Below, piece by piece: positions 1-40,247 of a stretch of 40,247 bases of DNA. Both the position numbers and the translations under genes were made by a program. The notes beneath the pieces are model-generated. The model did no database searches and was not told where the DNA came from. It saw only the letters and a program-made list of their open reading frames with translations. How positions within the stretch are numbered: position 1 is the first letter of the stretch; each line of letters opens with the position of its first letter. Location: the NCBI GenBank assembly GCA_022801435.1, contig JAAWSG010000017.1:1-40247 (forward strand), given 5' to 3'. This DNA comes from Lawsonibacter sp. (GTDB taxonomy: Bacteria; Bacillota; Clostridia; Oscillospirales; Oscillospiraceae).

Positions 1-284
1 CACAGGTTGACCTCCTGATACACGGTGGAGATGCCCACGTTCTGGGCGTCCTGGGTGGAGTGGTTCTTCACCGCGCCCTCCACCCCATCCACATGGATCT
101 CCCCGGCCTCAAAGTCGTTGATGCCGGTGAGACACTTGATGAGGGTGGATTTTCCGGCGCCGTTCTCCCCCATCAGAGCGTGGATCTCCCCCTTGCGCAG
201 GGTGAAGTCCACGTTTTCCAGCGCCTTGACGCCGGGGAAGGTCATGCAGATCCCCCGCATGGTCAAAACAATGTTGTCTTCCAT
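1..284 (-). CDS. Sugar ABC transporter ATP-binding protein (YtfR/RbsA/MglA type), C-terminus cut off by window edge
   Basis: This is the first ATPase half of the duplicated ATP-binding subunit of a carbohydrate (CUT2) ABC importer, a cytoplasmic protein that powers sugar uptake. Only about 94 N-terminal residues lie in the window. The Walker A motif GENGAGKST is plain at about residues 39-47 and is followed by a CLTGI segment. The stretch ending in VYQEV just before the edge is the Q-loop region. The start at 284 follows a GGCGAGG-like ribosome site; the GTG at 294 is out of frame. It lies downstream of the YtfQ-like binding-protein gene on the same strand, the usual order binding protein, ATPase, permeases. 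The ATPase family is certain; the sugar is inferred only from the neighbouring binding protein. Confidence 0.93.
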   Translation of the reverse strand, partial: MEDNIVLTMRGICMTFPGVKALENVDFTLRKGEIHALMGENGAGKSTLIKCLTGINDFEAGEIHVDGVEGAVKNHSTQDAQNVGISTVYQEVNL

Positions 285-320
285 CCTTTTTCACCTCGCC
301 TTTCTTGTTTCAAAATAACA

Positions 321-356
321 GGGGAGGCCCCCGGGTAACTTCCGGGGGCCCTCCCC
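321..356 (-). terminator. Intercistronic GC-rich hairpin between binding-protein and ATPase genes
   Basis: The arms 321-333 and 343-356 are complementary with one bulge. On the minus strand the stem is followed by TGTTATTTTG, not a clean U-run. A partial terminator or mRNA-stabilising hairpin is likely, which would make the binding protein more abundant than the ATPase, as is common in these operons. Confidence 0.5.
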
Positions 357-380
357 TCGCTGACTAGGGTTAGGTGCTTC

Positions 381-1493
381 TTAGTAGGGACGGGCATCCA
401 CCACGTCCTGGGTGGCGTGGATGACCTCCTGAGTCTCGCCGTTGACGGTGATGGAGGTCACGTTGTCCTCGGCGGCGAACCAGTGCTCAGAGACATAGAC
501 CTCCTTCTCGGGGGTGCTGCCGGCCTGAAGGGTCTTGATGATCTCGTCCACTGTGGGAGCGGCCATGGGGTTGCACTCGAAGTTGGCGTTGATCTTGCCG
601 TCACAGACCATCTGGACATAGGGCTTGTTGGCGTCGAAGGAGACCAGGATCACATCGCCGCCCACGCCGTAGGTGATGCCGGCGTTGTCCATGGCGGTCA
701 TAGCGCCGGCGGCCTCGTTGTCGTTCTGGCAGATGACCACGTTGAACTGGCCCTTATAGCTCTGGCAGAAGGACTCCATGACCTCCTGGCCGCCGACCTC
801 GGTGAAGTCGCCGGACTGGGAGTCGAGAATGGTCCAGCCCTCCCGGTCGGCGATCTCCTTGAAGCCGTCGGTCCGGCCGATGGTGGCGGAGGCGCCCACG
901 GAACCCTCGATGACCAGGGCGTTGATCTCGGTGATGCCCTTGTCAGCGGCGTGCGCCTTCAGCCACTCGCCGCAGGCCAGACCCTCGACCTTAAAGTCGG
1001 AGCCGACCCAGGCCACGTACTTGTCAGAGTCGTCCACGGTGCGGTCGATGACGATGACGGGGATGCCGGCCTCGTCGCACTCAGTCAGGACGGTGTCCCA
1101 GCCGGTGGCCACGATGGGGTCGATGATGATGTAGTCCATGCCCTGCTGGATGAAGCTGCGCACGGCCTCCAGCTGCTTGGCGGGGTCGTTGTCGCAGTCC
1201 ACGAAGGACAGCTCATAGCCGTTGGCGGCGGAGAACACGTCCTGGGCGGACTTGGTGGAGGCGGTGCGCCAGTCGGACTCGTGGCCCACCTGGGCGAAGC
1301 CCACATAGATCGGCTCGCTGCCGCCGCTGCTGCCGCTGCCGGCGGGAGCGGGAGTGCTGCTGCCAGCTCCGCTGCCCGCGGGGGCCGAGCTCTTGCTGCC
1401 GTCGTTGTTTCCGCCGCCGCCGCCTCCGCAGGCGACCAGGGACAGGGACAGGGCCGCGGCCAGTGCAAGACCAAGGACTCTCTTCATTTTCAT
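381..1493 (-). CDS. Sugar ABC transporter substrate-binding lipoprotein, galactofuranose-type (YtfQ-like)
   Basis: This extracytoplasmic sugar-binding protein (370 aa) would be lipid-anchored and deliver a sugar to the ABC importer encoded downstream. A signal peptide with lipobox LSLVAC places the anchor at Cys22, followed by a Gly/Ser/Pro-rich linker to about residue 60. The mature domain is a periplasmic-binding-protein type 1 fold. Segments such as VGFAQVGHESDWR, VATGW, GSVGASATIGR and SQSGDFT closely resemble those I know from the galactofuranose-binding protein YtfQ. A second ATG six bases in (1487) fits the GAGGAAG ribosome site about as well. A consensus-like promoter lies at 1557-1585. 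YtfQ-family identity is well supported; furanose sugar as ligand is inference. The AraR-like neighbour leaves arabinose or arabinofuranose possible. Confidence 0.9.
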   Translation of the reverse strand: MKMKRVLGLALAAALSLSLVACGGGGGGNNDGSKSSAPAGSGAGSSTPAPAGSGSSGGSEPIYVGFAQVGHESDWRTASTKSAQDVFSAANGYELSFVDCDNDPAKQLEAVRSFIQQGMDYIIIDPIVATGWDTVLTECDEAGIPVIVIDRTVDDSDKYVAWVGSDFKVEGLACGEWLKAHAADKGITEINALVIEGSVGASATIGRTDGFKEIADREGWTILDSQSGDFTEVGGQEVMESFCQSYKGQFNVVICQNDNEAAGAMTAMDNAGITYGVGGDVILVSFDANKPYVQMVCDGKINANFECNPMAAPTVDEIIKTLQAGSTPEKEVYVSEHWFAAEDNVTSITVNGETQEVIHATQDVVDARPY

Positions 1494-1524
1494 ATTACTT
1501 CCTCGCTTTCATTTGGTCGTTTCC

Positions 1525-1544
1525 CACCGGAGCTTCCCCCGGTG
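1525..1544 (-). other. Hairpin in the binding-protein mRNA leader
   Basis: CACCGG (1525-1530) and CCGGTG (1539-1544) can pair around an 8-nt loop, just downstream of the predicted transcription start and about 20 nt before the ribosome site. Its role is unknown. Confidence 0.35.
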
Positions 1545-1556
1545 CTTACGTCCAAA

Positions 1557-1585
1557 ATTAAACCGCATTTGTCCCCAAAAGTCAA
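1557..1585 (-). promoter_or_regulatory. Promoter of the sugar ABC transporter operon
   Basis: Minus-strand TTGACT (1585-1580), 17-bp spacer, TTTAAT (1562-1557). The spacer contains ACAAAT, an AraR-like half-site, so a repressor bound there would block RNA polymerase. Confidence 0.7.
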
Positions 1586-1696
1586 TACGTTTTTTGTCAT
1601 CTCAGACAGAATTGTACCATTAAATAATACAAATACTGTAACTTTTGATAAAAAGAATACAAATTTTGCGCGCACAGGGGGCGGAAGGAGAAAAAC

Positions 1697-1751
1697 GGTT
1701 GATTTTTTTACGATGGAGGCGGAAAATTGGTTGGATTTTTTACGGCGGAGG
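1697..1751. repeat. Two direct 23-bp repeats, 32 bp apart
   Basis: 1697-1719 and 1729-1751 match at 19 of 23 positions (GGTTG, T-run, ACG, GGAGG). A related third copy lies at about 1806-1826. A 9-bp inverted pair, GGATTTTTT (1733-1741) with AAAAAATCC (1762-1770), overlaps the second copy. Confidence 0.6.
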
Positions 1752-1807
1752 TCCGGAGCAGAAAAAATCCGGCCGTTGTGAACTTGCCCATGGGGATAAA
1801 AAAACGT

Positions 1808-1838
1808 GGAATTTTTGAGCCGGAGGTTCAAAAATTCC
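1808..1838. repeat. 14-bp inverted repeat with 3-nt loop
   Basis: GGAATTTTTGAGCC (1808-1821) and GGTTCAAAAATTCC (1825-1838) pair with a single G-T wobble. In RNA this would be a very stable hairpin; in DNA it could be a dyad operator. Neither strand has a terminator U-run after it. Confidence 0.6.
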
Positions 1839-1955
1839 CGCTGTGGTGGGGTCCGAATTTGGGGGCGAGGGGAAAAATATTGGTCCAGTTATGTACAAAA
1901 TGCAAAATTGGAGAAGAATATAAACCACTTTATTGGTCTGTTTCCACACATGCTC

Positions 1956-1964
1956 TGATATAAT
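1956..1964 (+). promoter_or_regulatory. Extended -10 promoter of the AraR-like regulator
   Basis: TGATATAAT is an extended -10 element. The only -35-like hexamer upstream, TTGGTC (1933-1938), is 20 bp away, so initiation probably relies on the extended -10. Confidence 0.6.
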
Positions 1965-1999
1965 GACAGACAGAAGCTTTTTGGGGGAGGTGCGGGGAG

Positions 2000-3067
2000 A
2001 TGGCGATGAAGTACAAAATTCTGGCCGATCTGCTGCGGGAGGAGCTGGTGAAGGCGGGAGGGGCGGGGGAGCGCCTGCCCACCGAGGCGGAGCTGACCCG
2101 GCGCTACCGCATGAGCCGCCAGACGGTGCGCCACGCCCTGCGCCTGCTGGCGGAGGAGGGGCTGGTCCAGAGCCGCCAGGGCAGCGGGACCTACGCCACA
2201 GGCCGTACCCGGGAGGCGGCTCCCAGGCAGATCGCGGTGGTCACCTCCTTCCTGGACGACTACATCTTCCCCACCATCCTCCACGACGCCCAGAGCACCT
2301 TCACCCGGCACGGCTGCTCCACCCTGGTGTACGCCACCGAGAACCGGGTGAGCGCCGAGCGGGACATCCTCTCCCAGCTGCTGGAGCGGCCGGTGGGCGG
2401 GATTTTGGTGGAGGGCTCCAAGACCGCCCTGCCCAGCCCCAACGCGGACCTCTACCAGCGCCTGCGGGAGTCGGGGGTCCCCATGCTCTTCCTCCACGGG
2501 GCCTACAGCGAGCTGGAGGGCATCCCCTGTGTCTCAGACGACAACTATGGCGGGGGCTACCTGCTGGCCAGCTGTCTGGCGGAACGGGGACACCGGCATC
2601 TGGCGGGCATCTTCAAAAGCGATGACGTGCAGGGCCCCCAGCGCTACCACGGGTGTATCTCCGCCATCCGGGACGCGGGCCTGCCCATCCACGACCGCTG
2701 CTTCTTCTGGTACGACACCGAGGACCGCCGGGAGATGCTGGAGGGGCGCAGGCCGGAGCTGCTGCGGCGGTTCCTCACCGAGCGCCTGGGTCCGGCCACG
2801 GGGATTATCTGCTATAATGATGAGATTGCATTCCTGCTCATTCAGCAGCTGCTGGAGATGGGGCGGCGGGTCCCGGAGGACGTGTCGGTGGTCAGCTTTG
2901 ACAACAGCTATTACAGCCAGATCAGCCCCATCCCCATTACCTCCCTGCGCCACCGGGAGAAGATGGGCCAGGCCGCCGCCGAGGAGCTGATGCGCATTCT
3001 GGAGGGGGAGCCGGGCCGCTCTCGGGCGCTGGAGTGGCAGCTGCTGGAGCGCAGAAGCAGCGGCTGA
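2000..3067 (+). CDS. GntR/LacI-type transcriptional regulator, AraR-like
   Basis: This cytoplasmic sugar-responsive repressor has 355 aa, the AraR size. Residues 1-70 form a GntR winged helix (LPTEAELTRRYRMSRQTVRHAL, then EEGLVQSRQGSGTY, the wing). Residues 75-355 form a LacI/periplasmic-binding-like effector domain (ILVEGSKT, CVSDDNYGGGYL, GIICYNDEIAF, VSVVSFDNS), the architecture of AraR. The start at 2000 has GGGAGGTG 7 nt upstream; an ATG at 2006 is an alternative. It is divergent from the YtfQ-like transporter, so it most likely controls that operon and itself, with a pentose as probable effector (inference). The next gene converges on it and appears unrelated. Confidence 0.88.
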   Translation: MAMKYKILADLLREELVKAGGAGERLPTEAELTRRYRMSRQTVRHALRLLAEEGLVQSRQGSGTYATGRTREAAPRQIAVVTSFLDDYIFPTILHDAQSTFTRHGCSTLVYATENRVSAERDILSQLLERPVGGILVEGSKTALPSPNADLYQRLRESGVPMLFLHGAYSELEGIPCVSDDNYGGGYLLASCLAERGHRHLAGIFKSDDVQGPQRYHGCISAIRDAGLPIHDRCFFWYDTEDRREMLEGRRPELLRRFLTERLGPATGIICYNDEIAFLLIQQLLEMGRRVPEDVSVVSFDNSYYSQISPIPITSLRHREKMGQAAAEELMRILEGEPGRSRALEWQLLERRSSG

Positions 3068-3102
3068 ACCGGACCTCCATGCGGACAATCCCCATTAGCG
3101 CG

Positions 3103-3132
3103 TGTGGGGACACGATTTGCCGTGTCCCCACA
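3103..3132. repeat. Palindromic element, 12-bp perfect stem (REP-like, copy 1)
   Basis: TGTGGGGACACG (3103-3114) pairs perfectly with 3121-3132 around the loop ATTTGC. It lies between the convergent regulator and dehydrogenase genes. The core GGACAC-N-TTTGC-N-GTGTCC recurs at 4231-4250. It could act as a bidirectional terminator, though neither side has a T-run. Confidence 0.65.
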
Positions 3133-3171
3133 ATACCAGACCCGTTCCGCAACACCAGCCGCCGTTTTGGT

Positions 3172-4188
3172 TCAGTGCCAGATTTGATCCGGTCCGATCT
3201 CCGCCAGGGAGTGGACCCCGCACATCGCCATGGTGTCGGCCAGCTCGCCGCGCAGCTTTTCGGTGAGGACCTGGACTCCCTCCGCGCCGCCGCCGTACAC
3301 CGCCGTGACATAGGGCCGGGCCAGCACGCAGGCGTCCGCCCCCAGCGCCAGCGCCCGGAACACGTCCAGTCCGCTGCGGATGCCGCCGTCCACCAGAATG
3401 ACCATCTGCCCCTTCACCGCCTGGGCGATGGCGGGCAGGACCTCCGCCGTGGCGGGGACTCCATCCTGTACACGGCCCCCGTGGTTGGAGACCACGATGC
3501 CTGCCGCTCCGGCCTCCAGCGCCTTCCGGGCCCCGCTGACCGTCATGACCCCCTTGATGAGGAAGGGGACCCCGGCGCAGTCAATAATCTCCCGCAGCTC
3601 GGCCACCGTCTTGGAGCCGGCGGGGGGAGTCAGACCCTTGAGGAAGGGCAGACCCGCCGCGTCAATGTCCATCGCGAACACCCGGGCGCCCGAGGCCTTG
3701 GCGGCGTCCAGCTTGGCGAAGAGGGTGTCCCGGTCCCAGGGCTTTACGGTGGGGATACCCCGGCCTGCGTTCTCTCCGATGGCCTTGGCGGCGGCGGCGA
3801 AGACGCCCGGGTCCACCCCGTCCCCGGTGAAGGCGGCAATCCCGGCCTGAACGCAGGCGGGGACCAGCAGCGCGTTGTACTCCTGGTCGGTGAACTTTTC
3901 GCCGTAGTGCAGCTTGACCGCCCCCACCGGACCGGCGAAGACGGGCAGGCTGTAGGTCTCGCCGAAGAGGGTGAACCGGGTGTCCGCGGGCCGGTTTTCG
4001 CAGATGGTGTCCATGTTCAGGCACACCCTCTGCCAGGCGTCGTAGTTGCGGGTGGCCACGGTCCCGCTGCCCTTGGAACCGGGGCCGGGCATGGTGCTCC
4101 CGCAGGCCCTGCCGTTGCAGACCGGGCATACCTTGCAGTAGGGGCCGCTGCACGTGCGGGCGGCGGTCAGAATGTCGGAATAGGTCAT
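3172..4188 (-). CDS. FMN-dependent alpha-hydroxy-acid dehydrogenase-like protein with N-terminal Cys cluster
   Basis: This TIM-barrel flavoprotein belongs to the lactate/glycolate oxidase (LldD) family, whose members oxidise 2-hydroxy acids with FMN. At 338 aa it is slightly short. The signature SNHGGR (234-239) carries the catalytic His236 and substrate-binding Arg239; Lys212 in FLIKGV matches the flavin-contacting lysine; ILVDGGIRSG near 300 binds FMN phosphate. The unusual N-terminus has Cys13, 18, 21, 24 and 29 (C-x4-C-x2-C-x2-C-x4-C), which could hold an iron-sulfur cluster or zinc and is absent from classical members. The start at 4188 was chosen because AAGGAG ends 9 nt before it. The gene is monocistronic. 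The substrate is unknown. Confidence 0.85.
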   Translation of the reverse strand: MTYSDILTAARTCSGPYCKVCPVCNGRACGSTMPGPGSKGSGTVATRNYDAWQRVCLNMDTICENRPADTRFTLFGETYSLPVFAGPVGAVKLHYGEKFTDQEYNALLVPACVQAGIAAFTGDGVDPGVFAAAAKAIGENAGRGIPTVKPWDRDTLFAKLDAAKASGARVFAMDIDAAGLPFLKGLTPPAGSKTVAELREIIDCAGVPFLIKGVMTVSGARKALEAGAAGIVVSNHGGRVQDGVPATAEVLPAIAQAVKGQMVILVDGGIRSGLDVFRALALGADACVLARPYVTAVYGGGAEGVQVLTEKLRGELADTMAMCGVHSLAEIGPDQIWH

Positions 4189-4204
4189 TTCAGGCATCTC
4201 CTTT

Positions 4205-4226
4205 ATGATACATTTATGATACATTT
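4205..4226. repeat. Tandem 11-bp repeat in the leader of the FMN-dependent gene
   Basis: TATGATACATT occurs twice head to tail directly upstream of the ribosome site of the 3172-4188 gene. On the minus strand it reads AATGTATCATA twice. It may be an operator or chance AT-rich repetition. Confidence 0.45.
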
Positions 4227-4230
4227 GCAG

Positions 4231-4250
4231 GGACACAGTTTGCTGTGTCC
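4231..4250. repeat. Palindromic element (REP-like, copy 2)
   Basis: GGACACAGTTTGCTGTGTCC is an 8-bp perfect stem with loop TTTG. It shares its core with the element at 3103-3132. On the plus strand it is followed by GCTGTTTTTTG, terminator-like, but no plus-strand gene precedes it. It lies just downstream of the minus-strand phosphate transporter gene. Confidence 0.6.
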
Positions 4251-4285
4251 GCTGTTTTTTGTCTCCGCTATTTTGCCTCCGCCAG

Positions 4286-5935
4286 TCACAGGGCGGTCCT
4301 GGCCTTGGTCAGCTCCTGGGCGATGTTCAGGGCGTGGTCGCCGATGCGCTCGAAATCGGTGAGCAGCTCGGAGTAGAGGATGCACGCCTCGTCCGAGCAG
4401 ACGCCGTCCCGCATACGGACCAGCTGGTCCCGCCGGAAGTCGGAGGTCATATCGTCGATTTTCTGCTCCAGCTGGGCCACCTGCGCCAGCCAGTTGGGGT
4501 CCCCCGCCTCACTGGACAGCAGCGCCGAGACCGCCCGCAGGGTAATATCCAGCATCTGCCGGACCTCCTCCTGGGCGAACTGGGACAGGGTGATGTCCTT
4601 CTCCGCCAGCAGCCTGGTGTATCCGGCCAGGTTGTCCGCATGGTCGCCGATGCGCTCGATGTTCCCCGCGATGGAGAAAAAGCTGCTGACAATGGCGGAG
4701 CCCCGCTCGTTGGTCTCGATGGTGATGAGGTGGGAGATGTAGCGGGAGATCTCCTTGTTCAGATAGTCGATGTACCGTTCCCGGCGCTCCACCCGCTCCA
4801 GATGGGCCACATCCCGCTCCAGCACGGCCTTGAAGCTGGCGTCCACATTCTGCCGGGCCATCTCCAGCATCCGGTGCAGCTCGTTGCGCAGCTGGCCCAC
4901 CACAATGGCGGACACGCCCAGACCGCCGTCCTTGCCGCCGGAGGGGATGGGGGTGAGGTAGGCCAGACGCATTCCGCCGCTCTCCTCCCGGCCCTCCTTG
5001 GAGGTGTCGGGCAGGATGCGGGCAGCCAGTCCGGCCAGCGCGTCGCCGAAGGGGAAGAGGATTATGGTGGTGGCCAGGTTGAAGAAGACGTGCATCACGG
5101 CGATCTGTGCCATGGGCTCATGGACCAGGGCGGCGATGAACTCGGTGAGGGGGAAGACCATCACCACCACGGTGAAGAGGACCGTGCCGATGACATTGAA
5201 CAGCAGGTGGACGCAGGTGGCCCGTTTGGCGTCCCGACTGGTCCCGAAGGAGGCCATGACCGCGGTGATGCAGGTCCCGATGTTCTGTCCGAAGAGGACG
5301 TACACCGCGCCGGAGAACTCCACCACTCCCGCCGCGGCCAGGGTCTGCAAAATACCCACCGAGGCGGCGGAGGACTGGATCAGCGCGGTAAACAGGGCCC
5401 CGAAGGCGATGCCCAGCAGGGGGTTGGAGAGGGTGGCCATCAGGGTGACAAAGGCGGAGACCTCCCGCAGGGGTTCCATAGCCGCGCTCATCATATCCAT
5501 GCCGATGAACAGGATGCCCATGCCGGCCAGCAGCTGTCCGATGTGCTGGGAGTTCGGATGTTTCAGAAATACCATCATCGCCACGCCGGCAAAGGCCACC
5601 AGAGGAGCCAGCGCCCCCACGTCCAGGGCAATGAGCAGACCGGTGGTGGTTTTGCCCACGTTGGCCCCCATAATCAGCCACACCGCCTGGTTCAGGCTCA
5701 GCATCCCCGCGTTGACAAACCCCACCACCATCACCGTGGTGGCGGAGGAGGACTGTACAGCGGTGGTAATCAGCGCGCCCACCAGGATACCCATAAAGCG
5801 GTTGGAGGTCAGACGTTCCAGGACGCTTTTCATCTGGTTGCCCGCCGCCGCCTCCAGGCCGGAGCTCATCATCTGCATCCCGTGCAGAAACAGCGCGAGC
5901 CCGCCCAGAAGACCCAATATGATCGTAAAGCTCAT
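4286..5935 (-). CDS. Na+/phosphate cotransporter (NptA/PNaS type II family) with PhoU-like C-terminal domain
   Basis: This inner-membrane protein would import inorganic phosphate with sodium. Its 549 aa contain a duplicated transport core with the family motif QSSSAT at 61-66 and its second copy QSSAAS at about 187-192, each beside hydrophobic helices. From about residue 340 a soluble helical PhoU-like region follows (two bundles, each with an ERIGDHA segment), as in the bacterial NptA/YjbB type. The start at 5935 has AGAGGGG 7 nt upstream; longer reading frames extend into the leader without a ribosome site. It is a single gene between the FMN-dependent gene and divergent proS. Phosphate as substrate rests on family knowledge. 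Confidence 0.9.
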   Translation of the reverse strand: MSFTIILGLLGGLALFLHGMQMMSSGLEAAAGNQMKSVLERLTSNRFMGILVGALITTAVQSSSATTVMVVGFVNAGMLSLNQAVWLIMGANVGKTTTGLLIALDVGALAPLVAFAGVAMMVFLKHPNSQHIGQLLAGMGILFIGMDMMSAAMEPLREVSAFVTLMATLSNPLLGIAFGALFTALIQSSAASVGILQTLAAAGVVEFSGAVYVLFGQNIGTCITAVMASFGTSRDAKRATCVHLLFNVIGTVLFTVVVMVFPLTEFIAALVHEPMAQIAVMHVFFNLATTIILFPFGDALAGLAARILPDTSKEGREESGGMRLAYLTPIPSGGKDGGLGVSAIVVGQLRNELHRMLEMARQNVDASFKAVLERDVAHLERVERRERYIDYLNKEISRYISHLITIETNERGSAIVSSFFSIAGNIERIGDHADNLAGYTRLLAEKDITLSQFAQEEVRQMLDITLRAVSALLSSEAGDPNWLAQVAQLEQKIDDMTSDFRRDQLVRMRDGVCSDEACILYSELLTDFERIGDHALNIAQELTKARTAL

Positions 5936-6049
5936 CGTTACCCCTCTTCCGTCTTTGTATACCAGTCCTCCCGAAATTTTTCCATTTTCTATTGTAGCGG
6001 AAATCCCTTCCTCCGTCAATGGTGAAGACCTCTTTTTTGCCGCTTTCTC

Positions 6050-6078
6050 TTGACTTTCCCCCGGGGAGTTTATAAAAT
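6050..6078 (+). promoter_or_regulatory. proS promoter
   Basis: TTGACT (6050-6055), 17-bp spacer, TAAAAT (6073-6078). The leader is only about 37 nt, so no T-box riboswitch can be present. Confidence 0.75.
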
Positions 6079-6122
6079 AAGGGGCGTATGATTCCTGTGT
6101 GAATAGAAAGGACTGAGACGCT

Positions 6123-7565
6123 ATGGCCAAGGACAATAAGAAACAGGTGAAAGAGATCACCGATATGGAGGTGGACTTTGCCCAGTGGTACACCGATGTC
6201 TGTACCAAGGCGGAGCTGATTGACTACTCCTCCATCAAGGGGATGTTTATCTACCGCCCTTACGGCTACGCCATCTGGGAAAATATCCAGAAGGAGCTGG
6301 ACCGCCGCTTTCGGGAGACGGGCCATGAAAATGTATACCTGCCCATGCTCATCCCGGAGAGCCTGCTCCAGAAGGAGAAGGACCATGTAGAGGGCTTCGC
6401 TCCCGAGTGCGCCTGGGTGACGGTGGGGGGCAGCGAGAAGCTGGAGGAGCGGTACTGCATCCGCCCCACCTCCGAGACCCTGTTCTGCGAGCATTATAAA
6501 ACTGTCATCCACTCCCACCGGGACCTGCCCAAGCTGTACAACCAGTGGTGCTCCGTCCTGCGGTGGGAGAAGACCTCCCGCCCCTTCCTCCGCCACCGGG
6601 AATTTTTGTGGCAGGAGGGCCACACCATGCACGCCACCCCCGAGGAGGCCCGGGAGGAGACCGAGCGGATGCTGAACATCTACGCGGACTTCATTGAGAA
6701 CGTGCTGGCCATGCCGGTGGTGAAGGGGCGGAAGACCGACAAGGAAAAGTTCAACGGCGCGGAGGAGACCTACACCGTGGAGTGTATGATGCACGACCGG
6801 AAGGCCCTTCAGAGCGGGACCAGCCACTACTTCGGGGACGGCTTCGCCAGGGCCTTCGACATCACCTTTACAGGGAAGGACAACCAGCTCCACCACCCCC
6901 ATCAGACCAGCTGGGGCCTGTCCACCCGGCTGATTGGCGGCATCATTATGACCCACGGCGACAACAGCGGTCTGGTGCTCCCCCCCCGCATCGCCCCCAT
7001 CCAGGCCATGATCATCCCTGTGGCCCAGCACAAGGAGGGGGTGCTGGACGCCGCCGGAGCGCTGCTGGAGCGGCTCCAAAAGGCGGGGGTCCGGGCCAGA
7101 ATGGACGCCTCCGACCAGTCCATGGGCTGGAAGGCCGCCGAGTATGAGATGAAGGGGGTCCCCCTCCGGGTGGAGATCGGGCCCAAGGACATGGAGCAGA
7201 ACCAGTGCTGCATCTGCCGCCGGGATTCTGGGGAGAAGGTCTTGGTTCCCCTGGAGAAGCTGGAGGACACGGTGCGGGAGCTGCTGGACGCGGTCCACCA
7301 GGGGCTGTACGACCGGGCCAGGCGGAACCTGGAGGAGCACACCCGGGTCTGCCTCACCCTGGAGGAGGTCAAGACCTTTATGGAGACCGAGGGCGGCTTT
7401 GCCAAGACCATGTGGTGCGGCGAGCTGGACTGCGAGATGAAGATGAAGGAGCAGGCCGGGGTCACCTCCCGGTGTATGCCCCTGGAGCAGGAGCGCGTGG
7501 CCGATGTGTGCGTGTGCTGCGGCAGGCCGGCGAAGCACTCCATTCTGTGGGGCGTGGCCTACTAA
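6123..7565 (+). CDS. proS: Prolyl-tRNA synthetase, short (archaeal/eukaryote-like, ProS type 3) form
   Basis: This cytoplasmic class II aminoacyl-tRNA synthetase charges tRNA-Pro with proline. At 480 aa it lacks the YbaK-like editing insertion of the long bacterial form. Motif 1 lies near [19 protein letters not shown], motif 2 in [20 protein letters not shown], and motif 3 in [10 protein letters not shown]...[10 protein letters not shown]. The anticodon-binding domain follows from about residue 285. A C-terminal zinc-like domain carries CCIC and CVCC pairs, and the chain ends in WGVAY with the typical terminal Tyr. AAAGGA precedes the ATG by about 11 nt. It is monocistronic, with its own promoter and a strong terminator. 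Confidence 0.97.
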
Positions 7566-7586
7566 TAAAAGCTCCCTCTGAACAGA

Positions 7587-7624
7587 AAAAATCCGCCTCC
7601 GCTCAGACGCGGAGGCGGATTTTT
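7587..7624 (+). terminator. Intrinsic terminator after proS
   Basis: A 12-bp perfect stem (7591-7602 with 7609-7620) and 6-nt loop, flanked by AAAA on the left and TTTT on the right. Confidence 0.9.
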
Positions 7625-7633
7625 GCGCGATTC

Positions 7634-7662
7634 TTGACAAATGTCCCCCAAAGGGATATGAT
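7634..7662 (+). promoter_or_regulatory. Promoter of the DUF554 gene
   Basis: TTGACA (7634-7639), 17-bp spacer, TATGAT (7657-7662). Confidence 0.8.
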
Positions 7663-7701
7663 CGTCATACCAAAAAATGGTTTGTTTGCGGGGTGGTTGT
7701 G

Positions 7702-8427
7702 ATGCCCGGACTGGGCACTGTAATCAATGTGGCCGCCATTCTCCTGGGGGGCTTGGGAGGGCTTCTCTTCGGCAGGCTGATTTCAGAGGGCTGCCAGGAG
7801 ACCCTGACCAGGGTGTGCGGTGTGTGCGTGATTTTCATCGGGATGGGCGGCGCGCTGTCCGGGATGCTGTCCGTGGAGGGGGGCACGCTGTCCAGCGGGC
7901 GCTCTCTGCTGCTGGCGGCCAGCCTGGTTCCCGGGGCGTTTTTGGGGGAGCTGCTGGATCTGGAGACGGGGATTGAGCGCTTTGGCGGCTGGCTCAAAAT
8001 CAAGACGGGGAGCGCCGGAGACCGCCGCTTTGTGGAGGGATTTGTCACCGCCTCCCTCACCGTCTGCATCGGGGCGATGGCTATAATCGGCGCCATCCAG
8101 GACGGTATTTTTGGGGATATCTCCATCCTGGCCGCCAAGGCGGTGCTGGACTGTGTGATCGTCATGATTATGACCTGCTCCCTGGGGAAGGGCTGCATCT
8201 TCTCCGCCCTCCCGGTGGCCGCCTTTCAGGGGACCATCACCGTGCTGGCCCGCCTGATTCGCCCCCTGATGACCGACGCCGCCTTGGGGAACCTGTCCCT
8301 GGTGGGGTCGGTGCTCATCTTCTGCGTGGGAGTGAACCTGGTGTGGGAGAAGCGCGTCCGGGTGGCCAATCTGCTCCCCGCTCTGGTCATTTCCGCCGGG
8401 CTGGCCTTTACCCCTCTGGCCCTGTAG
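7702..8427 (+). CDS. DUF554 family integral membrane protein (YdfK-like)
   Basis: This polytopic membrane protein of the DUF554 family (B. subtilis YdfK type) has no established function. The frame gives 241 aa from ATG 7702, with GTG codons at 7693 and 7699 as alternatives. The typical opening GTVINVAAILLGGLGGLLFG is present, followed by about six more hydrophobic stretches (for example VCVIFIGMGGALSGML, SLLLAASLVPGAFLGELL, FVTASLTVCIGAMAIIGAI). The Asp/Glu-containing segments between helices are typical of the family. GGGGTGG lies about 5 nt before the start. Its end overlaps the convergent ruvX end by 20 bp. Confidence 0.85.
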   Translation: MPGLGTVINVAAILLGGLGGLLFGRLISEGCQETLTRVCGVCVIFIGMGGALSGMLSVEGGTLSSGRSLLLAASLVPGAFLGELLDLETGIERFGGWLKIKTGSAGDRRFVEGFVTASLTVCIGAMAIIGAIQDGIFGDISILAAKAVLDCVIVMIMTCSLGKGCIFSALPVAAFQGTITVLARLIRPLMTDAALGNLSLVGSVLIFCVGVNLVWEKRVRVANLLPALVISAGLAFTPLAL

Positions 8428-8857
8428 CGGTCAGCTCCCCTCTGTTGCGCAGAAGGGCCAGATACCCCTCCAGAATCAGGACGGCGGCCATGGCGTCCAC
8501 CGTCTTTTTCCGCTTTCTCCCGTTCTGGCCCATGGACAGGAGGATGTTGTGGGCGTCGATGGTGGTGCGCCGCTCGTCCCACAGGATGATGGGCAGTCCG
8601 GTGAGCTCCTCCAGCCGTCGGGCGAAGTTTTGGTAGATATCCGCCCGGAGACTGTCAGTGCCGTCCATGTTTTTGGGGAAGCCCAGGACAATCCGGTCCA
8701 CCTGGTTCTCCGCCGCCAGCTCCGCCGCCTTGGAGAGCACCACCTCCTCCCGCCAGCTGTGGATGGTGGTGGACCGCCCCGCCAGCAGGCCGGTGGGGTC
8801 GGAAAAGGCCACACCCGTGTGAGCGTCCCCGTAGTCGATTGCCATGATACGAATCAA
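8408..8857 (-). CDS. ruvX: Putative pre-16S rRNA nuclease / Holliday junction resolvase-like RuvX (YqgF)
   Basis: This small RNase H-fold nuclease (149 aa) of the YqgF family processes the 5' end of 16S rRNA and has been proposed as a Holliday junction resolvase. The first acidic residue sits in IMAIDYGD (Asp8), the middle motif in VLGFPKNMDGT, and the third in WDERRTT with a downstream VDAMAA helix. The TTG start at 8857 was chosen because GGAGGA lies 8 nt upstream; the internal ATG at 8845 would be 20 nt away and would cut the first strand. TTG follows the upstream gene's TGA by one base, so translation is coupled. The two genes share the promoter at 9349-9377. Confidence 0.9.
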   Translation of the reverse strand: MIRIMAIDYGDAHTGVAFSDPTGLLAGRSTTIHSWREEVVLSKAAELAAENQVDRIVLGFPKNMDGTDSLRADIYQNFARRLEELTGLPIILWDERRTTIDAHNILLSMGQNGRKRKKTVDAMAAVLILEGYLALLRNRGELTATGPEG

Positions 8858-8858
8858 C

Positions 8859-9299
8859 TCAGCCGTCCTCCTTCTGGGACAAAAGGGCCTCTTCCGCCCG
8901 AATTTCATCCTTTGCGATCTTCAGCATTGCGAAAACCGCCGCATAGTACAGCGCCACAAAGAGCAGCAGGGGGATGCAGAAGAGGAAAAAGCTAGGCCAT
9001 ACGCAGCCCAGTGACATGAACACCAGCAGAAGCACGATTCCGCCTGGCAGAGCAAGATTCCCGTACCGGCCAAACCGCCGCTCCAGCGCCAGCTTGTTGA
9101 TCCGGTCGTGCTCCTGCCCCCACTGGGAGCCCCGTTTGGTCAGGGCGCACCACAGACCCCGCGCCAGCAAGAGGGCGGCAAGGGAAAATTGCGTCAGAGC
9201 CAGGGCCGGGGTCTCGCTGTATGCCTGCGTGCCCCACCAGATGAGGAGGCCGCCGCAGAGCAGCCCGCTCCATAATTGATTCCAGCTGTAAATTTTCAT
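8859..9299 (-). CDS. Small four-helix membrane protein, unknown function
   Basis: I do not recognise this 146-aa protein. It has four hydrophobic stretches at roughly residues 8-26, 33-48, 82-100 and 103-125, a basic loop with many Arg/Lys residues (about 52-78), and a charged C-terminal tail rich in Glu. The start has GGAGG 5 nt upstream. It is the first gene of a two-gene unit with ruvX, the stop and the ruvX start being one base apart. Confidence 0.8.
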   Translation of the reverse strand: MKIYSWNQLWSGLLCGGLLIWWGTQAYSETPALALTQFSLAALLLARGLWCALTKRGSQWGQEHDRINKLALERRFGRYGNLALPGGIVLLLVFMSLGCVWPSFFLFCIPLLLFVALYYAAVFAMLKIAKDEIRAEEALLSQKEDG

Positions 9300-9348
9300 C
9301 GCTGCCTCCTATTCCCGCTGTTTCCGCTTTCTACAATACTACTATTAT

Positions 9349-9377
9349 ATAATACCACACGTTCCACGCTTTTTCAA
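9349..9377 (-). promoter_or_regulatory. Promoter of the membrane protein-ruvX unit
   Basis: Minus-strand TTGAAA (9377-9372), 17-bp spacer, TATTAT (9354-9349). An overlapping TATAAT (9349-9344) has no -35 partner. Confidence 0.6.
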
Positions 9378-9471
9378 CCCCGGAATTTTCCTCTTTCTGT
9401 AGGAACGTGACCTATCAAGCCTGCAATTCGACCTGTGGGCATTGAATTGTGGATAGTTCACAAATCTCTCC

Positions 9472-9501
9472 TTGACTTCCCCGCCTCTCTGCCTCTATAA
9501 T
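9472..9501 (+). promoter_or_regulatory. Promoter of the pyruvate-kinase-like gene
   Basis: TTGACT (9472-9477), 18-bp spacer, TATAAT (9496-9501). Confidence 0.7.
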
Positions 9502-9548
9502 AGCAATAGAGACTTGCAATAGGAAAAAACGGAAGCGGAGGGGCTGAC

Positions 9549-10544
9549 ATGGAGTTTTACGCCACACTGGGGGACGCCTGCGCCAAACGGAAGACGCTGG
9601 AGCAGCTGTTTCAGGCGGGGATGACAGGGGTGCGGGTCAATCTGTCCCACACCTCTCTGCCGCTGTGCGCCTCGCTGCTGAAAAAGAGCTACTGGCCCGC
9701 GGCGCGGAAGGCCAAGGGGGAGGGGGCCCACCTGATTCTGGATATGCAGGGTCCGGAGCTCCGGGTGGGGGAGCTGCCCCAGCCCATCTCGCTGAAGGAG
9801 GGGGACGAGATCCTTCTGGGGGACGGCGGAATCCCCATCCCCCGGGCGGTGCTGGAGATGGCCAGACCGGGGCAGGAGATTTTGATTGACGACAGCGCCC
9901 TGCTGCTGGAGGTGCGGCGCAGTGACCCCTCGGTGCTTCTGTGCCGGGTGGCCCGGGGAGGAGCTCTGCGCAGCAAAAAGGGGCTGACCCTTCTGGGGGC
10001 CCAGGTGGATACCCCCACCCTCACCCGCTCCGACCAGGAGAACCTGGAGCGGGCGGGGGAGTTCGGGGTGACCCATATCCTCCAGCCCTTCGTCCGGGAC
10101 CGCCGGGATGTGGAGACCCTGCGTCAGACCCTGGCCGGGCTGGGGCTGCCCGAGGTGCAGATCATGGCGAAAATTGAGAACCAGCAGGGCGTGGACCACC
10201 TGAACGAGATTATGGAGGCGGCGGACCAGGTGTGCATCGCCCGGGGGGACCTGGGCAGCGCCATCCCGCTCTGGAAGCTCCCCCGGCTGCAAAAGGAGAT
10301 CGCCCGCCGGTGCAGGGAGAGAACAAAACCCTTTTGCCTGGTCACCCAGCTGCTGTGGTCCATGGAGCAGCGGCCCATCCCCACCCGTGCGGAGCTGTGC
10401 GATATCTATAACGGAGTGCTGGATGGGGCCTCCTCCCTGATGCTCACCGGGGAGACGGCGGTGGGGCGCTGGCCCGTTCAGGCTATGGAGTACCTGGTCC
10501 GCACCGCCTACGAGGCCATGGCGGAGCTGATGGGGCAGGGCTGA
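9549..10544 (+). CDS. Pyruvate kinase-like protein lacking the C-terminal allosteric domain
   Basis: This protein (331 aa against about 470-590 for pyruvate kinase) keeps the TIM barrel and a small inserted B domain but ends right after TGETA (300-304), so the C-terminal regulatory domain is absent. Active-site features kept: Arg29 with Asn31 and Ser33 (VRVNLSH), Lys208 and Glu210 (AKIEN), ARGDLG (231-236), VTQLL and PTRAE. Changed: the usual DTKGPE is DMQGPE at 65-70, replacing a K+-ligand Thr and a neighbouring Lys, and the FVR segment has Pro before Phe where Ser is usual. The stop is clean, with no downstream remnant before the metK promoter, so this is a compact gene and not a frameshift. 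It may be a moonlighting or regulatory paralogue; activity is uncertain. Confidence 0.85.
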   Translation: MEFYATLGDACAKRKTLEQLFQAGMTGVRVNLSHTSLPLCASLLKKSYWPAARKAKGEGAHLILDMQGPELRVGELPQPISLKEGDEILLGDGGIPIPRAVLEMARPGQEILIDDSALLLEVRRSDPSVLLCRVARGGALRSKKGLTLLGAQVDTPTLTRSDQENLERAGEFGVTHILQPFVRDRRDVETLRQTLAGLGLPEVQIMAKIENQQGVDHLNEIMEAADQVCIARGDLGSAIPLWKLPRLQKEIARRCRERTKPFCLVTQLLWSMEQRPIPTRAELCDIYNGVLDGASSLMLTGETAVGRWPVQAMEYLVRTAYEAMAELMGQG

Positions 10545-10574
10545 TGGGGCGGCGGAGAAAATTTGAAAAAGCCG

Positions 10575-10604
10575 TTGACAAACAGGTGGGGGCTGCGCTA
10601 TAAT
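10575..10604 (+). promoter_or_regulatory. metK promoter
   Basis: TTGACA (10575-10580), 18-bp spacer, TATAAT (10599-10604), placed just before the riboswitch. Confidence 0.85.
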
Positions 10605-10624
10605 GCGGAGGTACAATTGAATAG

Positions 10625-10727
10625 CCTTATCAAGAGCGGTGGAGGGAACGGCCCGATGAAGCCCGGCAACCTGCGTGTCTGCGCAAGGTGCTAAATCCGG
10701 CGGTAGAGTATCGAAAGATGAGGGTGC
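10625..10727 (+). ncRNA. SAM-I (S-box) riboswitch upstream of metK
   Basis: The conserved S-box segments appear in order: CTTATCAAGAG (from 10626), GGTGGAGGGA, GGCCCGATGAAGCCCGGCAA, AAGGTGCTAAATCC and AAAGATGAGG. S-adenosylmethionine binding is known to stabilise the aptamer and free a downstream terminator. The gene controlled here makes SAM itself, a direct feedback loop. Confidence 0.96.
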
Positions 10728-10739
10728 ATCCATATCCTG

Positions 10740-10766
10740 CGCTCCGCCGCCCGGCGGAGCGTTTTT
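10740..10766 (+). terminator. Riboswitch-controlled terminator (expression platform)
   Basis: A GC-rich stem (CGCTCCGC, 10740-10747, with GCGGAGCG, 10754-10761) precedes TTTTT (10762-10766). It sits between the aptamer and the metK ribosome site and is the off-state of the switch. Confidence 0.88.
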
Positions 10767-10815
10767 CGCGCCCGGCAGACCCCGGCCATTCGGGGAAAAG
10801 AAAGGAGAATACACT

Positions 10816-11997
10816 ATGGCAAAGAGACTGTTTACATCCGAGTCCGTCACCGAGGGACATCCCGACAAAATCTGCGACCAGATCTCTGACGCGGTGCTGG
10901 ACGCCATCTTTGAAAAGGACCCCCAGGCCCGGGTCGCCTGCGAGACCACGGCTACCACCGGCCTGATCCACGTGATGGGGGAGATCACCACCTCCTGCTA
11001 TGTGGACATCCCCAAGGTGGCCCGCCAGGTGGTGAAGGATATCGGCTACGACCGGGCCAAATACGGCTTCGACTGCAACACCTGCGCGGTCATCACCTCC
11101 ATTGACGAGCAGTCCGGCGATATCGCGATGGGGGTGGACAGGTGTCTGGAGGCCAAGACCGGGGAGCAGAGCGACGGCCTGGACAACGGCGCCGGCGACC
11201 AGGGCATGATGTTCGGCTACGCCTGCGATGAGACCCCGGAGCTGATGCCCCTGCCCATCTCCCTGGCCCACAAGCTGGCCATGCAGCTGACCCGGGTGCG
11301 CAAGGAGGGCAAGGTGAACTACCTGCGGCCCGACGGAAAGAGCCAGGTCACGGTGGAGTATGACAGCCAAAATAAGCCGGTGCGTGTCGACGCGGTGGTG
11401 GTGTCCACCCAGCACGGACCCGAGGCCGGGCTGGAGCAGATCCGGAAGGACATGATCGAGCTGGTCATCAAGCCCATTATCCCCGCCGGCCTGCTGGACG
11501 AGGACACCAAGTTCTATGTCAACCCCACCGGCCGCTTCGTCATCGGCGGACCCCAGGGGGACTCGGGGCTGACCGGGCGGAAGATTATCGTGGACACCTA
11601 TGGCGGCTCCGCGCCCCACGGCGGGGGTGCCTTCTCGGGCAAGGACCCCACCAAGGTGGACCGCTCCGCCGCCTACGCCGCCCGCTGGGTGGCCAAGAAC
11701 GTGGTGGCCGCCGGACTGGCCTCCCGCTGCCAGGTGCAGCTGGCCTACGCCATCGGGGTGGCCCAGCCCGTCTCGGTTCGGGTGGACACCTTCGGGACCG
11801 GGACCGTGGCGGACGCCAGGCTGGAGGAGGCGGTAAACCAGGTCTTTGACCTCCGCCCCGCCGCCATCATCCGGGACCTGGACCTGCGCCGGCCCATCTA
11901 CCGCCAGCTGGCCGCCTACGGGCACTTCGGACGGGAGGACCTGGACCTGCCCTGGGAGAAGACCAACCGGGTGGACCAGCTGAAGAGCGCCCTGTAA
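10816..11997 (+). CDS. metK: S-adenosylmethionine synthetase
   Basis: This cytosolic enzyme makes S-adenosylmethionine from methionine and ATP. Its 393 aa match the family length. Signatures: GHPDKICDQ near the N-terminus, [12 protein letters not shown] around residue 117, the P-loop-like [22 protein letters not shown], and a C-terminal GHFGRED segment. AAAGGAG precedes the ATG by 8 nt. It is monocistronic, between its SAM-I riboswitch and a strong terminator. Confidence 0.98.
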
Positions 11998-12031
11998 ACA
12001 CGCTCCCCCGTTCCAGGCCGTAAATATACAG

Positions 12032-12079
12032 CAGCCTGTCGAAAAGCCAAAAATAGGCGGTTCGGCAGGCTGTTTTTTT
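12032..12079 (+). terminator. Intrinsic terminator after metK
   Basis: CAGCCTGTCGAA (12032-12043) pairs with TTCGGCAGGCTG (12061-12072), with an inner GCC/GGC helix, followed by seven Ts. Confidence 0.88.
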
Positions 12080-12092
12080 GACTTTCCATAAA

Positions 12093-12121
12093 TAGACAAT
12101 TCTATGGCGGCAGGGTAAAAT
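12093..12121 (+). promoter_or_regulatory. Probable deoC promoter
   Basis: TAGACA (12093-12098), 17-bp spacer, TAAAAT (12116-12121). A TTGACT at 12078 overlaps the terminator tail but has no good -10. Confidence 0.5.
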
Positions 12122-12171
12122 GGTATATAACCTGTATGACCCGCCCCCAGGCGGGGAAAGGAGCAAGTACG

Positions 12172-12822
12172 ATGGATCAGAGAGAAATTTTAAGTCGGCT
12201 GGACCACACGATCCTCACCCCTGACGCCACCTGGGAGCAGGTGCGGACGGTCTGCGATGAGGGGAGACGCCTGGAGACGGCCAGCGTCTGCGTCCCGCCC
12301 CGCTATGTGAAGCGGGTCAACGGCTATGTGGGAGGCAGTCTGAAGATCTGCACGGTCGTGGGCTTCCCCAACGGATACACCACCCCGGAGGTCAAGGTGT
12401 TTGAGACCGAGGACGCCATCCGCAACGGCGCGGACGAGATCGACATGGTCATCAACCAGGGCCTGGCCAAGGAAGGGGACTGGGAGGGGGTGCTCTCCGA
12501 GCTGCGGGCGGTGAAGGCCTCCTGCAAGGGGCGCATTCTGAAGGTGATTGTTGAGGCGTGCCGCTTTACCCAGGAGGAGAAGATCTCCCTGTGCCGGGTG
12601 GTCTCCATGGCGGGGGCGGATTTTATCAAGACCTCCACGGGCTTCGCCCAGGGGGGAGCTACGGTGGAGGATGTGCGCCTGTTCCGGGAGCACATCAGCC
12701 CCGATATGCGCGTCAAGGCCGCCGGCGGCATCCGTACCTTCGAGCAGGCACAGGCGCTGCTGGAGGCCGGCGCGGACCGCATCGGCGCCAGCGCCCTGGC
12801 CGCTCTGGCGCTGGGCCGCTGA
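12172..12822 (+). CDS. deoC: Deoxyribose-phosphate aldolase
   Basis: This cytosolic class I aldolase cleaves 2-deoxyribose-5-phosphate to acetaldehyde and glyceraldehyde-3-phosphate in deoxynucleoside catabolism. Its 216 aa are typical of the short Gram-positive form. The Schiff-base Lys153 is in FIKTSTGF, the second lysine Lys182 in VKAAGGIR, and the catalytic Asp91 in ADEIDMVIN. The start at 12172 has GGAAAGGAG about 9 nt upstream; a frame extension to 12136 has no ribosome site. No other deoxynucleoside genes are adjacent, so it is expressed alone from its own promoter and ends at a strong terminator. Confidence 0.96.
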   Translation: MDQREILSRLDHTILTPDATWEQVRTVCDEGRRLETASVCVPPRYVKRVNGYVGGSLKICTVVGFPNGYTTPEVKVFETEDAIRNGADEIDMVINQGLAKEGDWEGVLSELRAVKASCKGRILKVIVEACRFTQEEKISLCRVVSMAGADFIKTSTGFAQGGATVEDVRLFREHISPDMRVKAAGGIRTFEQAQALLEAGADRIGASALAALALGR

Positions 12823-12868
12823 GCTCCCATCCAGCAGCCAGCACAGCTCATACATTCTGCCCCTGTCC

Positions 12869-12900
12869 TTCCGCCCCTGCCCCGGGGGCGGAATTTTTTT
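12869..12900 (+). terminator. Intrinsic terminator after deoC
   Basis: TTCCGCCCC (12869-12877) pairs with GGGGCGGAA (12885-12893), followed by seven Ts. Confidence 0.88.
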
Positions 12901-12920
12901 CCCCAATTTGGCGGAAGCTG

Positions 12921-12929
12921 TGGTATAAT
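12921..12929 (+). promoter_or_regulatory. Extended -10 promoter of the FAD protein gene
   Basis: TGGTATAAT is an extended -10 element; no clear -35 hexamer lies at the right distance. Confidence 0.5.
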
Positions 12930-12979
12930 AGAGAACAGAAACTCAGCCCGGGCGGTCCGGGTGGAAATGAGGTGCGGCT

Positions 12980-14563
12980 ATGATACGGATCGGTGATCTC
13001 CCCCTGCCCATAGACGGGGACCTGGAGCTGCTGCGGAAGCGGGCGGCCCGAGCCCTGGGGGTGCGGCCCGGCGCGCTGGACGAGGTGCGGCTGGTCCGGC
13101 AGTCCATTGACGCCCGGGACAAGAACAACGTCCACTATGTCTGCACGGTGGAGCTCTCCCTGCCCAACGAGGCGGCGGCGGTCCGGAACGCCCCCGGGCG
13201 GAGGGTCAGTCTGGTTCAGCCCGCCCCCTACACCTTCCCCCAGGTGCGCCGCCGGTCCGGCCTGTCCCCTGTGGTGGTGGGGATGGGGCCGGCGGGGCTG
13301 TTTGCCGCCCTCTTTTTGGCCCGGAACGGCCTGCCCTGCGTGGTGCTGGAGCGGGGGCGGGACGTGGACCGCCGCGCCCTGGACGTGGGGGATTTTTGGG
13401 CCGCCGGGGCGCTGGACGAGGGCTCCAATGTCCAGTTCGGAGAGGGGGGCGCGGGGACCTTCTCGGACGGCAAGCTCACCACCGGGATCCACGACCCCCG
13501 CATCTCCGCCGTGCTGGACACCCTGGTCCAGGCGGGGGCCCCGGAGGACGTGCGTTACGCCCAAAAACCCCACATCGGCACGGACATCCTCCAAAAGGTG
13601 GTGAAAAATATCCGAATGGAACTCATCGCCCTGGGCTGTGATGTGCGCTTTGGCCATAAGCTCACCGGGCTGACCGTCTCAGGCGGGGGGCTGGCGGGGG
13701 TCCGGGCGGAGTCTTCCCAGGGGGAGTACCTCCTCACTGCCGATGCCCTCATCCTGGCTCCGGGGCACTCCGCCCGGGATACCTTCACCATGCTGCACGA
13801 AAGCGGGGTCCCCATGGAACAGAAGCCGTTTGCCGTCGGGGTGCGCATTGAGCACCGCCAGCGGGACATCAGCTTCCGGCAGTACGGGTCCGCCTGGGAG
13901 AAGCTCCCCCCATCGGACTACAAGCTGGCCTGCCACCTGCCCAACGGCCGGTCCGCCTTCACCTTCTGCGTCTGCCCTGGGGGACAGGTGGTGGCCGCCG
14001 CCTCCCAGCAGGGGGGTGTGGTCACCAACGGCATGAGCCTGCGGGCCCGGGATGGGGAGAATATCAACGGCGGCCTGCTGGTGGGGGTGGGTCCGGCCGA
14101 TTTTCCCGGAGAGGACGCCCTGGCCGGGGTCCGCTTCCAGGAGGAGTGGGAGCGGGCGGCCTTCCGGCTGGGGGGAGGGGGCTTCCGGGCTCCCGCCCAG
14201 CGGGTGGAGGATTTTCTCCAAAACCGCCCCTCGGAGGGGCCGGGATCCATTTTGCCCACCTACCGTCCCGGGGTCACCTGGACCGCCCTGCGCCCCTGCC
14301 TGCCCGGATATGCCGCCGGCACGCTGGCTCAGGCGATTCCCCTACTGGACCGGAAGCTCCACGGCTTCGCCCAGGGGGACGGGGTGCTCACCGGGGTGGA
14401 GACCCGCTCCTCCTCCCCGGTGCGCATCCTCCGGGGGGAGGACTGTCAGTCCGCCCTCCGGGGGCTGTACCCCTGCGGGGAGGGGGCGGGCTACGCCGGA
14501 GGGATCGTCTCCGCCGCCGTGGACGGCATCCGGGTGGCGGAGGCGGTGGCCCGGGGCGGGTAA
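12980..14563 (+). CDS. FAD-dependent oxidoreductase, COG2509 family
   Basis: This is a predicted soluble flavoprotein of the widely conserved but uncharacterised COG2509 dehydrogenase family (527 aa, full length). Residues 1-90 form the family's own N-terminal domain (SIDARDKNNVHYVCTVEL). FAD binding follows: VVVGMGPAGLFAALFLARNG with GMGPAG at 101-106 and ribose-binding Glu124. Next comes the hallmark FGEGGAGTFSDGKLTTG, and a C-terminal FAD motif in GLYPCGEGAGYAGGIVSAAVDG. The substrate is unknown. The ATG at 12980 follows GAAATGAGGTG, where GAGG is the likely ribosome site. It is the first of two plus-strand genes before mnmE's own leader. Confidence 0.9.
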   Translation: MIRIGDLPLPIDGDLELLRKRAARALGVRPGALDEVRLVRQSIDARDKNNVHYVCTVELSLPNEAAAVRNAPGRRVSLVQPAPYTFPQVRRRSGLSPVVVGMGPAGLFAALFLARNGLPCVVLERGRDVDRRALDVGDFWAAGALDEGSNVQFGEGGAGTFSDGKLTTGIHDPRISAVLDTLVQAGAPEDVRYAQKPHIGTDILQKVVKNIRMELIALGCDVRFGHKLTGLTVSGGGLAGVRAESSQGEYLLTADALILAPGHSARDTFTMLHESGVPMEQKPFAVGVRIEHRQRDISFRQYGSAWEKLPPSDYKLACHLPNGRSAFTFCVCPGGQVVAAASQQGGVVTNGMSLRARDGENINGGLLVGVGPADFPGEDALAGVRFQEEWERAAFRLGGGGFRAPAQRVEDFLQNRPSEGPGSILPTYRPGVTWTALRPCLPGYAAGTLAQAIPLLDRKLHGFAQGDGVLTGVETRSSSPVRILRGEDCQSALRGLYPCGEGAGYAGGIVSAAVDGIRVAEAVARGG

Positions 14564-14644
14564 AATTATGTGTACGGCTCTGTGCAGTTTGCAGACAGGC
14601 CCGGGCGGGGACGGGCTCCGGCGCAGTTTCAACAGCGGCAAGGG

Positions 14645-14685
14645 TTTTCCACTTTTCCACAAGGTTATCCACAGTGTGGAAAAGT
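14645..14685. promoter_or_regulatory. DnaA-box-like cluster forming an 11-bp inverted repeat upstream of mnmE
   Basis: One exact DnaA box, TTATCCACA (14665-14673), and three near matches lie within 40 bp: TTTTCCACT (14645-14653), TTTTCCACA (14653-14661) and its complement at 14675-14683. ACTTTTCCACA (14651-14661) and TGTGGAAAAGT (14675-14685) are a perfect inverted repeat around the consensus box. The sites are seen directly; DnaA binding is inferred. Confidence 0.6.
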
Positions 14686-14758
14686 AACTTTTTCCGGGAG
14701 TGCGGGAGTTTTTGGTTTCCATAACGTCTGTCAAGGGAGTATTTTTGACAAAATTTTT

Positions 14759-14778
14759 TCCGCAGGAGGACCTGCGGA
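14759..14778 (+). terminator. Hairpin in the mnmE leader (terminator or attenuator-like)
   Basis: TCCGCAGG and CCTGCGGA pair around AGGA and are followed by TTTTGA. The hairpin ends 31 nt before the mnmE start, just upstream of its ribosome site. It could end transcription from upstream or modulate mnmE. Confidence 0.45.
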
Positions 14779-14809
14779 TTTTGAGGAAAAGCTGGAAGGA
14801 GTGTTCATC

Positions 14810-16189
14810 ATGTCTGACTGGACGGACACCATCGCGGCCATCTCCACACCGCCGGGGCCGGGGGCCATCGGGATCTTGCGGCTGTCCGGGCCGATGGCGC
14901 TCCAGGCAGCGGAGCGGTGCTTCAAACCCCTGGGGCGCAAGGCTCTGCGGGAGCACGCCCCCCGGGAGCTGGTCTATGGAGAGCTGCTGGACAGGGGGGG
15001 ACAGCCCATCGACCGGGTGCTGTGTACCTACAGCCGTGGCCCCCACAGCTACACCGGGGAGGACACGGCGGAGCTCCACTGCCACGGCTCGCCCATGGTC
15101 CTCTCCCTGGGGCTGGAGTCCCTGTTCCACGCCGGAGCCCGGCAGGCCGGAGCGGGGGAGTTCACCCGGCGGGCCTTTCTCAACGGCCGCTTGGACTTAG
15201 CCCAGGCGGAGGCGGTGGGGGACCTGCTGGAGGCCCGGAGCCGGGAGGGGGCCCGCCACGCCGCCGGTCAGCTGGCCGGAGCGCTGTCCAAACGGATTGA
15301 GGATATTTACTCCGCTCTGGTGGACGTGATGGCGCATTTTCACGCCGTGCTGGACTACCCGGATGAGGATATCGACCCCTTCCGCCTGGAGCAGCTGGAA
15401 GAGGAACTGTCCAATCAGGAGGGAGAACTGAATGCCCTGCTGGCCACCTGCGGGCGGGGGAGGCTGCTGCGGGACGGGGTGGCCTGCGCCATTGTGGGCC
15501 GGCCCAACGCGGGCAAATCCTCCCTGCTCAACGCCATGGTGGGCTGGGACCGGGCCATTGTCACCGACATCCCCGGCACCACCCGGGACACGGTGGAGGA
15601 GCGGTGCGAGCTGGGCGGCGTCCCCCTGCGGCTCATCGATACCGCCGGCCTCCGGGAGACGGACGACCCGGTGGAGAGCTTGGGGGTGGAGCGCTCCCGG
15701 AGGGCCATGGAGGAGGCGGGACTGATTTTGGCGCTCCTTGATTCCTCCCGGCCCGCAGGGGAGGAGGATATCGCCCTGGTCCGGGAGGCTGTGTCCCTGG
15801 CTCCCACCGTTCTGGTGTGGACCAAGGGGGACCTGCCCGCCGCGCCCCGCCCCATCCAGCGCTTTGAGGAGCTTGGCTGTCCCGCAGTGACGGTGAGCGC
15901 CAGAACGGGATATCTGGACGAGCTGTGCAATGAGATCTCCTGCGCCTTTCCCCAGGACCTGTGGGGGGGCTATGGCGAGATCTTGACCAACGCCCGCCAG
16001 GAGGAGGCCGCTTCCCGGGCCAGGGAGGCGGTCCGGAGAGCCAGAGCGGCCCTGGAGGCGGGAGTCACCCCGGACGCCCTCCTCACCGACGTGGAGGAGG
16101 CCCTGTCCGCCCTGGGGGAGCTCACCGGCCAGTCCGTCCGGGAGGATGTCACCGGCCGTATCTTCGCCCGGTTCTGCGTGGGGAAATAG
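14810..16189 (+). CDS. mnmE: tRNA uridine-5-carboxymethylaminomethyl modification GTPase MnmE (TrmE)
   Basis: This GTPase works with MnmG to place the cmnm5 group on wobble uridine 34 of tRNAs. Its 459 aa match the family. The N-terminal folate-binding domain (1-120, starting DTIAAISTPPGPGAIGILRLSG) is followed by helical segments and an inserted G domain: G1 GRPNAGKSS (230-238), G2 TT around 257, G3 DTAG (277-280) and G4 as TKGD, a mild departure from NKxD. The chain ends FCVGK with the catalytic Cys four residues from the end. GGAAGGAG precedes the ATG at 14810 by about 9 nt. In many Firmicutes mnmE lies beside mnmG near oriC; neither mnmG nor rnpA/yidC is nearby here. Confidence 0.97.
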   Translation: MSDWTDTIAAISTPPGPGAIGILRLSGPMALQAAERCFKPLGRKALREHAPRELVYGELLDRGGQPIDRVLCTYSRGPHSYTGEDTAELHCHGSPMVLSLGLESLFHAGARQAGAGEFTRRAFLNGRLDLAQAEAVGDLLEARSREGARHAAGQLAGALSKRIEDIYSALVDVMAHFHAVLDYPDEDIDPFRLEQLEEELSNQEGELNALLATCGRGRLLRDGVACAIVGRPNAGKSSLLNAMVGWDRAIVTDIPGTTRDTVEERCELGGVPLRLIDTAGLRETDDPVESLGVERSRRAMEEAGLILALLDSSRPAGEEDIALVREAVSLAPTVLVWTKGDLPAAPRPIQRFEELGCPAVTVSARTGYLDELCNEISCAFPQDLWGGYGEILTNARQEEAASRAREAVRRARAALEAGVTPDALLTDVEEALSALGELTGQSVREDVTGRIFARFCVGK

Positions 16190-16385
16190 AGGGGATACGC
16201 TTCCCCCAAAATATGCGGAGACACGATACCCGGACCCCCACCAGCGAGCCAGACGGTAAATGAGCTGGCAGACCGCCTGAAATTCAGCGCCATTCTTCAA
16301 AGGGCTCCGCGAATTGGAACCCGTCCCGCACCAATTTCTCTTGTGCGGTGCAGTGAATGCAGATGGAATATAGCTCAATCCATAC
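16190..16385. other. Gene-free stretch after mnmE
   Basis: I see no supported gene here. A segment near 16268-16345 ends in CCCGTCCCGCACCA and recalls the 3' end of a tRNA, but no T-loop, anticodon arm or acceptor partner can be built around it. It may be a decayed tRNA or island remnant. Confidence 0.4.
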
Positions 16386-16423
16386 AAAAACATCCAGCCG
16401 CGTCAATACGGCTGGATGTTTTT
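16386..16423. terminator. Bidirectional intrinsic terminator between mnmE and argF
   Basis: A perfect 15-bp stem (16386-16400 with 16409-16423), 8-nt loop, with AAAAA on the left and TTTTT on the right, so it works in both directions. It ends the arginine operon on the minus strand and can stop mnmE transcripts. Confidence 0.93.
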
Positions 16424-16438
16424 GGATATATGGGGAGG

Positions 16439-17362
16439 TTACGCCTGTTCCCCGCCCATGAGCAGGTACATGACCGCTTTCTGGGCGTGGAGACGGTTTT
16501 CCGCCTCGTCAAAGATTTCGTCTGCATGGGACTCGAACACGTCCGCGGTGATCTCCTCTCCCCGGTGGGCGGGCAGGCAGTGCTGGACCATGCAGCCCGC
16601 GTTGGCCAGGGACAGCAGCTCCGCGTTCACCTGGTATCCGGCGAAGGCCCTCTCCCGGACCGCCTTCTCCTCCTCCTGACCCATGGAGGCCCACACATCG
16701 GTAACCACCACATCGGCGTGGACAGCGGCCTCCTGGGGGGTGCGGACGAGGGTAAACCGGTGGTCTGGACTGCTCCGGGCGAAGTCCAGCACCCTGGGGT
16801 CGGGGTCGTAGCCCTCCGGGCAGGCCGCGGAGACCTCCATCCCCATTTTCAGCCCGCCCACGATCAGGGAGTTTGCCATGTTGTTGCCGTCCCCGATGTA
16901 GCACAGCTTCAGGCCCTCCAGCACCGCCTTGTGCTCCCGGATGGTGAGCAGGTCGGCCAGCACCTGGCAGGGGTGGCAGAAGTCGGTCAGGCCGTTGATG
17001 ACCGGGATTCTGGTGTACCGGGCCAGCCCCTCCACCTCCTCCTGGGCGAAGGTGCGGATCATGATGCCGTCACAGTACCGGTCCAGCACCCGGGCGGTAT
17101 CCTCCACCGGCTCCCCGCGGCCGATCTGGCTCTCCTTGCCCGACAGGAACAGGGCGTGGCCCCCCAGCTGGAACATCCCCGCCTCAAAGGAGACCCGGGT
17201 GCGGGTGGAGTTTTTCTCAAAAATCATTGCCAGGGTCTTGCCCTTGAGGTAGTCCCGGTGGATGTTGTGCTTCTGCTCATATTTCAGCTGGTCCGCCGTG
17301 TTGAGAATTTTTACAATCTCCTCCTTGGACAGGTCCAGCAGCTTTAACAGGTCTTTTTTCAT
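16439..17362 (-). CDS. argF: Ornithine carbamoyltransferase
   Basis: This cytosolic enzyme joins ornithine and carbamoyl phosphate to give citrulline. At 307 aa it is of normal size. Carbamoyl-phosphate motif STRTR (52-56), HPCQ (130-133), the ornithine-binding DVWASMG loop (222-228) and HCLP (261-264) are all intact, so it is an ornithine and not an acetylornithine or aspartate enzyme. Its ATG overlaps the argD stop by 4 bp (ATGA), a sign of translational coupling. It is the last gene of the arginine operon before the terminator at 16386-16423. Confidence 0.97.
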   Translation of the reverse strand: MKKDLLKLLDLSKEEIVKILNTADQLKYEQKHNIHRDYLKGKTLAMIFEKNSTRTRVSFEAGMFQLGGHALFLSGKESQIGRGEPVEDTARVLDRYCDGIMIRTFAQEEVEGLARYTRIPVINGLTDFCHPCQVLADLLTIREHKAVLEGLKLCYIGDGNNMANSLIVGGLKMGMEVSAACPEGYDPDPRVLDFARSSPDHRFTLVRTPQEAAVHADVVVTDVWASMGQEEEKAVRERAFAGYQVNAELLSLANAGCMVQHCLPAHRGEEITADVFESHADEIFDEAENRLHAQKAVMYLLMGGEQA

Positions 17363-18537
17363 GATAACGTCTCCTTCATGATGGTCAGGCCCCGGTCCAT
17401 CTCCTCCCGGGTGATGGTGAGGGGGGGCAGCAGGCGCAGGCCAGGTCCGGCGGTGAGGATGAGCAGGCCGTGGTCAATGAGCCGGGCGGCCAGCTCCTTG
17501 TTGGTCCGGCCCCCCTTGACCTCCACCCCCACCATCAGGCCCAGCCCCCGGGCCTTGCCCAGACAGGGCAGGTCCATGGCCTCGATCTGGCTGCGGAGGT
17601 AGTCCCCCTTCTCCCGCACCTGGGCCAGCAGGGCGTCATCTATGGTGTCCAGCACGTAGCAGGCGGCGGCGGCGGCCACAGGGTTGCCTCCGAAGGTGGT
17701 CCCGTGGGTCCCGGGGGTAAAGACAGTTTGGCACTTCTCCCCCGCCATCACCCCGCCGAAGGGCAGTCCCCCGGCGATGCCCTTGGCGAAGGAGACCGCG
17801 TCAGGCTGGATGCCGTACTGCTGGAAGGCGAAGAGGCTTCCGGTGCGGCCCACCCCGGTCTGCACCTCGTCAATGAGGAGCAGCCAGTCCCGCTGGGCGC
17901 ACAGCTCCGCGACCCGCTGCACAAAGTCCCGGTCCAGAGGCAGCACGCCGCCCTCCCCCTGGACCAGCTCCACCATGACGGCGCAGACATCGTGTCCGGC
18001 CACCGCCGCCACAGAGTCCATGTCGTTGGCGTCGGCGTACCGGAAGCCCTCCGTAAAGGGGAAGAAGTAGTTGTGGAACACGTCCTGCCCGGTAGCGGCC
18101 AGGGTGGTGATGGTGCGGCCGTGGAAGGAGTTGTGGAGGGTGATGACCGTGCCCCGCCCCTTGCCGTACTTGTCAAAGGACCACTTCCGGGCCAGCTTAA
18201 TCATGGCCTCGTTGGCCTCCGCCCCGGAGTTGCCGAACATCACCTTGGCCATCCCCGTCCGGCTGCACAGCTTCTGGGCCGCCTTGGCGTAGGGCTCGGT
18301 ATAAAACAGGTTGGAGATGTGTCCCAGCTTGGCCGCCTGCCCGGTGACCGCCTGCTGCCAGCCCTCGTCCCCGTGGCCCAGGGAGGTCACGCCGATGCCG
18401 GCGGTGAAGTCGATGTACTCCCTGCCCTCGGTGTCCCACAGGGTGGCGCCCTTCCCGCGGTCCAGGGCCACCGGGAAGCGGGCGTATGAGTGCATCACAT
18501 ACTGTTCGTCCAGGGCTTTTATCTCTTCAAAGGTCAT
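17359..18537 (-). CDS. argD: Acetylornithine aminotransferase
   Basis: This PLP-dependent class III aminotransferase interconverts N-acetylglutamate semialdehyde and N-acetylornithine with glutamate as amino donor. Its 392 aa fit the family. PLP lysine Lys252 lies in SFAKGIAGG, the ring-nitrogen Asp223 in LLIDEVQTGVGRTG, and a phosphate-binding NSGAEANE segment is at 103-110. GGAGG lies about 8 nt before the start. It overlaps argF by 4 bp and follows argB by 47 bp. A related ornithine or succinylornithine enzyme is less likely, given the operon. Confidence 0.96.
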   Translation of the reverse strand: MTFEEIKALDEQYVMHSYARFPVALDRGKGATLWDTEGREYIDFTAGIGVTSLGHGDEGWQQAVTGQAAKLGHISNLFYTEPYAKAAQKLCSRTGMAKVMFGNSGAEANEAMIKLARKWSFDKYGKGRGTVITLHNSFHGRTITTLAATGQDVFHNYFFPFTEGFRYADANDMDSVAAVAGHDVCAVMVELVQGEGGVLPLDRDFVQRVAELCAQRDWLLLIDEVQTGVGRTGSLFAFQQYGIQPDAVSFAKGIAGGLPFGGVMAGEKCQTVFTPGTHGTTFGGNPVAAAAACYVLDTIDDALLAQVREKGDYLRSQIEAMDLPCLGKARGLGLMVGVEVKGGRTNKELAARLIDHGLLILTAGPGLRLLPPLTITREEMDRGLTIMKETLS

Positions 18538-18584
18538 GGAGATTCCTCCTTGCGTTACATAGATTTCCCGCTGTGCCCGCGTGT

Positions 18585-19442
18585 TCAGTTGGACAGCAGG
18601 GTCCCCACGCCCGCGTCGGACAGCAGCTCAATCAGCAGCGAGTGGGACACCCGCCCGTCCAGGATGACGGCGGACTTGACACCGGAGCGCACTGCCTCCA
18701 CGCAGCAGTCCACCTTGGGGATCATGCCGCCGGAGATGATCCCCTCCCGCACCAGGGCGGGGACGGAGGAGAGCTGGAGCGCGGGGATGAGGGTGGACTC
18801 GTCCTCCGGATTCCGGAGCAGCCCCCGGACATCGGTGAGGAGGATCAATTTTTCCGCCTCCAGGGCCACCGACAGCTTGGCGGCGGCGGTGTCCGCGTTG
18901 ATGTTGTAGGCGGTATCCCGGTCGATCCCCTGGGCCACGGTGGCCACCACAGGGAGGTAGCCGCAGTTCAGCGCGTCCACCACCGGCCGGGGGTCCACAT
19001 GGTGAATCTCCCCCACCAGCCCGTATCTCTCGTCCAGCATCTTTGCCTGGAACAGTCCGCCGTCCAGCCCGCACAGCCCGATGGCCCGGCCTCCCAGGCG
19101 GTTAAGGGTGGCCACCAGGTCCTTGTTCACCTGACCGCACAGCACCTGCTGGACGATCTCCATGGTTTCCTGATCGGTGCAGCGCAGGCCGTCCGCGAAT
19201 TTCGACTCCTTGCCGATTTTGTCCAGCATGGCCTTAATCTCGGGGCCGCCGCCGTGGACCATCACCACCCGGATGCCCACCAGGGACAGCAGCATGATGT
19301 CCGAGATCACCGCCTGGCGCAGCTCATCGGAGATCATGGCGCTGCCGCCGTACTTGACCACGATGGTCTTGCCGGTGTACTTTTGAATGTAGGGCAGGGC
19401 CTCGGCCAGCACCTTTGCCCGGTCAATTTCATTGAAGGACAT
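18585..19442 (-). CDS. argB: Acetylglutamate kinase
   Basis: This enzyme phosphorylates N-acetylglutamate, the controlled step when ArgJ recycles acetyl groups. Its 285 aa belong to the amino acid kinase fold: VVKYGGSAM near 28-36, VMVHGGGPEI near 60-69, and NINADTAAAKLS for the nucleotide and substrate site. An N-terminal helix before the first beta strand (FNEIDRAKVLAEALPYIQKY) is the element linked to arginine feedback inhibition in hexameric enzymes, so arginine sensitivity is likely (inference). An 80-bp gap separates it from argJ, which contains a weak TTGACC that might mark an internal promoter. Confidence 0.96.
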   Translation of the reverse strand: MSFNEIDRAKVLAEALPYIQKYTGKTIVVKYGGSAMISDELRQAVISDIMLLSLVGIRVVMVHGGGPEIKAMLDKIGKESKFADGLRCTDQETMEIVQQVLCGQVNKDLVATLNRLGGRAIGLCGLDGGLFQAKMLDERYGLVGEIHHVDPRPVVDALNCGYLPVVATVAQGIDRDTAYNINADTAAAKLSVALEAEKLILLTDVRGLLRNPEDESTLIPALQLSSVPALVREGIISGGMIPKVDCCVEAVRSGVKSAVILDGRVSHSLLIELLSDAGVGTLLSN

Positions 19443-19522
19443 GGTAATTCCCCCTGTTTTTATTCCGCATTTTTAGAAATCCGGTCAATTCCGGCCCGCA
19501 AACAAAACAGCCGCATTGCCTC

Positions 19523-20746
19523 TTACGTTCTGTAATCGCCGTTGATTTTCACATAGTCGTAGGTCAGGTCGCAGCCCCAGCACTCGGCGCAGTCCTCTCC
19601 CTCGTGGAGGTCCACCGCGATGACGACCTCCTTCTCGGTGAGCACCTGCTTGGCCAGCCCCTCGTCGAAGTCCAGCCCCTCTCCCCGGCGGCACACGAGA
19701 ACCGAGCCGGCGGCGGAGGAGAAGGCTACATCCACGTGCTCAGGCCGGAAGGGGGCCTTGGAGTAGCCCATGGCGCACAGCACCCGTCCCCAGTTGGCGT
19801 CAGCGCCGAACATGGCGGCCTTGACCAGGGCGGAGCCCACCACCGCCTTTGCCAGCCGCTCGGCGCTCTCCTCGCTCCGGGCGCTGGAGACCTTGCAGGT
19901 GACCAGACGGCTGGCGCCCTCCCCGTCTCCGGCGATGGCCCGGGCCAGCTGGCGGCAGAGGTGGTGCAGCGCCTGGCGGAAGGCGTCATAGTCCTCGTCC
20001 ATCCACTCAATGAGGGGATTTCCCGCCATGCCGTTGGCCAGCACCACGCAGGTGTCGTTGGTGGAGGTGTCCCCGTCCACCGTGACCCGGTTGAAGGTTT
20101 TGGCGGACACCTCCCGCAGGGCGTTCTCCAGCATCCCGTGGGTGATGGCGCAGTCGGTGGTGATGAAGCAGAGCATGGTCCCCATGTTGGGGTGGATCAT
20201 CCCGGAGCCCTTGGCAATGGCGCCGATTCTGACCTCCTTCCCGCCGGCGGTGAAGGAGACGGCGGCCTCCTTCTTCACCGTGTCGGTGGTCATGATGGCC
20301 CGGGCGGCGGCGTCCGAGCCCTCCGCGCTCAGGGCGGCGGCGGCGGCGGGCATCCCGGCCTGGATGGCGGCGATGTTGATGGTCTGGCCGATGACCCCGG
20401 TGGAGCAGACAACAAAATCCGTCTCCTCCCGTCCGGTGGCCTGAGCGGCGGCCTGGCACATGAGCACGGCGTTCTCGTGGCTCTGGGGGCAGCAGGCGTT
20501 GGCGTTGCCGCTGTTGGCCGCGATGCCCCAGGCCACCCCGTCCTCCAGGTGGTCCATGGTCACGTAGATGGGGGCCGCCTTCACCCGGTTCAGGGTGTAG
20601 ACTCCGGCGGCGGTACATTCCCGGTCAGAGAGGATCAGGGCCAGGTCGTTCTTCGCCGGATTGCCCCCCGCCTTTACGCCGCAGTGGACGCCGGAGGCCC
20701 GGAACCCCTGTGCGGCACAGACGCCGCCGGAAATTTCGTTCAGCAT
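19523..20746 (-). CDS. argJ: Bifunctional ornithine acetyltransferase / N-acetylglutamate synthase
   Basis: ArgJ moves the acetyl group from N-acetylornithine to glutamate, closing the acetyl cycle; many forms can also use acetyl-CoA. The 407-aa precursor self-cleaves before a threonine. Here that is Thr190 in AKGSGMIHPNMGTML, with Gly where Ala is common. The start at 20746 is preferred over ATG 20752 because AGGAG lies 8 nt before it and only 2 nt before the other; it also gives the typical opening before ISGGV. It follows argC by 11 bp. Its presence explains the absence of argA and argE. Confidence 0.95.
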   Translation of the reverse strand: MLNEISGGVCAAQGFRASGVHCGVKAGGNPAKNDLALILSDRECTAAGVYTLNRVKAAPIYVTMDHLEDGVAWGIAANSGNANACCPQSHENAVLMCQAAAQATGREETDFVVCSTGVIGQTINIAAIQAGMPAAAAALSAEGSDAAARAIMTTDTVKKEAAVSFTAGGKEVRIGAIAKGSGMIHPNMGTMLCFITTDCAITHGMLENALREVSAKTFNRVTVDGDTSTNDTCVVLANGMAGNPLIEWMDEDYDAFRQALHHLCRQLARAIAGDGEGASRLVTCKVSSARSEESAERLAKAVVGSALVKAAMFGADANWGRVLCAMGYSKAPFRPEHVDVAFSSAAGSVLVCRRGEGLDFDEGLAKQVLTEKEVVIAVDLHEGEDCAECWGCDLTYDYVKINGDYRT

Positions 20747-20757
20747 ATTCATATCTC

Positions 20758-21699
20758 CTATTCCAAATTCAGGCCCTCGGTCTCCGCGAAGCCCAGCATC
20801 AGGTTCATATTCTGCACCGCCGCGCCCGAGGCCCCCTTGCCCAGATTGTCAAAAAGGGAGGTAACGGTAACGCGCTCCTCGTCTCCGCAGACAATCAGTG
20901 TCAGTGTATCCTTCCCCGCAAGGGCATTGGCGGCGATCATGGGCTCCTCCCAGTTCAGCGGAGCCACATAAATCAGGGGCTGCTCCCGATAGTAGTTGGA
21001 CAACTCCTCCCAGACGGCCTGCGCGCCCCGGCCTCGCCCTGTCAGGGCGGTGTGGAGCAGGACCGTAGTTGCCATTCCCTTGTAATAGTCGTCTACCACA
21101 GGGCAGAACACGGGAGAATAAGTCAGTCCGCAGCGGATTTTCATCTCCGGCAGATGCTTGTGGTTCTGACTCAGACCGTAGACACGGGGGGCGTACAGGT
21201 CCCCGCCTTTCTCTTCCTCGTACTGGGTAATCATCTTTTTTCCCCCTCCGGAGTAGCCGGTGAGGGAAAAACAGGTCAGAGGGCAGTCCGCCGGAATCAC
21301 ACCCATCGCCACCAGGGGATAGACGCTGGTGATAAATCCAGTGGCGTGACAACCCGGATTGGCTACTCGTTTCGCCTCCGCAATCAGCTTTCTGTGGAGA
21401 CCGGATAGCTCCGGGAAGCCATAGGCCCAGTCGGGATTTACCCGGTGGGCGGTGGAGCAGTCGATGACCCGGGTATTCTCGTTTTCAATGAGGGATACCG
21501 CCTCTATTGCTGCCTGGTCGGGCAGGCAGAGGAAGACCAGATCGGCCTCGTTGAGGAATTTTTTCCGTTCCGCGGGGTCCTTCCGCCTGTCCTCGTCAAT
21601 GAGGAGGAGCTGGATGTCGCCGCGCCCCCCCAGGCGCTCGTAAATCTGGAGGCCGGTGGTGCCCTCCTTGCCGTCGATGTATACCTTGGGCGCGCTCAT
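20758..21699 (-). CDS. argC: N-acetyl-gamma-glutamyl-phosphate reductase, short (type 2) form
   Basis: This NADPH-dependent reductase turns N-acetylglutamyl phosphate into the semialdehyde. At 313 aa it belongs to the shorter AGPR family 2, unlike the roughly 345-aa form of Bacillus. The N-terminal dinucleotide motif is atypical (YIDGKEGTTGLQIYERL) as in type 2. The catalytic Cys117 is in NPGCHATG, and the C-terminal motif GASGAAVQNMNLMLG is clear. Its ATG overlaps the argH stop by 4 bp. Its base composition looks somewhat less GC-rich than its neighbours in the first half. Confidence 0.95.
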   Translation of the reverse strand: MSAPKVYIDGKEGTTGLQIYERLGGRGDIQLLLIDEDRRKDPAERKKFLNEADLVFLCLPDQAAIEAVSLIENENTRVIDCSTAHRVNPDWAYGFPELSGLHRKLIAEAKRVANPGCHATGFITSVYPLVAMGVIPADCPLTCFSLTGYSGGGKKMITQYEEEKGGDLYAPRVYGLSQNHKHLPEMKIRCGLTYSPVFCPVVDDYYKGMATTVLLHTALTGRGRGAQAVWEELSNYYREQPLIYVAPLNWEEPMIAANALAGKDTLTLIVCGDEERVTVTSLFDNLGKGASGAAVQNMNLMLGFAETEGLNLE

Positions 21700-23075
21700 T
21701 GCCGGGCCTCCACAAATTCCTCGATGAGGGAAATCTGCTTCTCCACAGACTCCCGGGCGGGGCCGCCGTAGACCTTCCGGCCGTTGACGCAGGTCTTCAG
21801 GGCCAGGGCGTCGTACACGTCCGAGTCAAACAGCCCGGAGATGGACCGGAAGTCCCGGAGGGTGAGGGTATCCAAGGTGTCCCCTGTCCGGATGCACTGG
21901 TGGACCAGCCGGCCCACGATCATATACGCCTCCCGGAAGGGGAGTCCCTTCTTGGTCAGGTAGTCGGCGCAGTCGGTGGCGTTGATGAAGCCTCCCGCCG
22001 CCGCCCGGGCCATGTCTCTGGGGCGGACGGTGAGGGTGTCCACCATGGCGGCGAAGACGGGCAGGCACAGCTCCACCGTGTCGATGGCGTCAAAGAGGGG
22101 CTCCTTGTCCTCCTGGGTGTCCTTGTTGTAGGCCAGAGGCAGTCCCTTCATCACGGTGAGCAGGGTGACCAGGGAGCCGTACACCCGCCCGGTCTTGCCC
22201 CGGACCAGCTCGGCCACGTCGGGGTTTTTCTTCTGGGGCATGATGGAGGAGCCGGTGGAGTAGGCGTCGTCCAGGTCCACGAACTTGAACTCCCAGGAGC
22301 ACCAGAGGATGATCTCCTCGGAGAAGCGGGACAGGTGCATCATGAGGATGGACAGGGCGGAGAGCAGCTCGATGACATAGTCCCGGTCAGAGACCGAGTC
22401 CATGGAGTTGTCGGTGGGTTTTTGGAAGCCCAGGGCGGCGGCGGTCTGGAAGCGGTCCGCCTCATAGGTGGAGGTGGCCAGCGCTCCCGCGCCCAGGGGG
22501 CACTCGTCCAGCCGCTCCAGGCAGTCCTCCAGCCGGGTTACGTCCCGCTTGAACATATTGGCATAGGCCATCATGTAGTGGGCGAAGGTGGTGGGCTGGG
22601 CCCGCTGGAGGTGGGTGTACCCGGGCATGACGGTGTCCAGGTTGGCCCTGGCCTTTTTGACCAGCACTCGCTCCAGCTCCAGAACATGGCTGATGAGGAC
22701 GGGGATCTCCTCCTTGACATACAGCCGGGTGTCCACCGCCACCTGGTCGTTCCGGGAGCGGGCGGTGTGCAGGCGCTTTCCGGCCTCCCCCACCCGCTGG
22801 GTGAGCATGGCCTCGATGTTCATGTGGATGTCCTCATTGTCCAGGGAGAACTCCACCTTGTCCGCCTCAATGTCGGCCAGGATGGCGGTCAGCCCCTCCA
22901 CAATGGTCTGTGCCTCGTGGGCCTCAATGATGCCCTGCTTGCCCAGCATCTCCGCGTGGGCGATGGAGCCCTTGATGTCCTGCCGGTAGAGCCGGACATC
23001 AAAGCCGATGGAGGAGTTAAAGTCGTTGACAAGGGTATCGGTTTCCTTCTGGAAACGTCCGGCCCAGAGTTTCAT
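21696..23075 (-). CDS. argH: Argininosuccinate lyase
   Basis: This fumarase-superfamily enzyme splits argininosuccinate into arginine and fumarate, the last step of the pathway. Its 459 aa match the family. Signature GSSIMPQKKNPD is at 275-286, with HTARSRNDQ (103-111) and TSTYEADR near 201-208 in the active site. AAGGAG precedes the ATG. It lies 18 bp after argG and overlaps argC by 4 bp. Confidence 0.97.
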   Translation of the reverse strand: MKLWAGRFQKETDTLVNDFNSSIGFDVRLYRQDIKGSIAHAEMLGKQGIIEAHEAQTIVEGLTAILADIEADKVEFSLDNEDIHMNIEAMLTQRVGEAGKRLHTARSRNDQVAVDTRLYVKEEIPVLISHVLELERVLVKKARANLDTVMPGYTHLQRAQPTTFAHYMMAYANMFKRDVTRLEDCLERLDECPLGAGALATSTYEADRFQTAAALGFQKPTDNSMDSVSDRDYVIELLSALSILMMHLSRFSEEIILWCSWEFKFVDLDDAYSTGSSIMPQKKNPDVAELVRGKTGRVYGSLVTLLTVMKGLPLAYNKDTQEDKEPLFDAIDTVELCLPVFAAMVDTLTVRPRDMARAAAGGFINATDCADYLTKKGLPFREAYMIVGRLVHQCIRTGDTLDTLTLRDFRSISGLFDSDVYDALALKTCVNGRKVYGGPARESVEKQISLIEEFVEARQ

Positions 23076-23093
23076 AGTGATCGCTCCTTATTT

Positions 23094-24308
23094 TTACAGC
23101 TTTCCCTGCTCCCGCAGCGCCTGGACGGTGTCGGGCAGGCCCCACAGGTTGATGAAGCCCTGGGAGTCCTTCTGGTCGTAGTCGCTCTCCTCGAAGGTGA
23201 CCAGGTTTTCAGAGTACAGGGTGCAGGGGGAGGTGACGGAGGAGGTGATGATGTTGCCCTTATACAGCTTGAGCTTCACCGTGCCGGTGACATACTTCTG
23301 GGTGTCCACGGCGAAGGCCTGGAGCGCCTCCCGCAGAGGGGTGAACCACTTGCCGTTGTAGAGCAGGTCGGCAAAATCCACCGCCAGCTTGGTCTTCATG
23401 TGCTTGGTGTCCTTGTCCAGGGTAATCATCTCCAGCACCTCGTGGGCCCGGTAGAGGATGGTCCCGCCGGGAGTCTCATACACGCCCCGGTCCTTCATGC
23501 CCACCAGACGGTTCTCCACGATGTCCAGCAGGCCGATGCCGTTTTTGCCGCCCAGGTCGTTGAGCTTGCGGATGATATCGCTGGCCTTCATCTTCTCCCC
23601 GTCGATGGCGACTGGCCAGCCCTTCTCAAAGTCCAGGGTGACGTAGGTGGGAGCGTCGGGGGCCATGGCGGGGGAGACCCCCATCTCCAGAAAGCCCGGC
23701 TCGTCATACTTGGGCTCGTTGGCGGGGTCCTCCAGGTCCAGCCCCTCGTGGGACAGATGCCACAGGTTTTTGTCCTTGGAGTAGTTGGTCTCCCGGCTGA
23801 TCTTCAGGGGGACGTTGTGGGCCTCGGCGTAGTCGATCTCCTCGTCCCGTCCCTTGATGGACCACTCCCGCCAGGGGGCGATGATCTTCATCTCGGGGGC
23901 GAAGCGCTTGATGGCCAGCTCGAACCGGACCTGATCGTTGCCCTTGCCGGTACAGCCGTGGCAGATGGCGTCCGCCCCCTCCTTTTTGGCGATCTCCACC
24001 AGCCGCCGGGCGATGATGGGCCGGGCGAAGGCGGTGCCCAGCAGGTAGTCCTCATACTTAGCCCCCATCATCATGGAGGGGATGATGACCTCGTCCACCA
24101 TCGCGTCAGTCAGGTCCTCCACATAGAGCTTGGAGGCGCCGGTCTTGAGGGCCTTCTCCTCCAGGCCGTCCAGCTCGGTCCCCTGTCCCACGTCTCCGGA
24201 CACGGCGATGATCTCCGGATTGTCATAGTTCTCCTTCAGCCAGGGGATAATAATGGATGTATCCAGGCCGCCGGAGTAGGCCAGCACCACTTTTTTTACG
24301 GTTGACAT
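23094..24308 (-). CDS. argG: Argininosuccinate synthase
   Basis: This ATP-dependent enzyme condenses citrulline and aspartate to argininosuccinate. Its 404 aa match the family. The PP-loop AYSGGLDTS is at 10-18, followed by the [13 protein letters not shown] and [14 protein letters not shown] segments. The start at 24308 was chosen because GGAGGG lies about 9 nt upstream; a longer frame to 24419 runs through the promoter. It is the first gene of the seven-gene operon, behind a promoter at 24376-24404 with ARG-box-like sites farther upstream. Confidence 0.97.
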
Positions 24309-24375
24309 AGTTTTATTCCCTCCAAAAAAATTCAGTTCAGGCGCACTTTGCCTGATTTCTGGTCTTATGGGGACA

Positions 24376-24404
24376 AGTCTACCATGCTTTTCCCGGAAAT
24401 ACAA
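24376..24404 (-). promoter_or_regulatory. Promoter of the arginine operon
   Basis: Minus-strand TTGTAT (24404-24399), 17-bp spacer, TAGACT (24381-24376) with an extended TGG before the -10. Confidence 0.6.
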
Positions 24405-24466
24405 GGGGGCTATTTGCATGATTATCCAAAAAATCCCCCATTTCTTCCGTATATTTTCACCAAAAA

Positions 24467-24501
24467 TGAATATATTATTGAATATTTGCGGGAGATATTC
24501 A
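24467..24501. promoter_or_regulatory. ARG-box-like operator sites (ArgR/AhrC)
   Basis: TGAATAT at 24479-24485 and ATATTCA at 24495-24501 form a palindrome with 9-bp spacer. Another TGAATAT lies 12 bp upstream at 24467-24473. The halves match the ARG-box pattern TGAAT...ATTCA known from ArgR/AhrC. The sites are about 90-125 bp upstream of the promoter, farther than a simple blocking site. Confidence 0.5.
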
Positions 24502-24576
24502 CATTTTATGCACTCCGGACGCAGCAGGGGACCGGAAGCGGAGCGCTCCCGGTCCCCAGGTCAGAAATTCCGCAGG

Positions 24577-24786
24577 TCAGCGCCGCTCCTCCACGGGGTC
24601 CCGCTCCCGGAACAGCAGGGAGACGCACCACACCGCGGACAGCCCCACCAGGGTATAGATGACCCGGCTGATCATGCTGCCTGAGCCGCCGCAGACGAAG
24701 GCCACCAGATCAAATCCGAACAGGCCCACGCTGCCCCAGTTCAGTCCGCCGATAATCAGCACGGTCAGGGCAATTTTATCCATCAT
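24577..24786 (-). CDS. DUF378 family small membrane protein (YuzA-like)
   Basis: This 69-aa protein has two transmembrane helices: the family opening DKIALTVLIIGGLNWGSVGLFGFDLV and a second helix ISRVIYTLVGLSAVWCVSLL. Its function is unknown. AAGGAGG lies 13-14 nt before ATG 24786; an in-frame GTG at 24789 is an equally possible start. A GC-rich inverted repeat at 24527-24557 follows the gene but lacks a U-run. It is transcribed alone from the promoter at 24863-24891. Confidence 0.88.
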   Translation of the reverse strand: MMDKIALTVLIIGGLNWGSVGLFGFDLVAFVCGGSGSMISRVIYTLVGLSAVWCVSLLFRERDPVEERR

Positions 24787-24862
24787 CACGTCAAATCCAC
24801 CTCCTTGCACTGAAGTCCAGGGGTAGTTTTGGGTGATTTGGCCGGTTCTATGCAGGAAAGAA

Positions 24863-24891
24863 ATTTTATGCCGCCCCATACCAATTGTCTG
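24863..24891 (-). promoter_or_regulatory. Probable promoter of the DUF378 gene
   Basis: Minus-strand CAGACA (24891-24886), 17-bp spacer, TAAAAT (24868-24863), lying directly after the upstream terminator. Confidence 0.45.
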
Positions 24892-24895
24892 GGCA

Positions 24896-24925
24896 GAAAA
24901 ATAAGCCGGGGACTCCTCCCCGGCT
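24896..24925 (-). terminator. Intrinsic terminator after the 45-aa gene
   Basis: On the minus strand AGCCGGGGA pairs with TCCCCGGCT (9 bp, 4-nt loop), followed by TATTTTTCTG. Confidence 0.88.
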
Positions 24926-24936
24926 CTGTGTACATG

Positions 24937-25074
24937 TTACTCGCTCTTTGTGTCTGCCTTCAGGGTTGGGAACTGGATACCCAAGATATCCGCCAGAGCC
25001 TTCAGAGCTTCAAACTCTGTGCTTCCCTTTTCCGCTTCACGGTTCAAAAAACGCTGCATTTCTTCTTTTGTCAT
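24937..25074 (-). CDS. 45-residue small protein, unknown function
   Basis: I do not recognise this small protein. It is charged and probably helical, starting MTKEEMQRFLNREAEKGS and ending KADTKSE, with no membrane segment or Cys. The gene is well supported despite its size: AAAGGAG 9 nt before the ATG, a near-consensus promoter at 25106-25134, and a terminator directly after the stop. It lies between the DUF378 gene and a LytTR-linked membrane protein gene, but as its own transcription unit. It may be a small regulatory or scaffold protein; nothing firmer can be said. Confidence 0.75.
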   Translation of the reverse strand: MTKEEMQRFLNREAEKGSTEFEALKALADILGIQFPTLKADTKSE

Positions 25075-25105
25075 GACCCTTGACTCCTTTCCATACCCAT
25101 ACTAA

Positions 25106-25134
25106 AGTATACCGGCCCCGACGTGAAAAGTCAA
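25106..25134 (-). promoter_or_regulatory. Promoter of the 45-aa gene
   Basis: Minus-strand TTGACT (25134-25129), 17-bp spacer, TATACT (25111-25106). Confidence 0.8.
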
Positions 25135-25142
25135 GAAAAACC

Positions 25143-25907
25143 TCACCGGCTCCGCCGCCACAGCCAGCCCGCCGCGTTCCCAACCAGAGCGGGGAGGCTG
25201 GACATCAGGCAGAGGAACAGGGCGCTGGCGTTATAGAGCGCAAACACCATGGGCAGATAACACAGGGCCAGGGCCAGGGGGTAGAGGGGACACAGGCCCT
25301 GACGCTTCCCCAGGGAGAGGCCGGAGCAGAACCCCGCAGCCGGGAGAATGAGGCAGGGCAGGAGCAGGCCGGACAGCACGGGCACATCTATCCAGCCGCC
25401 GTTCAGCTCCCGCTCCGCCCACCGCAGCAGCACCGGCAGGACGTCGCACAGGATCAGCGCAAAGGGCAGATAGGGCAGGGTCTCCCGCCATTTCAGGGGG
25501 GAGGGTCCGGGGGCCAGGCCCAGCAGGGCGCGCAGCTGTCGTATCTCCGCATACCAGCCGATCCACCGCCCCGTCCAGATCAGGGCGTACAGCAGGGCAA
25601 GCGCGCCTTCCAGCAGCAGCAGCGCCTGCCAGTCCCACACGGACCAGAACTGAGCCGCCAGCAGGAGAAACAGGGCGGAGGTGACCGCAAAATGGAGCCC
25701 GGAGTGCAGCAGCAGAGTTCTCCCGTCATCGGCAAAGGGCAGGGTAGCCACCCCCGCCGCCCCTCCCAGCGCGGCGCACAGCAGGCACACCAGAGGAGGG
25801 GCCCCTCGGGTGCTCATCAGACAGGGGACCAAAATCACCCCGGCCAACAGACCCAGGGCGCTCCCGGTCAGAATCCGGACCAGCCAGGTCCGTTTAGTTG
25901 TCTCCAT
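25143..25907 (-). CDS. Polytopic membrane protein paired with LytTR regulator (DUF3021-like N-terminal half)
   Basis: This 254-aa membrane protein has about eight hydrophobic helices. The first four (to about residue 115) resemble DUF3021, the membrane partner often encoded after LytTR regulators, including a WDWQ-like segment. The remaining four are an extra half I cannot assign, making it longer than the usual DUF3021 protein of about 140 aa. Its start overlaps the LytTR gene by 14 bp, so the two are co-translated. It probably senses a signal and controls LytTR activity (inference from the pair). Confidence 0.7.
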   Translation of the reverse strand: METTKRTWLVRILTGSALGLLAGVILVPCLMSTRGAPPLVCLLCAALGGAAGVATLPFADDGRTLLLHSGLHFAVTSALFLLLAAQFWSVWDWQALLLLEGALALLYALIWTGRWIGWYAEIRQLRALLGLAPGPSPLKWRETLPYLPFALILCDVLPVLLRWAERELNGGWIDVPVLSGLLLPCLILPAAGFCSGLSLGKRQGLCPLYPLALALCYLPMVFALYNASALFLCLMSSLPALVGNAAGWLWRRSR

Positions 25908-26355
25908 TTTGGTTCCTCCTCCCCAGATGCAGGGTCTCCTTGATTTTTTTCACATACCGCCGGGAGACATAGGTCTGTATCCCGCCGTCCAGGGTCATCC
26001 GGATGGTCCCCGACAGGGACAGGTCCAGACTGGTGACCCGGTCCAGATTGACAATTTCACCGCTGGAGATGCGGGCGAAGCGGGTCCGGTCCAGCCGCTC
26101 CTCCAGCTCGTACAGGCGCAGGCGGACGGGGTAGACCTCCTGGCCGGTCTGGGCGGACACCCCCTTGCCGTCGGTGTAGAAGCGAAGAAAACTCTCCTGG
26201 GGCAGCAGGAGCACCTCCTCCCCCCGGCGCACCGGGATGGGACCCAGAGCCATCGCCCGGAGACGCTGAGCCAGCTCCAGCAGCGCGCCGGTCTCCTCCC
26301 CCGTCAGAATGACCGCCTTGGGCTCCTGGCGGCCGGGCTCGATTCGGATCTCCAC
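25894..26355 (-). CDS. LytTR-domain DNA-binding transcriptional regulator
   Basis: This cytoplasmic regulator (153 aa) has no receiver domain. The N-terminal part is EIRIEPGRQEPKAVIL..., and the C-terminal LytTR domain spans about residues 50-145: YTDGKGVSAQTGQEVYPVR, LEERLDRTRFARISSGEIVNLDRV, and SRRYVKKIKETL at the end. A GTG start at 26355 is preferred over TTG 26361 because GGGGAGG lies 9 nt before GTG and only 3 nt before TTG. It leads a two-gene operon with the membrane partner, the common LytTR-DUF3021 arrangement, and is probably autoregulated. Confidence 0.88.
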   Translation of the reverse strand: MEIRIEPGRQEPKAVILTGEETGALLELAQRLRAMALGPIPVRRGEEVLLLPQESFLRFYTDGKGVSAQTGQEVYPVRLRLYELEERLDRTRFARISSGEIVNLDRVTSLDLSLSGTIRMTLDGGIQTYVSRRYVKKIKETLHLGRRNQNGDN

Positions 26356-26386
26356 TTCCAACGGCCTCCCCTCCTCTCCTGCCCTG

Positions 26387-26415
26387 AGTATACCCGCCTT
26401 CCGTCCCGCTGTCCA
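26387..26415 (-). promoter_or_regulatory. Promoter of the LytTR-membrane protein pair
   Basis: Minus-strand TGGACA (26415-26410), 17-bp spacer, TATACT (26392-26387). Confidence 0.65.
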
Positions 26416-26455
26416 GCCGTTTGAGACGGACGGTCATTTTTTCCTGACAGGCGGT

Positions 26456-26490
26456 TAAAAAATCTCCCCTCCGGGCGGGCCGGAGGGGAG
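26456..26490 (-). terminator. Intrinsic terminator after the S-layer-homology gene
   Basis: An 11-bp GC-rich stem (26464-26474 with 26480-26490) is followed on the minus strand by ATTTTTTAACC. Confidence 0.9.
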
Positions 26491-26498
26491 GCTTTTGT

Positions 26499-28922
26499 TT
26501 ATTTGGCTTCGATGACCCGGACCTGGTGGCCGATGGGGTCCACGTAGAGGGTCATATTGTCGCTGTAGGCCAGGCAGGCGTCCAGACGCTCCGCCCCGGT
26601 GGCCTGGCTGAACCAGATGTCGCTCTCCAGGTAGCTGCCGCTCCGGAAGCACTCCACATTGTCCGCGACCCGGTAGGACTGGTTGTTCACGTTCACATAG
26701 TATTGGCCGTCCCGCTCAAAGAAGGCGCGGCGCTGAACATTTTTCACCTCGGTCAGCTTTACCGAGCTGGCAATGACCACATCCTTGTTCTGCCCCGGGC
26801 CGGAAACCACGCCCACAACGTCTCCCGACTTGCCGTTATAGCCGCCGTAGGTGCCGAACTCGATGGTCCCGCTGCCCCGGACCAGCTTCCAGCTCTGAGC
26901 CTGCTGGTACTCCGTGTGGGTCTTGGGTATGGTCATGGGTTTTCCATCATCGTCATACCGCTGGTTTCCATCAGCGTCCAAAACGGGGAGGCGTATCTCG
27001 TTGCCGTTTTCGTCCTTGTCCACCACTTCGTAGGGGCGGGAGTCCAGCACGGAGACGATGATGCCGTACTCGTAGGCGTTGCCCGTCACCGCGTCCAGCA
27101 CGATGAAGTCCACCGCGTTGGAACTGTTCAGCCGGTAGGCGGCGATATCGCTCTTGTCAATGGCGCTGTGCCCCAGCTGGTCCAGAGAGATGGGGGTCAT
27201 CACGCCGTCGGGGGTCTGCTCAAAGACGCGCACCCCGGCGCTGACCGTATAGTTCCCCAGCTTCATCTCGTCCGGCAGGAAGGAACCGGAGGCGTGGGCG
27301 GAGGAGAACCGGGCGGCGTGGAGTCCGTCCTTATCGGCGGAGTAGGTGACCAGGCGGTTGGACAGGCTGTCGCTGAGCCCTGTGACGGACAGGGTCATGG
27401 TCCCGCCGTTGGGGAGGAACAGCTCGGCGCTCTTTCCGTTGATGAAGCCTATGGCGGTGGAGCGCAGGCCGGAATCCTCGCTGGCCATACCCGCCACCTT
27501 GCCGTCGGCGGTGAGGAGGAGCAGGACCTTATCCCCCATATTAAAGTTCTGGATGGAGTCCCAGGCGCTCTCCAGCACGTCGAACTTGGTGCCGTGGACG
27601 GTGATGGAGGTGGGGGTGCGGGTGTTGGGGGAGGCGTCCCAGTAGACGCAGGGGAGGCGCAGGTCGGAGGCGATCAGGGTGTTGGTCAGCTTGTCATAGG
27701 TGACCACGTCATAGGGCCGGATGTAGGACAGGCCCACCTGCTCCCGGTTCTTGATGACGTTGAAGCTGTCCGCCCCGCCGGTGAGCTGGTGGAAGGTGGC
27801 GGCGGAGATCCGGCCCATGACGACTACCGCGTCCGCCTCGATGCTGGTGGTGGTGCTGGTGGTGTAGACAGCGACCACTTTGCCCCGCTCGGTGTACAGG
27901 GTGAGCTGGGTCCCGGCGTACAGGCTGGTGTAGCTGTCCAGATAGCTCTTGCCCTCAGCGCTGTCTCCAGTATAGACCGGGGTGGTGCTGTCGATGGTGT
28001 ACTGCTTGCTCCGGTCCTTGACCCCGCTGGACTGGGCGTTCTCAGCCAGGGTGATGACGGTGGACTCGCTGTCATCGGGGAGGAAGGTGACGATCTCCTT
28101 CTTGTCGTTGAGGATCAGGCTGCCCCGCTTGCCTGTCAGAGCGGAGGGCTTGACCCCCTCGTTCTTGGGCAGGTAAGTCCCGCCGGAGGTGCGGATGGCA
28201 CCCTGCTCCGCCCCGGTGTCCGACTCCACATCCACGGCCAGGAGGATGTTCTCCTTCTCCTCCGAGCCCAGGGTGGTGTAGAACTTGGCGCTGCCCTCGC
28301 CGCCGGTCTTGCAGCTCAGGGCGTTGACGAAGAGCTGGGCGGCCTGGGCCCGGGTGAGGGGGTCCATGTAGCCGCCGCTCAGCCCGTTCAACAGTCCGAT
28401 GGAGCCGGCCAGGTTCATATAGCTCTGGGGCCAGACCGAGCCCGACTGCGCTCCGGTGTAGCCCAGCACCCGGATGAGGATGGTGGCGGCCTGGGCCTGG
28501 GTGATGGGGTCGTCAGGCTTGAACTGGCCGTCGCCCACTCCGGAGACCAGGGGGACCTCCCGCTCGCCGTCCTTCTGGGTGAGGGAGGCGGCCAGGTTCA
28601 CATAGCCCCGGGCCCAGTGGGAGGCGGCGACATCGGAAAAAATGGTCCGGGTGTTGTGGAGGGGGACCTGGTCCTCCTGCTGCATGAAGTTGATGACCAT
28701 GGTGCAGAACTGGGCCCGGGAGAGCACGCCGCCGGGGTCGAAGAGGTTGCCTCCCGTGCCGCTGACCACCCCCGTCAGCCGCAGGATGTCGGCGTTGACG
28801 GCGGTGGCCGGGTCGGTGATGTCGCTGAAGGAGGACTGTACCGCTCCGGAGGGCAGCGTGGTCAGGGAGAGGACCAGCGCTCCGCTCACCAGGACGGAAA
28901 ACAGCCGCTTTGGGGTTTTCAT
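26499..28922 (-). CDS. Secreted S-layer-homology (SLH) domain protein with large uncharacterised C-terminal region
   Basis: This cell-surface protein of 807 aa has a signal peptide (1-27, KTPKRLFSVLVSGALVLSL) and three SLH repeats for attachment to cell-wall polymers: about 32-78, 95-155 and 164-203, each ending in an RAQ/TQA helix. Residues 205-807 are not recognised; they look beta-rich, with repeated segments such as GKVVAVYTTSTTTSIEADAV and a hydrophilic stretch near 680-710. The start at 28922 was chosen because AGGAG lies 10 nt upstream. It follows the MacB-like permease gene by 131 bp without a clear promoter, so co-transcription with the efflux-like operon is likely. A scaffold or wall-spanning role for that system is speculation. 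Confidence 0.85.
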   Translation of the reverse strand: MKTPKRLFSVLVSGALVLSLTTLPSGAVQSSFSDITDPATAVNADILRLTGVVSGTGGNLFDPGGVLSRAQFCTMVINFMQQEDQVPLHNTRTIFSDVAASHWARGYVNLAASLTQKDGEREVPLVSGVGDGQFKPDDPITQAQAATILIRVLGYTGAQSGSVWPQSYMNLAGSIGLLNGLSGGYMDPLTRAQAAQLFVNALSCKTGGEGSAKFYTTLGSEEKENILLAVDVESDTGAEQGAIRTSGGTYLPKNEGVKPSALTGKRGSLILNDKKEIVTFLPDDSESTVITLAENAQSSGVKDRSKQYTIDSTTPVYTGDSAEGKSYLDSYTSLYAGTQLTLYTERGKVVAVYTTSTTTSIEADAVVVMGRISAATFHQLTGGADSFNVIKNREQVGLSYIRPYDVVTYDKLTNTLIASDLRLPCVYWDASPNTRTPTSITVHGTKFDVLESAWDSIQNFNMGDKVLLLLTADGKVAGMASEDSGLRSTAIGFINGKSAELFLPNGGTMTLSVTGLSDSLSNRLVTYSADKDGLHAARFSSAHASGSFLPDEMKLGNYTVSAGVRVFEQTPDGVMTPISLDQLGHSAIDKSDIAAYRLNSSNAVDFIVLDAVTGNAYEYGIIVSVLDSRPYEVVDKDENGNEIRLPVLDADGNQRYDDDGKPMTIPKTHTEYQQAQSWKLVRGSGTIEFGTYGGYNGKSGDVVGVVSGPGQNKDVVIASSVKLTEVKNVQRRAFFERDGQYYVNVNNQSYRVADNVECFRSGSYLESDIWFSQATGAERLDACLAYSDNMTLYVDPIGHQVRVIEAK

Positions 28923-29053
28923 AGTGTTCACACTCCTATTCTTGGGTTGGGGATGGATGACATGGCGGGGAGGGCGGAATGCAATTGCGGACGGCGGAGA
29001 TGATTTGTCCTGTCCGCACAACATCGCAGCCCGCCCCAGGACCCGCGCAGAGT

Positions 29054-30289
29054 TTATTCCGCTCTCAGCGCCTCCACGGGCTGGAGACCGGAGGCCTTCA
29101 CGGCGGGGTACATACCAAAGATGATGCCCAGCACCACCGAGAAGAGGAACGCCCCGGTGACGATCCCCTGGTCGGGCCAGAGGATCATGCCGTCCAGGAG
29201 GAATTTCCCCGCCACCAGGGAGCCCATGCACCCGATGAGGATGCCCAGCACCCCGCCGATGCCGCAGATGACGGCGGCCTCAATCAAAAACTGGGCGATG
29301 ATGGACCGCCGCTCCGCCCCGATGGCCTTGCGGATGCCGATCTCCCGGGTGCGCTCGGTGACGGTGACCAGCATGATGTTCATGATGCCGATGCCCCCCA
29401 CGATGAGGGAGATCGCCGCGATGCCCCCCATGACCATGGTCTGCATCTTCGCGGACTCCTGGGCCTGCTGCTGCCAGTTGTTGTTGGTGTAGGCGTTGCC
29501 ATAGCCCCCCTGCTGGTTGCCGTTCTCGTCCACGGGGAACATCCCGTCCAGAAAGCCCTGGACCCGGGCGGTGACCTCACTGGTGGCGGCGGCGGTGGGG
29601 CATTTGATCTTCCAGCTGCTGATGGTCTGGTTCCGGTTCAGGGTGCGGTTGACGGTGTAGGGGAGGAGGACCACGTTGTCCATCTCCTCCCAGCCCTCCA
29701 CCGCCTTGGATTGGTACCAGCCGATGACCAGATAGGGCAGGCCGTTGATGGTGATGGTCTCCCCCACGGGATCGGTGTAGTTGAACAGCTTTTCCTTGAT
29801 GCCCGAGCCCAGGACGCAGACGTTGTTCTCCTTCTCGATGTCCAGGTAGGACAGCTCCCGCCCGGCGGCCAGCTCGTAGTTGTTGCAGATGCCGTAGGAC
29901 TCGTTGCCCAGCACCACCTGGATCATATCCTCCCACTTCTCCCAGTTCTGGGTGGAGAAGGACTTGCCCCCGTAGCGGATGATCATTTCGCTCCACAGGT
30001 TGATGTTTGGGGAGATGCCCACCACCAGATTGCTGCCCAGGGTGGCCACATAGTCGTTGATCACCTGGTCCATGTCCTGGCCGGTCCAGGAGCTGGCGTT
30101 GACCTCCACCATGTTGTTGCCCATCATTTCCATGTAGGCCATCTGCTGCTTGTTCTGCCCGGCCACCACCGACACCATGATGACCACCGAGGCCACGCCG
30201 ATGATGATGCCCAGCATGGTGAGGAAGGAGCGGGTCTTCTTCATGGCGATGGATTTGAAGGCCATTTTGAAGGCCTGGAACAGATTCAT
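29054..30289 (-). CDS. MacB-like ABC transporter permease (FtsX/MacB_PCD family)
   Basis: This membrane subunit (411 aa) of a type VII (MacB-class) ABC system has an N-terminal helix (residues 20-42, LTMLGIIIGVASVVIMVSVV), a large extracytoplasmic domain (about 45-285), and three C-terminal helices after the signature NIMLVTVTERTREIGIRKAIGA. It ends with the family motif AVKASGLQPVEALR. The external domain includes a low-complexity Gly/Asn/Gln insert (NGNQQGGYGNAYTNNN). Its start overlaps the ATPase gene by 4 bp. With the adaptor upstream, it probably moves peptides, antibiotics or lipids out of the membrane by mechanotransmission. Confidence 0.93.
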   Translation of the reverse strand: MNLFQAFKMAFKSIAMKKTRSFLTMLGIIIGVASVVIMVSVVAGQNKQQMAYMEMMGNNMVEVNASSWTGQDMDQVINDYVATLGSNLVVGISPNINLWSEMIIRYGGKSFSTQNWEKWEDMIQVVLGNESYGICNNYELAAGRELSYLDIEKENNVCVLGSGIKEKLFNYTDPVGETITINGLPYLVIGWYQSKAVEGWEEMDNVVLLPYTVNRTLNRNQTISSWKIKCPTAAATSEVTARVQGFLDGMFPVDENGNQQGGYGNAYTNNNWQQQAQESAKMQTMVMGGIAAISLIVGGIGIMNIMLVTVTERTREIGIRKAIGAERRSIIAQFLIEAAVICGIGGVLGILIGCMGSLVAGKFLLDGMILWPDQGIVTGAFLFSVVLGIIFGMYPAVKASGLQPVEALRAE

Positions 30290-30981
30290 ACCGCCGCCTC
30301 CTTTAAGCTCTCGTCGGAAATGATGCGCCCGTCGGACAGCCGCACCCGTCTCCTGGCCTGGCTGGCGATGCCGTCGTCGTGGGTGATGAGGATGATGGTG
30401 GAGCCCTCGCCGTTCAGCTCCCGGAGGATCTCCAGCACGTGGCGGCCCGTCTTGGAGTCCAGGGCGCCGGTGGGCTCGTCCGCCATGATGATGGGGGGGC
30501 GGGTGGCGATGGCCCGGGCGATAGCCACCCGCTGCTGCTGGCCGCCCGACATCTCACTGGGCCGGTGGTGGGCCCGGTCCGCCATCCCCACCCGGGCCAG
30601 CGCCTCCATGGCCCGGTCCTCCCGGTCGAAGACGGAGATGCCCTGGTATATGAGGGGGAGGGTGACGTTCTCCAGGGCGTCCAGCTCCTGGATCAGATTG
30701 TAGCCCTGGAAGATGAAGCCGATCTCCCGGTTGCGGATGCGGGCCAGCTGCCGGTCGGACAGCTCGGTGACCTGGGTCCCGTCCAGGAGGTAGGTCCCGT
30801 AGGTGGGCACATCCAGACAGCCCAGCACGTTCATCATGGTGGACTTGCCCGAGCCGGACTGCCCCACGATGGCCACGAACTCCCCCCGGTCGATCTGAAG
30901 GGAGACCCCGTCCAGGGCCCGCACCTCGCTCTCCTTCCCCTCGTTGTATATTTTATAGATATCCTGAATCTCAATGAGCAT
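30286..30981 (-). CDS. MacB-like ABC transporter ATP-binding protein
   Basis: This cytoplasmic ATPase (231 aa) pairs with the permease downstream. Walker A GQSGSGKST is at 40-48, the Q-loop in FIFQGYNLI, ABC signature MSGGQ at 144-148, and Walker B IIMADE at 164-169, followed by PTGALDSKTG, typical of LolD/MacB ATPases. The start at 30981 has AAAGGAGG 7 nt upstream; the longer frame to 31002 runs through the ribosome site. It lies 13 bp after the adaptor gene and overlaps the permease by 4 bp. Confidence 0.96.
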   Translation of the reverse strand: MLIEIQDIYKIYNEGKESEVRALDGVSLQIDRGEFVAIVGQSGSGKSTMMNVLGCLDVPTYGTYLLDGTQVTELSDRQLARIRNREIGFIFQGYNLIQELDALENVTLPLIYQGISVFDREDRAMEALARVGMADRAHHRPSEMSGGQQQRVAIARAIATRPPIIMADEPTGALDSKTGRHVLEILRELNGEGSTIILITHDDGIASQARRRVRLSDGRIISDESLKEAAV

Positions 30982-30994
30982 GGCGCAGCCTCCT

Positions 30995-32734
30995 TTAGCC
31001 AATTACCTCAACGCCGACGGTGCTGCCCCCCATGCTCTTCGGGTCGCCCATGCCCCAGCCGCTGAAGACGGTGGTGTCCGCCTCCAGCCCCTCGGTGATC
31101 TCGCAGCTGTAAGTATCCGAAAGGCCGGTGGTCACCGGGACGGGCCAGAAGCCGTCAGAGGGGGCGGGCATGGCGTCCCCCAGAGCGGCGGCGTCCAGCT
31201 CCACCGCGTTGTCCGGCTTGGCGCTTGCCTGGATGAAGACCACGGTGTGGGTCTCACCGTTCACGTCGGTCACCCGCTTGATGCACTGGTTGGGGACCGA
31301 CACGCAGTCCGCGGACTCGGCGGTGACCAGCTTATAGTTCAGCCAGGAGCCGTTGTAGATGGTCCCCATGGAGTTGTCCACCTCCAGCTTGACCGGGTAG
31401 GTGGTGGTTCCGGTCCCCACCTCCCCCTGCATGGCCACGTTGGTGACGGTACCCATGACGGGGTTGCCGCTGTCATCGGTGAGCTCCATGGTCATCCCCG
31501 CCTGGATGAACCCGATGTTCCGGCTGTCCACCTGGATGTCCACGATCATGGTGGTAGTGTTGGAGATGGTGATGGCGGTCTCCCCCTCCTTCACGGCCTG
31601 GCCGGGGGTCAGAGCGCAGGAGAAGACCTGCCCGTCGATGGGGGCCACGGCGTTGAAGTTCTCCAGCCCCTCCTGCGCTTTTCTCAGGTCCTCCTGGGCC
31701 TCGTTGATCTGATCCTGCTTGGCCCGGATGTCCGAGTCGATGGTGGAGGAGCCCAGGTGCAGCAGGGCCTCCCCCACCTCCACGTTGGCGTAGTTGAGCA
31801 GATTCCCCTGGCCGATGACCGGTCCGGAGGCCTTGGCCAGGATGGAGCGGGTCTCATAGAACTCGGTCTGGCCGTTTTTATAGGGGTAGATGTCGGAGCC
31901 GTCGGCGGCGGTGAGCACGGCGGAGGCGTCCATCTCCGCAGTGAGAGTGCCGGGGTTGTCGAAGACGATGACCGCTTCAAAGTGAGCAGCGCCCTCGGGG
32001 GAGATGAAGCTGACCCGGTTGATCTTCTCCACCGTCCCGTCAAAGGACCGCATCACCGCAGGGACCGAGACCTGGACGGGCTGGCCCACATGGATATCCC
32101 CCTCGTAGGCGTAGCTGAAATAGAGGGAGAGCTTCAGCTTCCGGTCGTTGACCAGGGTGGCCACCGGGTCCCCCTTGTTCACGTCCTGGTCGGGCTCGAA
32201 CTCATGCACGTCCTGGAGCTTCCCCGCGAAGGGGGCGCGGACGGTGAGGTTGGCGGCGTCCTCCTGGAGATCGGCCAGGTCCTTGTTCAGGTCGCTGAGC
32301 TTCTCCTGGGCGTTGGTGAGCTTATCCCGGGCGTCCTGGCTGTCGATGGTGTACAGCGGGTCGCCGGCGTAGACGGTCTGGCCCACGGTGACGTAGACCT
32401 CCTCCACCGTGCCGGCGGCGCTGAGGGTGATGGCGGCGGACTCCTTGGGGACCGCGTTGCCGTAGCCCTGGACCACGCTCTGGATGGTGTTGATCTGGGC
32501 GACATCCGTCAGGGGGAACCGGCCCGCGCTGTCCTGGCGGAAGACAATCCACCACATGCCGAAAATGCAGCCGGCCACGATGGCCAGGATGACCGACAGG
32601 GCGATAACGCGCTTGACCACCTTCTTCCGGCCCTTCCCCTTGGGCCTTGCGGGGGGCCTGGGGGGCGCGGGCGGTGTATTTGCAGCCGCCTCCTGAACGG
32701 GAGCGGCGGGCTGAGTATCTTTAACTTCTGGCAT
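30995..32734 (-). CDS. MacA/HlyD-like efflux adaptor with two lipoyl-hairpin units
   Basis: This membrane-anchored adaptor (579 aa) of a MacAB-type system has a Pro/Ala-rich cytoplasmic N-terminus (1-36), one transmembrane helix (about 43-64) and a large external part. Unlike most MacA proteins (about 370-400 aa), it carries two coiled-coil/lipoyl units: VYVTVGQTVYAGDPLYTID with the helix LTNAQEKLSDLNKDLADLQ, and later ANVEVGEALLHLGSS with KQDQINEAQEDLRKAQEGL followed by APIDGQVFSCALTPGQAV. The ATG at 32734 has GGAGG 9 nt upstream. It leads the operon with the ATPase and permease behind a promoter at 32783-32811. Confidence 0.9.
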   Translation of the reverse strand: MPEVKDTQPAAPVQEAAANTPPAPPRPPARPKGKGRKKVVKRVIALSVILAIVAGCIFGMWWIVFRQDSAGRFPLTDVAQINTIQSVVQGYGNAVPKESAAITLSAAGTVEEVYVTVGQTVYAGDPLYTIDSQDARDKLTNAQEKLSDLNKDLADLQEDAANLTVRAPFAGKLQDVHEFEPDQDVNKGDPVATLVNDRKLKLSLYFSYAYEGDIHVGQPVQVSVPAVMRSFDGTVEKINRVSFISPEGAAHFEAVIVFDNPGTLTAEMDASAVLTAADGSDIYPYKNGQTEFYETRSILAKASGPVIGQGNLLNYANVEVGEALLHLGSSTIDSDIRAKQDQINEAQEDLRKAQEGLENFNAVAPIDGQVFSCALTPGQAVKEGETAITISNTTTMIVDIQVDSRNIGFIQAGMTMELTDDSGNPVMGTVTNVAMQGEVGTGTTTYPVKLEVDNSMGTIYNGSWLNYKLVTAESADCVSVPNQCIKRVTDVNGETHTVVFIQASAKPDNAVELDAAALGDAMPAPSDGFWPVPVTTGLSDTYSCEITEGLEADTTVFSGWGMGDPKSMGGSTVGVEVIG

Positions 32735-32782
32735 AGCGGCTTCCTCCTTCTCTGGATGTGCTTGGTATGGATCACATCCTGC

Positions 32783-32811
32783 ATTATATGCCCTTCTGTC
32801 CGGGGTGACAA
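32783..32811 (-). promoter_or_regulatory. Promoter of the MacA-MacB-SLH operon
   Basis: Minus-strand TTGTCA (32811-32806), 17-bp spacer, TATAAT (32788-32783). Confidence 0.75.
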
Positions 32812-32820
32812 CAACAGGGC

Positions 32821-32868
32821 GGTTACAAAATCTTAAAGTTTTCTTAAAAATGGTATTATATTGTAACC
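32821..32868. promoter_or_regulatory. Nested direct and inverted repeats upstream of the MacA promoter
   Basis: GGTTACAA (32821-32828) and TTGTAACC (32861-32868) are perfect inverted repeats. Between them TCTTAAA occurs at 32831 and 32842, 11 bp apart, the layout bound by many OmpR/PhoB-type response regulators. The element starts just upstream of the -35. No two-component gene is in the window. Confidence 0.55.
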
Positions 32869-32958
32869 AGTGCCCGAAACCGTGTCAAGAGTAATAGACG
32901 AAAAAGCGGGGAAGAGGTTCCCTGTCTTTCCGAAAAATTTTGCTGGAAAAGAAAGACA

Positions 32959-32987
32959 GCCGGGGACCAGAGTGACTGGTCCCCGGC
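32959..32987 (-). terminator. Terminator-like hairpin after the 120-aa gene
   Basis: A perfect 12-bp stem (32959-32970 with 32976-32987), 5-nt loop, followed on the minus strand by the U-rich TGTCTTTCTTTTCC. Confidence 0.7.
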
Positions 32988-32994
32988 GGGGGAG

Positions 32995-33357
32995 TCAGGC
33001 GGCCCGGGCGGCGGGCTGTTCCGGCTCCAGCCCCCTGGCCGTCACCCGGCCGGGAGCGGACCTGCGGAAGTCGGTCTGGCTGACCCGCCCGTCCCGCCAC
33101 CGGTAGCGCAGGCGGGCGCGGCCCCGGGTGAGGCAGCGCTCCAGGGCGGCGCGGCACTGCTGGAGGTAGAGCAGGCGGTCGATGGTCTCGTACTCCGCCT
33201 CCACCTCCTCCCCGTACTCCGGGCAGGGCTGGGCGTCCCAGGAGGTCAGCCGGGAGACCGAGCGGGAGAGAAGCAGGGACTGCTGCTGGGCACGGCTGCG
33301 CAGCTGCTCGCGCAGGACCTGGATGGGGTACTCAGGGCTGTTGTTCTTACGTTTCAT
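32995..33357 (-). CDS. Hypothetical protein, Arg-rich, 120 aa
   Basis: I do not recognise this protein. It is strongly basic with many Arg and Gln residues (REQLRSRAQQQSLLLSRSVSRL), an acidic middle (GEEVEAEYETIDRLLYLQQC) and an Ala/Pro-rich tail, with no membrane segment. The N-terminal two-thirds could form helices. AAGGAGG lies 9 nt before the ATG and a hairpin terminator follows. It stands alone, 195 bp after the RHH regulator gene, with the long palindrome at 33401-33503 in its leader. Confidence 0.6.
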   Translation of the reverse strand: MKRKNNSPEYPIQVLREQLRSRAQQQSLLLSRSVSRLTSWDAQPCPEYGEEVEAEYETIDRLLYLQQCRAALERCLTRGRARLRYRWRDGRVSQTDFRRSAPGRVTARGLEPEQPAARAA

Positions 33358-33375
33358 AGTTGGGGCCTCCTTAAA

Positions 33376-33486
33376 TTAAAATAATTTTGGCGTCCCCTTT
33401 TTCAAAACGAAAAAAGGGCATAGTACGACTGCTGCCATATCCATACCCCCTTCATGAGGGTATAGCACAACCATCGTCGTATCCAT
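33376..33486 (-). CDS. Possible 36-codon ORF inside the tandem repeat (doubtful)
   Basis: An open frame from ATG 33486 to TAA 33376 covers both 42-bp repeat units and gives two similar peptide halves (MDTTMVVLYP and MDMAAVVLCP). Two of the base differences between halves are silent (GTT/GTC, GTG/GTA). An AAAAGGA lies only 1 nt before the ATG, too close for normal initiation. A second open frame (33402-33497) also spans the repeat. It may be a leader peptide or no gene at all. Confidence 0.25.
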   Translation of the reverse strand: MDTTMVVLYPHEGGMDMAAVVLCPFFVLKKGTPKLF

Positions 33487-33503
33487 GTCCTTTTCATTTT
33501 GAA
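33401..33503. repeat. 42-bp tandem repeat nested in a 103-bp imperfect palindrome
   Basis: Units at 33416-33457 and 33458-33499 match at about 27 of 42 positions, sharing GGG, ATAG, TATCCAT and TTCAT. The ends TTCAAAACGAAAA (33401) and TTTTCATTTTGAA (to 33503) are complementary with one mismatch, and an inner ATACCC...GGGTAT pair closes a loop at about 33449-33457. The RNA of either strand could form one long hairpin. Confidence 0.6.
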
Positions 33504-33552
33504 CTGTGCGCCTATTATGCCACAAGATGAGGCAAACTGTCAAGAGGAAATT

Positions 33553-33750
33553 TCAAAATTTTTGATTTCCATTGGGCGCGGTCGGGAGCTGAATGGGTCC
33601 GTGCCTGGATTCGTAGTCGCAAATATATGTGGATAGGGCGTGTTCGATCTGCATATTGACCGAGCGGCGCTCCAGAAATGCCAGATAGCGGACCTTCTCA
33701 TAGAGTTCCTCCGGCAGGCGCAGCATGGTGGGGCGTTTTTCAGTGGCCAT
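33553..33750 (-). CDS. Ribbon-helix-helix (Arc/CopG-type) DNA-binding protein
   Basis: This small 65-aa regulator opens with a basic strand and helix pair typical of RHH repressors: KRPTMLRLPEELYEKVRYLAFLERRSVNMQIEHAL. TMLRLP is the DNA-contacting strand, and the NMQIEHAL helix completes the dimer fold. A polar tail follows from about residue 47. GGGAGATG lies about 9 nt before the ATG. Its promoter (33785-33813) overlaps an operator-like TTTCAGAGTGATTTCA, found in two variant copies around the divergent promoter, so autoregulation and control of the plus-strand promoter are likely. No toxin gene follows in the usual position, so a classical toxin-antitoxin pair is not supported. Confidence 0.8.
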   Translation of the reverse strand: MATEKRPTMLRLPEELYEKVRYLAFLERRSVNMQIEHALSTYICDYESRHGPIQLPTAPNGNQKF

Positions 33751-33784
33751 GTCAAAAACATCTCCCTGATTTCAGAGTGATTTC

Positions 33785-33813
33785 ATTATGCCCTGAACAG
33801 CGTAGGAAATCAA
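33785..33813 (-). promoter_or_regulatory. Promoter of the RHH regulator gene
   Basis: Minus-strand TTGATT (33813-33808), 17-bp spacer, CATAAT (33790-33785). Confidence 0.7.
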
Positions 33814-33822
33814 GATTTCATA

Positions 33823-33851
33823 TTGACATCACTGAAACAACGTGCTATAAT
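33823..33851 (+). promoter_or_regulatory. Consensus plus-strand promoter facing the ter operon (P1)
   Basis: TTGACA (33823-33828), 17-bp spacer, TATAAT (33846-33851): both hexamers match consensus exactly. It is flanked by two operator-like sites. Confidence 0.88.
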
Positions 33852-33857
33852 CCAAAA

Positions 33858-34023
33858 ATATTTCAGTGATATCACCTTCCCGCTCTAATATTGCCCCTGA
33901 CAATCTGGATATGCGCGGCCATGCCAGAAGACAGAAAGGACGCCGCCAGCAGACAGCTGACCCAAAGGTTTATGCTACAAGAAGCAGCCGCACGCTTTGG
34001 ATGGGGGGCGGTTACTTCTTTTT
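33858..34023 (+). ncRNA. Candidate short transcript or leader RNA from P1 (hypothetical)
   Basis: The 420-bp space between the RHH gene and yceG has no convincing gene. A transcript from P1 would start near 33858 and meet a hairpin (33982-33991 with 34008-34017, one mismatch and one wobble) followed by CTTTTT, giving about 165 nt. Within it an open frame at 33921-34034 (37 codons, MPEDRKDAASRQLTQRFM...) lacks a ribosome site. It could be a small RNA, an attenuated leader of the ter operon, or a remnant. Confidence 0.3.
33982..34023 (+). terminator. Possible intrinsic terminator between P1 and P2
   Basis: AAGCAGCCGC (33982-33991) pairs with GCGGTTACTT (34008-34017) with one mismatch and one G-T pair; the loop is 16 nt and a TTTTT run ends at 34023. 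It is of moderate strength. Confidence 0.4.
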
Positions 34024-34093
34024 ACCCTGGATGAATTAGGCTGTAGATACCGGTGATTACAAAGCGCAGCGACAAAACATCTGCCGAAAATGG

Positions 34094-34122
34094 TTGACAA
34101 GGTGGAAAAGGCGTCCTATAAT
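34094..34122 (+). promoter_or_regulatory. Consensus promoter of the ter operon (P2)
   Basis: TTGACA (34094-34099), 17-bp spacer, TATAAT (34117-34122). It overlaps upstream in-frame ATG codons, which rules them out as yceG starts for this transcript. Confidence 0.88.
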
Positions 34123-34171
34123 GGAACAGGAAAAAGAGAGGCCCGGGGGAAGAACACGGGGGACTTTTGTT

Positions 34172-36427
34172 ATGTTTCAACAGGCAGCCTTGGAAAAACT
34201 GGAGGACTATTTCACACCCCTTGCCCAGCGGCCCCGGAGGTGCGTCTACTTTTACCGGCTTGCGGGCCTCACCCCCGGGAGCAGCGCGTTTTTGAGCCGG
34301 TACTATCAGGCGGCCCGGGAGAACGGCGTGATCTTGGACGGGCGGCTGGCCAACCCCGGACCCGACCAGCTGGCCTACTACACCGAGATGATGGGGACCG
34401 AGTTCCGGCTGGACAGGGGATTTTTGGACCAAAGCCTTGCCCGCTGGCTCCCCCGAATGTCCCCCGCCCAGCGGGAGCGGGTCACGGAGGCAATTTTTTC
34501 TACCTTAAATGATATGCGCGGCCAGGGCAAGAACGACAATATGCTCCGCAACGGGTATATGAAGTATATGTGCTGGCTCTACTATAAATTTGAGCGCATC
34601 CTCAACCGGCTGGGGGCGGAGTCCCTTCCGAAGGTCCTGTACGACGGGGCCCTCAGCCAGCATGAGCTCCAGCTGCTGGTCATCCTGTCCCGGGCGGGCG
34701 CGGATATCCTGGCGCTGGAGCGGGAGGAGGGCTATCTCCGGCTGGACCCGAGGTCGGAGTGGTCCCGGCAGTGGCGGGAGGAGAGACAGGAGCCCATCCC
34801 GAACAGCTTCACCCTCAAGGGGATACAGGAGGGGCTGCGGCGGGAGCTGGACCGGCAGCGGCTGTACGGCCCGCCCGCCGCCCTTCAGCGCTGCACCAAC
34901 GCCTGGATGGAGCGGCCCGCCCTGGACCAGCTGCTCATCCCGCCCCGGGACAGGGGGGGAGGGGAGGACCGCTTCTGCAACGCCTTCCTTGCCCAGTACG
35001 GCGCGGAGGACAAGCTGGCCTACTCCGGAGAGCTGTTCGCCCTCTACCGGAAGCTCACCGGTCAGGGCCGCCGGGTCTGCGCGGTCAGCGGCGGCATTCC
35101 GGCCCCCTCCCCGGAGGAGGTCGCGGGAATTCAGCGGGGCCAGTACCAGACCCCCGAGCAGCTGGCCGGCGGACTGACCCGGAACATCCGCTACCCCGGT
35201 CAGGAGGAGCTCCAGCGGTTGATGACCCGGGCCTTTGTGGACCTGATACTGGAGGAAAGGGAGACCGCTATGCCCCGGCTGACCAACGGGGCGGTCTATC
35301 TGCTGTGCTGGCTCCGGCGGTATCAGAAGGAGCTCTTCCCCTCCGGCTGGAAGCCCGGGGAGCTCCCGGTGTTTTTCCTCTTCGGGGGGTGCTCCGGGCA
35401 TGAGGGGAGGTTTTTGCGCCTGCTGGCCGGACTGCCGGTGGACGTGGTGCTGCTGATGCCCGACCTGAGCAGGACCTCCAGCCTGCGGGACCCCTGCCTG
35501 CTGGAGCTGCGGTATGAGGATTCCCTGACCATGGACGCCTTCCCTGCGGAGCAGTCCCAGGTCCGGGTGAGCACCGCGGCCTATGAGGCGGAGCGGGAGC
35601 TGGACAGCCTGCTCTATCAGGACTCGGGGCTGTACCGGAACCGGCAGTACGCCCAGGCGGAGAGCGTCACCCTGCGGGTCATGTATGAGGAGATCGCCCT
35701 GCTCTGGGACCAGGAGCTGAAATACCGGCCCAGCTTCCAGGCGGAAAACGGGGCGGTGACCCTCCCCGTCCTGCTGGAGAAGATCTGCGGGGTGAAGGAC
35801 GGACAGATCAACCCCTACTGGCAGGACATCAAAAAGCTCATGACCCCCGATACCCTGGTGGTGACCCAGGTCCCGTGGCTCACCGGCCGGGAGGAGAACC
35901 CCATCAAGCCCCATGTGACCCGCTTCCTGCAAAACCGCCGGCTGCTGAAAAACCGCATCAAGGAGCACAAGGACTACCCCTACCGCATCCTGAGAGAGGA
36001 TATGCAGGACTACCTGCTGGACAAGCTCCAGCTGCTGCTGGACCGGCAGAGCGTGGCGGGCATTTATCAAAACGGGACCGAGTACACCGCCATCGCCGTG
36101 GCCCTGAACCTGAGCAAGGAGCTGCTGCGGCTCATCCAGCGGTTCGACTTCACCAAGAAAAACCCCAAATTGATCCTCATCAACACCACCGAGCGGGTGC
36201 TCTCCCTGGAGGACAGCATTCTGACCGCGTTTTTGAATCTGGTGGGCTTTGACATTTTGTTCTTTGTCCCCACTGGCTACCGCTGCATCGAGGGGTATTT
36301 TACCAAACCCTTCGCCAACGAGCAGCAGCTGGGGGAGTACCTGTACGACCTGGTTCCCCCCAATTTCAGCGCCCTCCCCGCCAGAGGAAAAAACCCCATT
36401 CGGAAATTATTTGGAAGGAGCGATTGA
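34172..36427 (+). CDS. yceG: YceG family protein of the Ter stress system
   Basis: This cytoplasmic protein of 751 aa belongs to the YceG_bac family, found with TerD and TelA in B. subtilis yceCDEFGH and in many Ter loci; its activity is unknown and a biosynthetic or nucleotide-linked role has been proposed. Typical segments are visible: YRLAGLTPGSSAFLSRYYQ near the N-terminus, NDNMLRNGYMKYMCWLYYKFERIL, VFFLFGGCSGHEGRFLRLL in the middle (a Rossmann-like strand and loop), and LNLVGFDILFFVPTGYRCIEGYF at the end. ATG 34172 is preferred: P2 overlaps the earlier ATGs, and GGGGGA lies 8 nt before it. The stop is 2 bp before telA, so the two are coupled. Confidence 0.88.
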   Translation: MFQQAALEKLEDYFTPLAQRPRRCVYFYRLAGLTPGSSAFLSRYYQAARENGVILDGRLANPGPDQLAYYTEMMGTEFRLDRGFLDQSLARWLPRMSPAQRERVTEAIFSTLNDMRGQGKNDNMLRNGYMKYMCWLYYKFERILNRLGAESLPKVLYDGALSQHELQLLVILSRAGADILALEREEGYLRLDPRSEWSRQWREERQEPIPNSFTLKGIQEGLRRELDRQRLYGPPAALQRCTNAWMERPALDQLLIPPRDRGGGEDRFCNAFLAQYGAEDKLAYSGELFALYRKLTGQGRRVCAVSGGIPAPSPEEVAGIQRGQYQTPEQLAGGLTRNIRYPGQEELQRLMTRAFVDLILEERETAMPRLTNGAVYLLCWLRRYQKELFPSGWKPGELPVFFLFGGCSGHEGRFLRLLAGLPVDVVLLMPDLSRTSSLRDPCLLELRYEDSLTMDAFPAEQSQVRVSTAAYEAERELDSLLYQDSGLYRNRQYAQAESVTLRVMYEEIALLWDQELKYRPSFQAENGAVTLPVLLEKICGVKDGQINPYWQDIKKLMTPDTLVVTQVPWLTGREENPIKPHVTRFLQNRRLLKNRIKEHKDYPYRILREDMQDYLLDKLQLLLDRQSVAGIYQNGTEYTAIAVALNLSKELLRLIQRFDFTKKNPKLILINTTERVLSLEDSILTAFLNLVGFDILFFVPTGYRCIEGYFTKPFANEQQLGEYLYDLVPPNFSALPARGKNPIRKLFGRSD

Positions 36428-36429
36428 GT

Positions 36430-37569
36430 ATGGGATTGGATTTTGGAAAACCCTCCCAGACCCCGGAGCTGGAGATAGTCTCCGTCCAGGGGCAGGAGGA
36501 GTACCCTCAGTACGACATCACGGCGGACCGCCAGCAGATGAGCCAGACCTTGGTCAACTCCCCCGAGGTGGACGCCCTGGCCAGCCAGATCGAGGTGTAC
36601 AACCTGGAGACCATCGTCTCCTTCGGCAGCGGGGCGGCGGAGGAGATCTCCAAATGCTCCGACGTGATTCTCAACAGCATGAATATGTCCCAGCTGGACG
36701 ACTCCAGCGCCATGCTCACCACCCTGGCCAAAATTATGGACAAGTTCGACATCGAGGAGATACGGGACGACCCCGGCCTGTTTGGCAGGCTGTTCGGCAA
36801 TCTGCGCCGGCAGCTGGACAAGATTTTGGCCAAGTACCACACCATGGGGGAGGAGGTGGACAAGATCTATGTCCAGCTCAAGCAGTACGAGTCCGAGATC
36901 AAGCAGTCCAACCGCAAGCTGGAGGATATGTTTCAGGCCAATGTGGCATACTACCATGAGCTGGTAAAATATATCCTGGCCGGGGAGCAGGGCTGCCGGG
37001 AGCTGGAGGAGTATATCGCCCAGCGCCGGGCGGACATGGAGGCCACCGGGGACGGGTCCATCCAGTTTGAGCTCACCTCCCTGGAGCAGGCCCTGATGAT
37101 GCTGGAGCAGCGCACCCAGGACCTGCGTACCGCCGAGAGCGTGGCCATGCAGTCCATCCCCATGATTAAGACCATGCAGTTCAGCAACATGAACCTGGTG
37201 CGGAAGATTAACTCCGCCTTTATCATCACCCTGCCCGTCTTCAAGCAGGCCCTGACCCAGGCCATCATGCTCAAGCGCCAGCGCATCCAGGCCGAGGCCA
37301 TGTCCGCCCTGGACGCCAAGACCAACGAGATGCTCATCCGCAACGCCCAGAATACCGCCGAGCAGTCCAAGATGACCGCCCGCCTGGCCTCGGGCAGCTC
37401 CATCAAGATCGAGACGCTGGAAAAAACCTGGCAGACCATCGTCTCCGGCATTGACGAGACCCGCCAGATCCAGGACAACGCCCGGAAGCAGCGGCTGGAC
37501 GACCAGAAGCGGCTGGAGGCCATTCGGGCGGACTTCAACAGCCGGTATCATATGCCGGAGCGGCAGTAG
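36430..37569 (+). CDS. TelA-family toxic anion resistance protein (YceH-like)
   Basis: This soluble helical protein (379 aa) of the TelA family was first linked to tellurite resistance and is now known as a general stress component. The long alpha-helical core matches the family: SGAAEEISKCSDVILNSMNM, DPGLFGRLFGNLRRQLDKILAKY, ELEEYIAQRRADME, MQSIPMIKTMQFSNMNLVRKINSAFIITLPVFKQAL. The ATG at 36430 has AAGGAG 9 nt upstream, whereas TTG 36424 is only 3 nt away. It sits directly behind yceG, the same order as in B. subtilis. A hairpin at 37569-37594 separates it from terD. Confidence 0.93.
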   Translation: MGLDFGKPSQTPELEIVSVQGQEEYPQYDITADRQQMSQTLVNSPEVDALASQIEVYNLETIVSFGSGAAEEISKCSDVILNSMNMSQLDDSSAMLTTLAKIMDKFDIEEIRDDPGLFGRLFGNLRRQLDKILAKYHTMGEEVDKIYVQLKQYESEIKQSNRKLEDMFQANVAYYHELVKYILAGEQGCRELEEYIAQRRADMEATGDGSIQFELTSLEQALMMLEQRTQDLRTAESVAMQSIPMIKTMQFSNMNLVRKINSAFIITLPVFKQALTQAIMLKRQRIQAEAMSALDAKTNEMLIRNAQNTAEQSKMTARLASGSSIKIETLEKTWQTIVSGIDETRQIQDNARKQRLDDQKRLEAIRADFNSRYHMPERQ

Positions 37570-37594
37570 CCCCCCGGGTCTCCCGCCAGGGGGC
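37569..37594 (+). other. Hairpin between telA and first terD
   Basis: GCCCCC (37569-37574) pairs with GGGGGC (37589-37594). No U-run follows, so it more likely stabilises the terD part of the mRNA than ends it. Confidence 0.35.
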
Positions 37595-37624
37595 CTGAGA
37601 ATATAAAAAACGGAGGAAACAGCT

Positions 37625-38206
37625 ATGGCGATCAATCTGACAAAGGGACAAAAGGTCGATCTGACCAAAGGGAACCCTTCCCTCTCCAAAATCGTAGTGG
37701 GATTGGGCTGGGATGTCAACGCCTTTGATTCCGGAGCGGCCTTCGACCTGGACGCCGCCGCGTTCATGGTGGGTGGCAGCGGAAAGTGCCCCACCGAGAA
37801 GGAGTTTATTTTCTACGGGAACCTGGAGCACCCCAGCGGAGCCCTCAAGCACATGGGGGACAACCTCACCGGCGAGGGGGACGGGGACGACGAGCAGATC
37901 GTGGTGGAGCTGTCCAAGGTTCCCGCCAGCGTGGAGCGTATCGCCTTCACCGTGACCATTTACGATGCGGAAACCCGGCGGCAGAATTTTGGGCAGGTCT
38001 CCAACGCCTATATCCATATCCAGGATATGGTGGGGGGCGCGGACCTTATCCGCTATGATCTGGGGGAGGATTTCTCCATCGAGACCGCCATCGTGGTGGG
38101 GGAGCTCTACCGCCACAACGGCGAGTGGAAGTTCAACGCCATCGGCAGCGGCTTCCAGGGCGGCCTGGCGGCGCTGTGCGGGCACTACGGAATCGACGTG
38201 GCGTAA
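37625..38206 (+). CDS. terD: TerD family calcium-binding stress protein (copy 1)
   Basis: This cytoplasmic TerD-domain protein (193 aa) has the fold known to bind two calcium ions. The Ca2+ sites are intact: FDLDAAAFM near 39-47, and [15 protein letters not shown] near 78-92. It shares the family opening [18 protein letters not shown] and the C-terminal [16 protein letters not shown] lies about 8 nt before the ATG. It is first of four tandem TerD-domain genes and closest to the second, differing mainly at surface positions, so a recent tandem duplication is likely. Confidence 0.95.
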
Positions 38207-38250
38207 GAGACGCCGGACGCACCCTTGGAACAAATGAAGGAGGAACTGCA

Positions 38251-38832
38251 ATGCCTGTCAATCTGAAAAAGGGACAGAAGGTCAGCCTGACCAAAGACAA
38301 CCCCGGCCTGCAGCACGTGGTGGTGGGCCTGGGCTGGGACGTGAACAACTATGACACCGGCGGGGACTTCGACCTGGACGCCGCCGCCTTTCTCCTGGGG
38401 GACAGCGGAAAGGTGAAGGACTCCGGGGACTTCGTCTTCTATGGCAACCTGAAGCACAGCTCGGGCGGCGCGGAGCACCTGGGGGACAACCTCACCGGCG
38501 CGGGAGAGGGGGACGACGAGCAGATCAGGATCGACCTGTCCAAGCTCCCCGAGGCGGTGGTCCGGGTGGCCTTTACCGCCACCATCTACGACGCGGAGAC
38601 CCGGCGGCAGAACTTTGGCATGGTCAGCAACGCGTTTATCCGCATCTACAATGAGGACACCGGCGAGGAGCTGCTGCGCTACGACCTGGGGGAGGACTTC
38701 TCCATTGAGACCGCGGTGGTCTTCGGCGAGCTGTATAAAAATAACGGCGAGTGGAAGTTCAACGCCATCGGCAGCGGCTATCAGGGCGGTCTGGCGGCGC
38801 TGTGCGGGAACTACGGCGTGGATGTCGAATAA
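38251..38832 (+). CDS. terD: TerD family calcium-binding stress protein (copy 2)
   Basis: A 193-aa TerD-domain protein with both calcium segments complete: [10 protein letters not shown] and [15 protein letters not shown]. It is nearly colinear with copy 1, sharing [23 protein letters not shown] and [11 protein letters not shown], so the two are close paralogues. AAGGAGG lies 7 nt before the ATG at 38251; a longer frame to 38125 overlaps copy 1 and has no ribosome site. It is 44 bp after copy 1. Confidence 0.95.
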
Positions 38833-38846
38833 GGAGGAAGTACACA

Positions 38847-39449
38847 ATGGCTATCAGTCTGGAAAAAGGGAAAAAGGTAAGTCTGAAAAAGGGGAGCGCC
38901 CCCGGCCTGGGGGAGATCCTCATCAATCTGAACTGGAACACCAAGCCTGCCAAGAAGGGGCTGTTCGGTATGTTCAGCGGCAGCCAGGGGATCGACCTGG
39001 ACCTGGGCTGCCTGTTCGAGCTGAAGGACGGCCGCAAGGGTGTGGTGCAGGCCCTGGGCAATGCCTTCGGGTCCCTCCGGGAGCCCCCCTTCATCGCCCT
39101 GGACGGGGACGACCGCACCGGCGCGGTGACGACCGGCGAGAATCTGCGCATTGACGGCAACCAGATCGCCCAGTTCAAGCGCATCCTGGTCTACACCTTC
39201 ATCTATGAGGGGGTGGCCAACTGGCAGCAGGCGGACGCGGTGGTGACCATCAAGTACCCCGGCGCCGAGGACCTGGTGGTGAAGATGGACTCCTACAACT
39301 CCAAGGACATCATGTGCGGGCTGGTGCTGCTGGAGAATGTCAACGACGAGACCTTCAGCGTGGAGAAGATTGTCCAGTTCTACCCCGGCCACCAGGCGCT
39401 GGACGCCGCCTTTGGATGGGGAATGCGCTGGCAGGCCGGCCGGAAGTAG
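38847..39449 (+). CDS. TerA-like TerD-domain protein
   Basis: This divergent TerD-fold protein (200 aa) keeps the N-terminal ISLEKGKKVSLKKG but replaces the standard calcium loop with ALDGDDRTGAVTTGENLRI, and has the TerA-type LINLNWN near residue 26, QFKRILVYTFIYEG, and a C-terminal FAWGM-like AFGWGMRW. This matches TerA rather than TerD or TerE. Calcium binding may be altered. AAGGAGG lies 9 nt before the ATG. It sits 14 bp after terD copy 2 and is co-transcribed with it. Confidence 0.85.
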   Translation: MAISLEKGKKVSLKKGSAPGLGEILINLNWNTKPAKKGLFGMFSGSQGIDLDLGCLFELKDGRKGVVQALGNAFGSLREPPFIALDGDDRTGAVTTGENLRIDGNQIAQFKRILVYTFIYEGVANWQQADAVVTIKYPGAEDLVVKMDSYNSKDIMCGLVLLENVNDETFSVEKIVQFYPGHQALDAAFGWGMRWQAGRK

Positions 39450-39461
39450 GAGGAACGACAT

Positions 39462-40061
39462 ATGTCAGTGAGCTTACAGAAGGGCCAGAAGGTCAGCTTA
39501 ACCAAGGACAACGCTGGCCTGAGCAGCGTGATGGTGGGCCTGGGCTGGGACGAGGCCCCTAAGAAGGGGGGACTCCTGGGCGGTCTGCTGGGGGGTCAGC
39601 AGGCGGAGATCGACTGCGACGCCTCCGCCCTGATGCTCCGCAGCGGAAAGCTGGTGGACAAGGGGGACGTGGTCTTCTTCGGGAACCTGACCCACAGCTC
39701 CCGGACGGTGCGCCACATGGGGGACAACCTCACCGGCGCGGGGGACGGGGATGACGAGCAGATCATGATCGACCTGGCCCAGGTCCCGGCGGAGTACGAC
39801 CGTATCGTCCTGGTGGTGAACATCTACCAGGCGGTACAGCGCAAACAGCACTTCGGCATGATTCGCAACGCCTTTATCCGTATCGTGGACTCCCGGAGCG
39901 GCCAGGAGCTGTGCAGGTACAACCTGACCGAGAGCTATGACGGCATGACCGCGGTGATTTTTGGCGAGGTCTACCGCTACAACGGCGAGTGGAAGTTCAA
40001 CGCCATCGGACAGGGGACCACCGACCCCGGCCTGGGCGAGCTTGTGTCCCGGTATATTTAG
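39462..40061 (+). CDS. TerD family protein, divergent (copy 3)
   Basis: A 199-aa TerD-domain protein, more divergent than the first two. The first calcium segment reads EIDCDASALML instead of FDLDAAAF, and a Gly/Leu-rich loop (KKGGLLGGLLGGQQ) is inserted before it; the second segment [15 protein letters not shown] is intact. The C-terminal [11 protein letters not shown] is kept. TAGGAGG precedes the ATG at 39462 by about 7 nt. It is the last TerD-domain gene before the P-type ATPase. Confidence 0.92.
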   Translation: MSVSLQKGQKVSLTKDNAGLSSVMVGLGWDEAPKKGGLLGGLLGGQQAEIDCDASALMLRSGKLVDKGDVVFFGNLTHSSRTVRHMGDNLTGAGDGDDEQIMIDLAQVPAEYDRIVLVVNIYQAVQRKQHFGMIRNAFIRIVDSRSGQELCRYNLTESYDGMTAVIFGEVYRYNGEWKFNAIGQGTTDPGLGELVSRYI

Positions 40062-40088
40062 GCGGTATCTGTCTATACTTCACATCAC

Positions 40089-40118
40089 AGGAAAGAGAGG
40101 CGGACCCCTCTCTTTCCT
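40089..40118 (+). terminator. Hairpin after the TerD genes
   Basis: A perfect 12-bp stem (40089-40100 with 40107-40118) with 6-nt loop, followed by GACCTTTTCG. The tail is weak, so partial readthrough into the ATPase gene is likely. Confidence 0.6.
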
Positions 40119-40140
40119 GACCTTTTCGAGGTGAGAGCTT

Positions 40141-40247
40141 ATGCATTTCAACGGATTATCAGATCAAGAGGCCCTGAAATCCAGGGAACAGCACGGCAGC
40201 AATGTCATCCCTGACTCAGAGCCCACCACCTTCTGGGCGGAGTTCAA
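40141..40247 (+). CDS. P-type cation-transporting ATPase, N-terminus only (window edge)
   Basis: Only about 35 residues are present. They begin MHFNGLSDQEALKSREQHG and run into NVIPDSEPTTFWAEF, the cation-ATPase N-terminal domain of the P2 family, which in Firmicutes includes calcium-exporting (YloB/PMCA-like) pumps. GAGGTGA lies 8 nt before the ATG. It follows the calcium-binding TerD genes by 79 bp, and calcium or another divalent cation is the likely substrate (inference). The catalytic core is outside the window, so the ion is unproven. Confidence 0.8.
   Translation, partial: MHFNGLSDQEALKSREQHGSNVIPDSEPTTFWAEF

Follow-up and report, generated by a model that had tools for sequence, protein, structure and literature searches.

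A perfect consensus promoter pointing at a Ter stress operon, and a small ribbon-helix-helix (RHH) repressor gene diverging from it, raise the question of whether the repressor controls the operon or merely lies beside it. We addressed this question in a stretch of 40,247 nt (hereafter the window), a complete contig from the 2.45-Mb, 81%-complete genome of a Lawsonibacter species, by comparison with draft genomes of its relatives. An earlier note on this DNA had proposed that the RHH protein regulates its own gene and gates expression into the operon. Pfam profiles place yceG, telA and four terD genes in this order on the plus strand: the yceG-domain gene opens the operon (34172..36427; PF14266, E = 1.7e-90) and is followed by telA (36424..37569; PF05816, E = 6.4e-104) and the terD-family genes (37625..40061, at 37625, 38242, 38844 and 39462; PF02342), the third of which is a divergent member of its family (E = 5e-9). 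Around the RHH gene, over about 33300-34200, GC content is 0.44-0.51, compared to 0.6-0.7 in the surrounding genes; this dip tells little about origin, because another intergenic stretch (32700-33000) shows a similar one.

The gene in question (33553..33750, minus strand) encodes 65 aa and is classed as an Arc-like RHH repressor on its open reading frame and on weak Pfam, PHROG and structural matches. Pfam returned ParD_like (E = 1e-3) and Arc (E = 1.3e-3), both below their curated cut-offs (19.0 bits against 20.4 for Arc, PF03869), and PHROGs returned Arc-like repressors (E = 6.6e-5 for PHROG 582, and 2.3e-4). No NCBIfam family matched the protein, and the eight proteins queried against NCBIfam yielded no family. 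The AlphaFold monomer (mean pLDDT 83.5, pTM 0.60) shows the two helices of an RHH core, the ribbon of which forms only in the dimer. Its top structural matches in the PDB were RHH proteins, with the CopA(SO) antitoxin, Arc and AmrZ among the best (E = 0.18 to 0.5) and none below E = 0.001; a profile built from nine relatives gave similarly weak PDB matches by sequence (ORF E73, E = 0.023; permuted Arc, 0.027; AmrZ, 0.044). Judging from this model, the 65-aa protein is predicted to adopt the RHH fold and to extend little beyond its core.

Several of these structural matches, the first one included, were antitoxins, which together with the weak ParD_like match would suit an antitoxin role in a type II toxin-antitoxin system. 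We regard this as very improbable. A protein that is barely more than an RHH core argues against it, and the next minus-strand gene (33357-32995) matched no toxin family in Pfam, PHROG or NCBIfam and has a promoter-like site and a leader of its own. Furthermore, relatives of that gene were found without an RHH gene in the stretch examined at three of four other loci, and at the fourth the two were 2.4 kb apart.

The product of this minus-strand neighbour, 120 aa long and unmatched in Pfam, PHROG and NCBIfam alike, has 60-71% relatives in G035, G047, G020 and L067, and by eye the loci have promoter-like sequence and leaders in which a hairpin is followed by a T-run. The leader in the window (33505-33395, minus strand) has a folding z-score of -8.0, compared to -4.8 for the leader of L067 and -3.9 for that of L074; values of -2.3 and -0.2 for L072 and L073 come from stretches that end before the end of the hairpin. 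With no Rfam match to the window leader, it looks like an undescribed transcription attenuator. A 36-aa open reading frame inside it (33486-33379, minus strand) has a weak relative in G035 and may be just the hairpin read as protein. Over 32000-36000 as a whole, Rfam gave no credible match, the one hit being mir-650 at 22.4 bits against a gathering threshold of 100.

How, then, is the intergenic DNA next to the RHH gene organized? Promoter-like sites are frequent in this region, nine being found in 32500-35500 where 0.8 are expected. The open reading frame and the promoter scan bear out the divergence of the RHH gene from a perfect promoter, P1 (TTGACA-17-TATAAT, 12/12 match; 33823..33851, plus strand), and the scan equally confirms the second perfect promoter that had been noticed ahead of yceG-telA-terD, P2 (TTGACA-17-TATAAT, 12/12, 17-nt spacer; 34094..34122, plus strand). 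The RHH gene itself is preceded by a 9/12 match (TTGATT-17-CATAAT; 33785..33813, minus strand). Three copies of one motif had been reported here, of which two stand as exact copies of TTTCAGTGATRTCA. One of these, O1 (TTTCAGTGATGTCA; 33824..33837, minus strand), overlaps the -35 box of P1, and the other, O2 (TTTCAGTGATATCA; 33861..33874, plus strand), lies just past the expected start of the P1 transcript, such that the pair forms an inverted repeat around the P1 -10 box (14 nt, one mismatch, 23-nt gap). The supposed third copy, at the RHH transcription start, is not the same motif, being missed by the O1/O2 pattern at ≤3 mismatches over 33769-33785; a related but distinct site conserved in relatives, O3, does lie there (TGAAATCACTCTGAAAT; 33769..33785, minus strand), covering the end of the RHH -10 box and the expected transcription start.

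An inverted repeat of the O1/O2 type occurs once in the 814 nt of 33358-34171 and in none of 200 dinucleotide shuffles. O1 and O2 are the sole exact copies of the motif in the genome, where 11 further matches, all with two mismatches, compare with three for a reversed-pattern control. At ≤3 mismatches the motif is not in clear excess within the window, with five matches against a shuffle mean of 2.12 and 8 of 100 shuffles reaching five. The exact inverted pair was found in the window's own genome alone among 394 genomes of the order, and the same was true of the O3 pattern (≤2 mismatches) among 64 genomes of the genus.

We compared the upstream DNA of RHH relatives. RHH matches at E ≤0.001 were present in 53 of 99 genomes (the window's included); among the matches listed, all were ≤44% identical except the window's own and one at 66% (L002), and the single plasmid match reached 38%. 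Besides the window there were six distinct loci with relatives 66-84% identical, namely L002, L065, L066, L067 (same protein as L058), L068 (same as L059) and L069 (same as L070). O1 and the divergent promoter are kept in three of these six (L065, L066 and L069), O1 with at most one mismatch and the promoter as an 11/12 counterpart of P1, so that the four loci with O1, window counted, have 11 or 12 of 12 promoter positions. O3 is kept, exactly or with one mismatch, in the same three and in L068, which has this site alone; O2 is exact in L065 and L069/L070 only, and O1 and O2 are spaced by 36 or 37 nt wherever both occur, which is at three loci. All three sites are missing from L067 and L002, which were left out of the footprint alignment, where the CATAAT -10 box of the RHH promoter is kept in 5/5 loci and where O1, the divergent promoter, the RHH -10 box and O3 are nearly identical across the window, L065, L066 and L069. 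A different inverted repeat (AAAGTGTACTTTTTCGAAA type, by eye) lies upstream of the RHH gene in L002 and is perhaps an operator of its own. An O3 match in one further viral contig, L082, falls by eye inside an apparent phage polymerase-type coding sequence and was taken as chance.

The coding sequences of these loci have diverged considerably: between the window and L065, L066 and L069, dN is 0.10-0.15 and dS returned no value (-1, taken as saturated), so that recent shared ancestry alone is unlikely to explain the conservation of the non-coding DNA. The putative operators thus appear between divergent promoters and conserved together with the RHH gene. That the RHH protein regulates its own gene through shared operators, as had been proposed, is supported by this footprint in three to four of the six distinct relatives, and autoregulation is likely to be its function.

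The relatives occur in both phage and chromosomal settings. The best match to the full switch was in a temperate-phage contig (L069, part of a 42.6-kb viral contig), where it lies in the phage switch region, with an XRE regulator and an integrase on one side and an early operon of Erf-SSB-DnaC type on the other. This operon comprises an Erf annealing protein and a DnaC-type loader (both by PHROG) and an SSB-like open reading frame (by eye), and a second small RHH-like gene, which matches an Arc-like repressor PHROG at E = 1.8e-6, lies on the same side of the switch; the divergent gene begins less than 20 nt from O2. Only two viral contigs contained the full switch, L069 and L070, and their switch sequences are identical, so they perhaps represent one phage. 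In L069 the same 145-aa open reading frame occurs twice (5821-6258 and 7318-7755), flanking a 346-aa gene, and the repeat includes part of the second RHH gene, which may reflect a duplication or an assembly artefact.

Two further relatives have chromosomal neighbours. In L065 the flanking genes encode an M20 peptidase and a protein with a copper-amine-oxidase domain, and the divergent side holds a 77-aa open reading frame of no credible family; in L066 they are recR and a glycosyltransferase gene, and the conserved P1 counterpart is aimed into the end of recR, which implies that P1 can persist without a downstream gene of its own. In the window, no phage genes were recognised beside the switch among the nine proteins scanned with Pfam or, for the RHH gene and its 120-aa neighbour, with PHROGs.

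We also asked directly whether RHH and ter go together. Matches to yceG were present in 12 of 99 relatives and in 12 of 340 genomes of the family at E ≤1e-100; with two genomes (the window's and G041) common to both sets, this left 21 other genomes. None of the 21 had an RHH gene at yceG by a six-frame profile search, with flanks mostly of 1.5 kb, some of them shortened by contig ends; a sub-threshold match in L032 (E = 0.55) was treated as none, and L044, a spurious yceG match, was left out. Conversely, yceG was found at none of eight RHH loci tested, six of them distinct, in stretches of 2.4-16 kb. A recurrent role of the RHH protein as regulator of ter was rejected as a general rule on these counts. 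The check proposed in the earlier note, motif conservation where RHH adjoins ter, had no second case to draw on, because among the genomes examined the two adjoin only in the window's own; the motifs are kept at RHH loci with no yceG in the stretches examined.

The operon, moreover, seems to have a promoter to itself. A match of at least 10/12 lay within 100 nt upstream of yceG in 12 of 20 other loci, all of them without RHH, compared to a mean of 0.3 and a maximum of 2 over 200 rounds of shuffling. These 100-nt stretches end at the start of the yceG match and so include, in a few loci, some residues inside the gene; the counts leave out L042, L043 and L044. The eight loci without such a promoter are five more distant homologues (L040, L041, L091, L092 and L093; 34-37% or 51% identity) and three with a stop inside yceG (L088-L090), L089 being counted here even with its contig cut and the position unaligned to the yceG start. 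In the closer relatives a P2-like promoter thus belongs to the operon itself and is independent of RHH. The three interrupted genes, all from genus g85, carry a single in-frame TGA each, consistent with a shared inactivation, sequence error or recoding.

These results bear on the reading in which the Ter operon has the RHH protein as its dedicated regulator and P1 as a genuine promoter, with O1 and O2 as the gate. P1 is perfect and points at yceG from a distance of ~320 nt, with one weak terminator-like site on the plus strand in between (33993-34010, 3 G-C pairs); the operators are intact; and three genomes hold both an RHH relative and yceG apart from each other, on different contigs in G168 (79% identity) and on the same contig 15 kb apart in G053 (40%) and 32 kb apart in G082 (35%). 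Even so, we consider dedicated control unlikely, in view of the missing adjacency, the recurrence of these operators at RHH loci with no yceG in the stretches examined, the closer position of P2 with its counterparts elsewhere and the persistence of the P1 counterpart that faces recR. The gating of the operon that had been proposed thus finds no support in the comparison, P2 counterparts occurring without RHH, and a search of open-licence PMC papers found no report of RHH control of Ter.

Alternatively, the switch might be a relic in decay that no longer functions in the window's genome. Of the genomes searched, one alone places it beside ter, and a tblastn search did not find the divergent phage gene in the window. 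In L068 and L059, the RHH gene has its start codon in a different frame from the remainder, with promoter and O3 retained, so decay does occur in relatives. Against this, the window retains an intact reading frame, both promoters and all three sites, and comparison of the orphan copies in L065 and L066 gives dN = 0.11 against dS = 1.40, which makes the relic reading a rather poor prospect.

The explanation that we favour, and hold to be probable from these comparisons, is that an Arc-like switch of phage type, orphaned and autoregulated, lies upstream of a ter operon with its own promoter P2; the comparison with relatives suggests that the RHH-ter neighbourhood is accidental. The RHH gene, O1, O2, O3 and P1 would then form one compact temperate-phage-type switch. 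RHH dimers on O3 are predicted to cover the RHH start site and turn the RHH gene off, and dimers on O1 (at the P1 -35 box) and O2 (past the P1 start) to turn P1 off. In the phage relative, the P1 counterpart faces the early recombination and replication operon; in the window's genome, the switch lies upstream of the ter operon and its P2. With no strong terminator between P1 and yceG, transcription from P1 may read through into yceG, and any effect of the switch on ter would be at most that of an extra, normally repressed promoter.

If such read-through takes place, a phage-type promoter would have been recruited ahead of a Ter module. One could further envisage the RHH protein as a domesticated phage repressor serving the operon as an infection sensor: an incoming phage with the same operators would titrate or displace RHH, P1 would fire, and transcription would read through into yceG-telA-terD. 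Ter clusters elsewhere have been linked to phage inhibition, according to PMC8123226, but we give the sensor very little credence. More generally, a stress operon need not own the textbook-like operators next to it, as these can come with a travelling phage-type switch, and the small Arc-like family gains here an operator signature spanning viral contigs and chromosomal orphans.

Among known systems, one close parallel to the favoured orphan switch is the Arc repressor of phage P22, a small RHH protein that acts at partly symmetric operators between divergent phage promoters. With Arc and Arc-like phage repressors (PF03869, PHROG 582 and 228) the window protein shares the RHH fold and the small size, and the switch shares partly symmetric operators between divergent promoters; it differs in scoring below the Pfam cut-off and in having no recognised phage genes alongside. 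Brevibacillus phage Jimmer1 encodes a 44.6% relative within an Arc-like repressor cluster (gp63-gp65), from which an early operon holding Gam, ERF and SSB genes runs divergently, a layout similar to that of L069; Jimmer1 has two Arc-like genes in tandem and one opposite, and the likeness is drawn from gene layout. On the other side of the intergenic DNA, the natural comparison is with the yce operon of Bacillus subtilis, which contains terD-type genes; the window operon shares the yceG domain and the TerD families with yceCDEFGH and its relatives. For another genus, OxyR control of ter is named in the reference list of PMC9933665. The B. subtilis operon is listed in PMC3498285 as controlled by sigma-W, sigma-B and sigma-M, whereas the window operon is preceded by a sigma-70-type consensus promoter.
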